Below are positions 1 to 64,000 of a stretch of DNA of 64,000 bases, in pieces. The notes below the pieces were generated by a model. It saw only the letters and a list, made by a program, of their open reading frames with translations, made no database searches and was not told where the DNA came from. Each line of letters begins with the position of its first letter. Within the stretch, counting starts at the first letter, position 1. A program made the translations under genes and the position numbers. Source of the DNA: Phycisphaeraceae bacterium (lineage in GTDB: Bacteria > Planctomycetota > Phycisphaerae > Phycisphaerales > SM1A02). The stretch covers positions 310,001 to 374,000 of the forward strand of contig JAHBWY010000003.1 of assembly GCA_019636735.1 (NCBI GenBank), in the 5' to 3' direction.

Positions 1-260
1 CTGATCGCACGCAGCATGGCAGCGAGCTCCTGCAATCGACCATCCGTGGGATCGAAGAACTGGCACCGCGGATCGCGGCCATTGCCGATGCAAGCGTCCG
101 CCAGCGCGAAGCGGCGGAAGCCATCTCCCGCCTGCTCGGGACGACGGCGGAGAACGCCACCAATGCCCTCGACTTCTTCGAGTCAGTGGATGGACTCCTC
201 GTTGACTTCCAGCGCCGAGGAAGCGAGATGGCGGCGGCCGCAAGCCGCTTTCGGTGCTGA
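1..260 (+). CDS. Methyl-accepting chemotaxis protein, C-terminal end (partial)
   Basis: A reading frame is open from base 3 to the TGA at 258-260 and gives the last 85 residues of a protein that begins before the window. The segment is helical, rich in Ala, Glu and Arg, and ends in a pattern (AAAASRF) like the tail of a receptor signalling domain. No conserved hairpin tip or membrane segment falls inside the visible part, so the family call rests mainly on position: it is the first gene of a cluster with CheW, CheR, CheW, CheA, CheB and a response regulator. In the Wsp gene order this slot is the receptor WspA. It could instead be another coiled-coil protein, but nothing favours that. Confidence 0.6.
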   Translation, partial: DRTQHGSELLQSTIRGIEELAPRIAAIADASVRQREAAEAISRLLGTTAENATNALDFFESVDGLLVDFQRRGSEMAAAASRFRC

Positions 261-311
261 TGGGATCGGATGCGGTCGATCCCGAGAACGACGACGCCGT
301 ACGATGCCCGC

Positions 312-821
312 ATGGAAGTGCTGATCGTGGTCCTCGCCGGCCGCCGCTACGCACTTCCCTCTGCGCGGGTGGAGGAGATCGTGGCAAGAACGAAGTGCAG
401 CCCGATTCCCGGCGCCCCCGACTTCGTGGTCGGACTTATCGATCATCGCGGCTCGCTGCTTCCGGTCATTGACGGATGCAGGCTGATCCACGGTGAGCCC
501 GCAGCCTCCATCCTCGGCTCGCGGATCATCATTCTCCGTCTGGTGATGCCGACGGGAGGCCAACCTGAAGCGCGGATGTTCGGACTGCTCTGCGATCTTG
601 TCCTCGAGCGCACGACAATCAATGTCGAGACTGGCGCGTGGCGCGCGGGCCGGGTCACTGCGGAGCCTCTGCCGATCAGCGCCGTGGGTCGGGTCAACGG
701 CGAGACCATTCCGCTCATCGATCCCGAGCATCTGCTTCGGTCCACACCCCTTCTTGACGCCCCAGCCGTCGATCGCTCGATCTCCCGGCCCGACGCTCGA
801 GCTCTGGAGCAACAGTCGTGA
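312..821 (+). CDS. CheW-like scaffold protein (WspB position)
   Basis: A CheW-like adaptor that would couple the receptor to the CheA kinase in a cytoplasmic signalling array. The fold shows in the opening strand (VLIVVLAGRRYALP), the following VEEIV helix, the PGAPDFVVGLIDHRG loop and the VIDGCRL strand, all in the usual CheW order. It is 169 residues from ATG 312. An in-frame ATG at 270 would add 14 residues (MRSIPRTTTPYDAR) that do not look like CheW, and neither start has a clear ribosome-binding site. Its TGA overlaps the GTG of the CheR gene (GTGA at 818-821), which indicates translational coupling. It is one of two different CheW genes in the cluster, as in Wsp operons. Confidence 0.78.
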   Translation: MEVLIVVLAGRRYALPSARVEEIVARTKCSPIPGAPDFVVGLIDHRGSLLPVIDGCRLIHGEPAASILGSRIIILRLVMPTGGQPEARMFGLLCDLVLERTTINVETGAWRAGRVTAEPLPISAVGRVNGETIPLIDPEHLLRSTPLLDAPAVDRSISRPDARALEQQS

Positions 822-1909
822 GTAGTGACGACAAGGCTGCCCGTCGATCGAGTGACGAGCGGACGGTGGAGATCCCGGGCGAGACATGGTTCTTTCGCTA
901 CCCCGACTCCTTTGAACATCTGCGGCAGGTGGCGCGTTCGTCGCCGAAGGCTGGCCCGTGGCGCGTGGCGAGCCTCGGCTGCGCTTCCGGTGCCGAGCCA
1001 TGCTCCATCGTTGCGGCCCTCGATGGCATCCGTCCCGTCCGCGTGGTCGCCGTTGACCGATCGAGAGAGTTGCTGGCCATGGCTCGCAGCGGACGCCTGC
1101 GTCCATTTGTGGTGCGCTCCGAACGACCGTCGTGGGCGCCGACAGTCTGGACGATCGACGAAGGCGCGGTGGTGGTTCCGCCATCGATCCTGTCGCAGAT
1201 CGATTTCGTCGAGGCCGACCTGCTCAACCCGCGGCTTGCCGATGACCTCGGCGCATTCGATGTGGTCTTCTGTCGAAACATCCTCATCTACATGAGCCCG
1301 ACGGAGCGGCGGACCCTCGGCCAGCTCATCGCGCGGCTCCTGAAGCCCGGAGGCTGGCTGTATCTCGGCCATGCGGAGCAACCTTCGGCGCTGGAACTTC
1401 CATGGCGCAAGGGCGCGAGCAAGGCGTTCGCCTTTCTTGCCCCTTCAAGCGTCGCCGAGGTGCACGACATCACGACTGCACCGCGCTCGAAGGCGTCGGA
1501 CACTCAGTCGCGGGCGGGTCGGTTGGATCAGCACGCCGGAGGCTCGCGTTCCGCCGCCTCACCACCGCCGCCGTCGACGAAGCCAGCGCGCGCGGCGCCG
1601 CTGGAGTCGAGGGGTGTCAACGAACCCCCTTCGATCGAGCACATTCGCGAAATGGCCGACTCCGGGCAGGTGGTCCCGGCGCTCGAGGCAGCGCGGCGGC
1701 GGCACGATGCTGGAGAACGAAGCGCCGAGTTGCTCGAACTCCTCGGCACGCTCCTTCTCGCCGAAGGCGAAACTGAGGAGGCCGAGCGACACCTGAGAGC
1801 CGCCGTCTATCTTGAACCTGATCGAGCGGAAGCGGCCATGCAACTTGATCTCCTGCGCGAGGGTCGTCTTCGTGGCGTGACCGCGCCGAGTGAGCATCCT
1901 CATGAGTGA
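818..1909 (+). CDS. CheR-type receptor methyltransferase with C-terminal TPR (WspC-like)
   Basis: Expected to methylate receptor glutamates using S-adenosylmethionine. The protein has 363 residues. It starts almost directly with the ETWFFR motif that opens the CheR catalytic domain, then shows the SAM loop (SLGCASGAEPCSI), an acidic residue after the next strand (VAVDRS) and FDVVFCRNILIYM. The small all-helical N-terminal domain normally in front of ETxFFR is absent, and the overlap with the previous gene leaves no room for it. The C-terminal third has a Pro/Ala linker (about 215-255) followed by TPR-like helices (about 260-350), the layout of WspC. GTG start, 4-nt overlap upstream, 8-nt overlap with the next CheW. 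Confidence 0.88.
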   Translation: MSSDDKAARRSSDERTVEIPGETWFFRYPDSFEHLRQVARSSPKAGPWRVASLGCASGAEPCSIVAALDGIRPVRVVAVDRSRELLAMARSGRLRPFVVRSERPSWAPTVWTIDEGAVVVPPSILSQIDFVEADLLNPRLADDLGAFDVVFCRNILIYMSPTERRTLGQLIARLLKPGGWLYLGHAEQPSALELPWRKGASKAFAFLAPSSVAEVHDITTAPRSKASDTQSRAGRLDQHAGGSRSAASPPPPSTKPARAAPLESRGVNEPPSIEHIREMADSGQVVPALEAARRRHDAGERSAELLELLGTLLLAEGETEEAERHLRAAVYLEPDRAEAAMQLDLLREGRLRGVTAPSEHPHE

Positions 1910-2477
1910 GGCCAAGCCATCCCCGCACTCGCTCCCGATCGAGGAGTTGCTCTCGCGCCCGCTCTCTGAGAGCCAGCTTGCGAGTAACACGGCGATCGTC
2001 GCCCGCACGGCTCTCCCGACTCAGGCCGATGGAGAGACGCTGCTCTTCTTCGCAAGGCACGGAGAGCTCTTCGCGCTGCCTGCGTCGAGTGTGGTGCGAG
2101 CGTTCGCACCTCTTCCGATTCACCAGGTTCCTCATCGGCCGGGGCCGATCTTTCGCGGAGTTGCGAGCGATCACGGTGATCTGCGTCTGGTGGCGAGCCT
2201 TGAAGCGGCGCTTGACCTCGGTCCATGGGAGGGCGCGGCGACCGAGACCACCCGACGGATGCTGCTGGTCAGCCACGGCTCGGAGCAGTGGCTCATGGAA
2301 GTCGACGCCGTCCTCGGCATCCATCGCTGTGCGCGGGAGCGATGGTCGCCTCCACCCGCCACCCTTTCGCACGCGCGCGGTGCGGCGACGGTGGCCCTTG
2401 TTCCGCTGGGTTCGCGGCGAGCGGCGCTGCTCGATCCTGCGAAGTTGGTCCACCGCTTCCGGGACGGGATCTCATGA
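1902..2477 (+). CDS. Second CheW-like scaffold protein (WspD position)
   Basis: A 191-residue CheW-domain protein from ATG 1902. The fold is visible in the segment LLFFARHGELFALPASSV, a GPIFRGVASDHGDLRLVASL stretch, and the later strands RMLLVSHGSEQWLMEVDAV and ALLDPAKLV. It has about 45 extra N-terminal residues with no recognised domain. The start is chosen because ATGAGTGA overlaps the CheR stop by 8 nt; an upstream in-frame GTG at 1890 is possible. The gene overlaps the next one by 4 nt (ATGA at 2474-2477). Having CheW genes on both sides of a CheR-TPR gene is the hallmark order of Wsp clusters, where the two proteins play different roles in array assembly. Confidence 0.8.
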   Translation: MSEAKPSPHSLPIEELLSRPLSESQLASNTAIVARTALPTQADGETLLFFARHGELFALPASSVVRAFAPLPIHQVPHRPGPIFRGVASDHGDLRLVASLEAALDLGPWEGAATETTRRMLLVSHGSEQWLMEVDAVLGIHRCARERWSPPPATLSHARGAATVALVPLGSRRAALLDPAKLVHRFRDGIS

Positions 2478-4891
2478 GTGACGATGCTCCGAGCCTCTTC
2501 GAGCTCTTCCGCAGTGAGGTCGAGGAGCACTGCCGCGCCCTCTCCGACGGCCTGCTCTCGATCGAGCGCGACGGACTCTCGAAGGAGCGTGCGGCAGGGC
2601 TGATGCGCGCCGCCCACTCGATCAAGGGCGCCGCACGCGTGATGGGCCTCGACGCCGCAGTCAGCTTCGCGCACGAGGTTGAAGATGTCTTTGACCGCTA
2701 CCGAGCCGGTACGGAGCCGATCCATCGAGGTCGGATCGATCAACTGCTCAGGGCGACCGATCTCCTGGCAGCGCTTGCTGTGGGCAGCGAGATCGATGCA
2801 GCGCAGTGGGGCGAGCGAAATGCCGGTGATCTCAACGCGCTCCTGACCGAACTGGCGGCACCGGCACCGGCGGATGAAGTTCGCCCTTTGGCGAGGAGCG
2901 AAGCGTCCGCTTTGCCGCAGGTGGAGGCCAGCGGAGCGCCGATGGTGACGCCGATCGCGGATCCTTCGGCGCCTCGCGCAGCATCGCCAGCCGGCTCGCC
3001 CGGCCCGCAGGAGACGAACACACCAGCGCCACCTCGCTCCTCCCCGACGACACCAGCCCTTGCGCCGGCCGCGTCGGCGGCACCGGGGGCAGGCGGCGTC
3101 GGCGCGCTCGTGAGCGGAGGCACGGCCACCATTGACGCTGCGGCGCCAAAGGCCGCAGAGAGCGAGAGTCGCGTGGTCCGTGTGGCTGCGGATCACCTCG
3201 ATCGCATGATGCGACTGGCCGGCGAAAGCATGGTCGAAGCGCGTCGAGCGCCGCTCCTTCGCGCGGACTTGGCGCAGTTGAAGGAGCAGATCCAGGAGCT
3301 CCGTCGCACCACGCTTCAGGTTCGGCATGCCACCGAGGATCCGCGCCTCGCGGAGCTCACCGCGAGAGTCGAGGATCTCGAACGGCTGCTCCGTCGGCAC
3401 ACGGCCTCCCTCGACGGTGTCTTCCATCGCGGCGAAGAGGCGGCCACCGCCCTCTATCACGAGGTGCTGGCAAGCCGAATGAGGCCCTTCTCGGAGATCA
3501 CCTCGGGGCATGCGCGACTGGTGCGTGACCTTGCCAGGCAACTCGGCAAGGAGGTCACCCTCGAACTGATCGGTGGATCGACCCCGGTGGATCGGGACAT
3601 TCTCGCGAAGCTCGAGTCACCGGTGACTCACATGCTCCGGAATGCCGTCGATCATGGCATCGAATCTCCGGCCGAGCGCACGGCCTCAGGCAAGGCGATC
3701 CCCGCGCGGATCGAGCTCGAGGCGCGACATCAGGCGAGCCAGTTGATTGTTGAGATTCGCGATGACGGTCGCGGAATCGATCCGGGCGCAGTGCGGCGCC
3801 GCGCGATCGAGCGTGGGCTCATCAGCCCAGACATGTCCGAGTCACTGTCGCGCACCGAGATCCATGACTTCCTCTTCCTTCCCGGCTTCACCACGGCTTC
3901 CACCGTCAGCGATGTCTCAGGCCGAGGCGTGGGGCTCGATGTGGTGCAGCGCATGGTGCAGGCGGCGAGCGGCACGATTTCCGTCCGCAGTGAGCCGGGA
4001 GAAGGGACCGTCTTCACCCTTCGACTGCCGATCACGCTCTCGGTCATCCGGGCGGCGCTCGTCGAGATCGCCGGGGAGCCCTATGCACTGCCGCTTGCGC
4101 GGCTCGATCGAATCGTCCGAGTCTCCGCGGAGCGCCTTCAGCCTGTCGAGGGGCGGATGCAGTTCGAACTCGACGGGCGCTCCATCGGGCTCATTCAGGC
4201 TTCGCGCGTGCTCGATCTTCCCCACACCGAGGTGCCGTCGTCTCACTCGAGCGTCATTCTTCTCGAGGATGGATCGGAGCGCTACGGCCTCATCGTCGAT
4301 CGCTTCCTCGGCGAACAGGATCTTGTCGTGCGCTCGCTCGACCCGCGCCTTGGCCGTGTCCCCCATGTCTCGGCAGCCGCTCACCTCGACGATGGATCCG
4401 TCACGATCATTCTCGATGTGGAAGATCTGCTCGCAAGCGTAAGGCGGGCGCTCGAAGAGGATCGCGGTGATCGGCTCGGCGTCAAGGAGAAGGCATCTCC
4501 GGACATTCGGCGTCGGCGGCGCATTCTCGTGGTCGACGACTCGATCACCGTGCGGGAAGTGGAGCGTCAGCTTCTCCAGCGCCTCGGCTACGAGGTCGAG
4601 ACTGCGGTCGATGGTGCTGACGGATGGAACCTGCTTCGCCGCGGAAGTTTCGATCTGCTCATCACCGATGTCGACATGCCACGCATGAATGGCATCGAGC
4701 TCGTGCGCCTGGCCCGACGCGACCCGCGATTCGCCTCCCTGCCGATCGCCATCGTGAGTTACAAGGATCGCGAGGAGGATCGGCAGGCCGGTCTCGATGC
4801 AGGGGCCAACGCCTATCTCACCAAGGGCTCCTTCCAGGATGATCGCTTCGCCCAGACCGTGGCTCGACTCGCGGGAGCACCGCAGGCATGA
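2474..4891 (+). CDS. Hybrid CheA histidine kinase with C-terminal receiver (WspE-like)
   Basis: The central kinase of the chemosensory array, 805 residues. Domains in order: an HPt domain with the phosphorylated histidine at H48 (AAHSIKGAAR); a long Pro/Ala linker (about 130-230) with no P2 domain; dimerisation helices; an HATPase domain (about 345-515) with N box HMLRNAVDHG, G1 DDGRGID and G2 GRGVGLDVV; a CheW-like regulatory domain (about 520-660); and a receiver with phospho-acceptor D732 in LLITDVDMPRMNG. Lack of P2 plus a fused receiver is the WspE architecture. The kinase should phosphorylate the CheB at 4888 and the response regulator at 5944. It is coupled on both sides by 4-nt ATGA overlaps. 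Confidence 0.95.
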   Translation: MSDDAPSLFELFRSEVEEHCRALSDGLLSIERDGLSKERAAGLMRAAHSIKGAARVMGLDAAVSFAHEVEDVFDRYRAGTEPIHRGRIDQLLRATDLLAALAVGSEIDAAQWGERNAGDLNALLTELAAPAPADEVRPLARSEASALPQVEASGAPMVTPIADPSAPRAASPAGSPGPQETNTPAPPRSSPTTPALAPAASAAPGAGGVGALVSGGTATIDAAAPKAAESESRVVRVAADHLDRMMRLAGESMVEARRAPLLRADLAQLKEQIQELRRTTLQVRHATEDPRLAELTARVEDLERLLRRHTASLDGVFHRGEEAATALYHEVLASRMRPFSEITSGHARLVRDLARQLGKEVTLELIGGSTPVDRDILAKLESPVTHMLRNAVDHGIESPAERTASGKAIPARIELEARHQASQLIVEIRDDGRGIDPGAVRRRAIERGLISPDMSESLSRTEIHDFLFLPGFTTASTVSDVSGRGVGLDVVQRMVQAASGTISVRSEPGEGTVFTLRLPITLSVIRAALVEIAGEPYALPLARLDRIVRVSAERLQPVEGRMQFELDGRSIGLIQASRVLDLPHTEVPSSHSSVILLEDGSERYGLIVDRFLGEQDLVVRSLDPRLGRVPHVSAAAHLDDGSVTIILDVEDLLASVRRALEEDRGDRLGVKEKASPDIRRRRRILVVDDSITVREVERQLLQRLGYEVETAVDGADGWNLLRRGSFDLLITDVDMPRMNGIELVRLARRDPRFASLPIAIVSYKDREEDRQAGLDAGANAYLTKGSFQDDRFAQTVARLAGAPQA

Positions 4892-5937
4892 GAGTGGCGA
4901 TCGTCAATGATCTCGCGCTGGCGACCGAGACGCTGCGGCGCCTGCTCCTGGAACTGCCCGATGTGCGGATCGCGTGGACGGCCATCGACGGTGCCGAGGC
5001 CGTCGAGAAGGCGAAGCGCGATCGCCCAGACCTCATCCTCATGGACATGGTGATGCCGGTGCTCGACGGCGCCGAAGCGACGCGGCGCATCATGAAGGAG
5101 AGCCCCTGCGCGATCGTCGTGGTCACGGCGAGTATCGGAGGCAATGCGGGCCGCGTCTACGAAGCGCTCTCCGCCGGTGCGCTCGATGCGACGGAGACGC
5201 CATCGATTGGCCCGGGCTGGGCCGCAGCCCGCGCGATGCTCGCGAAGAAGATCGAGCAGGTCCGTCGCCTGAAGGGGCCTGACGAGCGGGCACCGACGCG
5301 CGCGCATCCCCAGGCGGCGCCGCCCCGCCCCGACCCGCCGCCTCGCGGCTTCGATTCGGGCGTGCCCATTGCCCTTCTCGGCTCCTCGACCGGTGGACCG
5401 CAGGCACTCGCCGAAGTGATTTCCGACCTTCCACGCGACTTTCCCTTCGCGATCGTCGCCGTGCAGCATCTCGACGCGGCGTTTGTTCCCGGTCTCGTCC
5501 AGTGGCTCGGACGCGAAACGGGCCGCGTGGTCGAAGTCGCGCACAGCGGCAGTATGCCCCGGCCGAGTGTGCTGAGCATCGCCGCGGGGAATGCCCACCT
5601 GCGCCTCGGTCTTCGGGGTCGCTTCGAACACTCGCTCGAACCCGCTGGGAGCGTCCATCGCCCCTCCGTCGATGAACTCTTCCTGAGTGCCGTTGAAAGT
5701 CGAGTCAACCCCTTCGTCGCCGTGCTCCTGACCGGCATGGGACGCGATGGCGCTGACGGTCTGCTCGCGCTCCGTCGCGCCGGCTGGCAGACCATCGCCC
5801 AGGATCGCGCGACGAGCGTCGTCTGGGGCATGCCTGGCGCCGCGGTCCGGATCGAGGCGGCGTCGCTCATCCTTCCCATCCAGGCGATCGGCGCCGAACT
5901 CATGCGCTGCGCCACGAACCGCCGAGAGACCTCCTGA
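4888..5937 (+). CDS. CheB-type receptor methylesterase/response regulator (WspF-like)
   Basis: Removes methyl groups from receptor glutamates when phosphorylated, opposing CheR. The 349 residues hold a receiver (phospho-acceptor D53 in LILMDMVMP), a Pro/Arg-rich linker (about 130-155) and the methylesterase domain with all three catalytic positions: S167 in GSSTGG, the histidine in AVQHLD, and the aspartate in LLTGMGRDGA. The start ATG overlaps the kinase stop (ATGA). In Wsp pathways loss of this gene locks the system on, so its retention suggests a regulated rather than constitutive pathway. No CheD, CheC, CheZ or flagellar gene is near, which fits a non-motility chemosensory system. Confidence 0.95.
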   Translation: MRVAIVNDLALATETLRRLLLELPDVRIAWTAIDGAEAVEKAKRDRPDLILMDMVMPVLDGAEATRRIMKESPCAIVVVTASIGGNAGRVYEALSAGALDATETPSIGPGWAAARAMLAKKIEQVRRLKGPDERAPTRAHPQAAPPRPDPPPRGFDSGVPIALLGSSTGGPQALAEVISDLPRDFPFAIVAVQHLDAAFVPGLVQWLGRETGRVVEVAHSGSMPRPSVLSIAAGNAHLRLGLRGRFEHSLEPAGSVHRPSVDELFLSAVESRVNPFVAVLLTGMGRDGADGLLALRRAGWQTIAQDRATSVVWGMPGAAVRIEAASLILPIQAIGAELMRCATNRRETS

Positions 5938-5943
5938 GGAATC

Positions 5944-7125
5944 ATGCCCGTGCCCAACGAAACCGCACGATGTCGAGTCCTGCTCGTCGACGACCAGCCC
6001 ATCATCGGCGAGGCCGTCCGTCGGATGCTGAGTGCGCAGCCGGACTTCGAGTTCGAGTACTGCCGCGACCCGCATCAGGCGATCGATCGGGCGATCGCCA
6101 TTCGCCCGACGGTCATCCTCCAGGACCTCGTGATGCCCGAGGTCGACGGCCTCGATCTGGTCAAGGCCTATCGCGAGCGGGAGGAGACGCGAGAGATTCC
6201 ACTCGTCGTCCTGAGTTCAAAGGAGGAGGCCGCGACCAAGGCGGATGCCTTCGCTCGCGGCGCCAATGACTATCTCGTGAAGCTCCCCGATGCCCTCGAG
6301 GTCCTCGCGCGCCTGCGCTACCACTCGCGCGGCTACATCGCGCAGCTCGAACGCAACGCCGCCTACAAGGCGCTCGATGAGAGCCGGGCGATGCTCATGG
6401 AGGAGGTTCGCCGCGCGGCGGAGTATGTGCAGAGCCTTCTGCCCGCGCCCCTCGAAGGACCAATCTCCACGCAGTGGCGCTTCATTCCCTCGGAATCTCT
6501 CGGGGGCGATTGCTTCGGCTATCACTGGATCGATGACGAGCGCCTCGCGATCTACCTGCTGGATGTCTGCGGCCATGGCGTCGGGCCCGCCCTGCTGGCC
6601 GTGAGTGCCATGAACATGATTCGCGGCGCTTCGATGCCCGGCGCGACGCCCGAGGATCCGGCGTCAGTGCTGCGAGGGCTGAACGAACTCTTCCCGATGA
6701 CCCGCCACAACGGCATGTTCTTCACGCTCTTCTACGGGGTCTACGAGCGGCCATCGCGCACGCTGCGCTGGTCGAATGCAGGCCATCCACCGGCGCTGGT
6801 GGTCGCGCCCGACGGCGCTGCCCGCCGCCTCGATTCGCAGGGCCTGATGATCGGAGCGGTCGACGAGATGACCTGGTCGGCGGTGGAGACCGTCATCGAA
6901 CCGGGAGCACGGCTGCTGATCTACAGCGATGGCCTCTATGAGCTCCGAATGAGCGATGGCTCCATGTGGAGTCTCGACGACTTCCTCGTTGGCGCCGCCA
7001 CGGCCGAGCACGAGAGCGGCAACGCCCACGCCCTCGACGCGATTCTCGCACGCAGCAGGGCGATTCAGCGCCGCGACGACTTCTCTGACGACGCGAGCCT
7101 GCTCGAAGTCACCTTCCGGACATGA
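5944..7125 (+). CDS. Response regulator with WspR-like receiver and PP2C/SpoIIE phosphatase output
   Basis: The output protein of the cluster, 393 residues. Residues 1-135 form a receiver (VLLVDDQPIIGEAVRR, phospho-acceptor D61 in LQDLVMPEVDG, K in LVKLPDA). From my memory of the family, this receiver and the following helical linker (RYHSRGYIAQLER, AYKALDESRAML) are very close to WspR of Pseudomonas. After the linker, instead of a GGDEF domain, there is a PP2C-type (SpoIIE/RsbU) Ser/Thr phosphatase domain (about 155-390) with metal-binding positions in LGGDCFGY, LLDVCGHGVGPAL and LIYSDGLYE. Such phosphatases usually act on phospho-STAS anti-anti-sigma factors. It starts 6 nt after cheB, behind a TGAGGA sequence that can serve as ribosome-binding site. 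The pathway meaning is inferred. Confidence 0.93.
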   Translation: MPVPNETARCRVLLVDDQPIIGEAVRRMLSAQPDFEFEYCRDPHQAIDRAIAIRPTVILQDLVMPEVDGLDLVKAYREREETREIPLVVLSSKEEAATKADAFARGANDYLVKLPDALEVLARLRYHSRGYIAQLERNAAYKALDESRAMLMEEVRRAAEYVQSLLPAPLEGPISTQWRFIPSESLGGDCFGYHWIDDERLAIYLLDVCGHGVGPALLAVSAMNMIRGASMPGATPEDPASVLRGLNELFPMTRHNGMFFTLFYGVYERPSRTLRWSNAGHPPALVVAPDGAARRLDSQGLMIGAVDEMTWSAVETVIEPGARLLIYSDGLYELRMSDGSMWSLDDFLVGAATAEHESGNAHALDAILARSRAIQRRDDFSDDASLLEVTFRT

Positions 7126-7128
7126 GCC

Positions 7129-8193
7129 GTGCGTTGGCCTGCGATCTCATTGACGCTGCTGACGATCATCGGCTGCGCCTCGCCACGCGCGGTCGAGCGA
7201 CCTCCTGCCTTGCGAGAGACCTTCTCCGAGGTGCACATGGGCTCTCGCGCCCGGATCGTGATCGCCGGGGTCGATCACGCGACCGCGCGCGCCGCCGCCC
7301 GCGCCGCGTTTGACCGCATCGCGTGCCTCGAACGCACCCTTTCGGATTGGATGATCGACAGCGAGGTCGCTCGCGTTGCGCAGGCCGTGGCCGACGAGCC
7401 CGGCGCGATCGAAGTCTCCGAGGATCTTGCGAGGGCACTCTCCTGCGCACTCGTCATGTGGCAGGTGACCGATGGTCGTTTCGACCCAGCGCTCGGGGCC
7501 CTCACCACGCTCTGGCGCAGGGCGAAGCGCGAAGGATCACTTCCCTCCGAGGCCGAGATTGCTCTGGCTCGCCGCGCCACCGGCGCCGATGCGTTGCGCC
7601 TCGAGGGTCGGACGCTGATGATCAATCGCCCCGGCGTCAGCCTCGACTTCGGAGCGATCGGCAAGGGATGGGCCGCCGATGAGGCTCTCATGGTCCTCCG
7701 CGCGCATGGCTGCGGTGCGGCGCTCATCGACTTCGGTGGTGACCTCGTCTCAGGCGATGCGCCTCTCGGTGAATCGGGGTGGCGCGTGCGCATCGGCACC
7801 GCGGGCGATGTCATTCGCCTGCCTCCGGGAAGCGCCGTGGCCACCAGTGGCGACGCCGAGCGCTCGCTCGATGCCGACGGTACGCGACGCTCCCACCTGA
7901 TCGCGCCCGATGTAGGGCTCGGCGTCATCGGAATTCCGGAGATCACGGTGATGGTGGTGCCCCATGACGGCACCGCCGATCACCTCAGCGGCGCATGCGG
8001 TCCCGGCGCGATCGCCGACGCACTCGCGACAGCCTTGGGAACGAGTGATCAAGCGGCTCGTGAGCGGCTGCTTCGACATCGTCCCGAGGTCACCGTGTGG
8101 ATCAACGATGGCCTCGGAACAACGCGGCTCAGCCCTTCGCTCGGCGCGGCGGTCGACCGGGCACCGCGATCGGATCCTGCTCTCGCGCCGTGA
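7129..8193 (+). CDS. apbE: ApbE-like FAD:protein FMN transferase, lipoprotein
   Basis: ApbE enzymes attach FMN covalently to Thr/Ser of flavoproteins such as NqrB/C and RnfG on the outer side of the cytoplasmic membrane. The 354 residues begin with a lipoprotein signal (LTIIGC lipobox, Cys at residue 16). Family motifs present are LDFGAIGKGWAADEAL, LIDFGGDLVSG and AVATSGDAERS. The last usually precedes HIIDP, but here SHLIAP is seen, a divergence that could affect metal or FAD binding. The GTG start is 3 nt after the phosphatase stop, so it may belong to the chemosensory operon, although no flavoprotein target is nearby. The 3' end overlaps the convergent oxidoreductase gene by 65 nt. Confidence 0.85.
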   Translation: MRWPAISLTLLTIIGCASPRAVERPPALRETFSEVHMGSRARIVIAGVDHATARAAARAAFDRIACLERTLSDWMIDSEVARVAQAVADEPGAIEVSEDLARALSCALVMWQVTDGRFDPALGALTTLWRRAKREGSLPSEAEIALARRATGADALRLEGRTLMINRPGVSLDFGAIGKGWAADEALMVLRAHGCGAALIDFGGDLVSGDAPLGESGWRVRIGTAGDVIRLPPGSAVATSGDAERSLDADGTRRSHLIAPDVGLGVIGIPEITVMVVPHDGTADHLSGACGPGAIADALATALGTSDQAARERLLRHRPEVTVWINDGLGTTRLSPSLGAAVDRAPRSDPALAP

Positions 8194-8836
8194 AGGCAAG
8201 ATCTTCAGGCGGGCGAAGGTCGAGCGGGTGATCGAGCGCCTCCTGCCATGAAAGATCGCGTCCCGTGTACGCGGCGATGCGCCCCATGATTGCGGCCAGT
8301 GTGCTGAGCGCCACCGTCTCACCCTCGTTCATCGGTGAACCGCTTCGAATGGCCGCGATGAAATCAACCCACGACTCGAGGTAGGGATTGCGCGCTTCGC
8401 CTTGGAAGCGCCAGGCGCGACGACCCCGCGCCTCGGCCATGCCAGGCGCCAGGCGGATGACTCCATCGGGCCCGTGAATGATCTCCTCCACTCGCCCGGT
8501 GGTGCCCTCCTGCTGGCGCGCCATGCTCAGGGCGAAGCGCTCGCCGGGATACTCGAAGTCAACGGCGAAGTGGTCATAGATGTGACCGAACTCGGGCGTC
8601 GTGCGCGCCTGTCGGCCGCCCACGGCGCAGGCTCGAACTGGCCACGCGTCAAACACCCAATTCACCACATCGATGTTGTGGACATGCTGCTCTACGATGT
8701 GGTCGCCGGAAAGCCATGTGTGATAGAGCCAGTTGCGAATCTGATTCTCGACATCGCTTCGAGACTCCTGCGGAGGGACGCTCCAGAGTCCACCCATGTT
8801 CCAGAAGCAGCGGGCGGCAACCGGTTCTCCGATCAC
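8129..8836 (-). pseudogene. C-terminal part of Gfo/Idh/MocA oxidoreductase, after in-frame TGA
   Basis: This is the downstream part of the gene that begins at 9433. It is in the same frame, separated only by the TGA at 8849-8851 and four further sense codons, then a GTG (8836) that could allow re-initiation. The 235 residues match the C-terminal substrate domain of the intact paralogue at 9430-10719: both show RNW..(H/Y)(T)WLSGDH(L/I)VEQ.(V)H, then a HFAV(D/S)(F/Y)EY strand and RQQ.GT. On its own this piece has no nucleotide-binding domain, so it is unlikely to be an enzyme. It overlaps the 3' end of apbE by 65 nt. Confidence 0.75.
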
Positions 8837-8848
8837 TCCCCCGCGGAG

Positions 8849-9433
8849 TCAATCGATCGCTTGGCGATAGCTCTGCTCGTGGCGTCGCTGCGTGCCTGCA
8901 AGCACCTTGAGATCGCGCCTGTCGGCGAGTTCTGCCGCCGCGCGAACCTGCCGCACTCCCGCAGGGCACACCGCGACCGGCTTCTCAATGAAGGCGTGTC
9001 GCCCTCGCTCGATCACCGCCTGGAAGTGCGCTGGCCTGAAACCCGGCGGCGTGGCGAGAATGACGATGTCGAGATCGACATCGAGGAGTTGGCGATTGGC
9101 GTCGAAGCCTGCAAAGCAGCGCTCCGGCGAAACCTCCCCACGGCTTCCGCCATGCTCGGAGAGATTGCGGCGAGCGGTCTCAAGTCGATCGCCGAAGAGG
9201 TCGGCAAGGGCCACGATCCGCACCGAGGGGTCCGCGTGCAGCGCATTGAGCGCAGCGCCTGAACCGCGTCCTCCGCAACCGATGACCCCGACTCGGAGTT
9301 CATCGATCGGCGCGGAGCCGCCGGGAGCGGGCTCATCGTCGGCTCGGGCCTCTCCCAGCGCCGCCGCGCCGAGAGCGCCCGCAGCGGTCGCAGCCCCGTG
9401 CAACATGAAGGTGCGCCGCGTCAGGTCGCTCAC
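8849..9433 (-). pseudogene. N-terminal part of Gfo/Idh/MocA oxidoreductase, cut at codon 195
   Basis: The 194 residues carry a twin-arginine signal (SDLTRRTFMLHGAATAAG), the nucleotide-binding loop VGVIGCGGRGSG, and the EKPVAV motif typical of Gfo/Idh/MocA dehydrogenases. Translation then meets TGA where the paralogue at 9430-10719 has an arginine: ERLRAGRIG there against TGA-LRGGVIGEP here. The frame continues as good family sequence for 235 more residues, so the gene looks like one about 434-codon oxidoreductase broken by one CGA-to-TGA change (or a sequencing error). It starts with GTG inside a 4-nt GTGA overlap with the upstream paralogue. An export signal on an NAD(P)-dependent fold is common in Planctomycetes. 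Confidence 0.78.
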
Positions 9434-10719
9434 GCGCGCCTCCTCTGTCCAGGTCGCCGAGGCTCGGGGAATGGAAGTGGACCGAACTCATAGGTCTCCG
9501 GCCCGAGGCGATCGTTGTTTCCCTGGAAGCGATCCCATTCCATCAAGGCGCCCGAGTACGCCGCCTCACGACCGAGAATGGCCATGTAGCAACTGTCCGC
9601 CATGAAGTCGTGGAAGATGCGCTCCCGTCGCCCGAGAATCGCCTCCACCAGCTCGCGCTGCTGTACTTCGTACATGTTCGGCGGCATGCGATCCGAGGAC
9701 CACTGCCATGGATCAGCACCAGTCAGTTCGAGGCGTGGTCCCCAGCCGTTCACGAAGCCGAAACCCCGCGTGCCGACGAGTCCCTCGGTGTTCTCCTGGT
9801 GCGTGCCCGGTTGCTGACGGCACATGAGCAATGAGCGGCGACCGTCGGCATACTCGTAGCTGACCGCGAAGTGATCCCAACTGTCGCCTCGCTCGGGAAT
9901 CGACTCTCGAACTCCGCGCCCGCCGGTGGCGGTGCAGCGCACGGGCAGGGCGCCGTCCATGAACCAGAGCAGCTTGTCGGCGGAGTGCACCGCCTGCTCG
10001 ACAAGGTGATCGCCCGAGAGCCAGGTGAAGTGCTGCCAGTTCCGAAGCTGGAATTCAAGATCGCTCCAAGACTCCTGCCGGGGCCGAGTGCCGAGCGGCG
10101 AGGTCAGGTAGAGCGCATGGATCGCGACCACATCGCCGATCCGACCTGCCCGCAGCCGTTCAACCAGTTGGCGCTCCGGTTCACTGGAACGCCAGCAGAA
10201 CCCGCTCGCGATGTTGAGCCCCTTCGGCTGCGCCTCGCGCAACGCGCGCTGCACGCGGTGATATCCGGGCACATCGACACAGACCGGCTTCTCGCAGAAG
10301 ACATGCTTGCCCGCCGCAACAGCCGCTTCGAGATGCGCAGGCCTGAAGTGAGGCGGCGTCGCCAGGATGACCATGTCCACGCCGGAGTCGATCACCTTCT
10401 GAAAGGCATCGATGCCGACGAACTGGCGCTCCGGTGGAAGATCGATGCGATCGGCGAGCTCCGTGATGCCCGCGAAACTCTGAACGGCCGCATCGACATG
10501 ATCGGGAAAGACATCGCCCACGGCCCACAACTGCACCGCGGGATCGGCGCTGATCGCCTGAACCGCAGCACCTCGTCCTCGCCCGCCACACCCGATGAGC
10601 CCTACTCGCAGCCGCTCGCTGCCGGGCGCGCGGCCCCACACCCTCGGCACGGCGAGAAGAGCTGCGGCGGCGGTCGTGGCTTGGACGAAGGTCCGGCGCG
10701 AGAGTGGCGCAGCGGTCAT
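9430..10719 (-). CDS. Gfo/Idh/MocA family oxidoreductase with TAT signal
   Basis: An intact 429-residue member of the Gfo/Idh/MocA family, which usually oxidises or isomerises sugars or inositols with NAD(P) (or bound nucleotide). It has a twin-arginine signal (SRRTFVQATTAAAALL), the Rossmann loop VGLIGCGGRGRG, CEKPVCV with the catalytic-region lysine, and the C-terminal substrate domain with WLSGDHLVEQ. It probably works in the periplasm, where the substrate is unknown. The next gene is a broken relative that shares its layout, so the pair looks like a tandem duplication. The ATG sits 4 nt inside the end of the upstream FGE-like gene (10716). Confidence 0.88.
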   Translation of the reverse strand: MTAAPLSRRTFVQATTAAAALLAVPRVWGRAPGSERLRVGLIGCGGRGRGAAVQAISADPAVQLWAVGDVFPDHVDAAVQSFAGITELADRIDLPPERQFVGIDAFQKVIDSGVDMVILATPPHFRPAHLEAAVAAGKHVFCEKPVCVDVPGYHRVQRALREAQPKGLNIASGFCWRSSEPERQLVERLRAGRIGDVVAIHALYLTSPLGTRPRQESWSDLEFQLRNWQHFTWLSGDHLVEQAVHSADKLLWFMDGALPVRCTATGGRGVRESIPERGDSWDHFAVSYEYADGRRSLLMCRQQPGTHQENTEGLVGTRGFGFVNGWGPRLELTGADPWQWSSDRMPPNMYEVQQRELVEAILGRRERIFHDFMADSCYMAILGREAAYSGALMEWDRFQGNNDRLGPETYEFGPLPFPEPRRPGQRRRA

Positions 10720-11744
10720 GGTCGTGGCTCCGTAGCTGGAACGGGTCGTGGGGTCGGTGCGGCAGGCTCTTCCGTCGGCGGGGTGGTTGATGGGAGTGAT
10801 TCGGATGGCTGACGCGATGGCTCCTCAACGACCACACGAAAGCCGACGAACCCCCCATCAGCGAGCCACCAGATGCTCTTGGGAATCTGCGGGTCGCTCG
10901 CGTTCCAGGCTGGATCGCGCTCGAGCGCCATCGCACAGCTCATGGTCGCCGCCGAGTCGCGGAAGGAGCCGCCAACCACCCGGAACGCCCCATCACCGGC
11001 ATCGACCCACTCCGCGGCGTTCCCGAAGAGGTCATGAAGCCCGAGCCGATCGGCTTGACGACTCCGAACCGGATGGGTCTTCTGCCCTGCGTTCTCGGCG
11101 CACCATGCGAAGTCGGGAAGCGACGCGGCATCGATCCCGCTTCGCTCACAGGCGCGGCGCCACTCATCGAGCGTGGGAAGCCGCAGCGTCCTGCCACTTC
11201 GGGCGGAGAGCCATTGACAGAACTCCGTGGCGAGGCGGTGGTTGACACTGATTGCAGGGAATCCGCTCTTTCCGAAGCCCCGGTCCATGCTGATGTAGGG
11301 CTTGCTGGGCCGAGTGATGCCATCAACTTCGGTGGCCTCATCATCTTCGAGGTCGAAGGCGTAGACAAAGGCATCGAGCATGTCCCAGGTGATCTCGCTG
11401 CGACTCATCCAGAGAGGGCGATCGAGTCCGAGGTCGACGCGGACCAACTCAAGGTCGAGGGCGGAGCCGGGAATGGGAATGACGACGCGCTCGATCGACT
11501 CGACGCTCGGCTGAGAGTCCGCACGCTGCTCACGGGGGACTGGCGGCGTTGCGACCGCTGGCTCCTCGCGCGCCTGGCTCCCTTCCGGCGCGGAGTGAAG
11601 CTGCGGTGCGAGCGCACTCCCGATCAACGAGATGGCGAACACAAGTCGAGCGGCCCACCGGCGCGTGTCACGGGGGCCACCACCGTGCAGCCCATCGAGG
11701 TGGACCGCTTGACAGTGATCCTCGCCGTCACCCGTGAAGGACAC
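10716..11744 (-). CDS. FGE-sulfatase/SUMF1-domain exported protein
   Basis: A 342-residue protein with an N-terminal hydrophobic signal (WAARLVFAISLIGSALA) after a basic leader of about 28 residues, a low-complexity linker, and a formylglycine-generating-enzyme-like domain (about 105-315). Family marks are the WMSRSEITWDMLDAFV opening, FPAISVNHRLATEFCQWLS, TLRLPTLDEWRRACE, GLHDLFGNAAEWV, RVVGGSFRD and GFRVVV. Most bacterial members of this fold are not sulfatase activators, and no sulfatase gene lies near, so the activity is unknown. The tail is Pro/Thr-rich. The GTG start is 3 nt after the upstream stop with GGAG seven bases ahead, supporting co-transcription. Confidence 0.82.
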   Translation of the reverse strand: MSFTGDGEDHCQAVHLDGLHGGGPRDTRRWAARLVFAISLIGSALAPQLHSAPEGSQAREEPAVATPPVPREQRADSQPSVESIERVVIPIPGSALDLELVRVDLGLDRPLWMSRSEITWDMLDAFVYAFDLEDDEATEVDGITRPSKPYISMDRGFGKSGFPAISVNHRLATEFCQWLSARSGRTLRLPTLDEWRRACERSGIDAASLPDFAWCAENAGQKTHPVRSRQADRLGLHDLFGNAAEWVDAGDGAFRVVGGSFRDSAATMSCAMALERDPAWNASDPQIPKSIWWLADGGFVGFRVVVEEPSRQPSESLPSTTPPTEEPAAPTPRPVPATEPRP

Positions 11745-11747
11745 GAC

Positions 11748-14009
11748 TCAGCTCCAGTTGCCCAGCAGAATCGCCAGATCCGATCCGTCGACCGTCCCGT
11801 CGCCGTTCAGGTCGCCAGTGCCGGATCCGCCCCAGTTGCCGAGGAGGAGCGCGATGTCGGCACCATTGACCACGCCGTCGCCGTTCAGGTCACCAGGCAC
11901 CACCGGCGTGCATCCGTAGCCAACAATGGCGACGGTGTCGACGGCAGCTTCAACCAGCGCCTGAGCACCGAGATCCTGGGCACGGAAGCGCACCCGCATG
12001 TTCTCAGTCAGCGGCACATAGTCAGCCAAGCGCCAGGAGTACGGCACCCACGAGGTCGTGCTGTTGTTGATGTTCGTGATCAGCGTCCATGTGGCGCCGC
12101 CATTGTTCGAGACATGCACTGGCATGACATCGACGCCGGGGTTCGCGCCCTTGTCATTGCTGTACCAGACGAACGCGGTGAAGTAGATGTCGTCGGCGCC
12201 GCCGGTTCCAAAGACGGGCGAGATGAGCGTCGTGATGCCGTTGTCGACATCGTTTGCACCTGCGCCGCCGCCGGGGTGCTGACCGGTGAAGGCGCAGTTG
12301 GGACCGGAGACTTCAGGCTGATGGCCGCCGTTGGGCTGGGCCGTCGTTCCGATCGGATTGCCTCGCTCCCACACTCCACCCGTCGCAGTGTCGCCCGCGA
12401 CGCCGTAGGTCCAGCCCTTGTCGCTCTCGAAGTCATCGTCCCAGACCATCGACTGGCTCACGGCGATGAGCGCCGAGTAGGCCCCCGGCGCCGCGGGATC
12501 GGAGACGGTCACGCCTCCGGCCACCTTGGCGGTGAATCGAAGTCCGATCTTTGTTCCGCACGGCAGCGATGGCACGGTTGCCGACCAGAGCTCTCCACCA
12601 ACAGGTGACATCGGCACCTCGATCGGTGCCCCGGCGCCGGTCACGATCATCTTCGCTGTTCCGGGTTCGATCTCGGCGCCGGCGATCGGCGTGATCTGCA
12701 CGGTGATCGACTGCCCCGCAGGCGAGACAAGCGAAGGCACACCATTGGGATAGGAGATCGCCAGGGTCTCGTTGGAGATGCGCCAGACAAAGAGGCCCCT
12801 CTGAAGATCACTGCCGATCACGGTGCCGCTTGGGAAGAACGGGTAGTTGCTCCAGAGCCCGGCGTAGCCCGCCGTATCGTTCTCCGGGTAGGTATCGAAC
12901 CACGCCACCTCCACGGGATTCGTTCGATTGGAGATGTCGAAGATGCGGAGCCCGCTCTTGTAGTTCGAGCAGAAGAGCAGATCCCCTCGAACATACTCAT
13001 TGTGGTCCACCGTCTGGAGACCGGTGGTGTAGGTGCCCGCCAGCGTGGGCTGACTCAGATTGGAGATGTCGATGATCCGGCCGACGGAGAAGAGCCCGTG
13101 GTTCTGCTCGTCGATCTCATCATTGAGATACGCGAACTGGAGATCCTCGCTCGGCCAGAGCTGGTGCGAGTAGGCCGCATTCGGGTAGTAGAACTGCGAC
13201 ATGACCTGGAGCGATGACTTGTTGGTCACATCGATGATGGTCACCCCCGTGTCGACATGACCGCTGTTGAAACCGCCGCAGGCGAAGAAGACCTCGCGAC
13301 CGGCGTAAGGCCCGCTCTCATAGGTCACCACATAGCCGTCGTGGACATAGCGATCGGGCCACGACGCCACGAACTGCGGCTGTGCCGGATTGGGTTCAAG
13401 GTTGTAGATGCGAAGTCCGTTGCTTCCCCCGCCCATGCGATAGAGGTAGCCGGACTTCTCATTGATGATCATGGTGTGCGTCGCCTGCGTTCCGCCCGTG
13501 GTCACGCTCGGGAATGTCGTCACGAGGCCCGCGTCGATGAGCGAGAGATCGAAGACCTGGATGCCGCCACCACCTTCACTCACGGCATACATCCAGTTCT
13601 TGTAGGTCTTGATGTTGCGCCAGAGGCTCTGCGGTCCCGGCAGGAACGCCACGATCTGCGCCTGCTCGGGATTGGTGATCTCGACGATGCCGGTACCGTG
13701 ACTCAGCCCCATCAGCGCGTACTCGCGCCCCGACGGGCTCACATAGCCCCAGCAGTCATTGCCGCTGGTGTTCTGCGTGCCGAAGGTGGTCACCGGGAAC
13801 CAGGAGAGAAGCTGCACGCCGTCCGAAGTGAAGCTCTCGGCCACACCACCTTCGCTCGACGCCCCTTCGATTCCGAGTCGCCACGCCGGCGCGACGACCG
13901 GTGGTTCCCAGTGCTTCGCCTTCGGGTCGTCCGCGTGCCCAAGGACACCAGCCGCAAGCATGGCGGCCGACAGCGACGCGGCGATCGATCGGGGCATCAT
14001 CATCGTCAT
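11748..14009 (-). CDS. Choice-of-anchor B (LVIVD) beta-propeller protein with dockerin-like C-terminal repeats
   Basis: A large secreted protein of about 753 residues. After a signal peptide (RSIAASLSAAMLAAGVLG) come LVIVD-type propeller repeats (about 75-385), for example IVEITNPEQAQIVAFLPG, IQVFDLSL and RIFDISNRTNPVEVAWF. Two beta-sandwich-like stretches follow, then two C-terminal dockerin-like repeats, DLNGDGVVNGADIALLLGNW and DLNGDGTVDGSDLAILLGNW. These calcium-loop repeats commonly end secreted proteins of Phycisphaerae; their anchoring partner is unknown here. I chose ATG 14009 because GGAG lies six bases upstream; an earlier in-frame start at 14051 would put 14 residues before the signal peptide. 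It is the first gene of the run to 9430. Confidence 0.85.
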   Translation of the reverse strand: MTMMMPRSIAASLSAAMLAAGVLGHADDPKAKHWEPPVVAPAWRLGIEGASSEGGVAESFTSDGVQLLSWFPVTTFGTQNTSGNDCWGYVSPSGREYALMGLSHGTGIVEITNPEQAQIVAFLPGPQSLWRNIKTYKNWMYAVSEGGGGIQVFDLSLIDAGLVTTFPSVTTGGTQATHTMIINEKSGYLYRMGGGSNGLRIYNLEPNPAQPQFVASWPDRYVHDGYVVTYESGPYAGREVFFACGGFNSGHVDTGVTIIDVTNKSSLQVMSQFYYPNAAYSHQLWPSEDLQFAYLNDEIDEQNHGLFSVGRIIDISNLSQPTLAGTYTTGLQTVDHNEYVRGDLLFCSNYKSGLRIFDISNRTNPVEVAWFDTYPENDTAGYAGLWSNYPFFPSGTVIGSDLQRGLFVWRISNETLAISYPNGVPSLVSPAGQSITVQITPIAGAEIEPGTAKMIVTGAGAPIEVPMSPVGGELWSATVPSLPCGTKIGLRFTAKVAGGVTVSDPAAPGAYSALIAVSQSMVWDDDFESDKGWTYGVAGDTATGGVWERGNPIGTTAQPNGGHQPEVSGPNCAFTGQHPGGGAGANDVDNGITTLISPVFGTGGADDIYFTAFVWYSNDKGANPGVDVMPVHVSNNGGATWTLITNINNSTTSWVPYSWRLADYVPLTENMRVRFRAQDLGAQALVEAAVDTVAIVGYGCTPVVPGDLNGDGVVNGADIALLLGNWGGSGTGDLNGDGTVDGSDLAILLGNWS

Positions 14010-14135
14010 CAACATCTCCAGGCGAAGTGCGGTCAGGGATGCCCCGGACAACTCGATCGAGTGTAGTCCCGATTCCGATGCCTGGCGCTCTCGGAACTTC
14101 GACTCTGGGTGTGATCGACGAATTCTCTTCGCTGG

Positions 14136-15434
14136 TTACTCGGGCTCGTTGAGCGAGATCGGTCGAAGCAGTGACTCATCAGGCAGAGGCCCGTCGAGAG
14201 TCCGAAGAAAGGCGACCAAGTCGGCGACCTGTTCGTCCGAGAGCCCCAGCGGTTCCAGTACGCGCTCGCCATGATGGTCCGCGATCGCACCATCGAGGGT
14301 GTTGTAGAAGTTGACCACCTCTTCGAGCGTTTCGAACTGACCTGCGTGCATGTATGGGGCTGTGCGCCCGACATTGCGCAGTGAGGGCGTCCGAACCGCG
14401 CCCCACAGTCCCGGCTCTTCGGTGAGGGCCAGCGTCAGTTGGGCTCGCGAGCCGGAGGGATCGTCGGAGTAGCGCCCCGCTGCATTGAAGTCGCTCGCCT
14501 GGAGTCGTGCGATCGCATCAAGGCGTCCCCGATCCTTCGGCAGACCACCACCCAGCGGCGGCACACCAATCGAGTGGAAGGCGCCATCAGAGAGGAACGC
14601 GCCATGGTGGCAGCGCCAGCACCCTGCCGTGGTCAGGAAGAGCTTCAAGCCCCGCTGCTCGGAGTCGCCGAATCCGGGCACCGGCATGTTGCTTCGGGCG
14701 CGGTGCCGCTCGATCTCCATGTCGAAGAGGCTCGGACCAGTGCGCAGCCGGCGCTCGTAGGCAGCGATCGCCTTCCCGATGTTGCTGAACGCGCGATTGA
14801 CCGCCACGCGCTCATCGCTGGTCGCATGGTCCGGATCGGCGGTCGGCGGCAGAGCCCCGAAGACGGCTTCGAACTCACGCTTCAACTCCGGGATGGCGCG
14901 GATGCGCTCGATGACTTCGAAGCGCGTGAGGCCCATTTCGGCAGGGTCCTCAAAGGGATGAAGCGCCTGACTCCACAAGGAGTCGGCCCGACCATCCCAG
15001 GTGAAGAAGGGAAAGTCGGAGATGTCAAGCAGCGTCTGGGTGTTCCGGGTTCCCTCGGAGAGTCCCATGGCAAGACGCCTTCCATCGGTGAAGCCCCGCT
15101 GTGGATCGTGGCAGGTGGCGCAACTCACTTCGTTGTTGGCCGAGAGCCGCGGCTCGAAGAAGAGAATCTGGCCAAGCCGGGCCGCTTCACGAGAGTCGGC
15201 CACCAGGTTCGTCGAATCGGGCATGAAGTCGCGCGGCCTCGACATGCGAAGGAGCCGACGCAATTGACTGCTTCCGATCTCTCGAGGATCCTCGACTTCG
15301 GCTGGAGCTTGATCATCGTCGCGACCGGGGACCGAGGCCGCCGTAGCCACCATGGCCGCGGAGAGGAGTCCCGCCCCGATGCAGAGTGACATGACGACTC
15401 GAGAAGTGCGCGGACAGCGTCGGACCGTGTTCAT
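14136..15434 (-). CDS. Di-heme cytochrome c peroxidase (CcpA/MauG family)
   Basis: A periplasmic di-heme protein of 432 residues with a signal peptide (VVMSLCIGAGLLSAAMVATA). The two heme c attachment sites are CATCH (about residue 105) and CWRCH (about residue 272), and the fold shows LGQILFFEPRLSANNEVSC, FFTWDGRADSLWSQA, RTPSLRNVGRTAPYMHAGQF and the C-terminal LVAFLRTL. Enzymes of this family reduce hydrogen peroxide or oxidise protein side chains. It is translated from an ATGA overlap with the upstream NHL-repeat gene, so the two are made together. The ATG is not preceded by its own clear ribosome-binding site. Confidence 0.93.
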   Translation of the reverse strand: MNTVRRCPRTSRVVMSLCIGAGLLSAAMVATAASVPGRDDDQAPAEVEDPREIGSSQLRRLLRMSRPRDFMPDSTNLVADSREAARLGQILFFEPRLSANNEVSCATCHDPQRGFTDGRRLAMGLSEGTRNTQTLLDISDFPFFTWDGRADSLWSQALHPFEDPAEMGLTRFEVIERIRAIPELKREFEAVFGALPPTADPDHATSDERVAVNRAFSNIGKAIAAYERRLRTGPSLFDMEIERHRARSNMPVPGFGDSEQRGLKLFLTTAGCWRCHHGAFLSDGAFHSIGVPPLGGGLPKDRGRLDAIARLQASDFNAAGRYSDDPSGSRAQLTLALTEEPGLWGAVRTPSLRNVGRTAPYMHAGQFETLEEVVNFYNTLDGAIADHHGERVLEPLGLSDEQVADLVAFLRTLDGPLPDESLLRPISLNEPE

Positions 15435-17881
15435 TCGTCATCCTCCATGATCACTTCATCCTGATAGCGAATGGTGCGACCATCACGCTTGAGGTCGAAG
15501 TAGAGTTCCCATGCTCCCGGCATGTGAAAGAGCATCGGGCCGACAACGAAGTCATCGGATCCCTCGGGCCGGATGGTCCGAGGAGCAAGGTTCATCCCAT
15601 GACCGTGATGCGGCATCGCCGCATCGGCCTCGAGAGCGAAGTGATCGGCGAGAGGGCGCGTGTTTCGAGGCTCGGATTCGAGACTCACCCGCATGTAGAA
15701 GAGATCGGCGAGCGGAATCTCCGCGAGCACCTCGCCCCGCTCAGAGATGGGAGTCCACTTCAGTCGAGGCCCCTTCGCGTGCGCCTCGAGTGTTCGAGGA
15801 AAGGGCCCGGCCTCGGTCGCCGGCACAGGCCGCGCAAATCCGCTCGGTGCCCGCTTCGGAAGGATGACCGGCGGCATCGCGTCGGGCATGCGCGGACGAA
15901 GCACCGCTCGGCCAATTCCGAAGCGGCTCAGCCACTGGCCCTCCGCGTCGTAGCGCTGCATGCGGTGGTTGCCCCAGTCGATCACGAAGATGGAGCGATC
16001 GCCTCCGCCCGCCACACCTCGCGGATGCCAGAGCAGACCATCCTCGACGCCATGAAGGCGCTGCGACGATCGCACCGAGCCATCGAGAGCGAGGATGACA
16101 AGACGATCATCGGTGCCCGTGGCCGCCAGCGTCTCTTCATCGATCCAGGTGATCGCCTTGGCTCGGCGGAGTTCTGGCGGCCGGGCCACGACGCGCGCAT
16201 TGCCCGTGCCGCGAAGAGGCACGATTGCAGCAAGTCGCTCCGGATCATCACGATCGAGAATCGCCAGTTGCAGGCCATCGGGCGACACGGCGATGGCGGT
16301 CGGTCGGCGAGGAAACCCCATATCGGCACCGGGGAGAAGCGCCCTCGGCTCGAGTGATTGATCATCAAGGCGCAACACGGCGCCTCGGGCGCGATCAAGA
16401 AGGAGAACCTCTCCCGGCGCGCGGGCGATGGCGATGGGTTCCACGCGCTCCCCGAGACCATCTGAGGCGTGGGCTGCGCGGCCGATCGGATCGAAGTCGA
16501 TCGCCTGCGTGACCGAACCCATGAAGGGATCGAATCGGAGCCCCTGATCGACATCGCGCCGGAGGGTCCACTCGACGAGGCGATCATTGCCTTCATCGAG
16601 AATCCAGACGCGCTCGCTCGCTTCGTCGGCGGCAATCGAGGTGATCCGCCCGATCTCATGGACGCGCCGGCCCGGGGCTCCGAAAGTCGTCACATGCGTC
16701 GGACGCTCCTGCCTCAGGTCGAAGATGACGACGGCGGAGGCCTCGGGCTCCCACGCGGCGAGCAGGGTTCCATCCACCGCGATGCCTTCGCCGAAGTGGC
16801 TAGAGACACCATCGCGGAAGGAGAGCGGCGGCTCGAGCGGAACTCGCTCCCCCTCCATGCTGCGGCGGAAGATCTGCACGCGGCGCTCGAAGGGCTCCGC
16901 CACGGCGAAGGTGTTCCTGCCCGGATCGGCGGCAACCGCGACGGGATAGTGGATGCGCCCCCCCGCTTCGCGCGGCACGACCGCATGCATCCCCCACATG
17001 AGGATGAAGTCACCATCCTCGTTGAAGCGCTGCACTCGGTGATTGAAGTGATCCACCACCAGCAGCGTGCCGTCACTCGCCTTGATGGACCACGGGCGTT
17101 CGAACTGGCCAGGCATGGCGCCGCGCGTGCCGAAGGTGAGTTCATGCCGGCCGTTCACACCGAAGCGCTGAACGCGATGGTTGTCCGAGTCGACCACGAA
17201 GAGTCGCCCTGCCGGATCGAAGACGACGGCAGATGGTGCCCTGAACTCTCCGTTGGCGGTGCCGCGAGAGCCGATGACGGTGGGATCGCGGTCGAGATTC
17301 GAAGCATCAAAGAGCAGCACGCGATCGCTTCCGGTGTCGGCCACAGCGATGCGAGCGCCATCGGGCGAGAGCGCGATCCCCTGCGCATGGCGCAAGGAGC
17401 CGAAGCGTGCGACAACCTCGCCGTCACGCGAGAGGCGCTCACCGCGGCCTCGCAAGGCATCGATGAGGAAGATGGACCCATCGGGCGAGAGCGCCATCGC
17501 CGCGACCTCGCGCTCGGGCAATCCGGGCACGCGCACGCGATGGATGGCCATCCCGACTGGATCGAGTTCGAGAATGCCCTCCTCACCGGCCGCGACGAGA
17601 AGAGTGCCGTCTGATTCAAAGGCAAGATCGAGCGGCTGCTCGACCCCGATGACACCCACACCCACCGCCTCGGGCGCCGGCTGGGTGGCGCGGGGGAACG
17701 CACCGGAGTCGGACTGACCAGCCGGTGCGGCGGCGGGCGAGCGAGGTGCCGGCGCGGATTGTGGCGCGGCGGCCGGAGATCGGGGCACTGGCGCGGGTTG
17801 CGGCGCGGCAGACCATGCGGGCGAAAGGAGCGTGGCGGCGAAACACGAGGCCACCGACATGGACCATCGAACGGAGTGCAT
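15431..17881 (-). CDS. Exported NHL-repeat beta-propeller protein
   Basis: An 816-residue exported protein. A signal peptide (VASCFAATLLSPAWSA) precedes a Pro/Ala spacer containing two near copies of APxPRSPAAAPQ. Many NHL-type repeats follow, such as IAVADTGSDRVLLFD, LFVVDSDNHRVQRFG, LLVVDHFNHRVQRFNEDG and IFVIDWGNHRMQRYDAEG. They span about residues 85-620, enough for two propellers. The last 150 residues (about 665-816) look like a separate beta domain. NHL propellers bind proteins or ligands and have no fixed catalytic role. Coupling (4-nt overlap) to a di-heme peroxidase suggests a scaffold or partner for periplasmic electron transfer, which is inference. Confidence 0.82.
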   Translation of the reverse strand: MHSVRWSMSVASCFAATLLSPAWSAAPQPAPVPRSPAAAPQSAPAPRSPAAAPAGQSDSGAFPRATQPAPEAVGVGVIGVEQPLDLAFESDGTLLVAAGEEGILELDPVGMAIHRVRVPGLPEREVAAMALSPDGSIFLIDALRGRGERLSRDGEVVARFGSLRHAQGIALSPDGARIAVADTGSDRVLLFDASNLDRDPTVIGSRGTANGEFRAPSAVVFDPAGRLFVVDSDNHRVQRFGVNGRHELTFGTRGAMPGQFERPWSIKASDGTLLVVDHFNHRVQRFNEDGDFILMWGMHAVVPREAGGRIHYPVAVAADPGRNTFAVAEPFERRVQIFRRSMEGERVPLEPPLSFRDGVSSHFGEGIAVDGTLLAAWEPEASAVVIFDLRQERPTHVTTFGAPGRRVHEIGRITSIAADEASERVWILDEGNDRLVEWTLRRDVDQGLRFDPFMGSVTQAIDFDPIGRAAHASDGLGERVEPIAIARAPGEVLLLDRARGAVLRLDDQSLEPRALLPGADMGFPRRPTAIAVSPDGLQLAILDRDDPERLAAIVPLRGTGNARVVARPPELRRAKAITWIDEETLAATGTDDRLVILALDGSVRSSQRLHGVEDGLLWHPRGVAGGGDRSIFVIDWGNHRMQRYDAEGQWLSRFGIGRAVLRPRMPDAMPPVILPKRAPSGFARPVPATEAGPFPRTLEAHAKGPRLKWTPISERGEVLAEIPLADLFYMRVSLESEPRNTRPLADHFALEADAAMPHHGHGMNLAPRTIRPEGSDDFVVGPMLFHMPGAWELYFDLKRDGRTIRYQDEVIMEDDE

Positions 17882-17986
17882 GAAGGGCGAAGTCTATCCC
17901 CGGGTCGCGCGGATGACTCTCGAACTCCGGGAACACTCCCTCCCCGGCGCGCCACTTCAGTCGGATTGTGGACACAGGCGCCCGCC

Positions 17987-18018
17987 TGCTGCACGCGGGT
18001 GCAGCACTCCCGTGCTGC
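17987..18018. repeat. Three-arm overlapping inverted repeat between icd-like and NHL genes
   Basis: Arm 1 TGCTGCAC (17987-17994) is a perfect complement of arm 2 GTGCAGCA (17999-18006) across a 4-nt loop. Arm 2, read as GCAGCAC (18001-18007), also pairs perfectly with arm 3 GTGCTGC (18012-18018) across another 4-nt loop. The two hairpins exclude each other. No run of T or A follows on either strand, so this is not a standard intrinsic terminator. It lies in the 174-nt gap (17882-18055) between two minus-strand genes; I see nothing else in that gap. Confidence 0.6.
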
Positions 18019-18055
18019 GACGCGCACGCGCCGATCAGTCAGCCGTCAATGCCCG

Positions 18056-19075
18056 TCAAAGTCGCGCGATGATCGCGTCGGCGAAGGCCTCGGTGCCAAG
18101 CGATCCGCCGAGATCGCGCGTTCGGGCGCCATCGACGAGGGCGCGGTTGTATGCGTTTCGAATGCGCGTCGCGATCTCACCCGCCGCCGTGTCACCGCGC
18201 GTGGCCGCGAGGTGGTTGAGCAGCATGACGGAGCTCATCAGGAGCGAGAGCGGATTGGCCACCCCCTTGCCGGCGATATCCGGGGCGCTGCCATGGACGG
18301 CCTCGAAGACCGCATCGCCCTCGCCATAGTTGGCCCCCGGTGCGACGCCAAGACCACCGACGAGACCAGCGCAGAGATCGCTGACCACATCGCCGTAGAG
18401 GTTCTCCATCAGGATGACATCGAAGCGCGCGGGATCCTGCACCAGGCGCATGCAGGCGGCGTCGATGATCAACTCCTCGTACTCAACCTGCGGGAACTTC
18501 GCCTCGCGCACCTCGCGGGCGCAGCGGATGAAGAGTCCATCGGTCAGCTTCATGATGTTCGCCTTGTGGAAGACGCTGATCTTGCGGCGCCCCCGTGCAA
18601 TGGCATAGGTGAAGGCGAACTCAGCAATGCGCCGGCACGCCGCGTCGGTCGCCACCTTCAGGCTGGTGACGACCCCCTTCGTGACCTCGTTCTCGATGCC
18701 CGCATAAAGCCCCTCGGTGTTCTCACGAACAATGACAAGGTCGACACCTTCATATCGAGTCTTCACGCCCTCGAGGGAGCGCACGGGACGCACCGCGGCG
18801 TAGAGGTTGAGCGTCTTTCGAAGCGCGACATTCACGCTCGAGAATCCCGCGCCGACCGGGGTGGTGCAGGGCCCCTTGAGCGCCACACCACACGACCTGA
18901 TCGCCTCGACCGTGTCAGCCGGCAGCGTTTCGGTTGCCCCGCGCTCGATGGCTCCAAGCCCCGCGTGCCGCTCGATCCACTCGATGTCCGCGCCCGCCGC
19001 ATCGAGGATGCGGACGACAGCTCGGCTGACTTCGGGACCAATCCCATCTCCAGGAATCAGGACCGCACGACGCAT
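18056..19075 (-). CDS. Isocitrate/isopropylmalate dehydrogenase family enzyme, NAD-isocitrate dehydrogenase-like
   Basis: A 339-residue beta-decarboxylating dehydrogenase. It has the opening AVLIPGDGIGPEV, the substrate loop with TPVGAGFSSVNVALRK, the RPV...VIVRENTEGLYAG segment, the metal-binding aspartates in ENLYGDVVSDL, and the coenzyme loop EAVHGSAPDIAGKGVANP. The S..N..LRK substrate motif and length fit the short NAD-type isocitrate dehydrogenases (or homoisocitrate type) rather than isopropylmalate dehydrogenase, though the coenzyme choice is not certain from sequence. The expected role is isocitrate to 2-oxoglutarate in the TCA cycle. It is transcribed alone: 221 nt separate it from the divergent gene at 19297, with no convincing promoter found there. 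Confidence 0.9.
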   Translation of the reverse strand: MRRAVLIPGDGIGPEVSRAVVRILDAAGADIEWIERHAGLGAIERGATETLPADTVEAIRSCGVALKGPCTTPVGAGFSSVNVALRKTLNLYAAVRPVRSLEGVKTRYEGVDLVIVRENTEGLYAGIENEVTKGVVTSLKVATDAACRRIAEFAFTYAIARGRRKISVFHKANIMKLTDGLFIRCAREVREAKFPQVEYEELIIDAACMRLVQDPARFDVILMENLYGDVVSDLCAGLVGGLGVAPGANYGEGDAVFEAVHGSAPDIAGKGVANPLSLLMSSVMLLNHLAATRGDTAAGEIATRIRNAYNRALVDGARTRDLGGSLGTEAFADAIIARL

Positions 19076-19296
19076 GCAACACGCTCCAGTGAAGAGGCGA
19101 TCGACTCACCAGGGCTGCGGGAGTCGTCTGGTTCTCGGGGTTCGGGAGAGACCAAGGGGAATCGGAAGGCGGAAGGCACTCGGGCGTTCATCGGCAGAGT
19201 CGATCAACAGCTCGATCAAGCAGCGACGGAATCGCGTCATCGCATCGGGCCCGCCCCGGCGCGAATCGACAAGGGTACCATCGCGCTCACCAACGC

Positions 19297-20517
19297 ATGA
19301 CCACGGCTGATCCTGCGTGCGAGTGTCTCATCTTCGGCGGCGGCGCCGCCGGGCTCTTTACGCTCGCAGCCCTTCGAAGCGAGGGAATCTCAACCCTGCT
19401 TCTCGAGCGGAGCGCCCTCGGTGCCGGACAGACGCGCTGCGCTCAGGGCATCATTCATGGCGGAACGAAGTACGCCCTTGGCGGCATCGTCGGTGCCGAC
19501 TCGCGAGCCATTGCAGGCATGCCGGAGCGCTGGCTCCGAATGTACCGGGGCGAGGAGAGCCCATCGCTGGCGACCGCCACGCTGCGCAGCGGACATGGCT
19601 GGCTATGGGCGAGTGATGGCCTCGCCGGGCGGCTCGGCATGCTCGGTGCGTCGGTGGCGCTTCGGACGCGTCCCGAGGCCTCGTCGCTCGAAGAGCGCCC
19701 TGAACCACTGCGCCGTGTGCGCGGCCGCGTGCTTCGACTTCCGGAGCCGATCTTCGATCCCTCATCGGTGCTCGCCGCCATCGCCGAGGCGCACCGCGGC
19801 TTCATCGCCCGATACGACGAGGAGAGCCTCGAGATCGACTCGACTTCACCGGAACCTCGGCTTCGGGTCAGCCTGCATGGAGCGCGAGGCCCGCTCGCCA
19901 TTGAACTCAGGCCGCGCTGCGTGATTCTCGCCGCCGGTGTCGGGAACGAACAGCTTCGCGCTCGATTTCATCTCACGCCGAATGCAACACAGCGTCGTCC
20001 GCTGCATCAGGTGCTTCTGCGTTCACGGGAGCTTCCTTGGCTCGATGGTCACTGCGTCCAGGGGGACCGTACGCGCGTGACCATCACCAGTGCGCGTGAT
20101 GACGAGGGTCGGACCATCTGGCACCTGGGCGGCCAACTCGCCGAGGAGGGCGTCGAACGCGAGAGGCCCGCGCAGTGCCGGCACGCGATCGCGGAGCTCC
20201 GGTCGATCCTTCCCGACGCGGCGATTGATGGGGCTGAGATCACGAGCTATCGGGTCGATCGAGCGGAGCCGAGCCATGGCCAGCGGCGCCCCGATGATGC
20301 CTGTGCCCGCTCCGAGGGGCGCACGCTCTCGCTCTGGCCGACGAAGCTGGCACTGGCCCCGCGGGCCGCGGAGCTCGCACTCGACCACATCCGAACCACG
20401 GCTCAACGATCCACGGGGGCCGCGAGCCGGGCCTTGATGGAGCCTCTCGACCTTGAGCCTCCCCCATGCGCCCCCGCGCCATGGCATGATGCCCTCGAGT
20501 GGAGCGTCATCCAGTGA
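19297..20517 (+). CDS. FAD-dependent oxidoreductase (DAO/glycerol-3-phosphate dehydrogenase-like)
   Basis: A 406-residue flavoprotein. The dinucleotide loop is LIFGGGAAGLFTLAALRSEG, followed by the acidic LLLER and the GQTRCAQGIIHGGTKYALGG stretch typical of DAO-family enzymes (glycine oxidase, GlpD, L-2-hydroxyglutarate oxidase). A later VILAAGVGNE closes the FAD site. The C-terminal domain (about 250-400) is divergent, so the substrate is not clear. It shares a GTGA overlap with the following aldo/keto reductase, suggesting a two-enzyme oxidation/reduction pathway. No ribosome-binding site is visible before the ATG, so it may be leaderless. Confidence 0.82.
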   Translation: MTTADPACECLIFGGGAAGLFTLAALRSEGISTLLLERSALGAGQTRCAQGIIHGGTKYALGGIVGADSRAIAGMPERWLRMYRGEESPSLATATLRSGHGWLWASDGLAGRLGMLGASVALRTRPEASSLEERPEPLRRVRGRVLRLPEPIFDPSSVLAAIAEAHRGFIARYDEESLEIDSTSPEPRLRVSLHGARGPLAIELRPRCVILAAGVGNEQLRARFHLTPNATQRRPLHQVLLRSRELPWLDGHCVQGDRTRVTITSARDDEGRTIWHLGGQLAEEGVERERPAQCRHAIAELRSILPDAAIDGAEITSYRVDRAEPSHGQRRPDDACARSEGRTLSLWPTKLALAPRAAELALDHIRTTAQRSTGAASRALMEPLDLEPPPCAPAPWHDALEWSVIQ

Positions 20518-21308
20518 GCCGAGTCCAACTGCCGACACGCCCCTTTCCCACTCTCGAGCGCGAGGTCGGAGTCATCTCGCTCGGCGCGTTCAAGATCGGG
20601 CGGCGCGACCCGGGCAAGTACGCCACCGATGATCCCCTGCCCTCCGACGCCGAAAGCACTTCACTCATTCACGGAGCGATCGATTTCGGCATCGATCTGA
20701 TCGACACCGCGCCTGCCTACGGTCTCAGCGAAGCGCGGGTCGGTGCGGCGCTGGCGTCGCGGCACAGCGGCGTCGTCATCTCGACCAAGGCTGGAGAAGA
20801 GCTAGGTCCGACAGGTTCCATCTTCAACTATTCCGAGGCGGCGATTGAAGCGAGCGTCTGTCGCAGCCTGGTGCGGCTGCGACGGCCGTCGCTCGACCTC
20901 GTCTTCATCCACTCCGATGGCAATGACCTGCACATTCTCGGCGAAGGCACCGCCGTCGCCACGCTCGATCGGCTGCGGCGCCAGGGTCTGCTCCGTGCGG
21001 TGGGCTTCAGCGGAAAGCGCGTCGAGGGAGGGCTCGCCGCGCTCAACGATCCGAGGATCAACGCGGTGATGGTCGAGTACAACCCTGCGTCGACCTCGCA
21101 GCTTCCCGTGATCGAGATGGCGGGCCGGCTCGGCAAGGCGGTGCTCGTGAAGAAACCACTCGCGCAAGGGCGGCTGGCACCCGAAGAGGCCATTCCCTTC
21201 ATTCTGGCGCGACCCGAGGTGACGACCGTGGTCATCGGTTCGCTTCGCCTCGAGCATCTCGAACGCGCATGTCGCATCGCGGCGGGAGTCACTCCCCGGA
21301 CGGTGTGA
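20514..21308 (+). CDS. Aldo/keto reductase
   Basis: A 264-residue AKR-family NAD(P)H-dependent carbonyl reductase. Barrel landmarks are VISLGAFKIG, the catalytic-region strand IDLIDTAPAYGLSEARVG (Asp and Tyr), ISTKAG (Lys), LDLVFIHSDG (His), GLLRAVGFSGK and the C-terminal TTVVIGSLRLEHL coenzyme loop. The catalytic tetrad Asp-Tyr-Lys-His is therefore intact. The family normally has about 300 residues; this one is compact. The start is set at the GTG in the GTGA overlap with the flavoprotein gene, with GGAG ten bases upstream. An earlier in-frame GTG at 20499 is possible. Confidence 0.87.
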   Translation: MSRVQLPTRPFPTLEREVGVISLGAFKIGRRDPGKYATDDPLPSDAESTSLIHGAIDFGIDLIDTAPAYGLSEARVGAALASRHSGVVISTKAGEELGPTGSIFNYSEAAIEASVCRSLVRLRRPSLDLVFIHSDGNDLHILGEGTAVATLDRLRRQGLLRAVGFSGKRVEGGLAALNDPRINAVMVEYNPASTSQLPVIEMAGRLGKAVLVKKPLAQGRLAPEEAIPFILARPEVTTVVIGSLRLEHLERACRIAAGVTPRTV

Positions 21309-21313
21309 ACCTC

Positions 21314-21327
21314 CGGGCTGCAGCCCG
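21314..21327. repeat. Perfect 14-bp palindrome in convergent intergenic space
   Basis: CGGGCTGCAGCCCG sits 5 nt after the aldo/keto reductase stop, in the 55-nt gap before the convergent LysM gene. It has no unpaired loop and no T tract, so a terminator role is weak. It could be a protein-binding site or part of the 3' end of both transcripts. Confidence 0.35.
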
Positions 21328-21363
21328 TCACGAGCGCGAGATCACAGCAGACGCTGCGATGGC

Positions 21364-22341
21364 TCAGTTCGTGCCGCGAGCCGGAATCACGAGAGAGTCG
21401 CCGACGCGAAGGCGCGACGGATCGTCACCGATCGTCGAGCGATTCGCCTCGAAGATCCTTCGCCAGGCGCTCTCGGCCTTCGTGCCGTAGTAGCGCTCGG
21501 CAATGGCCGCGAGCGTCTCGCCGCGCTTCACAATGTGGCGCCCCGCCGCCGTGGCCGTCGGAGCCTGATCGGCCGGCGGAGCGCCGCCACTTGCGGCGCC
21601 TCCGGTCGATCCACCTGCGGTTCCCGATCCCGAGCCCGCCGCCGGTGTTGTAGCGGACGCCGGCAGCGGAGTGTCCTGCGCCGGAAGTCGGATGCGCTGC
21701 CCGACTGCGAGGCGGTTCGGATCAACTCCAGGATTCGCTTCGACAATCAGGACCACCTTGCGACGATCTCCGAAGTACTCCTCGGCGATCGAGGTGAAGG
21801 TGTCACCTTCAATGATGATGTACTCGCGCGCGCCGCTCGGTGCCGGGGCGGGTCGCGGCGGTGCCGGAACGACAGGGGCCGGAGTCACCGGTGCAGGTGT
21901 GACGGGCGCGGGGGCGACCGGCGTCGGCGCGGGAGTGACCGGAGTGTCAGACGATGGCGCGTCTGCGGCGCCCTCGCCCGCGTTCACGGGCGCGGGGTCC
22001 GGCGTTGGACGGACCGGTGCGACGGGTGACGGTGCCGATGCGCCGGATTCACCGACCGAAGTGCCATTCCGCTCCGGTCGCGGAGTCACGGGGTCAGGAG
22101 TCGGCGTGCGAACGGGTGGCTGTGCAACAGGACGAGATGGCGCTTCGTCGCGCCACCCACCGGGCCGCTCATTCGCAGGAAGTCGACCGGGCGATGGAGG
22201 CGCCGACGGTGTCGTGCGAGGCTCAGGGTCCGGCGAGCTCGTCGCCGGCTTCGAACCTCCCGGCGGAAAGAACGCCATGTAAAGACCGGCGCCTGCGAAG
22301 ACCAGGACGAGCGCGACGAGCAGCTTGGCTCCGTTGTTCAT
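21364..22341 (-). CDS. Membrane-anchored LysM-domain protein
   Basis: A 325-residue protein with an uncleaved-looking N-terminal membrane segment (LLVALVLVFAGAGLYMAFF), a Pro/Ala/Thr linker of about 150 residues (repeats of VTPAP), and two LysM domains. The first is at about 170-220 (EYIIIEGDTFTSIAEEYFG to LAVGQRIRLPAQ). The second is at about 268-322 (HIVKRGETLAAIAERYYG to LRVGDSLVIPAR). LysM domains bind N-acetylglucosamine polymers such as peptidoglycan, so the protein probably spans the periplasm from the inner membrane to the wall. The start has GGAGG eight bases upstream. It lies 30 nt downstream of secDF, which itself carries a LysM-like insertion. Confidence 0.88.
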   Translation of the reverse strand: MNNGAKLLVALVLVFAGAGLYMAFFPPGGSKPATSSPDPEPRTTPSAPPSPGRLPANERPGGWRDEAPSRPVAQPPVRTPTPDPVTPRPERNGTSVGESGASAPSPVAPVRPTPDPAPVNAGEGAADAPSSDTPVTPAPTPVAPAPVTPAPVTPAPVVPAPPRPAPAPSGAREYIIIEGDTFTSIAEEYFGDRRKVVLIVEANPGVDPNRLAVGQRIRLPAQDTPLPASATTPAAGSGSGTAGGSTGGAASGGAPPADQAPTATAAGRHIVKRGETLAAIAERYYGTKAESAWRRIFEANRSTIGDDPSRLRVGDSLVIPARGTN

Positions 22342-22371
22342 GACGACCTCCTCCGTGAGGGTCTCATTGCG

Positions 22372-25300
22372 TCAGATCGGACGAGCGAGTGCCGACTTGT
22401 CCGACGGGTGTTCTGCCAGGCCCGCCTCCTCCTCGGCACGCTGACCAGAATACACCAGCGGTGCGGCAATCGCGATTGAACTGAAGGTGCCTGCAATCAG
22501 CCCCACCAGCAGGGTCATGCTGAACGGACGAATCGCGTCGCCACCCAGCACCACCAGGATGACTGCGGACATGATCGTGGTTCCGCTGGTCAGCAGGGTT
22601 CGGCTGAAAGTCTGGTTGATGGCGTCGTTCACCACCTGCCGCGTGGCCAGCGCCATTCGCCCTCGTCGCTCACGGACTCGGTCGAGAATGACAATGCTGT
22701 CATTGATGTTGTAGCCCGTGATCGCCAGCAGGCCGGCGATGACATTGAGGTCGATGCGGAAGTCCTGCACGCCGATCGAGGCGCCGAAGTTGGTCATGGC
22801 CAACCACTCGCTGCCGGCGAGGAAGCCGAGACAGACGCAGAGATTGAAGCTCAGCGCCAGGATCACACCAAGCGAATAGCGAAGCGAACCGAAGCGCACC
22901 CAGATGTACCCGAGCATCAGGATGAGGCTCAGGCAGACGGCGATGACCGCGTTGGCGAGAAGGGACTGGGCCACCGTGGGCGAGAAGCTCGCAACCTGAT
23001 CGAGCGAGGTCTCCGTTGCGAGCGCCTGCGTCACGAGCGCCCACTCTCGCTGCGCAAGTTGCGCGTCCCATGTCTCGAAGGGAACCTTCGGCAGGTTGAC
23101 GAGCGGATCACTGACGAGAATCGCAATCGAGGTGTAGCCGCGCTCCGGGACCTCGGCATTCGCAAGATCGAGGCCGACGATCCGTACTTCGCGCCCCGCC
23201 GCATCGCTGAAGTCCGGCTGCGTGCGCATGCGGCTCAAGCGACCTCGCGCTTCATCGAGCGTGATCGGTGGGTCGATGGCCTCGAGCGTGATGGCCACAC
23301 CGCCCCGGAAGCGACCGATCGGATCAGTGAGCTCGGGGCGCCCCACCACTTCACCAAGGGAGCGCTGCTGAATCGGTCGGGTGTGAGCCGTGTGGCCGCC
23401 CTCCGAACCTCGGAAGGAGCGAGAGAGCTGGGCGTCGAGCTCGGCCGCAAATGCGCCGGTGAGCGCACGGACCGCATCATCGGTGAGGGCACTCTCATCC
23501 ACGGCCCCCGGCGGATTGCCGATCTTGACCTGGAAGCTGCTTGCCTGGAAGTCGGAAGTCATCTCGCCCAGGGTCAGCACGCCTGCCGTGCGGAACTGCC
23601 CGGCCACGCTCTCCGAAGGCCCCGATCGGCCGATCTCCTGCAAGCGCCGCTCGACCTCCTGCCGCGAGATGAGAATGCGTCCGTCGGACGAACTTGGTCC
23701 GGTCGGAATCCGAAGCTCCGTTCCCGGCTGCAAGGCCGCGAAGTCGACACCCGGGTTGAGCGCGACGATTGCCTCGGGGGGCACGCCGGTGATTTGCGCG
23801 GCGATCGAGGCCGGCGTATCACCCGCTCGGGCCTGATACGGCCGCGTCTCGACGCGCTTCGTGGTCATCGTCATGGCGACACCACCGCGGAACTCCGTGT
23901 CGAGCATGTAGGAGCCGCGCGAGGCCACGAGGCCGATACCGATGATCGCCAGCGTGATGGTCGTGCCGAAGAGCATCGGCCGCAGTCGGATCCAGTCGAT
24001 GCTCGGGACGAGGAAGCGATTCACCGCCGGGAAGACAGTGGTCACCATCGGCAGCTTCTTCGCGCCGATCCAGTCGGTGTAGATGACCATCAGCACTCGG
24101 GAGAGCCAGACACCGCCGAGCACCGTCGCAAAGGCGCCGATCATCATCGTGACACCGAAGCCCTTGACCTCGGCGCCCGCGAAGTAGATGAGCACGATGC
24201 AGACCATGATGTTCGTCACATTGCCGTCGAGAATCGCGCTCAAGGCCCGTGCGAAGCCGAGTCGCGCCGCCTTCTTCAAGGGTTCCTTGTTGTTCACGAT
24301 CTCCTCGCGCATGCGCTCGAAGATGAGCACATTGGCGTCGACCGCCATGCCGATCGCCAGCGCGATACCCGCGAGTCCCGGCATCGTGAAGGTCGAGTCG
24401 ATGAAGGCCATCATCCCGAAAATGCTCAGGATGATGAAGGCCAGCGCGATGTTCGCGATGATGCCCGCCACCATGTAGTAGCAGAGCATCAGGATGGCCA
24501 CGGCCACCACGGAGAAGAGCACGGCACTGAGGCCGCGAACGAGATTGTCAGCTCCGAGCGAAGGTCCGAGGACATTCACCGAGATCGGTTCAGGCGAGAG
24601 CTGTCCTGCGAGCGCACCGGCCTGAAGCACGCGCGTGAGGTAGTTGATGTCGTCGCGACTGAAGTTGCCGTAGATCACACCCCGATCGCGGATGACGCCG
24701 TTGATGTTCGCCGCGGTGTAGACCTGCCGGTCAAGGACGACCGCCATCGGCTTCTGAAGATTGTTGGCTGTCAGCACGCCCATCAGCGCTCCGCCGGCGG
24801 TGTCGAGACGGAAGCTCACCGCCGGGCGACCCAGGTCATCGACATCAGGCCTTGCGCCCACCATCGCCCAGCTTCGCCCCGGGTCATGGGTGATGCTCTT
24901 CCCGTCGGTGGTGTAGAGCAGCAGGTAGGGCTCGCCCTCGAACACACCCGCGACGAGTTGACGCCGCTGCTGGAAGTAGCTCACCGGATCCGCCCGCGCT
25001 TCCGCGAGGAGCGCCGGAGTGTCCGCCCACTGCTTCAGGTCCTGCACCTTGAACCATCGGGCGACGGGCGAGTCGGTCGCCTCGGGGCCTCGCTCGGCGA
25101 GCTGCTGACGCAACTCGACGGGGTTCACACCCTCGGGGTTGGCGGCATCAACCGCGATGAAGAACTCGAGCACACCGGCGCCACGGAAGAGCCGCTTCAG
25201 GTCCTCCGGACCGTCCAAGCCCGTTCGCCGCGCTTCGAAGGCGGCCCAGGTTTCGAGCACGCGGTCAAGTTCCGGTGCGAGCCACGGAATCTGCTCCCGG

Positions 25301-26046
25301 ATGATCGCGATCTCTTCATCGCGCTCACTCGGGCCCATGACCACCCTGTTGCGGTCGTCCATGCGAGGCTTGCCCGTGACAGGGTCGAGGACCGCCCTCG
25401 GCCTTGGTGAGAGGGCGAGTGCGCGGATCAGGCGGCGCTCCGAAATCCCCGCGCTCGCCAGCATGTCCGCCCCCTGTTCGAGCGCCACTTCCGCCTCTGC
25501 GAGCGACGCTGTCGCTGCCCGAAGCGCAGCATCGTCGCCGGCCAGTGCCGCCGACTCCAACGCCTGACGAGCCTCCATGGCCCGCGCCGCAGCTCGTTCA
25601 AGCGCCGCGAGCTGCGCCCGGCGTCCCTCGTCGGCGCCGCCGAATCTCGTGACGGCGGTGCCCGCCTTGGCCGCCGCAACGAGCTCGTCATCATCCACGC
25701 GCGACGAAGAGACGAGATTCTCAAGCGCTGAGCGGAAGGTGAGCTGGAGCGCCTGCACCTCGGGGCTCGGCAGCGGCATGACCACTTCGAAGCGGTTGAA
25801 GCCCTGCGGCAGGAAGGAGATATCGAAGACGCCCTGCGGGTTCGCACGATCCTTCAGGACATTGATGACATCGGTCACCACCGCGGAGTTGTCCGACCCT
25901 GGTGGAATCTCGACCGAGTAAATCAGGCTGACGCCGCCGCGAAGATCGCGACCAAGGCGGAGGGACTCCTTCGGTGGCACGAGGAGATAGACAAAGCCTG
26001 CCGCAAGCAGCGCGATGATGAGAAGGTGAATGCCAGGTCGTTTCAT
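22372..26046 (-). CDS. secDF: Fused protein translocase subunit SecDF with a LysM-like insertion in the SecF part
   Basis: SecDF uses the proton gradient to pull exported proteins across the membrane. This fusion of 1224 residues is far longer than the usual 750-850. The SecD half has the first helix, LGRDLRGGVSL, an Ala-rich insert (about 105-200), a P1 head region, and a membrane block with MPGLAGIALAIGMAVDANVLIFERMREE. The SecF half begins at about 690, with LDTEFRGGVAM, then a LysM-like module at about 737-782 (start YQARAGDTPASIAAQITG, end LQPGTELRIP). Its membrane block has ITGYNINDSIVILDRVRE. The gene follows yajC after 89 nt, the usual order. Confidence 0.96.
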   Translation of the reverse strand: MKRPGIHLLIIALLAAGFVYLLVPPKESLRLGRDLRGGVSLIYSVEIPPGSDNSAVVTDVINVLKDRANPQGVFDISFLPQGFNRFEVVMPLPSPEVQALQLTFRSALENLVSSSRVDDDELVAAAKAGTAVTRFGGADEGRRAQLAALERAAARAMEARQALESAALAGDDAALRAATASLAEAEVALEQGADMLASAGISERRLIRALALSPRPRAVLDPVTGKPRMDDRNRVVMGPSERDEEIAIIREQIPWLAPELDRVLETWAAFEARRTGLDGPEDLKRLFRGAGVLEFFIAVDAANPEGVNPVELRQQLAERGPEATDSPVARWFKVQDLKQWADTPALLAEARADPVSYFQQRRQLVAGVFEGEPYLLLYTTDGKSITHDPGRSWAMVGARPDVDDLGRPAVSFRLDTAGGALMGVLTANNLQKPMAVVLDRQVYTAANINGVIRDRGVIYGNFSRDDINYLTRVLQAGALAGQLSPEPISVNVLGPSLGADNLVRGLSAVLFSVVAVAILMLCYYMVAGIIANIALAFIILSIFGMMAFIDSTFTMPGLAGIALAIGMAVDANVLIFERMREEIVNNKEPLKKAARLGFARALSAILDGNVTNIMVCIVLIYFAGAEVKGFGVTMMIGAFATVLGGVWLSRVLMVIYTDWIGAKKLPMVTTVFPAVNRFLVPSIDWIRLRPMLFGTTITLAIIGIGLVASRGSYMLDTEFRGGVAMTMTTKRVETRPYQARAGDTPASIAAQITGVPPEAIVALNPGVDFAALQPGTELRIPTGPSSSDGRILISRQEVERRLQEIGRSGPSESVAGQFRTAGVLTLGEMTSDFQASSFQVKIGNPPGAVDESALTDDAVRALTGAFAAELDAQLSRSFRGSEGGHTAHTRPIQQRSLGEVVGRPELTDPIGRFRGGVAITLEAIDPPITLDEARGRLSRMRTQPDFSDAAGREVRIVGLDLANAEVPERGYTSIAILVSDPLVNLPKVPFETWDAQLAQREWALVTQALATETSLDQVASFSPTVAQSLLANAVIAVCLSLILMLGYIWVRFGSLRYSLGVILALSFNLCVCLGFLAGSEWLAMTNFGASIGVQDFRIDLNVIAGLLAITGYNINDSIVILDRVRERRGRMALATRQVVNDAINQTFSRTLLTSGTTIMSAVILVVLGGDAIRPFSMTLLVGLIAGTFSSIAIAAPLVYSGQRAEEEAGLAEHPSDKSALARPI

Positions 26047-26135
26047 GGGTGATTCGTTCGTTCAGGGCGTCGAGGTGCGATCGTGCCCCAACCCTGAGGC
26101 CGGGGGACGCATCTCCGCGTGTGCAGTCAGGGAGA

Positions 26136-26588
26136 TCAGGTCTTCGCCTCTTCGCTGCTCTCCGGGGCCTCTTCCAGCACCGATTGAATGGCGTCACGGG
26201 AGAAGGTGATCCGCGTGTTGGAGCTCTCGTCGACCTTCAGGACCACCGTGCGCGGCTTGATCTCGACGACGGACCCGATGATGCCGCCCGAGGTCACCAC
26301 CCGGTCGTGCTTGCGGAGGGCGCTGAGCATCGCCTCTCGCTGCTTGCGCTGGCGTCTCCCGGTGAAGATGGTCATCATGAAGAGGACCGCCACCATCGCG
26401 AGCACGATGAAGATGAAGGGGTCCATCCCCCGCTGCGTCGCGGCCCCGGCGGGTGGGTTCGCCGCCGAATTGTCGACAGCAGTTCCGCCACCCTGGCCGC
26501 GGGCGCTGGTGGCGTTGACGGCCTGATCGAGGGGCGTTCCCTGGAGCGCAAGGGTCCAGGCCGAGGGGCTGAGATCGAACATGGTCAT
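26136..26588 (-). CDS. yajC: Preprotein translocase subunit YajC
   Basis: YajC is the small membrane partner of SecDF. The protein of about 150 residues has one transmembrane segment (FIFIVLAMVAVLFMMTIF), then the cytoplasmic basic stretch RRQRKQREAMLSAL and the KHDRVVTSGGIIGSVVEI beta motif that defines the family. It has an unusual N-terminal extension of about 60 residues before the membrane segment, with a low-complexity Gly/Ala part. ATG 26588 follows GAAG seven bases upstream; ATG 26582 is an equally good alternative with AGGA six bases upstream. The gap to tgt is 4 nt. Confidence 0.92.
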   Translation of the reverse strand: MTMFDLSPSAWTLALQGTPLDQAVNATSARGQGGGTAVDNSAANPPAGAATQRGMDPFIFIVLAMVAVLFMMTIFTGRRQRKQREAMLSALRKHDRVVTSGGIIGSVVEIKPRTVVLKVDESSNTRITFSRDAIQSVLEEAPESSEEAKT

Positions 26589-26592
26589 TCCT

Positions 26593-27879
26593 TCACTTCG
26601 CTGGCGGGGTCGGCGACAGGCAGGGCCACGCCCCCCTGATTGAGGACCACGCATCATCCCGGATCGCCCGCCGGATGTCCAGCAGCAGGCATTGGAAGTG
26701 CCGGAGGTTATGGAGGCTTGCCAGGATCGGCCCCAGCATCTCGCCCGCCTGAAAGAGATGTCTCAGGTATCCGCGACCGAAGCCGCCGGCACACACCTCG
26801 CAATCGCACGAGGCATCAAGCGGCTCGGGATCGTCCGCAAAGCACGCATTGCGCAGGCGAAGCGGACCCTGGCGGGTGAAGACGAGCGCATTCCGCCCGC
26901 TCCGTGTCGGCAGGACGCAGTCGAACATGTCGACTCCCGCCTCAACGGCCGCCACAATGTCGCGCTCATAGCCGACCCCCATCAGGTAGCGCGGCTTGTC
27001 TTCGGGCAGGAGCGGCGCCGTGAAGCGGACGACGCGCTCGATCTCTTCGGGCGTCTCGCCGACCGCCACTCCGCCGATCGCATAGCCGGGCAGCTCGATC
27101 GCGCAGGTCAGTTCGGCCGACTGACGACGAAGGTCAAGATCAGTGCCGCCCTGCACGATGCCGAAGAGCGCTTGGCGCTCCGGTGCACGGTGCGCGGCAA
27201 CGCACCTCTTGAGCCAGCGCGCGCTGCGGTCGACCGCCTCACGACGCCGCGCCGCAAGATCCTGCGGTCGCGCCACGCGCGAGGCTCGGAGTGTCGATGG
27301 CGCGCTCGCACGCCGCGCGGGCGCGGCGGGGCGCTCGCCAGACTCGGATCGTGCGCTTCGGGAGTCGTCGTCTCGCTGACCACCATCACCCCGGTCACTG
27401 TCCGCATCTTCCTCGCCCCCATGCGCCGGCGGGCAGTCGTCGAAGGCCATGATGATGTCCGCGCCGAGATCGTTCTGCACCGCCATCGATGACTCGGGCC
27501 CCATGTGCACGCGCGACCCATCGATGAAACTTCGGAAGGTCACGCCATCCTCGTTGATCTGATTGGAGGCGCTCATCGAGAAGGCCTGGAAACCGCCGGA
27601 GTCGGTCAGGATCGGACCATCCCAGCGCATGAAGGCATGCACGCCCCCGAAGCGGCGCACACGCTCGCTCCCCGGACGCAGCATGAGATGAAACGCGTTG
27701 TTCAGGATGCACTGCGCGCCGCTTGAGCGCACCTGCGATGGCGTCAATCCCTTCATTGCCGCGGCGGTAGCCACCGGCATGAACGCCGGTGTCTCGAACG
27801 CGCCATGCGGCGTCGTCACTCGTCCGAGGCGCGCCTGGACGCCTCGAGCGCGAGCGAGAATGTCAAAGCGAATGGCCAT
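26593..27879 (-). CDS. tgt: Queuine tRNA-ribosyltransferase with an unusual internal insertion
   Basis: Exchanges guanine 34 for a 7-deazaguanine in tRNAs with GUN anticodons. The family marks are all present: ILTDSGGFQAFS, FGIVQGG, GYAIGGVAVGE, the nucleophile Asp in DMFDCVLPTRSGRNAL, and the zinc site CDCEVC plus a later histidine (ASLHN). The length is 428 residues against about 375 in most bacteria. The excess is a hydrophilic insert at about 152-205, between FDDCPP (C149) and REAVDRSARW, made mostly of Asp/Arg/Ser/Ala. It falls in a surface loop of the barrel in known structures, so the enzyme may still work. The gene heads the tgt-yajC-secDF series. Confidence 0.95.
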   Translation of the reverse strand: MAIRFDILARARGVQARLGRVTTPHGAFETPAFMPVATAAAMKGLTPSQVRSSGAQCILNNAFHLMLRPGSERVRRFGGVHAFMRWDGPILTDSGGFQAFSMSASNQINEDGVTFRSFIDGSRVHMGPESSMAVQNDLGADIIMAFDDCPPAHGGEEDADSDRGDGGQRDDDSRSARSESGERPAAPARRASAPSTLRASRVARPQDLAARRREAVDRSARWLKRCVAAHRAPERQALFGIVQGGTDLDLRRQSAELTCAIELPGYAIGGVAVGETPEEIERVVRFTAPLLPEDKPRYLMGVGYERDIVAAVEAGVDMFDCVLPTRSGRNALVFTRQGPLRLRNACFADDPEPLDASCDCEVCAGGFGRGYLRHLFQAGEMLGPILASLHNLRHFQCLLLDIRRAIRDDAWSSIRGAWPCLSPTPPAK

Positions 27880-27881
27880 GC

Positions 27882-29054
27882 TCAGTTGCGCGACGACCTG
27901 CTGGCCCTTCGAAGCGCCTCCTGCTCGGCGCGGGAGAGCGATTGGAGCCCCTCGCGGCTCACCTTCTCGAGAATGCGATCGACTTCGGCACGATCCGGTG
28001 CCAGGTCCCGCGGCGAGGGGCGGGGTGCCGCGCCGCCGGACCTCGCGCGACGCGAGCGGCTCGTGGGATCGGCGCGGCCGAGAAAGTCAAAGAAGCCGTG
28101 GAGGTGATTCGGGTTCCTGATGAAGTACCACCCGGCGATCGCGCCTCCGATGTGCGCGGCCTCCCCTCCGGCGTTGTTGCCCTGCATGATCACGGTGAAG
28201 AGCGCCACACCCACGAGGACATACGCCAGCGTGTCCATTCGCATCGGCAGGATGCCCCAGACATAGACGCGAGCGTGGGGCACGAGGTACGCGCCGGCCA
28301 TGAGCACGCCGAAGACACCGGCACTGGCTCCGACCAAGGGCGTCTCGGGATCATTGAAGAGCAGGAAGGGCGCCCACTTCATCGCCTGCGGCCCGAACAT
28401 GATCACCGCCTGCGTCCCCACACCATTCAGGAGCAGGTACATGAGCGCTCCCGCGATACCGCAGAGGAGATAAAACGCGAGATAGCGCTTGCCGCCGAGC
28501 GTGCGTTCCACAATGGGTCCGAAGAACCAGAGACCGATCATGTTGAACGCGATGTGCCAGATTCCCCCGTGAAGGAACTGAAAGCCGATGAAGCGCCAGA
28601 ACTCGAAGCCACGGAGCGAGCCGTCGGGTGCGCGATGCACCACCGCCGAGCTCGTGGAGAAGTAGAGCCATGAATAGAAGAACGGCTCGGCGCGATAGAC
28701 CTCGCGAGCCACGGGGCGACCGGCGGCATCGAGCAGCAACCGAACTCCCACCGATCCGGGAACGACCGGTCCCTGCGTCACCGGCTTGATGCCATCGGGC
28801 GCTGCGGTCAGGGTCTTGAAGCGCTCATGCTCCTCACGGGAGTCGGCGAACATCATGCCCCGCGGCCACTCAACTCCCTGAAAGACCCAGCGCGCGGGCA
28901 GGAATGGGTCGAGGATGAAGACCGCGGCGCAGAGAATGATCAGCCATGTGTTCACCGAGAACCGTGGAAATCCCCCGACGGCGCCGGGTGAGAAGCTCGG
29001 GCCACGGCCCCGTGCCGGGCGGTCGGTCATGTACGAGCGGTCGGCAAGTCCCAT
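27882..29054 (-). CDS. Rhomboid-family intramembrane serine protease
   Basis: A 390-residue membrane protein. Catalytic marks are the serine S244 in LVGASAGVFG and the histidine H301 in EAAHIGGAIAG. The HGGIWHIAFNMIGLWFFGPIVE segment supplies the conserved region before the core. Rhomboids cleave transmembrane substrates within the bilayer. A long insert after the first helix (about 60-150) is predicted outside the core. The C-terminal 35 residues (VDRILEKVSREG..SLSRAEQEALRRAS) form a soluble helical motif seen in rhomboid C-tails, which is repeated in the neighbouring site-2 protease. It starts 12 nt after that gene and ends 2 nt before tgt. Confidence 0.92.
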   Translation of the reverse strand: MGLADRSYMTDRPARGRGPSFSPGAVGGFPRFSVNTWLIILCAAVFILDPFLPARWVFQGVEWPRGMMFADSREEHERFKTLTAAPDGIKPVTQGPVVPGSVGVRLLLDAAGRPVAREVYRAEPFFYSWLYFSTSSAVVHRAPDGSLRGFEFWRFIGFQFLHGGIWHIAFNMIGLWFFGPIVERTLGGKRYLAFYLLCGIAGALMYLLLNGVGTQAVIMFGPQAMKWAPFLLFNDPETPLVGASAGVFGVLMAGAYLVPHARVYVWGILPMRMDTLAYVLVGVALFTVIMQGNNAGGEAAHIGGAIAGWYFIRNPNHLHGFFDFLGRADPTSRSRRARSGGAAPRPSPRDLAPDRAEVDRILEKVSREGLQSLSRAEQEALRRASRSSRN

Positions 29055-29066
29055 GGATGACTCACT

Positions 29067-30074
29067 CTACTGGCCACGCCGTCGCTTCGTGGCCCGCTTG
29101 AGGAAGCGACGCTCGGACCAGGTCAGTGCGGCGCGTCCCTCCCGACCGATCTTGGCGAGAATCTCATCGAGCTTTCGATCCTCCTGTTCGAGCGCGTCGC
29201 GACGACGCGCCTCAAGCGCCGCGCGTCGTCGGGCCATCCGCTCGGCGCGCTGCCGCTCGGCGAGCGATCGCGGATCCTCGAGACCTTCATCCATCGCATC
29301 GGTGAACTCGATCCGGCGCATCGAGATGAAGCAGGTCAGGCCGCCCACGAAGGCAACCGCACCCAGAACCCAGCTCCCGATGACGATCGCCGCCACCATC
29401 ACCACGATCGCCATGATGAACCCGACGCGCGCCGCGGTTCGCGCTGCTTCCACCGCCTCCATGCGGCGCGAGAGCATCGCCCGAAGCGCCTGCCCCCCGT
29501 CGAGCGGAATCATCGGCAGCAGGTTGATGAGCAGCAGGATCCAGTTGACCCAGTGAACGATGAAGAGCGCCTCGAGATCGCGCCCCGAAAGAGTGACGAA
29601 GGCCGCAGGTGAGAACGGATTGGGAAGGAGGAGCGAGGTGCGCCAGCCGGCCATGAGCCCGAGCAGCGTCGCCGTGATGCACCAGATGGCCAGATTGACA
29701 AGCGGGCCGCCGAGGGCCGTCCAGAGTTCCGCCGTCCAGCGCGGCGGCGGTGAACACCACGCGAGACCGCCAAGCGGCCAGATCAGGATCTCATCTGCAT
29801 CACCGCCCGAGGTCCGACAGGCGACGACATGCCCCGTCTCATGCGCGAGAACCAGCAGAAAGAGCGCGCCGAGCGCGACCAGCATGCGCGGCAGATCGAA
29901 TGGGGTCGCCGCGCCTTCGCCGGGATCGGCGAGCACGCTCTTGAGCAGGGCGATCACGATGACCACGAGGAAGAGCGCATGCACCCTGACCGTCACGCCG
30001 CCCGCATGGCCGATCGGCAGCGACCAGCTCAGCGGATCATCGAAGCGAGGATGCGCGCTGCGCCAATCGCCCAT
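29067..30074 (-). CDS. Site-2-protease-type membrane metalloprotease (M50)
   Basis: A polytopic zinc protease of about 335 residues. The active site is HETGH (H78, E79, H82) in the segment LLVLAHETGHVVA, and the second metal ligand is the Asp in LLPMIPLDGGQALRAM. It lacks PDZ and CBS domains. Such proteases often release anti-sigma factors after a first cut, or process small membrane proteins. The C-terminal tail is charged and ends in LDEILAKIGREG..ALTWSERRFLKRAT, closely resembling the rhomboid tail downstream. I chose ATG 30074 because GGGGAGG lies just upstream. A GTG at 30125 overlapping the NUDIX stop (GTGA) is an alternative that adds 17 residues. Confidence 0.88.
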   Translation of the reverse strand: MGDWRSAHPRFDDPLSWSLPIGHAGGVTVRVHALFLVVIVIALLKSVLADPGEGAATPFDLPRMLVALGALFLLVLAHETGHVVACRTSGGDADEILIWPLGGLAWCSPPPRWTAELWTALGGPLVNLAIWCITATLLGLMAGWRTSLLLPNPFSPAAFVTLSGRDLEALFIVHWVNWILLLINLLPMIPLDGGQALRAMLSRRMEAVEAARTAARVGFIMAIVVMVAAIVIGSWVLGAVAFVGGLTCFISMRRIEFTDAMDEGLEDPRSLAERQRAERMARRRAALEARRRDALEQEDRKLDEILAKIGREGRAALTWSERRFLKRATKRRRGQ

Positions 30075-30121
30075 GAGTCCTCCCCGATCGCCGCGACCCT
30101 CGCCCCAGCCATCGCTCCCCT

Positions 30122-30634
30122 TCACGGCGCCGCCAATCTCCAGAGGGCGAACGCGGCAATGGTCTTGCCATCGCAGATCCGGCCATCCCGGAGCATGTCT
30201 TCGACCTCGGTCGCCGGGACCAGATCAACTTCGATCCGCTCGCCCACCTCGAGGCGCCGCTCACCAGGCGAGAGCCCCCGAGCGACAAAGGCGTGCATGA
30301 GTTCATCGGCGAAGCCCGGCGATGTGTAGAAGGTGCCAAGCGGTCGGATCTCGGAGGCGGAGTAGCCCGTTTCCTCCTCGAGTTCGCGCGCTGCGGCGAG
30401 AGCGGGGTCCTCGCCCCGCTCGAGCTTTCCGGCGCAGAACTCGCGCAGCCAACTGCCGACGGACACTCGAAGATTTCGGATCATGACCAGGCGACCATCG
30501 TCAAGTTGTGGAACGACGACGACCGCTCCCGGATGGCGCACGATGTGGCGCGTGATCTCCCGACCCCCTTCGAGGTTCACGCGCAGTCGATCAATGCTGA
30601 AGATTTCGCAGTCGAGCACTCGATCGACTTGCAC
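30122..30634 (-). CDS. NUDIX hydrolase, ADP-ribose pyrophosphatase-like
   Basis: Cleaves nucleoside diphosphates linked to another group; the ADP-ribose type is likely. The Nudix box is clear: GKLERGEDPALAAARELEEETGY. The preceding VVVVPQLDDGRLVMIRNLR and the following YTSPGFADELMHAFVARGL are typical of the ADP-ribose/GDP-mannose branch. The protein has 170 residues from GTG 30634, which has GGAGGAG six bases upstream; ATG 30658 is a weaker alternative. The open frame extends far further upstream, but that part is antisense to the Mla genes and is not coding. It is transcribed away from mlaF. Confidence 0.9.
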   Translation of the reverse strand: MQVDRVLDCEIFSIDRLRVNLEGGREITRHIVRHPGAVVVVPQLDDGRLVMIRNLRVSVGSWLREFCAGKLERGEDPALAAARELEEETGYSASEIRPLGTFYTSPGFADELMHAFVARGLSPGERRLEVGERIEVDLVPATEVEDMLRDGRICDGKTIAAFALWRLAAP

Positions 30635-30688
30635 GCCGGGCTCCTCCGGCCGGATCATAGACGGATGCCGAAGGAGCCGGACCTCACC

Positions 30689-31516
30689 ATGCCCGCGCCG
30701 CCCCAGATGCGGGTGGTGGACCTGCACAAGTCCTTCGGCAGACTCCAGGTTCTCACGGGGATCTCTGTCGACTTTCCTCGAGGTCAGACGACCGTTGTCC
30801 TCGGTCCATCGGGCTGCGGCAAGAGCGTGCTGCTCAAGCACCTCGTCGTCATCGAGCGCCCGACGCGCGGCGAAGTCTGGTTTGAAGCGACTCGCATCGA
30901 CAGGCTCTCCGAGACGGCGCTTGGACCGATCCGCCGTCGCATCGGGTTTCTCTTCCAGCAGAGCGCTCTCTTTGACTCGCTGACGGTCTTTGAAAATGTC
31001 GCCTTCCCGCTCCGCGAGCAGGGCATGCGCGACGGCGACGAGATCGCCGGCCGCGTCGAGCGTGTCCTTCGCATGGTGGGATTGCCCGAGAAGGCGAAGC
31101 AGATGCCCGCCGATCTCTCCGGCGGCCAGCGGAAGCGCATCGCGCTCGCGCGGGCGATTGTCCTCGAACCCGCGGTGGTCCTCTACGACGAGCCGACCAC
31201 CGGACTCGACCCGATCCGCGCCGATGTCATCAATGAACTGGTCCTGAAGCTTCGGGATGAGCTCTCGATCACCGGCATCGTGGTCACCCATGATCTTCAC
31301 AGTGCCTTCAAGCTGGCCGATCGGATGGTGATGATTCACGAGGGCAAGGTGCGGCTCCAGGGCGTTCCGGAGCTCTTCCGCGAGTCCACCGACGAGATGA
31401 TCCGTCGATTCCTCGCGGGCGAAGCACTTCCGGAGGAGCTGGCGGAAATCCGCAGGAACGGCCATGATCCGGTGTTGCGACCGCCCCCCACGCGAAGCAC
31501 CCCAGCCTCGCTCTGA
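30689..31516 (+). CDS. mlaF: MlaF-like ABC transporter ATP-binding protein (phospholipid transport)
   Basis: The ATPase of an MCE-type lipid transport system, which moves phospholipids between the inner and outer membranes. Motifs: Walker A GPSGCGKSV, Q loop FLFQQSALFDSLTVFENV, signature DLSGGQRKRIALARA, Walker B VVLYDEPTTGLDP and the switch HDLHSAFKLAD. The QQSALFDS and GQRKR patterns are those of the MlaF/MkL branch. From ATG 30689 it has 275 residues; AAGGAG lies 12 bases upstream, a little far. ATG 30665 is an alternative. The MlaD gene follows after 12 nt, but no MlaE permease gene is next to it. Confidence 0.9.
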   Translation: MPAPPQMRVVDLHKSFGRLQVLTGISVDFPRGQTTVVLGPSGCGKSVLLKHLVVIERPTRGEVWFEATRIDRLSETALGPIRRRIGFLFQQSALFDSLTVFENVAFPLREQGMRDGDEIAGRVERVLRMVGLPEKAKQMPADLSGGQRKRIALARAIVLEPAVVLYDEPTTGLDPIRADVINELVLKLRDELSITGIVVTHDLHSAFKLADRMVMIHEGKVRLQGVPELFRESTDEMIRRFLAGEALPEELAEIRRNGHDPVLRPPPTRSTPASL

Positions 31517-31528
31517 GCCACCACTCCC

Positions 31529-32473
31529 ATGAACGCACGCCTTCGGGACTTCATTGTCGGACTGACATCCATCGTGGCCCTCGTCGGATTCGCGGCGCTG
31601 CTGCTGCTCTTCGGTGAGCTTGCGTCGCTCTGGCAGACGCGCTATCCACTCGTGGTCCGAGCGAACACAAGCGCCGGCCTGCGCGTCGGCAGCCAGGTCA
31701 CCGTCAATGGGGTCGTCGTCGGAACCGTGCAGGATGTCTCGCTGGATCTCAATGACCGCGAGCACCCGGTGCGCATCCTCGCCCTGATCGACGAGCGCTT
31801 CGATGTTCCCCTCGATGCCCGCCCCGCCGTCGCCATCTCGCTGCTCGGCGGCGGCCAGAGGCTTGATCTCCAGGTCCCCTCGACATTCGAGGGCGAGGTG
31901 CGCATGGCAAGCCGCACCGCGCCGTCGGTGATCCTCGGTCGCTTCGAATCGCTCGGGGACATTCTCGACCAGGTGAAGAACGCGGCGGTCAATGCCTCCT
32001 CCGCCATCGCCAGGCTCGAGGGGTCGTTCGACGAGGTCGGTTCGCTCATGGAGCGAGCGGGCAACGCCTTCGATGGCGTCGGTCGCGCCGCTGGGCAAGC
32101 TCAGGAGACGCTGGCCAAGGCCGACCTCTGGCTCGGCGATGAGCAGATGCGCGAGGACATTCGCGGCACGCTCTTCAATGCACGCCAGGCGACGGCCGCG
32201 ATCGCCCGGATTGCCGATGGCGTCGAGGTCGACGCCCCGAAGCTTCTGGCGAGCCTCACGCGCGCGAGCGATCAGCTCTCGGTGTCCTTGAGGGAGATTG
32301 ACCGGCTCATCGTGCAGGCGCGCGAGGGTCAGGGCACCGTGGGCCGCCTCATGAGCAATCCCGATCTCTATCAGAACCTCAACGACGCGGCGCAGCGCCT
32401 CTCCGCCGTGCTGCGCGAGGCACAACTCCTGCTTCAGAAGGTGAAGCAGGAGGGCCTTGACATCAAGTTCTGA
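31529..32473 (+). CDS. mlaD: MlaD-family MCE protein
   Basis: An inner-membrane-anchored, periplasmic lipid-binding ring subunit of 314 residues. An N-terminal helix (IVGLTSIVALVGFAALLLLF) precedes one MCE domain (about 38-130), with YPLVVRANTSAGLRVGSQVTV and VVVGTVQDVSLD. The rest (about 140-314) is a long helical region with repeated hydrophobic heptads (ILDQVKNAAVNASSAIARL), able to form the coiled-coil tube seen in longer MCE proteins. It pairs with the ATPase just upstream. The 33-nt convergent gap to the next gene shows no intrinsic terminator. Confidence 0.9.
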   Translation: MNARLRDFIVGLTSIVALVGFAALLLLFGELASLWQTRYPLVVRANTSAGLRVGSQVTVNGVVVGTVQDVSLDLNDREHPVRILALIDERFDVPLDARPAVAISLLGGGQRLDLQVPSTFEGEVRMASRTAPSVILGRFESLGDILDQVKNAAVNASSAIARLEGSFDEVGSLMERAGNAFDGVGRAAGQAQETLAKADLWLGDEQMREDIRGTLFNARQATAAIARIADGVEVDAPKLLASLTRASDQLSVSLREIDRLIVQAREGQGTVGRLMSNPDLYQNLNDAAQRLSAVLREAQLLLQKVKQEGLDIKF

Positions 32474-32506
32474 CGAAGACGCGGCGTGCCGTACCGCGCC
32501 AGAATC

Positions 32507-33157
32507 TCACGCGCCGATGACGATGATCTCGACGCGCCGACTCTGCGCCTTCGTTGCGCGGGGCTGATCTGGCCCAAAGCTCGCGAGTGAGATGCGGCGA
32601 CCATCGAGCCCCTTGCTCACCAGATACTCGCGGACCGTGTAGGCGCGATCGAATCCGAGGTGGTAGTTGCTCTTGAAGCCGCTTCGACGAATCGGGTCAG
32701 TGTCGGTGAAGCCGACCACGCGAATGTCGCGGCCGGGATACTTCTCACGAATGACGGAGGCGACACGATCGAGCGAGCGCCGCGACGCGGGCTTGAGTTC
32801 GGTTCGACCGCTGTCAAAGAGCACATCGCCTTCGATGGAGACATGCACTTCGTTGCCCACCCGAGTTGCGGTGACGCCGGTGATGCCCTCGAAGCCGCTC
32901 TCGCTGAATCCCATCTGCGGCTGCGCGGTCGGAGTGGCAGAGGGACCGGATCGTTCCGCGGCATCGGCTCGCGCAACAGCAGCAAGGCGCTCGCGCTCGA
33001 GGGAATCGAGAGCCGCGTTTCGGTCTGCAAGTTGCTTCCGAAGGTCGTCCGTCTCCTGCTTGAGGAGGGCGATCTCGTCCTTCTGGGCGCTGTCGCAGCC
33101 TCCAAGAAGGGAGAGCGCGAAGGTGAAAGGCAGGAGGGCAATGGCCAGTCGACGCAT
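32507..33157 (-). CDS. OmpA/MotB-domain lipoprotein with coiled coil
   Basis: A 216-residue envelope protein. A lipoprotein signal with lipobox LLGGC (Cys about residue 21) is followed by a short coiled coil (about 27-65, IALLKQETDDLRKQLADRN). An OmpA-like peptidoglycan-binding domain (about 100-214) contains VLFDSGRTELKPASRR, VVGFTDTDPIRRSG, NYHLGFDRAYTVREYL and SRRVEIIVIG. It should link the membrane it is anchored in to the cell wall. The start ATG has AAAGGAG seven bases upstream, which overlaps the end of the prepilin peptidase gene 3 nt away, so the two are probably co-transcribed. Confidence 0.92.
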   Translation of the reverse strand: MRRLAIALLPFTFALSLLGGCDSAQKDEIALLKQETDDLRKQLADRNAALDSLERERLAAVARADAAERSGPSATPTAQPQMGFSESGFEGITGVTATRVGNEVHVSIEGDVLFDSGRTELKPASRRSLDRVASVIREKYPGRDIRVVGFTDTDPIRRSGFKSNYHLGFDRAYTVREYLVSKGLDGRRISLASFGPDQPRATKAQSRRVEIIVIGA

Positions 33158-33159
33158 GT

Positions 33160-34494
33160 TCAGACTCCTTTCCGAATCTCTGACGGGGATGCGGCCCCGA
33201 CGGGCCACCTGAACCCGGTCTCCGCCGGGAATCCGCGGATTCCACCCGATCCGGCAGGCTTTGTAAAGACCCCGGGAATCTCGCTGGGGATGACCTGCGG
33301 AATGATGAGCCGCCCGAGGTCCACGAAGAGTGGCCGTCCGAACAGGATTGCCAGGACCCCGATGGCGAGATAGGGACCGAGCGGCAGTTCCCGGCTCGAT
33401 CGACCTCGCAGGAGCGCCACCCCCCGCAGTCCGAAGGTCACGATGAGCGCCACGAAGATCGCCGGGATGAGCGCCGCGGTCGGAACAACCCAACCGAGAG
33501 CCGCCCCCACGGCCGCCATCAGGTGCACATCGCCCATGCCCATCGCCTCGCGCCCGAAGGCCAATGATCCGAGGACTCGAATCGCCCAGAGGACCCCGCC
33601 GCCCACGATGAACCCAAGCGCCGAAGCGCCGACGGCCGCGAACCACAGTGGTGGCGAGCCGTCCGGCAATCTCGGCTCAAACACGATGATCGCGGTCATT
33701 CCCGCAACGCACGGGGCGAGGAAGACGAGTTCGCGCACCATCTCGCGTCGGGCATGGGGATAGTCGGCGAAGGTCTCGCCCGGCTTCACGAAGTCCTCGT
33801 AGTCGGCGAAGCTCCGCGCGATGCCCCCGAAACGCAGGAGGGCGCAAGACGCGAGGATGCCTGCGAGCCCGGCAACCCCCACCGAGGCGCCGAACCATCC
33901 GGCGAGCGGAATCGCCCACCAGCCACTCGCTGCGGCGCGGGGCGTCTCCGGCATGAAGGCTTGTACGGCGATCCCGGCGAAACCGGTGACCGCCATGAAG
34001 GTCGTGATCTGACTTGGAATGATGAAGCTCTTCGCATCAATGAGCGATGCGGCGACAAGCCCGCCGACGATCGCCAGAAGCGCGACGAACGCAGGCGCCG
34101 CGCGGAGTGGGCCCATGTCCACCCACCAGGGGTTCGTCATGAGTCCGGCGCCGCTTCCGAAACGCACCTCGAAGAGAAGCAGATAGAGCGCCCCAAAGAG
34201 AAGCGCGACCAGCAGCTCGACCAGCGGATAGTGCACGCCGACGCGAGTCCCGCAGCTCCAGCAGCGGCCGCGCGCGAGAAGCCAGCCGAGGATCGGGAGA
34301 TTCTCATGCCATGCGAGTCGACGACCGCAGACCGGACAGCGACTCGGCGGCGAGCGCAGGCTCATCCCCCGCGGAAGGCGATACACCACGACATTGATGA
34401 AACTCCCGACGCAGGCGCCGAAGGCGAAGACGAACGCCCCCGACACCAGCGCGGGGACGAGCGACAGGAGCGTCGACCATGGGTCATCGAACAT
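33160..34494 (-). CDS. Prepilin peptidase / N-methyltransferase (A24 family)
   Basis: Cleaves and N-methylates type IV pilin or type II secretion pseudopilin precursors in the membrane. The N-terminal methylase domain has ACVGSFINVVVYRLPRGMS and two zinc-type pairs, CPVCGRRLAWHENLP and CWSC. The catalytic aspartates sit in LIDAKSFIIP and GMGDVHLMAAVGAALGW. The length is 444 residues, much more than the usual 250-290, because a long segment (about 190-330) lies between the two catalytic parts; long versions occur in Planctomycetes. No pilin or secretion gene lies near in this window, so its substrates are encoded elsewhere. Confidence 0.92.
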   Translation of the reverse strand: MFDDPWSTLLSLVPALVSGAFVFAFGACVGSFINVVVYRLPRGMSLRSPPSRCPVCGRRLAWHENLPILGWLLARGRCWSCGTRVGVHYPLVELLVALLFGALYLLLFEVRFGSGAGLMTNPWWVDMGPLRAAPAFVALLAIVGGLVAASLIDAKSFIIPSQITTFMAVTGFAGIAVQAFMPETPRAAASGWWAIPLAGWFGASVGVAGLAGILASCALLRFGGIARSFADYEDFVKPGETFADYPHARREMVRELVFLAPCVAGMTAIIVFEPRLPDGSPPLWFAAVGASALGFIVGGGVLWAIRVLGSLAFGREAMGMGDVHLMAAVGAALGWVVPTAALIPAIFVALIVTFGLRGVALLRGRSSRELPLGPYLAIGVLAILFGRPLFVDLGRLIIPQVIPSEIPGVFTKPAGSGGIRGFPAETGFRWPVGAASPSEIRKGV

Positions 34495-34518
34495 GGGGCG
34501 CCCGAAGGTGGTCGAGGG

Positions 34519-34809
34519 TCACACCGGCTCATCCGGTGCGGCGGGAAGATCACGACCTGCCACCTGGTCGACCTGGGTCTGCGCGGCATCGAGAATGCGC
34601 TCGCAGTGGCGCAGGAGAAGAACCGCTCGACGGTGGGAGCGGATGCCATCTTCCAGTGAAAGCGTCCCCTCTTCGACCTGCTGGATCAGCGACTCCAGTT
34701 CGCCTAGCGCCTGCTCATAGCTGAGCGCCGCGACTCCCGCAGCCTCCGCCTCGGCGGCGGGAGTCTCTGAAGTCTTGCCCGAATCAGTGGATCGCGCCGA
34801 CTTGGCCAT
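34519..34809 (-). CDS. xseB: Exodeoxyribonuclease VII small subunit
   Basis: The small subunit XseB, of which several copies bind each XseA large subunit in the single-strand exonuclease. The 96 residues have the family core SYEQALGELESLIQQVEEG, TLSLEDGIRSHRRAVLLLRHCERIL after an N-terminal Ser/Ala/Glu-rich tail of about 28 residues that is longer than in E. coli. The large-subunit gene lies directly upstream (12-nt gap), which supports both calls. Confidence 0.93.
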   Translation of the reverse strand: MAKSARSTDSGKTSETPAAEAEAAGVAALSYEQALGELESLIQQVEEGTLSLEDGIRSHRRAVLLLRHCERILDAAQTQVDQVAGRDLPAAPDEPV

Positions 34810-34821
34810 GAGCGCACTCTA

Positions 34822-36354
34822 TCACGCGACACCATCGTCGCCCGGCGGCACGCCTCTTTGGACTTCGCTGAAGAGGGAGCCGGTGGCAAGACGCGTGCGG
34901 ATCACAACGCCGGGTCGGACGCTCGCCGCATCCCGCACCACGCGCCCGTTCGGATCGGTGGTGATCGAGTAACCACGGGCGAGCACCTGCTCGGGCCCGA
35001 TGCCTTCGAGATGTCGTCGCACGGAGGTGAGTTCGCCCCGTTTCCGAGAGAGCGCACTGCGAATCGCACGATCGGCTCGCCCCCGCAACTGCGCCAATCG
35101 CTCTCGCGCTGCCGTGTGCCGCGCCCGCGGCGAAGAGCGCTCCAGTCGCCGCTCCGAAAGCAGCAGGCGCTCCCGCTCCACCCTGAGGAAATCACGAATC
35201 GCATCAGAGAGATCGCGACGGACCACGGCGAGCGACTCCCGTCGGCGATCGATGAGAGCCTCGCGCGGTCGGCGCACGAAGGTGCTTCGCGCGAGCCCGC
35301 GAAGGGACTCTCGCTCGGCGCTGAGCTGCCGACGGACGGCGCGATCGACCCGGACTCGCCAGTGGGCGATCTGGTCGAGGAGCGCCCGGCGATCGGGAAG
35401 CAGGAGCGTGATGCCGCGCGTCGGCGTCGCGGCGCGATGCGCAACGAGTTCGATCACTTCGATATCGGGTTCATGGCCGATCGCCGCGACAAGCGGAGTA
35501 CGGCATGCGAAGGCCGCTTCGGCGACGACGCGCTCGTTGAAGGCCCAGAGGTCCTCGCGGCTGCCGCCGCCGCGGGTCACCAGAATCGCATCGATGCCGA
35601 GCCTCGACGCCGCGTGATCGACACGGTGAATGGCCCGAGCGACCTCAAGCGCAGCGCCCTCGCCCTGAACAGGGACATCGACGACCAGGATGCCGACACT
35701 TGGACAGCGGGCTGCCGCGGTCGCAAGGCAGTCGCGAAGCGCCGCTCCAGCCCTGCTCGTGATGATGGCGATGCGCCGCGGCAGGAGTGGAAGCGGCGGC
35801 TTGCGATCGTCGTCGAACCAGCCTTTCGCGCGCAATTCCTCGCAGAGTGCGCGGAAGCGAGCTTCAAGGGCCCCCAGCCCGCGAGGCTCGATCCGCTCCA
35901 CGATGAACGAGGTCTTGCCTGAGGGAGCGTAGAAGGAGAAGGTTCCAGTCACCCGGACTTCGTCGCCCTCACGGATCTCCTGGGCGCGGCTTGCGCGAGT
36001 CTTCCAGAGGACGCACTGGATGACGCTCGACTCATCCTTCAGGTTGAAGTACCAGTGGGTTCGCGTGCTCAGTCCGCTCACCTGTCCGACGATCCGAATG
36101 GGGCGGGCGATCGATGCGAGCGCGTCATCGACGAGCTTGGCTGCCGCCGTCACCGAGAGGTCCCGCGGCTCCCGCTCGGAGTTCGCCGCAGAGGGATCCT
36201 CAGGGCGTTCGATCGCAGGCGCGGGCGGTGCGTCAGGCGCCGGCGGCGGATTCACAGGCGCCGGGGAGGGCGCAGCCGGCGGCACCGGTGGTCGGGCGGG
36301 ATCTGGAAAGAGTCCCCCGAAGGCGAGCTGAGCATCAAAGGGTCGCCGTGCCAC
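34822..36354 (-). CDS. xseA: Exodeoxyribonuclease VII large subunit
   Basis: Degrades single-stranded DNA in both directions in repair. From GTG 36354 the protein has 510 residues. After a Pro/Ala-rich N-terminal extension (about 12-60), the OB-fold domain (about 65-165) has HWYFNLKDESSVIQCVLWK and YAPSGKTSFIVERIEP. The catalytic domain (about 165-360) has IAIITSRAGAALRDCLATAA, ILVTRGGGSREDLWAFNE and AAIGHEPDIEVIELVAHRAA. The rest is long coiled coil with a final GYSITTDPNGRVVRDAASVRPG. The usual HETD is HEPD here. The start is the best in-frame codon; it is only 24 nt from recG, which runs the other way. Confidence 0.92.
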   Translation of the reverse strand: MARRPFDAQLAFGGLFPDPARPPVPPAAPSPAPVNPPPAPDAPPAPAIERPEDPSAANSEREPRDLSVTAAAKLVDDALASIARPIRIVGQVSGLSTRTHWYFNLKDESSVIQCVLWKTRASRAQEIREGDEVRVTGTFSFYAPSGKTSFIVERIEPRGLGALEARFRALCEELRAKGWFDDDRKPPLPLLPRRIAIITSRAGAALRDCLATAAARCPSVGILVVDVPVQGEGAALEVARAIHRVDHAASRLGIDAILVTRGGGSREDLWAFNERVVAEAAFACRTPLVAAIGHEPDIEVIELVAHRAATPTRGITLLLPDRRALLDQIAHWRVRVDRAVRRQLSAERESLRGLARSTFVRRPREALIDRRRESLAVVRRDLSDAIRDFLRVERERLLLSERRLERSSPRARHTAARERLAQLRGRADRAIRSALSRKRGELTSVRRHLEGIGPEQVLARGYSITTDPNGRVVRDAASVRPGVVIRTRLATGSLFSEVQRGVPPGDDGVA

Positions 36355-36378
36355 GCTCCGTATAGTACGGGAGCCTCC
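36355..36378. promoter_or_regulatory. Short divergent spacer with near-dyad between xseA and recG
   Basis: Only 24 nt separate the two divergent starts. The sequence contains CTCCGTA-TAG-TACGGGAG (36356-36373), an almost perfect dyad. Its right arm GGGAG is the recG ribosome-binding site (5 nt from ATG); its left arm reads GGAG toward xseA. The only room for promoters is inside the opposite coding regions. TATAGT at 36361-36366 could be a -10 element for recG and would give a nearly leaderless message. This is tentative. Confidence 0.35.
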
Positions 36379-38484
36379 ATGTCGTCGACCGCCATCACCC
36401 TGAATGGAGCGCTCGAGTCGCTGCCGGGTGTCGGTCCGCGCACCGCGGCGGCGCTCGCGCGACTGGGGCTTCACACGATCGCCGATCTGCTGCGCCACCT
36501 GCCGCTGCGTTACGAGCATGAGCGCGCCGAGCACTCGATCTCCGAGTGCGAAGCGATGATCCCGCAGCGCCCCGGCGCTGAAGCGCACCTCTCCGTCCGA
36601 GGGGAGATCGCCGTCTCGCGCATCATCCGCCGTGCCCGGCCGCGGGTCGAGGCGACGCTCGAAGATGAGACGGGCTCCATGCGACTCGTCTGGTTCAATG
36701 CGACATGGATGGATCGTCGCGTTCGCCCGGGCACGCGAGGCGTTGCGCAAGGGAAGGCCGCTCGACGGCAGGGCTATCTCGAGATGGTCAATCCCACATG
36801 GGAAGTGATCGCCGGGGAGCGCGAGCCACCGCCGAGGTCGGAGCGCATCAGGCCGATCTACCCGGCCAGCGAGGCGCTCCCTTCGTCGCGACTCGAGGCG
36901 ATGGTCGAGACGGTCCTCGACGCCGCCATCGCGCAGATCGACGATCCGCTTCCCCCCGACTATCGCCGCACACGCGATCTGCCGGAAGTTGCGTGGGCGT
37001 GGCGCGCCATGCATCGGCCCACCGATCTCGACGAGGTGTCAGTCGCACGGCGGAGGCTCGCCTTCGACGAACTCTTCATTCTTCAACTCGGCGTGATGAT
37101 GCGGCGATCGCAGTGGCGCCGCGCCGGTCGTGCCGCCACGCTGCCTCTCACGCGGACGATCGATGAGCGGATTCGCGCGAGGCTTCCTCACCGCCTGACA
37201 CCGGAGCAGGAAGTGGTGGTCGCGGAAATCGTCCAGGACCTTGCCCGCGGCGTTCCGATGAACCGCCTGCTCCAGGGCGATGTCGGCAGCGGCAAGACCC
37301 TCGTTGCGCTCTTTGCGATGCTTCTCGCCGTGGCGCAGGGACACCAGGCGGCGCTCGTTGCGCCTACTGAGATTCTCGCCGAGCAGCATCATCAGGTCCT
37401 CCGGACCATGCTGGCGATGAGCCAGGTGGAGGTCGCCCTCCTCACTGCGGGTCGTGGCGCGGCGCGACGAGCCGAAACGCTCGCCGCCCTTGCCGACGGC
37501 AGCGCCGGAATCGTGATCGGAACCCACGCGATCCTTGAGCCGAGCGTGCGCTTCAAGAGCCTCGCCCTTGCGGTCATCGATGAACAGCATCGCTTCGGCG
37601 TTCACCAGCGAGCGGCGCTCCGCGCCAAGAGTGACGGTCCCGTGCCCCATGTGCTCGTGATGACCGCGACGCCGATCCCACGAACGATGGGCATGACGCT
37701 CTACGGCGACCTCGATGTGAGCACGCTGCGAGGCCGCCCCCCGGGCCGACGCCCCGTGCTGACGCGCTTCGTCTCCGGCACGAAGGCGCCCGAGGTCTAC
37801 GCCTATGTGCGCGGAAGGCTCGATCGGGGGGAGCAGGCCTTTGTTGTCGTGCCCGCGGTGGACGAGAGTGATGCGGGCCTCAAGGATGTCCGCAGCCATC
37901 TTGAGTTTCTGCGCAGCGGCCCCTTTCAAGGTCTCGAAATCGACATGGTCCATGGTCGCATGGGCGGCGAGGAGCGTGATGCGGTCATGTCGCGCTTTCG
38001 TCGCGGAGCGCTCGCGGCGCTCGTGGCGACGGTGGTCATCGAGGTCGGCGTCGATGTGCCCAACGCCACGATGATGATCGTGGAACATGCGGATCGCTTC
38101 GGGCTCGCCCAGCTTCACCAGTTGCGGGGCCGGGTCGGTCGCGGCGAGAAGGCGAGCCTCTGCGTCTTCATCGCCGATCCGGTCACGCCGGAAGCCACCG
38201 AGCGACTCGAGTCGATCGCGCGCATCGATGACGGCTTTGAGATCGCCGAGATTGACCTGAAGCTGCGCGGACCGGGCGAGCTCTTCGGCGCCCGGCAGTC
38301 GGGCCTGCCCCCCTTCCGAGTTGCCGATCTCACGCGAGATGGCGATCTGCTCCGCATGGCGCGACGCGATGCGCAGGAGTGGATCGATCGAGACCCGGAC
38401 CTCCGCGCGCCGGAAGTTGCGCGACTGAAGCGCAAACTCATGGCCACCTGCGGCGAGGCGCTGGGGCTCGCCGATGTTGGCTGA
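36379..38484 (+). CDS. recG: ATP-dependent DNA helicase RecG
   Basis: Rescues stalled replication forks and processes branched DNA. The 701 residues open with a helix-hairpin-helix like LPGVGPRTAAALARLGL, then the wedge OB-fold (GSMRLVWFN) and the helicase domains. Walker A is LLQGDVGSGKTLVAL, motif II is VIDEQHRFGVHQR, motif III is VMTATPIPRTM, and motif VI is HQLRGRVGRGEKASLC. The C-terminal part has LKLRGPGELFGARQSGLP. All key helicase motifs are present and the length is normal. ATG 36379 has GGGAG five bases upstream. The 26-nt gap to the next ABC gene may not mean co-regulation. Confidence 0.97.
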   Translation: MSSTAITLNGALESLPGVGPRTAAALARLGLHTIADLLRHLPLRYEHERAEHSISECEAMIPQRPGAEAHLSVRGEIAVSRIIRRARPRVEATLEDETGSMRLVWFNATWMDRRVRPGTRGVAQGKAARRQGYLEMVNPTWEVIAGEREPPPRSERIRPIYPASEALPSSRLEAMVETVLDAAIAQIDDPLPPDYRRTRDLPEVAWAWRAMHRPTDLDEVSVARRRLAFDELFILQLGVMMRRSQWRRAGRAATLPLTRTIDERIRARLPHRLTPEQEVVVAEIVQDLARGVPMNRLLQGDVGSGKTLVALFAMLLAVAQGHQAALVAPTEILAEQHHQVLRTMLAMSQVEVALLTAGRGAARRAETLAALADGSAGIVIGTHAILEPSVRFKSLALAVIDEQHRFGVHQRAALRAKSDGPVPHVLVMTATPIPRTMGMTLYGDLDVSTLRGRPPGRRPVLTRFVSGTKAPEVYAYVRGRLDRGEQAFVVVPAVDESDAGLKDVRSHLEFLRSGPFQGLEIDMVHGRMGGEERDAVMSRFRRGALAALVATVVIEVGVDVPNATMMIVEHADRFGLAQLHQLRGRVGRGEKASLCVFIADPVTPEATERLESIARIDDGFEIAEIDLKLRGPGELFGARQSGLPPFRVADLTRDGDLLRMARRDAQEWIDRDPDLRAPEVARLKRKLMATCGEALGLADVG

Positions 38485-38510
38485 GCCTGGTCGGGCTACC
38501 ATGCGTCCGC

Positions 38511-39242
38511 ATGCCTGCCGCACTTGAAATCGAACGGTTGCGCTTCGCTTACGGCAGCGGCCCCGAGGGCTTCGCACTCGTGGTCGAGCGCTTCGAGCTT
38601 GCGCCGGGTGAACAGGTGCTTCTGGCTGGCCCCTCGGGCAGCGGCAAGAGCACGCTGCTTGCGCTCATTGCCGGGCTGCTCGAACCTGCGTCGGGTTCGA
38701 TCCGTGTCGGCGGCGATTCCATCAGCGCCATGCAAGGCGCCGCACGCGATCTCTTTCGCGGGCGACGGATCGGCATGATCTTCCAGACCTTCAATCTGCT
38801 GCATGGCTTCTCGGCGCGCGAGAATGTCGAGGTGGCACTGCTGGCGACCAATGCGCCTCGCTCGGAGCAGCGCACAAGAGCAGAGGCGCTCCTGGGGGAG
38901 CTCGGCATCGAGCGCATCGACGCCCTCGTCGACGAACTCTCCGTGGGTCAGCAGCAGCGCGTGGCCGTGGCCCGCGCGGTTGCCTGTCGACCGGCGCTCG
39001 TCCTCGCCGATGAGCCCACCGCGAGCCTCGATCCGCCGACCGCGCAGGCCGCCATGGAGACGATCCAGCGCTGCTGCCGGGAGGCCGGCGCCGCCCTTCT
39101 CTGCACCAGCCACGATCCGCAGATGCGCGAGCGGTTCAGGCGCGTCGAGTCGATCGATGCATTCCTCAATGGCCGCGCCGGACACGCACCCGCAACGCCA
39201 GTCGCCTCCGGATCGGTGCCGAGCCGAGGTGACCACGCATGA
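38511..39242 (+). CDS. LolD/MacB-type ABC transporter ATP-binding protein
   Basis: The ATPase of an FtsX-like ABC system, 243 residues. Walker A GPSGSGKSTLL, Q loop MIFQTFNLLHGFSARENVEV, signature LSVGQQQRVAVARAVA, Walker B LVLADEPTASLD and the switch CTSHDPQMRERF are all intact. The QTFNLL pattern is the LolD/MacB branch, whose permeases use mechanical force rather than classic substrate channels. The ATG at 38511 is in frame with MPAALEIERLRF. A second upstream ATG at 38501 is out of frame. It overlaps the permease gene by 4 nt (ATGA). Confidence 0.92.
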   Translation: MPAALEIERLRFAYGSGPEGFALVVERFELAPGEQVLLAGPSGSGKSTLLALIAGLLEPASGSIRVGGDSISAMQGAARDLFRGRRIGMIFQTFNLLHGFSARENVEVALLATNAPRSEQRTRAEALLGELGIERIDALVDELSVGQQQRVAVARAVACRPALVLADEPTASLDPPTAQAAMETIQRCCREAGAALLCTSHDPQMRERFRRVESIDAFLNGRAGHAPATPVASGSVPSRGDHA

Positions 39243-40585
39243 GCGATCTCCTCATCGTGCTCCGCAGCTTGCGGGCTCGGCGCCTGAGCACGCTGATCAC
39301 CTCGCTCACCGTCGCGATCGCGGTGGCCCTCCTGATGGTGCTGCTCACTCTTCGAGCGGCGGCCTCCAAGGCGTTCGAGCGCGGAAGCGGCAATGCGCAC
39401 CTTCTGGTCAGCGCCGATTCGAGCCCGCTCACCACCGTGCTCAACGGGCTCTTCTATGCGGCCCCGCCGCAGCGCCCGCTGACCCTCGCGAAGGTCGAGG
39501 AGATCCGAGGCATGTTCCCCTTCGAGTGGGCCATTCCCACGCAGCAGGGCGACAGCTACCGCGGCTTTCCCACCCTCGCGACCGAGTCGATCTACTTTGA
39601 AAAGTTCGAGCCCGTGGCCGGAGAGCCATGGAAGTTCGTTTCGGGGCGTCCCTTTCGACGCACGGCCCCGGGCAAGCCATTCGAAATGGTTGCAGGCGCT
39701 GCCGCGGCGCGAGGGGCTCAACTCTCCGTGGGCGATGTCATCCACCTCACGCATGGCGCGGGGTCGAGTCGCGAGGGTGTCGGCCACATTCACGAGGAGT
39801 ATGGCTTCGAGGTCGTTGGAATACTCGAGCCGACCGGCTCGGCCCATGACCGAGCGCTCTTCGTCGACCTCGAGGCGAGCTGGATCCTTCACGCACATGA
39901 TCGCCTCGAGATGGAGGGCAAGCTCCATGCCGACGAAGATGAAGCCTGCGATGAAGATCACGACCACGGGCCCGAGTGCAATCACCCGATCGTGACGGTG
40001 GACGACCTGCTCGACGATGACCGTCTGGCCACGGGCATCCTGCTCCGGCTCCCCACCCGCGGTGGCACCGGCGCTCCCGCCGCCCTCCAGCAGGTTCACG
40101 ACATGCTGCGGCGCGACACGACGATCATGGTCGCGAGCCCATCGGAGGAGGTCCGCAAGCTCCTCAACATCGTGGGCAATGTCGACGGTCTCTTTGTCCT
40201 GATGGCGGTCGCGGTGCTCGTCTCAAGCGCGATTGCCATCATGCTGGCGCTCTACGACGGCATGGCGGCCCGGCGTCGGCAGATCGCGGTGCTTCGTGTG
40301 CTCGGCTTCAGTCGAGGGCGCATCGCCTCGCTGGTCCTCACGGAGAGCGCCGTGATCGGTGCTGTCGGCGCAGCACTCGGGGTCGCCTTCAGCATCGGCG
40401 GCATGCGCTTCGCCTCGTCATTTCTCGAAGCACGCGTTGGACTGGTCTTCGACGCCGGTCTCGATGTTCGCGTGGCGCTCCTTGTCGCCGGTTCCGCGGT
40501 GCTGCTCGCGGCACTCGCTGGTTGCCTTCCCGCGATGGCCGCCTATCGCACCGCGGTCTGGCGCTCGCTTCGTCCTCTCGCATGA
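39239..40585 (+). CDS. FtsX/MacB-like ABC transporter permease with acidic/His-rich loop
   Basis: A 448-residue permease with the FtsX layout: one N-terminal helix (about 20-40), a large periplasmic domain (about 45-310), and three C-terminal helices (about 318-445) with VLVSSAIAIMLALYDGMAARRRQIAVLRVLGFSRGR. The periplasmic domain carries a remarkable metal-binding-like run at about residues 230-249, ending in DEDHDHGPECNH, that also includes two cysteines. The run suggests binding of zinc or another metal. The gene is coupled to the ATPase by ATGA and lies 68 nt before a DUF3299-like gene. Whether it moves metal, lipid or protein is not shown by the sequence. Confidence 0.88.
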   Translation: MSDLLIVLRSLRARRLSTLITSLTVAIAVALLMVLLTLRAAASKAFERGSGNAHLLVSADSSPLTTVLNGLFYAAPPQRPLTLAKVEEIRGMFPFEWAIPTQQGDSYRGFPTLATESIYFEKFEPVAGEPWKFVSGRPFRRTAPGKPFEMVAGAAAARGAQLSVGDVIHLTHGAGSSREGVGHIHEEYGFEVVGILEPTGSAHDRALFVDLEASWILHAHDRLEMEGKLHADEDEACDEDHDHGPECNHPIVTVDDLLDDDRLATGILLRLPTRGGTGAPAALQQVHDMLRRDTTIMVASPSEEVRKLLNIVGNVDGLFVLMAVAVLVSSAIAIMLALYDGMAARRRQIAVLRVLGFSRGRIASLVLTESAVIGAVGAALGVAFSIGGMRFASSFLEARVGLVFDAGLDVRVALLVAGSAVLLAALAGCLPAMAAYRTAVWRSLRPLA

Positions 40586-40653
40586 AGTGCGCTCTCGCGA
40601 TCACCTCCGATGATCCTGTCCACTCGCCTTGATTCGACTCGGATCGTTCCCCC

Positions 40654-41433
40654 ATGAAGTGGCTCTGGCTCTGTTTCGGTCTGCTCATGGTCGGTGCCGT
40701 CATTGTCCTGTGGCAGGAGACGACACCGACGCGCGCCCTGTCACCAACTCCCGCGACATCGGCGCGCACGCTCGAACCGGTGCGGCCTTCAGCGCAGCCA
40801 CCGGCGGTGCGCCAGGCGAGCGTCGCCGCCGCGGTACCGGCAGCGGCGACCTCCGCGAATGTGACCGAGACCACTGGCGCAGTTCGCCCCGCATCGGGTG
40901 CGGCTGCCGAGACACCGTCGCGGCCCCTGCCCACCATCGAGCACGCCACGGTTGTTCCAAGCCGACTCGAGGTGCAACCCGATGGATCGATCATCGCGGA
41001 CAATCGCTTTCGCATCATGGGCAAGGGAACAGCGGCCGATCCCTACCGCGTGAGCTGGGAAGCGCTCGCGAGCGCGCAGGAGACCTACATCCCGCGCCTC
41101 TCCGAGGATCAGATTCCCGAGCGCATCGCCATGCTCGATGGGAAAGTCGTGTCGATCGAGGGCTATGTCACCTTCCCGCTGCTCCAGCGCGAGGCGAGCG
41201 AACTGATCGTCATGCTGAATCAGTGGGATGGCTGCTGCATCGGTCTGCCACCGACCCCCTACGACGCGATCGAGGTCAAGCTCGCCCAGCCCGTCACCAA
41301 CACACGGCGACATGCGGGCTTCACCTTCGGCAGTGTCACGGGGACCTTCAAGGTCGAGCCATTCCTTGTCGAGAATTGGCTGGTCGGCCTCTATGTCATG
41401 GAGGATGCGGTCTACGAGCCTGAAGGGCTCTGA
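40654..41433 (+). CDS. Membrane-anchored DUF3299-like protein
   Basis: A 259-residue protein with an N-terminal membrane segment (LWLCFGLLMVGAVIVLW), an Ala/Pro-rich linker (about 25-90), and a C-terminal domain. In it, DGKVVSIEGYVTFPL, LNQWDGCCIGLPPTPYDAIEV and FKVEPFLVENWLVGLYVME resemble the DUF3299 pattern (GCCIGLPP..Y close to the usual C.H.PPPPPN). The paired cysteines are a likely functional site. In some Proteobacteria a DUF3299 gene accompanies a LolD-like ATPase and FtsX-like permease linked to zinc supply; I recall this from Vibrio Zrg but cannot check it here. No ribosome-binding site is clear. Confidence 0.7.
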   Translation: MKWLWLCFGLLMVGAVIVLWQETTPTRALSPTPATSARTLEPVRPSAQPPAVRQASVAAAVPAAATSANVTETTGAVRPASGAAAETPSRPLPTIEHATVVPSRLEVQPDGSIIADNRFRIMGKGTAADPYRVSWEALASAQETYIPRLSEDQIPERIAMLDGKVVSIEGYVTFPLLQREASELIVMLNQWDGCCIGLPPTPYDAIEVKLAQPVTNTRRHAGFTFGSVTGTFKVEPFLVENWLVGLYVMEDAVYEPEGL

Positions 41434-41502
41434 TCGCGGTGAGGAGCGGTTTCTCCCGCTTGCCTGCAGCGAGCGCGGCGTGAGGCGGGTAGAACGCCGA
41501 AC

Positions 41503-44500
41503 ATGGTGTCCCTGCTCTCCGTTGCGCTGGTCGCTTTCGCCGTCCCGGCCGCCGTCGTTCCTCCCGCAACTTCTCCCCCTCCCTCGCCTGCGGAAGTCGA
41601 GCGCGAACTCAAGGCCATTGTCGACAGTTCCGGTGGCCGCGCCACACTCTCTTCGATCGGGCGCTCACTCGAAGGGCGAGAGCTTCATCTCCTGACGATC
41701 TCGCGGGACCCGGCGCTCGCTCTCGAACAGCCCTCGCTGCTGGTGGTGGCGGGACTCGACGGCACGCGCGGAGCCACGACCAGCGTCGCTCTTCGCATGG
41801 CCAAGCTGCTCGCCGACATGGCCGCCGTCGAGGCGAGTTCCGCCACGGACGCCGGCGAAGGCGGGCAAGCTGCCGCTATGAGTGGCGAGATCGATGGCGT
41901 CACCTTCCACTTCATTGTCAGCGCGAATCCCGACGCGGCCGTGCGCCAGGCGGCGCTTCCATCCGCGCGCGGAGCTCTGAACGCCAGACCCGTCGACGAG
42001 GATCGCGATGGGCGCATGAACGAGGATGGTCCCGTTGATCTCAACAGTGACGGCGTCATCACGATCATGCGACAACTTGATCCCAAGCCGGGGGTGGCCG
42101 TACCGACATTGATGGCGGATCCCGCCGACCCGCGTCTGCTCCGAGCGCCCAATCGCGCTCGCGGTGAAGTGGCCCGCTACGCGATCTGGGTCGAAGGCCT
42201 CGATCAGGATGGCGATGGTCGCATCGCCGAGGATGGCCCGGGAGGCGTCGATCCCGATCGCAACTTCCCCCACCGCTGGCAGGAATTCGAGCCGACGGCC
42301 GGGGTCGCGCCGCTGTCTGAGCCCGAATCATGGGCGCTCGCACAATTCGTGCTTGAACACCCCAGGATCTTCGCGATTCATGTCCTCGGTCGCCACGACA
42401 CCGTCGTGCAGCCCCCCGATGGTCGCGGCCGTGATGTCTCCGGTCGACTGCCGATCGTTCTTGAGGAAGCCGATGTTCCACTCTGGAACGAACTCGCGAA
42501 GCTCTATCGGGACACGACGGGTCAAAGTCGCGCGCAGGGTGCCGACATGGCCGGGAGCTTCGCGCTCTGGGCAATGGTGCATCGAGGCATTCCCACCTTT
42601 GCGACCACCATGTGGGGGCGCCCCGATCTTCCGGAGCGGGCTTCGCCGGAGCGTGGTGCAGGTGATGGCGCGGCTCCCGCAGCGACGGCGCCGCCCGAAA
42701 GTGAGATCGCAGCGCCCGCCACACCAACGCCGGGTGCCGCAGCGGCCGAAGCACCTCGCCCTGCAGCGCGACCTCGAGGCCGCAGCGCGCCACCAGCGCG
42801 AGCACCCGCGCGACCCGTCGAGCCCACCCCCGCCGGCGCCGTCGAAGCCGAGGGTGCCGACTGGCTCAAGTACAGCGACTCCCAGCGCGATGGCGCAGGA
42901 TTCGTCGAGTGGACGCCATTCGATCACCCGACACTCGGTCCCGTGGAGATTGGCGGATTCGTGCCGGGCTTCCGCGAGAATCCACCAGCCGACCAGTTCG
43001 ATGAGATCGCGTCGAAACAGCGCGACTGGCTCGTGCGCCTCGCCTCGATGAGGCCCCAGATCGAGGTGCGCGGTCCTGAGGTTCGGACGCTGGCCCCGAG
43101 GTTGATCCAGGTGGACCTCGGATTGAAGCAAGTAGGACGACTGCCACTCACGCTCACGCCCGGCAAGAGCGCCGGCATGGCGCGCGCGGTGGTCACGCGC
43201 CTGAGCACGCCCCTTGATCGCGTCAAGAGCGGTCGCCGCGTCGATGTCCGTCGCGGCTTCGATCCCGGCGAGTTCATCGAGGCGCAGTGGATCGTGGACA
43301 CCTCGAGTGGCGAACCCTTCGAAATCACCATCGCCCATCCCGTCTTCGGCGAATGGGTGTCAACGGTTCGCGATGGTGCGGCGAGCGCGCCTGCTCATCG
43401 CGCGGGGACCTTCCATGCCGAAGCGCCGATCGGCAACGAGTCGGGCGATCTCCTTGCGCCCCCCCTGCCGGACACCTCGGAGAGCCGTGCCCTCGCCGCA
43501 AAGCCGGACGGCACTCGACCGCCACTCCCTCGACCGGCGTGGAATCGGTACTACACCCAGGACGAAGTCGACGAGATGCTGCGCGCGTTCGCCGCGGCGC
43601 GGCCGGATCTTGCGCGACTTGAGAGCCTCGGAGACAGCGTGGAGGGGCGCCCCGTCTGGCTTCTCACGGTCACCAACTTCGCCACCGGTGAAGCGGAGAC
43701 GAAGCCAGCGATGTATGTCGACGGCTCGATTCATGCGAATGAGATCCAGGCGACGGAAACCGTGCTCTACTCGATCTGGTACCTGCTTGAGAACTACGGG
43801 CGGCTCGCCCCAATCACTGACTTTCTCGATCGCGGCGCCTTCTACTTCGTGCCCGTAGTCGCTCCCGACAGTCGCGCGGCGTGGTTCCGCGATCCCAACA
43901 CGCCGCACAGCCATCGCACGGGGCGTCAACCGACCGATGATGACGGCGACGGGCTCGTCGACGAAGACGGCCCGGTCGATCTCGATGGAGATGGCTCCAT
44001 CGGCCAGATGTGGCGGCGCGATCCATTCGGAACGCATCGACGCAACCCGCGCGATCCGCGCATTCTCGAGCCGGTGCCGACGGAGCCCCGCGCCGACGGA
44101 ACCCGCGAGTACGGCGATTGGAGCTTCGCCGGCCCCGAGGGCATCGATCAGGATGGCGACGGCCGCATCGGCGAGGACCCGCCCGGGGTCTACGACATGA
44201 ATCGCAACTTCCCGAGCGACTGGCAGCCGAGCGGCGTGCAGTCGGGCGCCGGGCCGTGGCCACTCTTCTATCCCGAGACCCGCGCCATCGGGCGCTTGCT
44301 CATTTCGCGATCGAATATCGCGGCGGGTCAGGCGTTCCACAACATGGGGGGAATGATTCTCCGCGGACCAGGCGCCCCCTATCGCGAGGGCGAGTATCCG
44401 CGGCGCGACCTTGCGGTCTATGACGCAATCAGCAGCGCGGGGGCGGAAATGCTCCCCTTCTATCGCCCGCTGGTGATTCACTCGGGGCTCTACACGGTGC

Positions 44501-45210
44501 ATGGCGGCCTGGTGAACTGGATCGCCGAGGGGCTCGGCATCGTCTCGTTCACGAACGAACTCTGGACCACCAAGCGCATTCTTCAGACGGGGCAGGATCC
44601 AACCCCCGAGCAGATGCGGCGCTGGCGCGATCGCATGCTCTTCGGCGAGACCTTCACCGACTGGACGGAGATGGACCATCCTGACCTCGGTCGCGTGCTC
44701 GTCGGCGGTGGAGACAAGTACTCCTCACGGATCCCGCCGGGATTCATGCTGGAAGAGGAGTGCCATCGCAACTTCGCCTTCGTCTTCTTCCATGCCGAGC
44801 AGATGCCGCTGCTGCGCTGGGAGTCGATGGAGTCGAAGTCTCTCGGAGGGGATCTCTGGGAGGTCACTGTGGCCGTGGCGAACGATCGCCTGATCCCGAC
44901 TCGCACCGCGCGAGCTGCGGAGAAGAGCATCGGACGGCCAGATCTCCTCGTTGTTGACGGCGGCCCCGGTGTCGAGGTGATCGCCTCGGGACTTGTGCAG
45001 GGGCGCGAACAGCGCACCTTCACACCGCAGCCACAAGAGCCAGCGCGCCTCATGGTCAACGACGGTGTGCCGAGCCACGGAAGCACGCTCATGCGTCTGA
45101 TCGTCAAGGGCCCCGCCGGCGCCCCGCTCAAGCTCAACTACCAGGCGGAGAAGGCGCGGGACCTCGAAGGCTCGCTGGTGCTCGGTGCTGAACCGACGCG
45201 GACCCCGTGA
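41503..45210 (+). CDS. Tandem M14 zinc carboxypeptidase-like exported protein, first copy degenerate
   Basis: A 1235-residue exported protein with a signal peptide (LLSVALVAFAVPAAV) and two M14 peptidase-like domains. Domain 2 (about 680-1110) keeps the zinc motif HANE (H744, E747), the DMNRNFPSDW arginine motif and a third histidine in AFHNMGG. In domain 1 (about 30-420) the HxxE position reads LDGT, so His and Glu are lost, while the later DRNFPHRW remains. Both copies carry inserts with EF-hand-like acidic loops (DEDRDGRMNEDG, DQDGDGRI, DDDGDGLVDEDG). An Ala/Pro linker lies at about 385-445, and the last 150 residues form a beta-rich tail. The protein probably trims peptides outside the cell. 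Confidence 0.88.
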   Translation: MVSLLSVALVAFAVPAAVVPPATSPPPSPAEVERELKAIVDSSGGRATLSSIGRSLEGRELHLLTISRDPALALEQPSLLVVAGLDGTRGATTSVALRMAKLLADMAAVEASSATDAGEGGQAAAMSGEIDGVTFHFIVSANPDAAVRQAALPSARGALNARPVDEDRDGRMNEDGPVDLNSDGVITIMRQLDPKPGVAVPTLMADPADPRLLRAPNRARGEVARYAIWVEGLDQDGDGRIAEDGPGGVDPDRNFPHRWQEFEPTAGVAPLSEPESWALAQFVLEHPRIFAIHVLGRHDTVVQPPDGRGRDVSGRLPIVLEEADVPLWNELAKLYRDTTGQSRAQGADMAGSFALWAMVHRGIPTFATTMWGRPDLPERASPERGAGDGAAPAATAPPESEIAAPATPTPGAAAAEAPRPAARPRGRSAPPARAPARPVEPTPAGAVEAEGADWLKYSDSQRDGAGFVEWTPFDHPTLGPVEIGGFVPGFRENPPADQFDEIASKQRDWLVRLASMRPQIEVRGPEVRTLAPRLIQVDLGLKQVGRLPLTLTPGKSAGMARAVVTRLSTPLDRVKSGRRVDVRRGFDPGEFIEAQWIVDTSSGEPFEITIAHPVFGEWVSTVRDGAASAPAHRAGTFHAEAPIGNESGDLLAPPLPDTSESRALAAKPDGTRPPLPRPAWNRYYTQDEVDEMLRAFAAARPDLARLESLGDSVEGRPVWLLTVTNFATGEAETKPAMYVDGSIHANEIQATETVLYSIWYLLENYGRLAPITDFLDRGAFYFVPVVAPDSRAAWFRDPNTPHSHRTGRQPTDDDGDGLVDEDGPVDLDGDGSIGQMWRRDPFGTHRRNPRDPRILEPVPTEPRADGTREYGDWSFAGPEGIDQDGDGRIGEDPPGVYDMNRNFPSDWQPSGVQSGAGPWPLFYPETRAIGRLLISRSNIAAGQAFHNMGGMILRGPGAPYREGEYPRRDLAVYDAISSAGAEMLPFYRPLVIHSGLYTVHGGLVNWIAEGLGIVSFTNELWTTKRILQTGQDPTPEQMRRWRDRMLFGETFTDWTEMDHPDLGRVLVGGGDKYSSRIPPGFMLEEECHRNFAFVFFHAEQMPLLRWESMESKSLGGDLWEVTVAVANDRLIPTRTARAAEKSIGRPDLLVVDGGPGVEVIASGLVQGREQRTFTPQPQEPARLMVNDGVPSHGSTLMRLIVKGPAGAPLKLNYQAEKARDLEGSLVLGAEPTRTP

Positions 45211-45238
45211 TGCGACGGTGCCGAACGACGAAGCCGCG

Positions 45239-46573
45239 ATGAGCCCTGAGCGTGCCGACCTGGTCGTGGTGGGCGCTGGCGCCGCGGGACTCTTCGCGTC
45301 GATCTGGGCCGGGCGAAGCGAACCGGGGAAGCGGATCGTCGCGTTCGACGGCGCGAAGCGCCTCGGCGCCAAGATTCTCGTTGCAGGCGGCGGCCGTTGC
45401 AATGTGACGCATCACGCCGTCTCCGAACGAGACTTCAACGGCTCAACGCCCGCGTCGATTCGTCGAATCCTCTCGAAGTTCGGAGTGGACGCGACGGTCA
45501 CCTTCTTTCGAGCGCTCGGCGTCGAGCTCAAGCGTGAGGAGACGGGCAAGCTCTTTCCCGTGACTGATGACGCCCACACCGTGCTGAACGCCCTGCTGGG
45601 AGAGGCCCGAAGGGTCGGCGTCGAGCTGCGGCATCCTTCGCGAGTGCGAAGCGTGCGTCGTCTCAGAGTCCTCGCCGAAGCGGGCGCGACGGATCGGGCC
45701 AGCGTTTGCGGGGAGCGTGTTGACTCCATTCGACCCGGCGCTTTGAAGCTGGAGTTCCTGATCGACCACGATGGCGGACAGTTGATCGCGCCGCGCGTCA
45801 TCCTCGCGACGGGCGGGCGCGCCCTGCCCAAGAGCGGTTCCGATGGCTTTGGATTCGAACTCGCCCGGGCGCTCGGACACTCGATCACTCCGCGAATCAC
45901 CGCCGCGCTCGTGCCGCTCAAGGTGGCTGACGGGCATTGGGTTCGCAGCATTCCCGGGGTTTCGAGCGATGCGGAGATCGTCGTGCGCGATCGGCCCGGG
46001 GGCCCTATTGTCGGACGATTCGCCGGGAGCGTGCTCTGCACGCACTTCGGTCTCTCGGGCCCCGCCATTCTCGATGCGAGTCGCCATCTCCTGCACACCG
46101 ATGGCGGAACCCTCTCGGTGCGATGGATCCCGAGTGTTCCAGAAGAGCGCATGGAAGCGTGGCTGCTCGAAGGCGCGCGGGAGACTCTCCTCAGCCGCCT
46201 TCGACGCCACCTCCCGGAGCGGCTCGCGCGAACGCTCCTCCTCGTCGCCGGAATTGATCCCGCCACCTCGGCTCATCAGATCCCCCGCGCGATGCGAGCG
46301 AAACTCGCGGGCGAACTGGGAGCGGCACCGATTCCGATCGTTGGTGACCGAGGTGATACCTTCGCCGAGGCAACGGCTGGTGGCGTGCCTCTCCGTGAGG
46401 TCCACCTCGAAACCCTCGAGAGCCGTTTCACCCCGGGACTTCACTTCTGTGGCGAACTGCTCGATGTCGATGGACGCATCGGCGGCTTCAATTTCCAGTG
46501 GGCTTGGGCCAGTGGATTTGTCGCGGGTTGCGCCGCCATCAAACTCCTGCGGGACCTCTGCCCGATAGAGTGA
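45239..46573 (+). CDS. HI0933/YhiN-type flavoprotein (NAD(P)/FAD-dependent oxidoreductase)
   Basis: A 444-residue flavoprotein of the HI0933 family (BaiN-like in some gut bacteria; most members have unknown substrates). It has DLVVVGAGAAGLFASIWAGR, the family motif AKRLGAKILVAGGGRCNVTH, RVILATGGRALPKSGSDGFGF, and the C-terminal TFAEATAGGVPLREV with CGELLDVDGRIGGFNFQWAWASGF. All conserved blocks are intact. The ATG at 45239 is chosen by the family start; GTG 45218 is a possible earlier start. It overlaps the next gene's possible GTG start at 46570 by 4 nt (GTGA). Confidence 0.92.
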   Translation: MSPERADLVVVGAGAAGLFASIWAGRSEPGKRIVAFDGAKRLGAKILVAGGGRCNVTHHAVSERDFNGSTPASIRRILSKFGVDATVTFFRALGVELKREETGKLFPVTDDAHTVLNALLGEARRVGVELRHPSRVRSVRRLRVLAEAGATDRASVCGERVDSIRPGALKLEFLIDHDGGQLIAPRVILATGGRALPKSGSDGFGFELARALGHSITPRITAALVPLKVADGHWVRSIPGVSSDAEIVVRDRPGGPIVGRFAGSVLCTHFGLSGPAILDASRHLLHTDGGTLSVRWIPSVPEERMEAWLLEGARETLLSRLRRHLPERLARTLLLVAGIDPATSAHQIPRAMRAKLAGELGAAPIPIVGDRGDTFAEATAGGVPLREVHLETLESRFTPGLHFCGELLDVDGRIGGFNFQWAWASGFVAGCAAIKLLRDLCPIE

Positions 46574-46581
46574 TCAACACC

Positions 46582-48174
46582 ATGCGAACCGCATCGCTCC
46601 CACTCCGTATCGTCGGATCGGGCCTTCTCGCACTGGCTTGGCTCGCCCCCTCCGCCGACGCGATGCCGCAATCGAGCGGAGGCGCATCGACGCCAGCTCG
46701 CCCTGCGGCGCGCCCGACGGCGCCAGCCCAGGCTCGCCCCGCGGCGGAGACGGGCGACCTCGCCCTTGAAGTCCGCCGCCTGATCGAGGCGACCGCACTC
46801 CGTCGAGCGAAGTTCGCCGTGAGCATCCGTGATGCAGGCGGCCGCGAGATCGTCTCGATCCAAGGCGATGAACCGATGCTGCCGGCGAGCAACATGAAGC
46901 TCGTGACGACCGGCGTCGCACTGCGCACATTGGGGCCCGACTTCTCCTTCCGCACGCGACTGCTCCACGATCGAGACCGTCTGACCGTGGTGGGCGACGG
47001 CGACCCGGCGTTCGGCGACCCCGAGCTCCTCGCAACACTGGTTTCAACCGACGCCCAGGGGCGCGAAGTGCGCGGACTGACCGTCGAGTCGCTCCTCGCA
47101 CGCTGGGTCGATGCCGTCGTTGCCGCCGGCATCCGGCGTGTGGGCGAACTGGTCGTCGACGATCGCATCTTCGAGCGCGAGTTCGTCCACCCGATGTGGC
47201 CACGCGACCAGCTCAACGAGCGCTACTGCGCCGAGGTCGCCGGGCTCAACTTTCATCTCAACCGACTGCATCTCTTTCCGCGGCCGGTCCCGGGAGGGCA
47301 GCCCGACCTCTCGCGCGTCGAACCCGCGGTGCCCTTCCTCCAGATCAGGAATCGCGCGACTTCCAAGAGCGGTAGGAACGACTCCAACTCGCTCTGGATT
47401 TCACGCAGCCCCGGGCGCAATGACCTCACGCTGAATGGCAACTTGAAGGAACCGCAGGTCGCTCCGATCCCCGCGGTCGTCCACGACATGCCGTCGCTCT
47501 TCGGCGAGATCCTCGCCGATCGGCTTCGTCGCGCAGGGGTCGAAGTGGAGCGAGTCCGACTCGCCGAGACCTCCGAGGCGCCCCCTCGCGGCACGCCCAT
47601 CGGACCAGTGTTCCGCACGCCGATCGCCTCAGTCATCGAGCGGGCGAACACCGACAGTGACAACCTGCACGCGGAGTCGCTGCTGAAGCGCAGTGCGGCG
47701 CACGCCACGGGAGCGCCGGGCTCCTGGGGATCGGGCGCTGAACTCTTCCAGGCGACGCTGATTTCCACGCTCGGCCGGGATGGCGAACCCTTCGTCGTCT
47801 CCGATGGATCGGGGCTCTCGCGCGGCAATCGCGTGACGGCCCGCGGCCTGAGCCGATGGATCGAGACCTTCGTCCGTGACTCCTCGGTGCGCGACGCCTT
47901 CATGGAGAGCCTCGCGGTCGGGGGGCAGAGCGGCACCGTGCGTCGCCGCTTTCGCGATCTCGATCCAGCCAAGGCGATGGTGCGCTGCAAGACCGGCTAC
48001 ATCGCCGGCGTGAGCACGCTGTCAGGCGTCGTGCAGGCGGGCGGGCAGGAGTGGACCTTCAGCATTCTCGGCAACGATCTCACCGAGGCCAATGCCGTGG
48101 GCAAGGCGCGGCAGCTTCAGGAACAGATCGTCCGTGCCATCGCGCGACGCATGGACCGGGGCTCGGTCAACTGA
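46582..48174 (+). CDS. dacB: D-alanyl-D-alanine carboxypeptidase/endopeptidase, PBP4 class (S13)
   Basis: Trims or cleaves peptidoglycan cross-links in the periplasm. The 530 residues start with a signal peptide (IVGSGLLALAWLAPSADA), then an Ala/Pro spacer, then the S13 domain. The catalytic serine and lysine are in PASNMK (S103, K106), the SxN motif is SDN (S359), and KTG is at K470 in CKTGYIAGVSTLSG. The long insert between SxxK and SxN is a mark of PBP4. ATG 46582 is chosen for the signal peptide; a GTG at 46570 overlaps the previous stop (GTGA) and would add four residues. The presence of PBP4 fits a peptidoglycan-containing planctomycete. Confidence 0.95.
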   Translation: MRTASLPLRIVGSGLLALAWLAPSADAMPQSSGGASTPARPAARPTAPAQARPAAETGDLALEVRRLIEATALRRAKFAVSIRDAGGREIVSIQGDEPMLPASNMKLVTTGVALRTLGPDFSFRTRLLHDRDRLTVVGDGDPAFGDPELLATLVSTDAQGREVRGLTVESLLARWVDAVVAAGIRRVGELVVDDRIFEREFVHPMWPRDQLNERYCAEVAGLNFHLNRLHLFPRPVPGGQPDLSRVEPAVPFLQIRNRATSKSGRNDSNSLWISRSPGRNDLTLNGNLKEPQVAPIPAVVHDMPSLFGEILADRLRRAGVEVERVRLAETSEAPPRGTPIGPVFRTPIASVIERANTDSDNLHAESLLKRSAAHATGAPGSWGSGAELFQATLISTLGRDGEPFVVSDGSGLSRGNRVTARGLSRWIETFVRDSSVRDAFMESLAVGGQSGTVRRRFRDLDPAKAMVRCKTGYIAGVSTLSGVVQAGGQEWTFSILGNDLTEANAVGKARQLQEQIVRAIARRMDRGSVN

Positions 48175-48190
48175 TCACGCGGCTGGCGCC

Positions 48191-48961
48191 TCACGCATCA
48201 ACGAGTTCGAGTTGGAGCGCGTCACTCGGTCGAGGTTGCTCAACCCTGATGCGTTGATTGCGTACCAGTTCAAGAAGCGCCAGAAAGAGACCGATCATCT
48301 CGCTGCGACGGCGTCCGCGGAAGAGTTCGACGATGGTCGTTCGCTTCCCCGGCAATCGCGTGAGCTGATCTTCGAGATCCGCCGCATAGAGCGAGATGGG
48401 CGTGTCGTCGTACTCGACGCGATGTTCGCCCAGACGCGTGAAGTCGACCGCGGCAATGATGCGTTCATAGGCCTTGAGCAGGTCGAGCACATGGGCGTCT
48501 TCGACATCGATTGGCGGATCTTCGTCGGGCGAGAGCCCCGGGAGCGCTCCACCGCTCGCCTCGGCGCGCGCCAGGTGATCCTGTCGAAGGCGATCGAGAT
48601 CCTCCGCCGCGCCGCGATACTTCTGATACTCGATGAGTTGCCGCACGAGCTCGGTGCGAGGGTCCTCCGACTCCGGCGCGTCGAGCCCAGTCTCGTCCGC
48701 CGAGCCATCGCCACTCACTCCCCGCGGTGAGAGCGTGCGACTCTTGATCTCGACGAGCGTCGCTGCCATCACCAGGAACTCCCCCGCGAGGTCGACATCG
48801 ACCTCGTCGATCTCCTTCAGGAAGGCGAGATACTGCTCCGTGAGCGTGTGAATGGGAATGTCGTTGATGTCGACTTCGTGCCGTCGCACGAGAAAGAGCA
48901 GCAGATCGAGCGGCCCTTCGAAGGAGGCGAGCCGGACGCGGTAGTCGTCCTGGAGCGGCAT
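48191..48961 (-). CDS. scpA: Segregation and condensation protein A
   Basis: The kleisin that links the two heads of the SMC dimer in chromosome organisation. The 256 residues have the N-terminal motif ASFEGPLDLLLFLVRRHEVD, then INDIPIHTLTEQYL and GEFLVMAATLVEIKSRTLSP. The C-terminal winged-helix has IVELFRGRRRSEMIGLFLALLELVRNQRIRVEQ. All parts are intact. The start is ATG 48961 (MPLQDDYRV); an in-frame earlier start at 49003 would overlap the kdsD start. No scpB or smc gene is near in this window. Confidence 0.95.
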   Translation of the reverse strand: MPLQDDYRVRLASFEGPLDLLLFLVRRHEVDINDIPIHTLTEQYLAFLKEIDEVDVDLAGEFLVMAATLVEIKSRTLSPRGVSGDGSADETGLDAPESEDPRTELVRQLIEYQKYRGAAEDLDRLRQDHLARAEASGGALPGLSPDEDPPIDVEDAHVLDLLKAYERIIAAVDFTRLGEHRVEYDDTPISLYAADLEDQLTRLPGKRTTIVELFRGRRRSEMIGLFLALLELVRNQRIRVEQPRPSDALQLELVDA

Positions 48962-49001
48962 GGATGAGAGGGTAACACGCCCCACGGGTAAACTTCTCTC
49001 C

Positions 49002-50009
49002 ATGCACGACGGGTCTGCGACCGATCACGAGACGACCTTCATCCAGGAAGCGCTTGAGGCCGAGGCGGAGGCGATCCGCCGGATCGCAGCCGGCGTCGCG
49101 GCCGATGCGCGGAACTGGGATGCCGCCGTCGCCCTGCTTGAGTCCTGCCGCGGCCATGTCGTCGTCTCCGGAATGGGCAAGAGCGGCCTGATCGGGCTGA
49201 AGATTTCGGCGACCCTCGCGTCACTTGGGGCGCCCTCGCACTTCATTCACCCCGCCGAGGCGGTCCATGGCGATCTTGGACGAATCCGGCCGGACGATGT
49301 GGCCCTGCTCGTCTCCTACAGCGGTGAGACGGATGAGGTCGTCAACCTCGCCCTCCTGCTCCGCGCCGACTCGATTCCCATTCTGGCGATCACAGGACGG
49401 CCGCGCAGCGCGCTGGCGCGACATGCCACGGTTCATCTCTCGCTCGGAGAAGTGGAGGAGGCGTGCCCTCACAACCTCGCCCCGACCGCGACGACCACCG
49501 CCATGGTTGCCGTCGGCGATACGCTCGCCCTGGCTCTCGCGCGGCGGCGCAACTTCGCGGCCGATGACTTCCACCGTCGCCATCCCGGCGGCATGCTCGG
49601 CGTGGGTCTTCGCCCCATCACCGAGGCGCTGCGCTTTCGAGTCGGCCAGAATCTCGCCGTTGTCAGGGACGATCTTTCAGTTCGGAGTGCTCTCGCAGCC
49701 GCAGGCGAGGGGCGTCGTGCGGGTGCCGTGGTGCTCGTGGATGTCCATGGACGGCTCTCCGGAATCCTCACCGACGGCGATCTCCGTCGGCTCATCAATC
49801 GCCATGGAAACGCCGTGCTCGACATCACGATTCACGAGGTCATGACGGCGCGCCCGCGCTCGCTCGGTGTCGAGGCGCAGGTCCGCGACGCGGTCCGAAT
49901 GGTGCAGGAGTGCCGCGTGGACGAGATCCCCGTCGTCGATGGCGAGGGCCGGCCCGTGGGCCTCGTCGATGTCCAGGACCTCATCGCCATGAAGGTGGTC
50001 CGCGAGTAG
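49002..50009 (+). CDS. kdsD: Arabinose-5-phosphate isomerase with CBS pair (KdsD/KpsF)
   Basis: Converts ribulose 5-phosphate to arabinose 5-phosphate, the first step to KDO for lipopolysaccharide. The 335 residues hold a SIS domain (about 30-180) with VVVSGMGKSGLIGLKI, VSYSGETDEV and ACPHNLAPTATTTAMVAVGD, then the family linker DFHRRHPGG, and two CBS domains (about 205-330). All catalytic positions I know are there, including HPGG. It is oriented away from scpA with a 40-nt spacer that contains GGGTAA twice, at about 48972 and 48988. A KDO pathway gene implies a Gram-negative type outer membrane. Confidence 0.95.
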   Translation: MHDGSATDHETTFIQEALEAEAEAIRRIAAGVAADARNWDAAVALLESCRGHVVVSGMGKSGLIGLKISATLASLGAPSHFIHPAEAVHGDLGRIRPDDVALLVSYSGETDEVVNLALLLRADSIPILAITGRPRSALARHATVHLSLGEVEEACPHNLAPTATTTAMVAVGDTLALALARRRNFAADDFHRRHPGGMLGVGLRPITEALRFRVGQNLAVVRDDLSVRSALAAAGEGRRAGAVVLVDVHGRLSGILTDGDLRRLINRHGNAVLDITIHEVMTARPRSLGVEAQVRDAVRMVQECRVDEIPVVDGEGRPVGLVDVQDLIAMKVVRE

Positions 50010-50026
50010 CATGCCGGAAACTCCCC

Positions 50027-50371
50027 ATGGAAACCTACGCCCAGGAAATTGACGGCGACCTGCTGATTCTCTCCGCCGACGGCGGCATCAATCGCGGCAC
50101 CGCCACGCAGCTTGTCGAGAGCGTCGGGAAGCTCGTCGATGCCGGAGTCCGGAAGATCATCATCGACTTCTCGAAGGTGGAGATGATCACTTCGAGCGGA
50201 ATCAGCACGCTCATGCTGCTGAGCCGTTCAATGCGGAATCGCGGCGCCGAGGTGAAGCTCGCCGCGCTCTCGGGCATGGTGTCTCAGGTGCTGCAGCTGG
50301 TTCGACTCGATCGCATCTTCGAGATGTATCCCGATGTGAACCAGGCGCGCCTCGCGTTCCGGCCTTCGTGA
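50027..50371 (+). CDS. STAS-domain anti-sigma factor antagonist
   Basis: A 114-residue single-domain STAS protein of the SpoIIAA/RsbV type. It has EIDGDLLILSADGGINRGTA, then IIIDFSKVEMITSSGISTLMLL. The serine that a partner kinase phosphorylates in this family is S56, in TSSG. Dephosphorylation by a PP2C phosphatase lets such proteins bind an anti-sigma factor. No anti-sigma kinase or sigma factor gene lies beside it, so its partners are elsewhere; the REC-PP2C at 5944-7125 is one candidate. It starts 17 nt after kdsD. Confidence 0.9.
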   Translation: METYAQEIDGDLLILSADGGINRGTATQLVESVGKLVDAGVRKIIIDFSKVEMITSSGISTLMLLSRSMRNRGAEVKLAALSGMVSQVLQLVRLDRIFEMYPDVNQARLAFRPS

Positions 50372-50608
50372 TTGTTCGAAGGGCGTCGGAGGATGCGGCG
50401 CCCCCTCGCGGCGAGCGGGGCGTCATGCGGGCCTGACCGCGCGCCAACGGGTGATTGGCGACCGCCCCGAAACCGACGGCGTCACAACCCACGACTCTCC
50501 AGCGACTTCCGAGGAGGAGGTCCAACGCCCCGGCCGCGGCTGTTGGCCCTCTGGCAGTCTGTATCAGGTGATGATTGTTGGAGCTCCCCGTCTCATGCCG
50601 ATCAGTTC
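50372..50608. other. Non-coding stretch with two GC hairpins after the STAS gene
   Basis: No convincing gene is seen here. Two strong hairpins stand out. One, right after the STAS stop at about 50398-50422, has arms CTCGC and GCGAG with flanking C and G runs. The other has CGCCAA (50442-50447) pairing with TTGGCG (50455-50460) over a 7-nt loop. Neither is followed by a T tract, so they are not clear terminators. Some of the frames remain open, as expected for such GC-rich DNA. Confidence 0.4.
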
Positions 50609-50704
50609 ATGGACGCGGGCGGAGCCGGCGTGAGATGGATCGCCGATGGCAAGGAGACCGGCATGGAGGCGCCGGAGTTTCTCGCCGAGGATCTCCCATG
50701 CTGA
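50609..50704 (+). CDS. Possible small upstream peptide overlapping the next gene
   Basis: An open frame of 31 residues from ATG 50609 (MDAGGAGVRWIADGKETG and so on) ends with a TGA at 50702-50704 that overlaps the ATG of the 70-residue gene at 50698 by 7 nt. The composition looks protein-like rather than like antisense noise, and the overlap resembles coupled genes in this window. There is no good ribosome-binding site, and I recognise no family. The frame stays open further upstream, so the true start could be earlier. Confidence 0.3.
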   Translation: MDAGGAGVRWIADGKETGMEAPEFLAEDLPC

Positions 50705-50910
50705 CCAAGGCTCAGTTGATCGACTCCGTGATCGAACTCAACCCGGGTGCACGTCGCGAGTGGCTCGCCCAGTTCGCCGCCGATGCCCTTCGCGAATACT
50801 TCGAGCGCCTCCAGTTCGCAGCAGGTCCTCGCGGGACCTCGCGCTCGAACGGACCCTCGCGAACCAGCCGACAGTTCTCTCGTCCGCTGCCGCAGCGCCA
50901 GGCCGCCTGA
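50698..50910 (+). CDS. Small uncharacterised protein with helical N-terminus
   Basis: A 70-residue protein from ATG 50698. The N-terminal 40 residues (LTKAQLIDSVIELNPGARRE, WLAQFAADALREYFERLQF) form a well-behaved amphipathic two-helix pattern, while the last 30 are basic, Ser/Pro/Gln-rich and probably disordered. I recognise no family. A possible upstream peptide overlaps its start. The gene lies between the STAS gene and a convergent response-regulator gene (24-nt gap). It could bind a partner through the helices; nothing more can be said. Confidence 0.6.
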   Translation: MLTKAQLIDSVIELNPGARREWLAQFAADALREYFERLQFAAGPRGTSRSNGPSRTSRQFSRPLPQRQAA

Positions 50911-50934
50911 GGCGCCTCGGCGACCCCGCGCCGC

Positions 50935-51420
50935 TCAGCTGCCGCGTCGCTCGCGCATCAGCGCTTCGATCTTCCGCTTCAGGAGCCGCACCCGAAGCAG
51001 ACTCTTCGTGCGCGTCAGCAGTTCGAGCTTGTTGACCGGCTTCGTCAGGAAGTCATCGCAGCCGCTCTCGACCGCGCGTTCGTAGTCCCCCACTTCGTGC
51101 AGAGCTGTGACCATGATGACCACCACATCGCGCGTGGCCGGATTCTGCTTGATCTTCTGGCAGACTTCGAAGCCGCTCATGCGCGGCATCATCACATCGA
51201 GCAGAACCAGGTCGGGCTGAACCCGATCGATCGCCGCGACCGCCTCGATGCCGTCGTGGGCCGTCTCGATCCGTACCGGGAGCATCTCGAGATACGCCTG
51301 CATGAGCTCGAGATTCTGCTGGTTGTCATCGACCAGCAGGATGCACGCACCATCGATGTCGGGGCCGGCGCCGTCGGCGTCCAGGTCGAGCGAGAGCGAT
51401 TCGGGGCGTTCGGCGGTCAT
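50935..51420 (-). CDS. Single-domain response regulator
   Basis: A 161-residue protein consisting of a short acidic N-terminus (about 1-25) and one receiver domain. The acidic pair is in ILLVDDNQQNLELM, the phospho-acceptor Asp is in PDLVLLDVMMPRMSGFEV, and the Lys is in DDFLTKPVNKLEL. No output domain follows, only a basic helical tail. Such proteins act by protein contact or as phosphate shuttles. The ATG overlaps the stop of the FAD/FeS dehydrogenase gene (ATGA), an odd operon partner. No histidine kinase is near, apart from the CheA at 2474. Confidence 0.92.
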   Translation of the reverse strand: MTAERPESLSLDLDADGAGPDIDGACILLVDDNQQNLELMQAYLEMLPVRIETAHDGIEAVAAIDRVQPDLVLLDVMMPRMSGFEVCQKIKQNPATRDVVVIMVTALHEVGDYERAVESGCDDFLTKPVNKLELLTRTKSLLRVRLLKRKIEALMRERRGS

Positions 51421-54400
51421 GATGGGGATGGTACTTGGTTGGCGAGCGCCCGGGCGCAGAGGTCGATCGGATGGAGCGCCCCCACGCCCATCCCCTCCCG
51501 AAGCTGCTGGCGACAACTCGTGCCGGCAGCGACCACGACGCTTTGTGAATCACCGCACGCGCGCTGTTCCGTCCCGGGTACCTCGCCCCTCGTCGCTGAG
51601 TCCGCAAGCGCGCGGCGCAATGGGGCGAAGAGTGAGATCTCGCCGATGCGCATCGAGAGGTCGAAGCGATGCGCCGAGTACCCGAAGCTGCCGGCCATGC
51701 CGCAGCACCCGCTGTCGAGCACCTCGACCGCACCCGGGAAGAGTCGCTCCAGGAGCGCCGCCGACGACGCACTTCCATGCAGCGCCCGCTGGTGACAGTG
51801 GGTGTGGACCAGTATCCGCTCACCCTTCGGCTCAATCGAGGGGCGTCGCGGATGGTGTTCCCAGGCCCGAGCGAGAAACTCATCAACCAGCATCGTTCTC
51901 GCCGCAATCGCCTTGACACGCTCGGAGTCGAGGCCGAGCTGAAGGTCGGTCCAGTCGTCGCGCATCGCGCTGTCACAACTCGGCTCGAGCGTGAGCAGCG
52001 GGGCCTCGGGATGGCGTTCAAGAGCCGCCTCGAGGTGCAGCGCCGTGACCGTCGAGGTCCGGACGGCCTGATCCAGCAGCCCCAGCGAAATCTGTGGCCG
52101 AGCGCAGCAGCCGGCATCGATGAGTTCCACGCGATATCCGAAGGCTTCGAGAACCTTGACGGCGGCCAGACCGATCTCGGAGTTCTGAAAGCAACTGAAG
52201 CAATCGCCCATGAGAAGGACGACCGGGCCGTCTGTGGGAACGCGCCTGCAGGCATGCCGTCGAAGCGCTCGCGCAAGCGATCGTGAGAAGGTCAACGGTT
52301 CACGGCGGGGATCAAAGCGGAGCATCGAGAAGAGCGCCCGATGCGCCGCGGGGATCGCGGCGATGAGATTTGAGAGCGGCGCGAGTGCCGAGCCTGCACG
52401 GCTCATCATTCGAAGTCGTCCGAGCAGGCGCGCGGCCCAGGGAGCACCCCCACTGCTCCGATAGGCCTGCGCCAGGTACTCCGACTTCAGCTTGGCGATG
52501 TCGACATTCGACGGGCACTCGCTCTTGCACGCCTTGCAGCCGAGACAGAGGTCGAGCGTATCGAGCGTCTCAGGGTCATTCCACGAGGGCGCACCATCGC
52601 CGAATTGCCCGGTGAGGGCCAGTCGAAGCGCATTGCCCCGGCCGCGCGTAGCGTGGCGCTCTTCGAGCGTCGCTCGATAGCTCGGGCACATGGCACCCGG
52701 CGCCATGCGCCGACAGAGTCCGGCGCCATTGCACTGGTCGATCGCATGCCCGAACCCCCCTTCCCGCTCATATCGATAGAAGGTCACACCGTCGCCAAGC
52801 GGCGCGTCGATCACTCGATCGATCGGCTTCACGCGATGATGATCGAGAATGCGGAGCGGTGTCCCCGAATCGACGATGTTGCCGGGATTGAGAAGGCCCT
52901 GCGGGTCGAAGAGGCGCTTCACCTTGCGGAACGCGTCGCAGAGCGCGGGACCGAGCACGCGCTCGAGCAAGGGCGTGCGGACGCGCCCATCTCCATGCTC
53001 ACCCGAGAGGGCCCCGCCGTGCCGCATCACCAGGTCCGCCACCTCTTTCGCGATCGCGACCATCGCCGCCCGGTCGCGCTCGTCGCGCAGGTTGATGAGC
53101 GGGCGAATATGGAGGCAGCCGACGGAAGCGTGAGCCCAATACGCCGCGCGCGTCCCGTGACGCTCCACGATCGCCTTGAACTCGTGAACGAACGCACGCA
53201 GACGGCTCGGATCGACCGCCGTGTCCTCGACGAAAGTGACCGGCTTTCGTTCACCGGGAATCGCATGCAGCAGCGGCTCTCCTGCCTTCCGCAGGTGCCA
53301 CGCGCGGCGCATCGACTCAGCGTCGAGGTACTCCAATCGCGGTGCATCTGGCGCCGCCGAGGCGATGGCCTTGAGCTTCGACTCCACTTCACTTCTCGAG
53401 GCGCCGAAGTGTTCGACATAGAGCACTGCCCCGGGGTCCCGGCCATTCACACGCGGCAGAAGTTCGACCGTCGCCGCATGCTCGCGATTCAGGCGCGCCG
53501 TCTCGATGATGACCTCGTCGATCATCTCAACGGCGGCGGGCCGCTGGGCGAGAATGGCTCCAAGTGCCTCAAGCGCCGCATCGACTGTGGCGAAGGCGAC
53601 CATCGCCAACCCGCGCGTCACGGGGCGATCAACCAGCGAGACCTCGGCGCCGAGGGTCACCGCGAGGGTGCCTTCACTTCCGCAGAGGAGCGTTGCGAGG
53701 TTCACGCGGTCAAAGGTGCCGGGTGGACTCGCGTCGAGCTGGGCAAGCAGCAGGTCGAGGTTGTACCCATCCACATGGCGGCGGATCTTCGGCACTCGAC
53801 GCGCGATCTCCTCCCGGAGGGGGAGCACGATCTCCGCCAGGCGTTCGACCAGGGCGAATTCGCGCTCGTTGGCCATGCAGGAGCCTTCGCGAAACTCATG
53901 GCGTGATCCATCGGCCAGGAGCGCGTCGATCGCGACGACATGCTCCACTGTCCGACCATGGAGAATGGAGTACGCGCCCGCCGAGTTGTTTCCGATCATG
54001 CCGCCGAGGTTCGCGTGACTCGCGGTCGCCACATCGGGCCCGAACATGAGGCCATGCGGCGCAAGGTGGGCATTCAACTGGTCGAGCACCACACCCGGCT
54101 CCACCCGCGCGCGGCGCTTCTCAACGCTTACCGAGCGAATCGTTCGACAACGCGCGCTGAAGTCGAGGATGACGGCGCGATTGACACTCTGCCCCGCGAG
54201 CGCCGTGCCTGCGCCGCGAGGCAGAATGGGCAGTCCCGCCTCCGCGCAGGTGCGCACCACGGCAGGCGCCTGCTCGACCGAGTCAAGGATCACCACCGCG
54301 AGCGGTTCGACCTGGTAGATGCTCGCATCGGTGGCGTAGAGCATCCGCGTGTGACGATCGGTGCGGACATCGGTGATCCCCAACTCACGCAGCGCGCGGA

Positions 54401-54437
54401 CCAGATGATCCAGCGCCGGATCTCGAATGACGCTCAT
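51417..54437 (-). CDS. Fused FAD-linked dehydrogenase and Fe-S/CCG domain protein (GlcD-GlpC-like)
   Basis: A 1006-residue enzyme like YdiJ and other D-2-hydroxyacid (for example D-lactate or D-2-hydroxyglutarate) dehydrogenases. The N-terminal FAD_binding_4 domain has ILPRGAGTALAGQSVNRAVI and ANLGGMIGNNSAGAYSILHG. The FAD-oxidase C-terminal domain has SGEHGDGRVRTPLLE. A ferredoxin-type module follows with CNGAGLCRR...CPSY and LCLGCKACKSECP. Two CCG domains end the protein (DAGCCARP and DSGCCGMAG). All iron-sulfur cysteines appear intact. It probably passes electrons to the quinone pool at the membrane. It is in an operon coupled by 4-nt overlaps to a TlpA-like gene and a receiver gene. Confidence 0.93.
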   Translation of the reverse strand: MSVIRDPALDHLVRALRELGITDVRTDRHTRMLYATDASIYQVEPLAVVILDSVEQAPAVVRTCAEAGLPILPRGAGTALAGQSVNRAVILDFSARCRTIRSVSVEKRRARVEPGVVLDQLNAHLAPHGLMFGPDVATASHANLGGMIGNNSAGAYSILHGRTVEHVVAIDALLADGSRHEFREGSCMANEREFALVERLAEIVLPLREEIARRVPKIRRHVDGYNLDLLLAQLDASPPGTFDRVNLATLLCGSEGTLAVTLGAEVSLVDRPVTRGLAMVAFATVDAALEALGAILAQRPAAVEMIDEVIIETARLNREHAATVELLPRVNGRDPGAVLYVEHFGASRSEVESKLKAIASAAPDAPRLEYLDAESMRRAWHLRKAGEPLLHAIPGERKPVTFVEDTAVDPSRLRAFVHEFKAIVERHGTRAAYWAHASVGCLHIRPLINLRDERDRAAMVAIAKEVADLVMRHGGALSGEHGDGRVRTPLLERVLGPALCDAFRKVKRLFDPQGLLNPGNIVDSGTPLRILDHHRVKPIDRVIDAPLGDGVTFYRYEREGGFGHAIDQCNGAGLCRRMAPGAMCPSYRATLEERHATRGRGNALRLALTGQFGDGAPSWNDPETLDTLDLCLGCKACKSECPSNVDIAKLKSEYLAQAYRSSGGAPWAARLLGRLRMMSRAGSALAPLSNLIAAIPAAHRALFSMLRFDPRREPLTFSRSLARALRRHACRRVPTDGPVVLLMGDCFSCFQNSEIGLAAVKVLEAFGYRVELIDAGCCARPQISLGLLDQAVRTSTVTALHLEAALERHPEAPLLTLEPSCDSAMRDDWTDLQLGLDSERVKAIAARTMLVDEFLARAWEHHPRRPSIEPKGERILVHTHCHQRALHGSASSAALLERLFPGAVEVLDSGCCGMAGSFGYSAHRFDLSMRIGEISLFAPLRRALADSATRGEVPGTEQRACGDSQSVVVAAGTSCRQQLREGMGVGALHPIDLCARALANQVPSPS

Positions 54438-55906
54438 GTGCCGTCATCGTCCGCGTCGGGCGCCACGGGTGCACCGAAGGGGCGTTGCGCCCGCTCGATC
54501 ACCGCTTCGAGTTCCTCTTCCCAGCGCTCGGAGAGCCCCACCTGGTACCAGTGCACCACGCCATCGCTCCCGATCACCACGGTGGTTGGAAGACCGCGCA
54601 CACCAAAGGCATCGGCGGCCTCACCCTTCTCATCGAGAACAAGCGAGAGCGAGAAGTTCCTGTCGCGCCAGAAGCCATCCACGCGCCGGCGCAGGGCCTC
54701 GCCTTCGAGACCCTCCATCGTGTTGACGGCGGCCACTTCGAGCGGCACACCCTTCGCCGCGAGTCGCCTGGCGACGGCGTCGAGCTTGGGCAGGCCGACT
54801 CGGCACGGGCCGCACCAGGTCGCCCAGAAGTCAAGGACCACCACCCTGCGTCCTCGGAAGTTCGAAAGATCGAAATCGCCTCCATCCCAGCGCTCCATGG
54901 AGACATCGGGTGCTCGTCGCCCGACCATGCCCGGGTTCGCCGCAACCACGCCGCGCCGCTCGCCTCCCTGCTGCTCCTGAACGCGGGCGAGCGCCGCGAT
55001 CGAGTCGATGCGGCGCCGCGCTCCAGGGTCAAAGGCGAATCGAGCCGCAACATCCTCCGGCGGAAGGGGGCTCTCCTCGCAATCGATCTCAACCTGCAAG
55101 GTCGCGCCCTGCGCCACCATCGGACCACCGGTGAGCTTCAGCCGGCTTCCGAGGATCGCCTGCGAGAGCGGATCGACATCAATCTCAAGGTGCTCGAAAT
55201 CACTGGTGAAGTGAATGCGCTGCGCCCGGCGGGTCAGGTCAGTTGGCCGGTCCGGCACCGCTGGCGACGACTCATCCGCGGGCGCCAGCCTCGGCGCCGC
55301 GCCATCGTCCGCCGCCCCGCTCGTGCGCCGATTCACCGGACGCTCGACCTCCTCGACCTTGGTCGGCACGATCCAACCCGCCCGTGAAGTGAGCTGAGTC
55401 AGCAGGTCTCCAGGATCGTCATCACCCAAGATCAGACCGATCTGTGGGTACGGGAGATCGACGAATGACAGGAGCAGCGTGTAATAGGGCGATCCGTCGT
55501 CCTCGATCGAGACATAGTCGCGCTCGTTCGAGGCGTGGGTGACATCGATCCGCCCCTCATGCACTCTGACGGTGAAGCCGCGGAGCTCAAGCACCGCTCG
55601 CCGTGGCGTCGAGCGCGGATCAAAGAAGAGCTTCGCCTCGAGGGGCGGCGCGTCGGCGCTGTGCTCGCCCTCGCTCGCCCGCACCACCAGCGAAGTCTGC
55701 GCGGAGTAAGGGGCCCTTTCGCGCGTGGTCTTGACCAGCGCCTCGAAGGCGCGCTGCGCCGCCGGCTCGGGCGTATGCGATTGCCGGAGCGCTCCCCCAT
55801 GCAGTGCGGTCGACAAGCCCCCGAACGCACCGGCCACCAACGCCAGCGCGGCGCCCCCGCGAAGGGACGCCGCGCCAGCGCCAGTGGCGGCACGAATCAA
55901 ACGCAT
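54434..55906 (-). CDS. Exported TlpA-like thioredoxin protein with N-terminal LolA-like part (copy 2)
   Basis: A 490-residue protein with an N-terminal hydrophobic signal (SLRGGAALALVAGAFGG). The first two thirds (about 50-310) is a beta-rich region, with repeated strands like AVLELRGFTVRVHEGRIDV, that resembles lipoprotein-carrier or DUF2092-type folds. The C-terminal third (about 325-475) is a TlpA/ResA-type thioredoxin domain with the active site WATWCGPCR, a following GLPKLDAVA and the cis-Pro in GLPTTVVIG. It should reduce or oxidise disulfides in the periplasm. The ATG overlaps the stop of the similar upstream gene (TGATG) and its own stop overlaps the dehydrogenase ATG. Confidence 0.85.
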   Translation of the reverse strand: MRLIRAATGAGAASLRGGAALALVAGAFGGLSTALHGGALRQSHTPEPAAQRAFEALVKTTRERAPYSAQTSLVVRASEGEHSADAPPLEAKLFFDPRSTPRRAVLELRGFTVRVHEGRIDVTHASNERDYVSIEDDGSPYYTLLLSFVDLPYPQIGLILGDDDPGDLLTQLTSRAGWIVPTKVEEVERPVNRRTSGAADDGAAPRLAPADESSPAVPDRPTDLTRRAQRIHFTSDFEHLEIDVDPLSQAILGSRLKLTGGPMVAQGATLQVEIDCEESPLPPEDVAARFAFDPGARRRIDSIAALARVQEQQGGERRGVVAANPGMVGRRAPDVSMERWDGGDFDLSNFRGRRVVVLDFWATWCGPCRVGLPKLDAVARRLAAKGVPLEVAAVNTMEGLEGEALRRRVDGFWRDRNFSLSLVLDEKGEAADAFGVRGLPTTVVIGSDGVVHWYQVGLSERWEEELEAVIERAQRPFGAPVAPDADDDGT

Positions 55907-57264
55907 CAGCCGGCCGCAGGCGTCTTGGCGAGCGCCTTCTCGACATCTCGCTTGAGCGTCTCGACCATTTCGGGATCAAAGCCCTGGTGGACCGCGGCGA
56001 CATTCCCGTCGGGTCCGATGACGACCGTTACGGGGATGCCCTGGAAGCCGTAGCCACCGATGAGCTCGTCGGACTCATCCACGAGCGTCGCAAAGCTGAA
56101 GCCCTTCTGATCCCAGAACTTCTTGGCGAAGGCCTGGCGCTCCGAGGCTTCGACACGCTCCCAGACATCGACACCAAAGACCTTGATCGGCTTGCCGCTG
56201 GCGGCCGCCCACTGGGCGAACTCATTGAGCTTCGGCAGCGCCATCTGGCACGGCGCACACCAGGTCGCCCAGAAGTCGAGGACAACAACCTGACCCTTGA
56301 GGTCGGCGGAAGTGATCTTCCTGCCTTCGGTATCCATCAGGGCAAACTCGACGGCGGGCTCACCGATCGCCACCGGCATCATCAGGTCCTGAATCGTGGC
56401 GACGATCATCCGACCCTGCGCCTCGGGCGCGGTGATCGGCGATGGAAGCGCGCTCATGACCGTCGGTCCCAGGTCAATGTCGAGAGCGACCGTCATTCCG
56501 GGAGGCGCGCCCTCGGGCGAAAAGACGGCCATGATCGACTTCGCCAGTCCGGTCTTCGGGTCGATGGCCACTTCGGCGTCACCGTTGGAACCCTTCATGA
56601 GAACTCGGTCGGCGCCATCCACCTGCCGAAGGCCGACGACCTTGAGATCGTTCAGCATGCCGCCCAAGGAAAAACCCTCGATCAGCGCATCGCCGGAGAG
56701 GCCCTTGCGCAGCTCGATGAGCGGGAATGGCAGTGGCGAAGGAAGCACTTCCTTCAGCGTCGCCAAGGCGCTCTCCTTGACCGGGACCTTGAGGAACTTC
56801 CGCTTGTTGCCCGCGATCTCGAGGAAGATCGATTCATCGGCGCTGGTGAGCGTCATCGGCCCGCCGCTCAAGCGGAAGGTGTCGCCGCTGCCGAAGGAGG
56901 CATCGAGCGTGTCGCTCTGCTCGCCGAGCGCATGACGGGTCGTGAAGACCACCTTGTTCTGGATCGCCGGTGCGTCCTGATGCGCCTTGACGAGCGCCTT
57001 GAGTGCGGCGTTCGCCTTCTCGATCGCTTCAGGAGTGAGAGCGCCGGCATCCCAGCCCTCAGAGAGCGGCTTCGGTCCCGGCGGCAACTGGAACTGGCTG
57101 AAGTCAATCTCCATCTCCTCTTCCGCCTGCGCGAGCGCAGGAGCGGTCACGAGGGCGAGCGACGCGAGCGCGACCGCGGGTGCGAGGAAGGAGCGGAACG
57201 GACGGGCCGACAGACGAGATCTGCTGGACTTGATCATCTTGATCACCTTGATCATCTTCAACAT
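55906..57264 (-). CDS. Exported TlpA-like thioredoxin protein with N-terminal LolA-like part (copy 1)
   Basis: A 452-residue relative of the downstream gene: signal peptide (FLAPAVALASLALVTAPALA), a LolA-like or DUF2092-like beta domain (about 60-270), and a C-terminal TlpA/ResA thioredoxin domain with FWATWCAPCQ and the cis-Pro in GIPVTVVIGPDG. The active-site dipeptide (AP) differs from copy 2 (GP), so redox potential may differ. I chose ATG 57264 because TGGAGAAGCC lies just upstream (GGAG 5 nt away). The first coding residues (KMIKVIKMIK) come from a 9-bp tandem repeat. This is the first gene of a four-gene coupled run. Confidence 0.87.
   Translation of the reverse strand: MLKMIKVIKMIKSSRSRLSARPFRSFLAPAVALASLALVTAPALAQAEEEMEIDFSQFQLPPGPKPLSEGWDAGALTPEAIEKANAALKALVKAHQDAPAIQNKVVFTTRHALGEQSDTLDASFGSGDTFRLSGGPMTLTSADESIFLEIAGNKRKFLKVPVKESALATLKEVLPSPLPFPLIELRKGLSGDALIEGFSLGGMLNDLKVVGLRQVDGADRVLMKGSNGDAEVAIDPKTGLAKSIMAVFSPEGAPPGMTVALDIDLGPTVMSALPSPITAPEAQGRMIVATIQDLMMPVAIGEPAVEFALMDTEGRKITSADLKGQVVVLDFWATWCAPCQMALPKLNEFAQWAAASGKPIKVFGVDVWERVEASERQAFAKKFWDQKGFSFATLVDESDELIGGYGFQGIPVTVVIGPDGNVAAVHQGFDPEMVETLKRDVEKALAKTPAAG
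57230..57256. repeat. Three tandem 9-bp repeats at the 5' end of the copy 1 TlpA-like gene
   Basis: Read on the plus strand, TTGATCATC, TTGATCACC and TTGATCATC follow one another without a gap at 57230-57256. Each copy contains the palindromic hexamer TGATCA, so three of these are spaced by 9 bp. It encodes the alternating Ile/Lys start of the signal peptide. A 9-bp unit can change length without shifting the frame. Confidence 0.8.
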
Positions 57265-57386
57265 GGCTTCTCCAAGGGTCCGGTGGCACGCGTGGTGCTC
57301 AACCGGCCTCGACGACAACGACCCGTACGCAGGATGCTTCTCGAGGAATAGGAATGCCCGATTCTACCGGCGAGGCCTCAGAGCGT

Positions 57387-58682
57387 TTACGGGCTGACCG
57401 CCCGGGCGGGCTCTGCTTCGCCCAGAAGCGGAACGCTTCCCCAGCCGAGCAGGTGAAGCCGCAGCGCCCCGATCGCCGATCGGGCCGATCGCTCCTGAAT
57501 CGCCTTTCGAAGGCCGGGCAGACGGAAACGGCGCACTACCACCTCAGGCAGGCGGCCGACCGCCGTGGCGATGAAGACGGTTCCGACGGGCTTCGACTCG
57601 CTGCCTCCATCGGGTCCGGCGACTCCCGTGATCGAGGCGGCGGCAGAGACGCCGAACTTCTCGATGGCGCCCCTCACCATGGCCGCCGCGCTCTCGGCGC
57701 TCACGGCGCCATGTCGATTGAGAATCTCGGGCGGCACCCCGAGCATCGATGCCTTGATCTCATTGGAGTAACTCACCACGGAACCCTCGAGCCAGCGACT
57801 CGCGCCCGGCACTTCGCCGAGCATGGCGCTTGCGAGTCCCGCCGTGCAGCTTTCGGCAAACGCCGCGCGGACGCCCTTCGCGAGCGCGACCTCGGCGAAG
57901 GCCTCGGCGATCGTCATGGGGCTGCGACCGAGCGCATACGGATGCACCCGCTCGATCACCCCGTCGACAAAGGCGTCGAACGCCTCGGCGTCGTGGGCCA
58001 TCGCCTGTTCACTTCGAATGCGGATCGTGACGACCAAGTTGCTCGCGGTGGTGCCGACGAGGGGATCGCGATCGCGCGCCATCAACTCGCCGAGGCGCTC
58101 GGCCACGACGCTCTCGCCCAGTCCGAAGCAGGGAATCGACGCAAGCTTCACCACGCGCATCCGCCGTCCCGCCTCAAGCGCCGGCCGGATGAAGCGCTCG
58201 AACATCGGGTGCATCTCGACCGGTGGTCCCGGAAGACACCAGACTCGACTCTCTCCACATGGGGCGACGAGGCCCGGCGCCGTGCCGTGAGGGTTCTCAA
58301 GACACGAGGCCGACACGGGCCGCTGCGCCTGGCGAAGATTGATTTCCGGCATGACCCGGTGCTGGTTCGCGAACCAGCGCTCGAGCGCTGCGCGAGCCTC
58401 GGGGTCTTCGACGAGGGGCTCATCGCCGAGCACTCGGGCGAGCGCGGGCCTGAGAAGGTCATCGTCGGTTGGTCCGAGTCCGCCCGTGGTGATGACGACC
58501 CGCGCTTGATCGAGAAGCTCGCGAAGTGCGCGAACGATCGCCTCGAGATCGTCGGCCACCGTGCGATGTTCACGGGTCAGCACGCCGATCTCGGCGAGTT
58601 GTGCAGAGAGCCACCCGGCATTGCGCTCGGCGATCTGCCCGAGAATGAGTTCATCCCCGATCGAGAGAATCGCCGCCTTCAA
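57387..58682 (-). CDS. cinA: CinA-family protein (NMN deamidase / COG1058 hydrolase fusion)
   Basis: Has two domains. The N-terminal COG1058/MoCF part (about 1-170) has AAILSIGDELILGQIAERN and VVITTGGLGPTDDDLL; a pyrophosphatase role is known for some members. The C-terminal CinA domain (about 255-415) has AAFAESCTAGLASAML, SVVSYSNEIKASMLGV and SITGVAGPDGGS.SKPVGTVFIA, which in other bacteria deamidates NMN. Length (431 residues) and order are normal. Its ATG overlaps the stop of the binding-protein gene by 4 nt. The 122-nt gap downstream (57265-57386) leads into the TlpA gene. Confidence 0.95.
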   Translation of the reverse strand: MKAAILSIGDELILGQIAERNAGWLSAQLAEIGVLTREHRTVADDLEAIVRALRELLDQARVVITTGGLGPTDDDLLRPALARVLGDEPLVEDPEARAALERWFANQHRVMPEINLRQAQRPVSASCLENPHGTAPGLVAPCGESRVWCLPGPPVEMHPMFERFIRPALEAGRRMRVVKLASIPCFGLGESVVAERLGELMARDRDPLVGTTASNLVVTIRIRSEQAMAHDAEAFDAFVDGVIERVHPYALGRSPMTIAEAFAEVALAKGVRAAFAESCTAGLASAMLGEVPGASRWLEGSVVSYSNEIKASMLGVPPEILNRHGAVSAESAAAMVRGAIEKFGVSAAASITGVAGPDGGSESKPVGTVFIATAVGRLPEVVVRRFRLPGLRKAIQERSARSAIGALRLHLLGWGSVPLLGEAEPARAVSP

Positions 58683-60325
58683 GGCGCTCTCCCATCCGCG
58701 CGATTCCGCGACGCCGAGTGGGGCACTCCCGTTGACGGCGTCGCCTCGCGATCTTCGATGATCGCGCGATACTGCGCTTCAAAGAAATCCCGAAGGCGAC
58801 GCCGAAGCGCCTCGTCGCCACGAATGCTCGAGGGCCAGAGCCCCTGCCCGGCCCATGCGGCGGGCCGACCATCGACGCCGATCCACCCCGCGGCGACCTG
58901 CCTCAGGTTGGCGGGATCCGCGAGGTCGAAGGTCGTGCCATCGGGACCGGGGATCTTTGGCATCGCATCGAAATGTTCAAGCCAGCGGCGCAACTGCGGG
59001 TCATCGACCATTGACGCGGTCACGATGCCGTCCTTCTTCGGATAGGCCGGATGCTCCACGATTCGGCGCCACGCGGCCGTCAGAAGTCCATGGAGGTCCA
59101 TCGCCATGCCGGAGAAGATCGGCGTGACGAAGAGCCGAGTCGACTCGTTCGGATGCGACGGAGCCTGCGCGATCCTGAAGGGATCGACGCGGTCGACGAA
59201 GCGATCGAGATTGCCCTCGATGAAGTCGCGCCGAATCGGCATGCGACGAAGTTCGAATCGCTCCGGACCATCGGGCGAACCAGCCCGGAACTGCCAGAGC
59301 GCCTGACCCTGGTCGGAGACGACGAACTCGATGAAGCGCCGCGCCATCTCACGGTCTAGCGGATTCCGCAGCATCGCGATCGGGTCGGAGTCGATGACCG
59401 TTCGACCAACGGGATCGGCGTAGCCGACGCGGGGCCGCGCCGTCGGACCAAGCCGAGCGCGATCCGCTTCGAGCAGGGTCTGCGCCTGCGAGCGACCGTA
59501 GAAGTCGATGCAGATGCCGGCACCAGCGTCACCCTGGCTCACATCGATCGGCACGCGCGTGGAGCTGGCGCTATAGCTCCGTGAATTCGCAGTCGCGCGA
59601 CGGAGGATGCGCCACCCCTCTTCCCAACCCTCCCGCTCGAGAATCGCCTGAATGGCGGTGGCAATGGAACTCGACTGCGCCGGATTCACCATCGAGATCC
59701 AGCCTCGAAAGCGCGGATCCGCAAGGTCGCTCCATGTCGTCGGCTCCTCCAGGCCGAGGCGCGCGAGAACATCGTTGTTCCAGACGATGCCGAACCCGGA
59801 GAGCGCAGCCCCCACCCAGCGCCCGCGCGGGTCATAGAGCGTGCGACCTCCAATGTCGTTGTCACCGAATGTCTCAACGAGCCACTCCTCAGAGAACTCC
59901 ACAGGCTCAAGGACCGCCGCCGATCGATCACCATCCGGCGTGCGCACGACGATCGGCTCGGCCAAGCGGTCAAACTCGAAGGAGCCGCCGCCAAAGAGAA
60001 TGTCCGCATCACCGCCCGGTTCCTGGCCGCTCTTCAGCGCCGCTTCCCAGCTCGAACGCAGCAATCGCGAAATCTCACTCGTGCCACCGGGGGTGTTCCA
60101 GATCACCTTCGCCGGCTCGCCGTAACGCTCCCGGTGCCAGCGCTCGAAGGCGAGTCCGAACTCGTGACGGATCTGCTCATTGTGCGGGGTCACAATGATG
60201 ACGCGTCTCGCGCCGGGCTCGACGACGACACTCGACGGGCGCACCAGGAGAGGCACTCCGACAAGGACCAGAAGAGCCGCGAGAAAGCCGCCCATCACCA
60301 GTCGATGACGCCTTGCCTCGTTCAC
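58679..60325 (-). CDS. ABC transporter extracellular solute-binding protein, orphan
   Basis: A 548-residue exported protein with an N-terminal membrane or signal segment (GGFLAALLVLVGVPLLV). It has a family-1/iron-type binding-protein fold: VIIVTPHNEQIRHEFGLAFERW, WNTPGGTSEISRLLRSSWEAA, DILFGGGSFEFDRLA, and the hinge-like YDPRGRWVGAALSGFGIVWN. The pattern resembles Fe3+/sulfate-type solute binders, but with no permease or ATPase gene beside it the ligand is unknown. The C-terminal 150 residues are longer than usual. It overlaps pyrF (ATGA, 60322) and cinA (ATGA, 58679) by 4 nt each. Confidence 0.85.
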   Translation of the reverse strand: MNEARRHRLVMGGFLAALLVLVGVPLLVRPSSVVVEPGARRVIIVTPHNEQIRHEFGLAFERWHRERYGEPAKVIWNTPGGTSEISRLLRSSWEAALKSGQEPGGDADILFGGGSFEFDRLAEPIVVRTPDGDRSAAVLEPVEFSEEWLVETFGDNDIGGRTLYDPRGRWVGAALSGFGIVWNNDVLARLGLEEPTTWSDLADPRFRGWISMVNPAQSSSIATAIQAILEREGWEEGWRILRRATANSRSYSASSTRVPIDVSQGDAGAGICIDFYGRSQAQTLLEADRARLGPTARPRVGYADPVGRTVIDSDPIAMLRNPLDREMARRFIEFVVSDQGQALWQFRAGSPDGPERFELRRMPIRRDFIEGNLDRFVDRVDPFRIAQAPSHPNESTRLFVTPIFSGMAMDLHGLLTAAWRRIVEHPAYPKKDGIVTASMVDDPQLRRWLEHFDAMPKIPGPDGTTFDLADPANLRQVAAGWIGVDGRPAAWAGQGLWPSSIRGDEALRRRLRDFFEAQYRAIIEDREATPSTGVPHSASRNRADGRAP

Positions 60326-61191
60326 GGGTGAACCACCTGGGCAATGTCTCGGGCGAAGGCCTCGGCTGCCGCGCGCACCGAGTCACTCCACGCCCGATCA
60401 CCCGGCTCAAAGGCGTAAATGACGCTTCGGCTCGCCGTGATGAGGGCACCGCTCCCATCGGCCCGGAAGCACGCCGCCGCCTCGCGCGGCCCGGCGCCCT
60501 GTGCTCCATAGCCGGGCACCAGGAAGATCTGCTTCGGCATGAGGGCACGGAGCCGTGCTGCATCGGCGAACTTGGTGGCTCCCACGACAGCGCCAAGCGA
60601 ACTCAATCCAGAGGCACCGACCCAGCGCTCGCCCTCGCTTGCAATCAGCGCCGCCACGGCCTCGGCGACGGTGCCTCCCTCGCCATCATCAAGGCGCCGC
60701 GACTGCACGCGATCGCCGTCGGCGTTGCTGGTCCGCACCAGCGCGAAGACGCCAAGCCCGGCGTCAAGGAAGGGTCGCACGCCGTCGAGGCCGAGATAGG
60801 GACTCGCCGTCACCCAATCAGCCCCGAGCGCCACCGCACCCGCGGCGTAGTGCTCCGAGGAGACCCCGATGTCGCCACGCTTCCAGTCGAGGATGATCTC
60901 GAAACGACCGCGAGCCGCCTTCATCACACGCTCGAGGGCCAGGTACCCCGCCGCGCCGTAACGCTCGAAGCACGCCGCCTGCGGCTTGACCGCGGGCACC
61001 ACTCCCTCAACGGCATCGAGCAGCACCACCGAGAAGCGCTCGATTGCCTCGACCTCGCTCGGGGCCTGCGTCCGTATCACCTCCGGGAGCCGCGCGAACA
61101 CGGGATCGAGGCCCACGCAGACGGGCGCCTCCAGCGCCCGAATGCGAGCTTCGAGGCGATCCGATGGCGCGACCTCGTCATCGGGGTTCAT
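60322..61191 (-). CDS. pyrF: Orotidine 5'-phosphate decarboxylase, type 2
   Basis: Makes UMP from OMP in pyrimidine synthesis. The 289 residues have VCVGLDPVFARLP, VKPQAACFERYG, the catalytic motif ILDWKRGDIGVSS (Lys and Asp), ADWVTASPYLGLDGV, and a C-terminal YGAQGAG..ALITASRSVIYAF. The longer size and sequence are those of the type 2 branch (subfamily of Actinobacteria and Myxococcus). ATG 61191 is chosen because it is next to the family start; no good ribosome-binding site is seen. It shares a 193-nt divergent gap with the gene at 61385. Confidence 0.94.
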   Translation of the reverse strand: MNPDDEVAPSDRLEARIRALEAPVCVGLDPVFARLPEVIRTQAPSEVEAIERFSVVLLDAVEGVVPAVKPQAACFERYGAAGYLALERVMKAARGRFEIILDWKRGDIGVSSEHYAAGAVALGADWVTASPYLGLDGVRPFLDAGLGVFALVRTSNADGDRVQSRRLDDGEGGTVAEAVAALIASEGERWVGASGLSSLGAVVGATKFADAARLRALMPKQIFLVPGYGAQGAGPREAAACFRADGSGALITASRSVIYAFEPGDRAWSDSVRAAAEAFARDIAQVVHP

Positions 61192-61384
61192 CACGGCGGT
61201 GATCTTAGAGACTGCTTCAGATTCCTCGCGTTGCCGATATCGTGCGAAGACGATCCCGATCTGGGCGGGCGGCACAATCCGAGCGGGCCGGACCGGCGTC
61301 CGGGGACCCGCCGAGGAGAACCTGACGCAGGCCCGCGGAGCCGGAGCGGATCAGCGCCAAGTGGCTCACGAATACACTGGCCGC

Positions 61385-61789
61385 ATGGACCCAGCGCCCC
61401 CGTCGGGAGCCAGCGATTCACCCGTCCATCTCGACCTTGACCGTCAGAGTGGACTCACCGTGCGCTGGCGCGACGGACACATCAGCTTCTATCCGATCGC
61501 GCACCTGAGGCGCATGAGCCCTTCGGCCGATGCCAGGGCGATCCGGGAGAGCCTCGCGAAGAACCCTCTCACAGTCCTGCCCGCACGAAAGGCCCCCGAC
61601 GGGCCGATTCACGCTCAGGATGCCGAGCTCGTCGGAAACTACGCCCTTCGAATTCGCTTCTCCGATGGGCACGACACCGGGCTCTTCTCGTGGGCTTACC
61701 TTCGCTCCATTGAGCCGCCACCTTCGGCGGTCCCCCGCTCGGAGAAGCCCGTCGAGCCCGGGCCAACGGGCAAAGAGCACCCCGCGTGA
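61385..61789 (+). CDS. DUF971-domain protein
   Basis: A 134-residue protein with a DUF971 (gamma-butyrobetaine hydroxylase-like N-terminal) domain. Marks are LDLDRQSGLTVRWRDGHIS, the later LVGNYALRIRFSDGHDTGLF and SWAYLRSI. This small domain is known from proteins with roles in iron-sulfur cluster handling and in dioxygenases; as a single domain its job is not settled. It shares a GTGA overlap with the thioesterase gene, which could hint at a common use, but this is only context. Confidence 0.88.
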   Translation: MDPAPPSGASDSPVHLDLDRQSGLTVRWRDGHISFYPIAHLRRMSPSADARAIRESLAKNPLTVLPARKAPDGPIHAQDAELVGNYALRIRFSDGHDTGLFSWAYLRSIEPPPSAVPRSEKPVEPGPTGKEHPA

Positions 61790-62307
61790 TCGGCGTGTCG
61801 ACCTCACTCCCCGAACTCATCCATTCGCCCGCCTCGGAAGTCCCCGAGTGGGCGGTGGTTGCCCACCCTCGTCCCTACCTCTGCACACTCACGCCCGATG
61901 GGGCGACCGCGAGCCGGGCGGTGCCTCATGTCAACAACATCGAGTACCTGCGATGGGTCGATCGCGCCGCCGAGCTTCATGCACGGGCCATCGGCATGTC
62001 CCGCGAGAGCCTGCTTGAGCAGGGCCAGATGTGGTTCGTCGCACGGCACGAACTCGACTACGAAGCCGAGGCGTGGCCGGGCGATGCGCTTGTGGTGGCG
62101 ACCTGGGTTCGCAATGTTGGCAAGGCCCGCTCATGGCGCGACACGGTGGTCTGGAGGCCTCGAGATCGAACCGTCGTCCTCCGCGCGGCGACCTCCTGGG
62201 TGTTGGTGGACATCCTGTCTCGGAAGCCGGCGAGGCTCACCGACGAGGTCGCCCTTCAGCTCGACCCGCTCGAACCTCGCGATCTCGCAGGCCGTAGCAT
62301 TCCCTGA
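61786..62307 (+). CDS. Acyl-CoA thioesterase-like hotdog protein (4HBT)
   Basis: A 173-residue hotdog-fold protein. The 4HBT features are HVNNIEYLRWVDRAAELHARAIG (with the Asn of NN in the active-site region), ARHELDYEAEAWPGDALVVATWVRNVG, and the later strand TVVLRAATSWVLVDI. The pattern is close to FatA-like or YbgC-like acyl thioesterases; the natural acyl chain is unknown. It starts with GTG in a GTGA overlap with the DUF971 gene. The stop at 62307 is followed by a 457-nt gap with a strong terminator. Confidence 0.9.
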   Translation: MIGVSTSLPELIHSPASEVPEWAVVAHPRPYLCTLTPDGATASRAVPHVNNIEYLRWVDRAAELHARAIGMSRESLLEQGQMWFVARHELDYEAEAWPGDALVVATWVRNVGKARSWRDTVVWRPRDRTVVLRAATSWVLVDILSRKPARLTDEVALQLDPLEPRDLAGRSIP

Positions 62308-62360
62308 CTTGCCTGCCAGCGCACTTGCCAAAGGCAGGTCGGCCGAGGTAATACACGCAT

Positions 62361-62511
62361 CAACTTCTCGCGGACCCTCAGAAAAAGTCGAAGCCGGAAA
62401 GGGTCCGCGTCCGAAAAGTCTGACAGCGCTGGGTTGTGCGGGCGCTCTTCACGAGCATCTTTCTCCCCTCCGCCCCGTCGACCCGATCAGTTTGGATCGA
62501 CGGGGTTTTTC
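62361..62511 (+). ncRNA. Candidate structured RNA ending in an intrinsic terminator
   Basis: The gap after the thioesterase gene has a chain of stems. CGCGGACCCT (62369-62378) pairs perfectly with AGGGTCCGCG (62400-62409) over an A-rich 21-nt loop. AGCGC (62425-62429) pairs with GCGCT (62442-62446). A 9-bp terminator ends it at 62511. A TTGCCA (62325-62330) with TAATAC 18 nt downstream (62349-62354) could be a weak promoter giving a start near 62361. I recognise no known family. The RNA could instead be the 3' end of the thioesterase transcript. The 5' limit is a guess. Confidence 0.35.
62474..62511 (+). terminator. Strong intrinsic terminator
   Basis: CCCCGTCGA (62474-62482) pairs perfectly with TCGACGGGG (62498-62506) over a 15-nt loop and is followed directly by TTTTT. 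It is the clearest intrinsic terminator I see in the window and ends transcription from the thioesterase side. Confidence 0.9.
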
Positions 62512-62688
62512 TCGCTCTTCAGCGAGTCTCGCGCATTTCCGTTCAGGTCGCATTGACCTTGTTGGAGATCCTGTGCGAAGTTGCTTGGCCGATCTTCGCA
62601 TCGCGTGTTCGATGCCTCCCCTCCGGGACTCCGAGAGGTGTGGCCCAGCGCTCGGCGCCTTGTCATGGCACGCACGAGCGGCCCGCGA

Positions 62689-62718
62689 TTGACCCGGCTC
62701 GGGGAGAAATCTCAAAAT
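62689..62718 (+). promoter_or_regulatory. Candidate sigma-70-type promoter for the metallophosphoesterase
   Basis: TTGACC (62689-62694) and CAAAAT (62713-62718) are separated by 18 nt, matching consensus at 5 of 6 and 4 of 6 positions. They lie 46 nt before the ATG at 62765, after the terminator, where a new promoter is expected. The local sequence is also AT-rich for this window. This has not been tested. Confidence 0.4.
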
Positions 62719-62764
62719 TCCGCGCTCCTTTGACCTGAGGGGCTGAAGCGCAGAGGATGCGGTC

Positions 62765-64000
62765 ATGCTGATCCACCTACTCGCCGCGATTCTGGCCGCG
62801 CTCGTCGCCTCGCCTCAGCAGTTCACGAGGGTTGACGGCCTGGCTGTTGATGGCCAGACCGTCGCCGTTGCCGACCTGCCGCCCATCCAACGGATCGCCA
62901 TCCTTCCCGATCGGACGACCGGTCGGGACTGGGGGTTGCCCTACCTGCGTCGCGCGGTCGAGGACCTGAACCGGACGAGCCCCGACGCGGTCTTCTGCAT
63001 CGGGGACATGGTGCAGGGCTACACCCGAAGCGTCGAGGAGTGGGAGCGCCAGGCCGAAGAGTTCAAGTCGATCATTGCTCCCTTGACCATGCCCTTCTTT
63101 CCCGTGGCCGGCAACCACGATGTCATGGGAGGAACCCGCCGTCCCGACGACGACACCTTCATCGCCCACTACCGGCGGGTCTTCGGACCGCTCTGGTACA
63201 CGGTCGAGCTCGATCACCTGACCTCGATCATTTTGTACTCCGAAGAGGGGCTCTTTGAGCGCAGAGCCCGACTCTCCGACGAGCAGTTGCAGTGGCTCTC
63301 GGGCGCCTTGACCGCCGCGAAGGCGCGGGGGAAGCCGATCATCGTGCTGCTTCACCGCCCGCTCTGGCGGATTGGCGCGGTCGGTTGGAGCGAGCGGGTG
63401 CAGCCGCTGCTCGATGCGGCCGGCGTGAAGGCCGTCTTTGCAGGCCACTTCCACTCCATGCAGCGGGATGAGAGTGTCGGCGGGGTCGACTACCACATCG
63501 TCGGAGTGTGCGGCGGCGCGATCGACCAGCATCCGTTGAGCGGACAGTTCCATCACCTGACCTACATCGATGTGCGGGCCGACGGCACCCTTCGAGTGCA
63601 CCACTCCCCCGTGGGGGCCACGCTTCCCGATGATTGGGTGGCGCGGGACGATCAGGATCGCGTCTACAAGCTGCGCTTCGATCGTGATGTGCTCACTTGG
63701 AAGGGTGTCTTTCCCGACCCTTCGATGGCTTCCGCGCCCATCGTGGGCGAAGTGGAGCTTGAGTTCCGCAACCCGCTCGATGTGCAGGTCGAGGTCTCCC
63801 TCGAACAGGTCCGCGCGGCACCTGGGCCGTGGATCGTGCCGAACGAGCACTTCCTGAGTTGGACCCCGGTGGACATCTTCAACCGGGCTACGCACGAGCT
63901 GATCGGTCCATTCAACATCTCGGGGCTCGATCGCCATCCGGTCGATCCGGGCGATCGAACGCAGATTCCCGTGCGCCTCCGGGCCATCCCCGTGAGCGCG
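62765..64000 (+). CDS. Exported calcineurin-like metallophosphoesterase (partial, no stop)
   Basis: A gene with 412 codons that runs off the window. It opens with a signal peptide (LIHLLAAILAALVASP) and then a calcineurin-like phosphoesterase domain (about 35-275). The metal-binding motifs are GDMVQGYT, AGNHDVMGG, LLHRPLW and AGHFHSMQ. The first metal-binding motif is DRTTG where most family members have DxH; the same DRT form is known to me from related exported bacterial phosphoesterases, so it may not mean loss. The remaining sequence (about 290-412) looks like the start of a beta-sandwich domain. The ATG has GAGG eight bases upstream. Confidence 0.85.
   Translation, partial: MLIHLLAAILAALVASPQQFTRVDGLAVDGQTVAVADLPPIQRIAILPDRTTGRDWGLPYLRRAVEDLNRTSPDAVFCIGDMVQGYTRSVEEWERQAEEFKSIIAPLTMPFFPVAGNHDVMGGTRRPDDDTFIAHYRRVFGPLWYTVELDHLTSIILYSEEGLFERRARLSDEQLQWLSGALTAAKARGKPIIVLLHRPLWRIGAVGWSERVQPLLDAAGVKAVFAGHFHSMQRDESVGGVDYHIVGVCGGAIDQHPLSGQFHHLTYIDVRADGTLRVHHSPVGATLPDDWVARDDQDRVYKLRFDRDVLTWKGVFPDPSMASAPIVGEVELEFRNPLDVQVEVSLEQVRAAPGPWIVPNEHFLSWTPVDIFNRATHELIGPFNISGLDRHPVDPGDRTQIPVRLRAIPVSA

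Follow-up and report, generated by a model that had tools for sequence, protein, structure and literature searches.

The Wsp system (WspABCDEFR) of Pseudomonas and other Proteobacteria is the textbook link between a chemosensory array and cyclic-di-GMP. The locus described here shares with it the gene order, the kinship of CheA, CheB and CheR, and a WspR-type receiver with its stalk, but has a SpoIIE phosphatase domain where Wsp has a GGDEF output. The sensor-linker-PP2C layout of its regulator is that of RsbU/RsbP-type phosphatases and of P. aeruginosa RssB (we take HsbR of the same species to belong to this comparison); in contrast to our locus, the passages covered on these proteins mention no chemosensory array input, and the RssB receiver (3eq2, 41 bits) is not of the WspR type. 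REC-protein phosphatase (family 2C) regulators were already listed in 2012 for CheR-TPR clusters (ACF class), which likewise combine a CheR-TPR with a multidomain regulator; the main text of that paper mentions no SpoIIE, PP2C or planctomyc-, and the idea of a partner switch was not found in the parts covered (PMC3447774). Shewanella Che1 is a chemosensory cluster of the F7 class encoding the partner-switch parts CrsR/CrsA (PMC9855816), and stage-1 F7 clusters encode such parts as well, namely an anti-sigma antagonist and a serine phosphatase (PMC7184735); in the portions of these papers covered, CheY, CheD and a separate regulator are found, whereas our locus has the Wsp order. The chemosensory-like kinase CheA1 of Borrelia affects RpoS, but acts via RpoS stability, and the passages covered hold no phosphatase regulator (PMC10703414). 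The original prediction, that a full Wsp-type array feeding partner switching is not a standard described system, was thus too strong in view of the CheR-TPR clusters and of CrsR/CrsA. Among the matches listed from the open-licence literature, no title or abstract opening described a SpoIIE regulator joined to a Wsp-type array, and we regard the phosphatase-output Wsp operon as a widespread new form of a known type of system.

The operon, which comes from a planctomycete, lies at the start of the window, by which we mean the whole stretch of 64,000 nt analysed. Its genes, as identified from ORFs and Pfam matches, run in the order MCP, CheW, CheR-TPR, CheW, CheA-REC, CheB, REC-SpoIIE and then ApbE; neighbours overlap or sit at most 9 bp apart, all on the same strand (Table 1). 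Annotated reference operons bear out the predicted Wsp order: the same arrangement is found in Azoarcus KH32C, with an annotated diguanylate cyclase as the last gene product, and in Mesorhizobium japonicum, whose last gene encodes a PleD-family regulator that matches GGDEF. The predicted extent (1..7125) captured a real gene run, but the run continues beyond it into ApbE. An ApbE gene is found in this position in 10 of the 49 che-linked relatives. By eye, the N-terminus of ApbE is lipobox-like. ORFs and Pfam revealed no CheY or CheD gene in the operon, nor does it hold a STAS or RsbW gene. With the window's proteins as phmmer queries, all six upstream genes were found in 15 of 80 relatives, and CheA and CheB together in 36 of 80. 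Because the gene set is conserved in relatives, a chance gene arrangement is excluded.

Table 1. Features of the operon and of a candidate target in the window.
Feature	Position	Strand	Basis or remark
C-terminal end of chemoreceptor (MCP)	1..260	+	remainder of gene beyond window edge
Whole MCP gene	G000:C3:308620-310260 = L002:10620-12260		546 aa
CheW (WspB position)	270..821	+	Pfam CheW 81.9 bits
CheR methyltransferase, C-terminal TPR-like region (WspC position)	818..1909	+	Pfam CheR 93 bits, alignment to six Wsp CheRs
CheW (WspD position)	1890..2477	+	Pfam CheW 51 bits
CheA-REC hybrid kinase (WspE position)	2474..4891	+	Pfam domains, trees, residues
CheB methylesterase (WspF position)	4888..5937	+	Pfam, 168 bits
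Output regulator REC-SpoIIE	5944..7125	+	Pfam Response_reg 66 bits, SpoIIE 148 bits
ApbE (FAD:protein FMN transferase)	7129..8193	+	3 bp after regulator
Stand-alone STAS protein, no more than a candidate target	50051..50371	+	same window

The PP2C/SpoIIE output expected of the regulator gene was confirmed by Pfam. Its product consists of a receiver (residues 10-125, with Asp61), a long stalk helix (residues 117-164) and a SpoIIE/PP2C domain (residues 174-391) with acidic motifs at 189, 207, 329 and 382-383, which we take to be the metal motifs. In the structural model (pLDDT 90) the single helix 117-164 connects receiver and phosphatase. Receiver and stalk match WspR at E 1e-50, and the next non-WspR receiver reaches 59 bits. 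All 80 relatives keep receiver residues Asp61, Ser91 and Lys113 and phosphatase residues Asp329, Asp382 and Asp383; columns 188-189 and 207-211 do not count as conserved, being within the scan patterns GGD[ACS]FGYH and [LI]DVCGHGV. With moderate confidence, we read the locus as a Wsp-type operon with SpoIIE/PP2C in place of GGDEF, signalling from CheA through the receiver to a phosphatase that likely acts on a STAS protein. Phosphorylation of the WspR-type receiver by CheA would bring the stalk helices together as a pair, and the resulting dimer formation would switch the phosphatase on. The active enzyme would then likely dephosphorylate a STAS anti-anti-sigma protein, leading to changed transcription. 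According to the part covered of PMC12143880, the linkers of RsbU activate it by forming a coiled coil, through which the phosphatase dimerises.

The arrangement recurs widely: 49 of the 80 relatives fetched are linked to CheA/CheB, and these come from records named as eight phyla, seven of them other than Planctomycetota, with phylum names taken from record titles (the "Myxococcota" record is titled Deltaproteobacteria). Of the 31 regulators lacking a che link, at least four are in loci whose sequence breaks off at the regulator. Most relatives are MAGs whose names are not fully trusted, and two are named isolates, Desulfoferrobacter suflitae DRH4 (L098) and Paludisphaera soli JC670 (L060). 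Near-identical CheAs were seen in L094 (Ignavibacteriae) and L097 (Desulfobulbaceae), and likewise under different names in L090, L103 and L106. Relatives in other phyla were found through SpoIIE, while output-blind sampling covered Planctomycetota. Among the 392 genomes of that sample we found 25 WspR-type receivers, with SpoIIE (19), GAF-HD (5, two of them weak at 39-40% identity) or histidine kinase (1) outputs and GGDEF on none; since scoring was limited to the 9 best first-look candidates of each genome, 20 of 392 is a lower bound.

Partner switching is plausible as the target here, going by the STAS and RsbW genes of relatives. The predicted STAS-directed switch stands in that these genes lie beside the regulator in three relatives (loci given as L092, L098 and L153), but not in that this operon holds neither. 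In L092 a full che operon is followed by regulator, RsbW and STAS in line; in the isolate D. suflitae, RsbW/STAS are convergent and adjoin the regulator; and in G094, regulator, STAS and RsbW are in line. By HMMs built partly from the two che-linked pairs, STAS/RsbW pairs lie beside the regulator in only 2 of the 49 che-linked loci, 43 of which hold at least 1 kb downstream. The 47 loci where the HMMs found no such pair (six hold under 1 kb downstream) would fit an array whose active phosphatase reverses Ser/Thr kinase marks on proteins other than STAS, and SpoIIE/PP2C enzymes as a class do have several substrates. We regard this as unlikely, since the same regulator is adjoined by STAS and RsbW in the three relatives, and since the best fold matches of the phosphatase half after RssB are Rv1364c RsbU, SiaA, SpoIIE and RsbX. 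The acidic motifs are shared with RsbU-type switching, whereas adjoining STAS and RsbW genes of its own are absent here. As for a STAS target in the host, the genome holds nine STAS matches, of which two lie in proteins that by eye resemble transporters. It also has two STAS-RsbW pairs, both outside the operon. Comparing the STAS proteins of the host with those linked to the regulator in L092 and L098 did not single out a target, the scores being too close; of the two strong RsbWs, that of C4 is the nearer (34-38 vs 21-28 bits). Co-occurrence of RsbW was discarded as target evidence, RsbW-like genes being present in all 40 genomes tested, half of which (20) have the regulator and half (20) lack it.

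Kinship with Wsp extends beyond gene order. CheA identity is 44.5-49% in the 20 best plasmid records and at most 36% in the next listed rows, and these 20 are the same records that hold the 20 best WspR-type receivers; in three Burkholderia records among them the CheA and receiver matches are far apart. Forty SpoIIE-linked and six Wsp CheAs formed one clade against seven outgroups (support 100/99), and the grouping of Wsp with SpoIIE-linked loci reached 100/100 in a combined CheA+CheB+CheR tree. L042, a CheA fragment, was left out of the CheA trees, and the long-branch outgroups L118 and L119 also from the seven-outgroup tree. The combined tree was made without six near-duplicates, L042, four loci with no detected CheB, and outgroups L078, L118, L119 and L120. 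From the receiver comparison, which included six WspRs, fifteen rows that looked like duplicates or short contigs were removed manually. The predicted kinship therefore survived the tree check, CheA falling with the Wsp CheAs and not among the seven to nine other CheAs in the trees, to which no published classes were assigned. A GGDEF regulator as the true partner was not found either: phmmer (E 1e-5) detected no GGDEF protein near the regulator in the stretches fetched around the 80 relatives (at most 10 kb each side, often less), and the receiver of the REC-GGDEF protein encoded in the genome (C1:23874-24725) is not of the WspR type (39 bits vs 163-178 for six WspRs). Could the array instead chiefly steer flagellar motility via an unlinked CheY-type protein, with the phosphatase as a side branch? 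The genome has a FliG with flagellar-looking neighbours (named by eye), no CheW domain was found in it outside this operon, and short receiver proteins are present (e.g. C3:122944 and window 50935-51516). The lack of a CheY gene in the operon, the persistence of REC-SpoIIE beside CheA/CheB across the eight named phyla, and the separate position of CheA in the trees nevertheless make this distinctly unlikely.

P. aeruginosa RssB is both the best fold match and the top NCBIfam match of the regulator, and its E. coli namesake is called a pseudo-phosphatase. The SpoIIE domain might by that token be a pseudo-phosphatase that acts as a sigma-factor adaptor in the manner of RssB, but the NCBIfam score is 109, far below the cut-off of 700, and the acidic motifs are kept in 80/80 relatives, including three columns outside the scan patterns, so that we consider this very improbable.

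Turning to the signalling proteins, Pfam identified Hpt, H-kinase_dim, HATPase_c, CheW and Response_reg domains in CheA, the H-kinase_dim match being weak (20.5 bits vs a cut-off of 23), and both P1 His48 and receiver Asp732 are present. The claim that all key residues are intact holds for those tested in CheA and the regulator, but not for CheR. This protein has no N-terminal helical domain, and as its open reading frame does not extend upstream of 758, the absence is genuine. In addition, its SAM-binding stretch reads GAEP, against GEEP or GEEA in six references; we assume that this motif has a SAM-binding role. The TPR part aligns to Wsp CheRs and gives a weak NCBIfam match (21 bits) and no Pfam TPR match. 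The CheB receiver reads ALDATETP, where Wsp references have ALDAVDTP and the like, and lacks the usual Lys, as they do. Since CheR is without its N-terminal domain and departs at the SAM motif, adaptation may be weak, judging from these sequences. The same two features of CheR could hint at an operon that is decaying or silent in this genome, which is hardly credible with all frames open and tightly coupled and the tested CheA and regulator residues kept.

The receptor comprises a hydrophobic segment, a sensor, a second hydrophobic segment, HAMP and MCPsignal, with the tip EIEAAKAGESGRGF. Pfam found no sensor domain in it, and a 4HB match was absent up to E 1, whereas two Wsp reference receptors have the four-helix-bundle domain 4HB_MCP_1. 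The sensor models as Cache/CitA-like (8 sequences; overall pLDDT 71, with 82-93 across most of the sensor). The predicted "surface or envelope signal" thus finds no support, and going by the model, the Cache-like domain probably senses a small molecule as the input. Two further receptors of the genome may also feed the same kinase.

The same array type, down to receiver and stalk, is wired to a phosphatase domain in records named as eight phyla, and if the STAS target is true, control of sigma-factor or other partner switches by chemoreceptor arrays may be commoner than one would expect from Shewanella. We tentatively propose that the phosphatase-output operon could be the older, wider form of Wsp, and the proteobacterial c-di-GMP system a branch derived by a change of output behind a fixed receiver-stalk socket. 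The best trees nest Wsp inside the phosphatase-output form, and the phosphatase rows fell on one side in 0% (CheA) and 4% (CheA+CheB+CheR) of 200 bootstrap trees; as the AU test does not reject a single phosphatase clade (p 0.137 and 0.218), we do not take this nesting as proven. The socket would also drive other outputs, and in relatives the WspR-type receiver is indeed fused to class III nucleotide cyclases, a histidine kinase and GAF-HD proteins. Together with the phosphatase, these fusions look like natural output exchanges that fit the coiled-coil linker proposal of PMC12143880, the covered part of which suggests that phosphatases, kinases and cyclases swap sensor domains with one another.

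The window opens within a chemoreceptor gene, the whole of which lies on the same contig, and is followed on the forward strand by genes for CheW, CheR-TPR, CheW, CheA-REC, CheB, REC-SpoIIE (the regulator) and ApbE, each overlapping its neighbour or separated from it by at most 9 bp. The annotated Wsp operons of Azoarcus KH32C and Mesorhizobium japonicum comprise seven genes in an order identical to that of the window operon. Their last gene is annotated as a diguanylate cyclase in Azoarcus and as a PleD-family regulator in Mesorhizobium, both matching GGDEF, whereas the output domain of the window regulator is SpoIIE/PP2C (148 bits). A structural model of the regulator (25 sequences, pLDDT 90) predicts a receiver, a single helix (117-164) and a PP2C-type domain; the best PDB folds for this model were P. 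aeruginosa RssB, then E. coli-type RssB and WspR, the modelled phosphatase half next resembling Rv1364c RsbU, SiaA, SpoIIE and RsbX.

Despite this output, the operon groups with Wsp. The window CheA was 44.5-49% identical to the CheAs of 20 plasmid records, with the next rows among the matches listed at 36% or less, and the same 20 records hold the best WspR-type receivers. In a tree of CheA P3-P5 (53 rows), 40 phosphatase-linked and six Wsp CheAs formed one clade against seven others (support 100/99); a CheA+CheB+CheR tree (41 rows) gave the same grouping (100/100). The regulator's receiver and the first part of its stalk matched WspR with an E-value of 1e-50; for PDB receivers other than WspR the highest score was 59 bits, and nine other host receivers tested reached at most 53 bits. 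At E 1e-20 it was the only WspR-type receiver in the host among the 9 of 20 candidates scored. The window CheB also has in common with the Wsp references the absence of the receiver Lys. In the best trees of CheA, CheA+CheB+CheR and the receiver, the Wsp branch was nested within the phosphatase form; the receiver tree was built from few columns, the tree set was itself selected by SpoIIE, and a single phosphatase clade was not rejected by the AU test (p 0.137 for CheA, 0.218 for CheA+CheB+CheR).

The host is a planctomycete (3.43 Mb, 33 contigs, 97% complete) with matches over cut-off to MCPsignal (3), SpoIIE (5), STAS (9), GGDEF (2) and receiver (15) domains. Since all three CheW domains detected in it sit in the Wsp-type operon, this is the only chemosensory kinase found there. 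The same genome carries FliG, whose neighbours look flagellar by eye, and the only CheA found in it is of Wsp type. Two genes that by eye read as dehydrogenases lie directly before the receptor gene, and ApbE directly follows the regulator, as in 10 of 49 che-linked loci (CheA and/or CheB beside the regulator).

Coordinates of features in the window, on host contigs (C) and in fetched loci (L)
Feature	Location	Remarks
Chemoreceptor (546 aa)		two hydrophobic segments, sensor ~160 aa, HAMP, MCPsignal
CheR	window 818-1909
Regulator	window 5944-7125 (+)
ApbE	window 7129-8193
Single STAS protein	window 50051-50371
STAS-RsbW pairs (two)	C1:342.7 kb; C4:6.7 kb	host
Putative 6-phosphogluconate and glucose-6-phosphate dehydrogenases	L002:7989-10447	host
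FliG region	C6:62000-85000 (L163, L164)	host
RsbW-like protein (507 aa)	L157:8094-9614 (-)	genome G277
Receiver + RsbW-like protein (864 aa)	L043:8365-10956
REC-class III adenylate/guanylate cyclase	L072:7546-9108	inside che operon
REC-class III adenylate/guanylate cyclase	L082:8243-9925	inside che operon
REC-class III adenylate/guanylate cyclase	L076:410-1951	short contig, no che genes in view
GAF-HD proteins with WspR-type receiver (five)	L143-L147	elsewhere in same-family genomes
GAF-HD proteins	L038:2467-4266; L083:392-2176; L090:47-1825	upstream of che operon

An alignment of 25 regulators, used to scan species genomes, found at least 538 relatives, and the analysis continued with the best 80. 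Among these, 49 were che-linked on the same strand (36 to CheA and CheB, 4 to CheA only, 9 to CheB only), and all six upstream genes were detected in 15. By record title, the che-linked relatives, mostly MAGs, fall in Planctomycetota, Thermodesulfobacteriota, Myxococcota, Elusimicrobiota, Chlamydiota, Ignavibacteriota, Lentisphaerota and Pseudomonadota; two loci (L094, L097) are near-identical, so that at least one must be mislabelled. Named isolates are Paludisphaera soli JC670 and Desulfoferrobacter suflitae DRH4. No GGDEF protein was found in the loci of the best 80, in a search that recovered all six Wsp references and both host GGDEF genes (three control loci). Orphan REC-SpoIIE genes lacking che genes occur in L040, L054, L067 and other planctomycete loci, with MpsC-type (PF10057) genes upstream in L040 and L067 and an EF-Tu gene downstream in L054.

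The original prediction named a STAS protein as the likely target. The window operon has no STAS or RsbW gene next to it; the host has two STAS-RsbW pairs elsewhere and also single STAS proteins, one within the window. Beside two full che operons, RsbW and STAS follow the regulator in line (L092) or lie convergent to it (L098, an isolate). Elsewhere, in genome G094, STAS and RsbW come next in line after a regulator of the same type that has no che genes near; in G277 a che-linked regulator has as its convergent neighbour a protein with an RsbW-like domain; and in L043 a receiver-RsbW-like protein lies 3.2 kb downstream of another che-linked regulator. Because this amounts to 2 of 49 che-linked named loci and single cases, adjacency supports a STAS target and does not prove it. 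The final step, in which the regulator would dephosphorylate STAS and a partner be released, is the weakest of the proposed mechanism. Related arrangements are on record: protein phosphatases are already among the regulator outputs of CheR-TPR clusters (PMC3447774), the Shewanella Che1 cluster encodes a CrsR/CrsA partner switch (PMC9855816), and early F7 clusters have an anti-sigma antagonist and serine phosphatase (PMC7184735). Among the titles and abstract openings listed by our literature search, we found no description of a phosphatase operon in Wsp order as a system, of how widely it occurs, of its linkage to STAS/RsbW or of the receiver-stalk that it has in common with WspR.

Since the best-80 set was picked by SpoIIE, we also searched 392 Planctomycetota genomes blind to output, with the receiver alone. 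This gave at least 25 WspR-type receivers in at least 20 genomes at E 1e-20 or better, scoring the best nine first-look candidates per genome. The output was SpoIIE in 19 (18 with CheB next door), histidine kinase in one (with CheA and CheB), GAF-HD in five (with neither CheA nor CheB seen in the flanking 1.5 kb) and GGDEF in none of the 25. The REC-SpoIIE gene of L072, L082 and L076 is preceded by another WspR-type receiver, this one carrying a class III nucleotide cyclase; the che operons of L072 and L082 have dual output. The WspR-type receiver thus has at least five output partners: GGDEF, PP2C, histidine kinase, class III cyclase and GAF-HD. The GAF-HD proteins are possibly a second output, acting on cyclic-di-GMP breakdown; that of L038 has no Pfam receiver match.

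CheR and the receptor sensor differ from Wsp as well. The N-terminal domain of CheR, present in all six Wsp references and in L029 and L032 of the same family, is absent from the window CheR. Two reference Wsp receptors carry a 4HB_MCP_1 sensor, unlike the window receptor, whose sensor matched no Pfam sensor family and is modelled as Cache-like, its closest matches, though weak, being the CitA and formate-chemoreceptor sensors (E about 4e-5 to 5e-4). Among seven receptors of relatives, three scored over cut-off for a sensor of the Cache, Tll0287 or PDC kind (L092, L098, L151), one lies at the dCache_1 cut-off (L155), two match weakly (L152, L083) and one not at all (L156). The window receptor's sensor domain also occurs on two HAMP-Guanylate_cyc proteins, P0127 and P0128 (37% and 32% identity).
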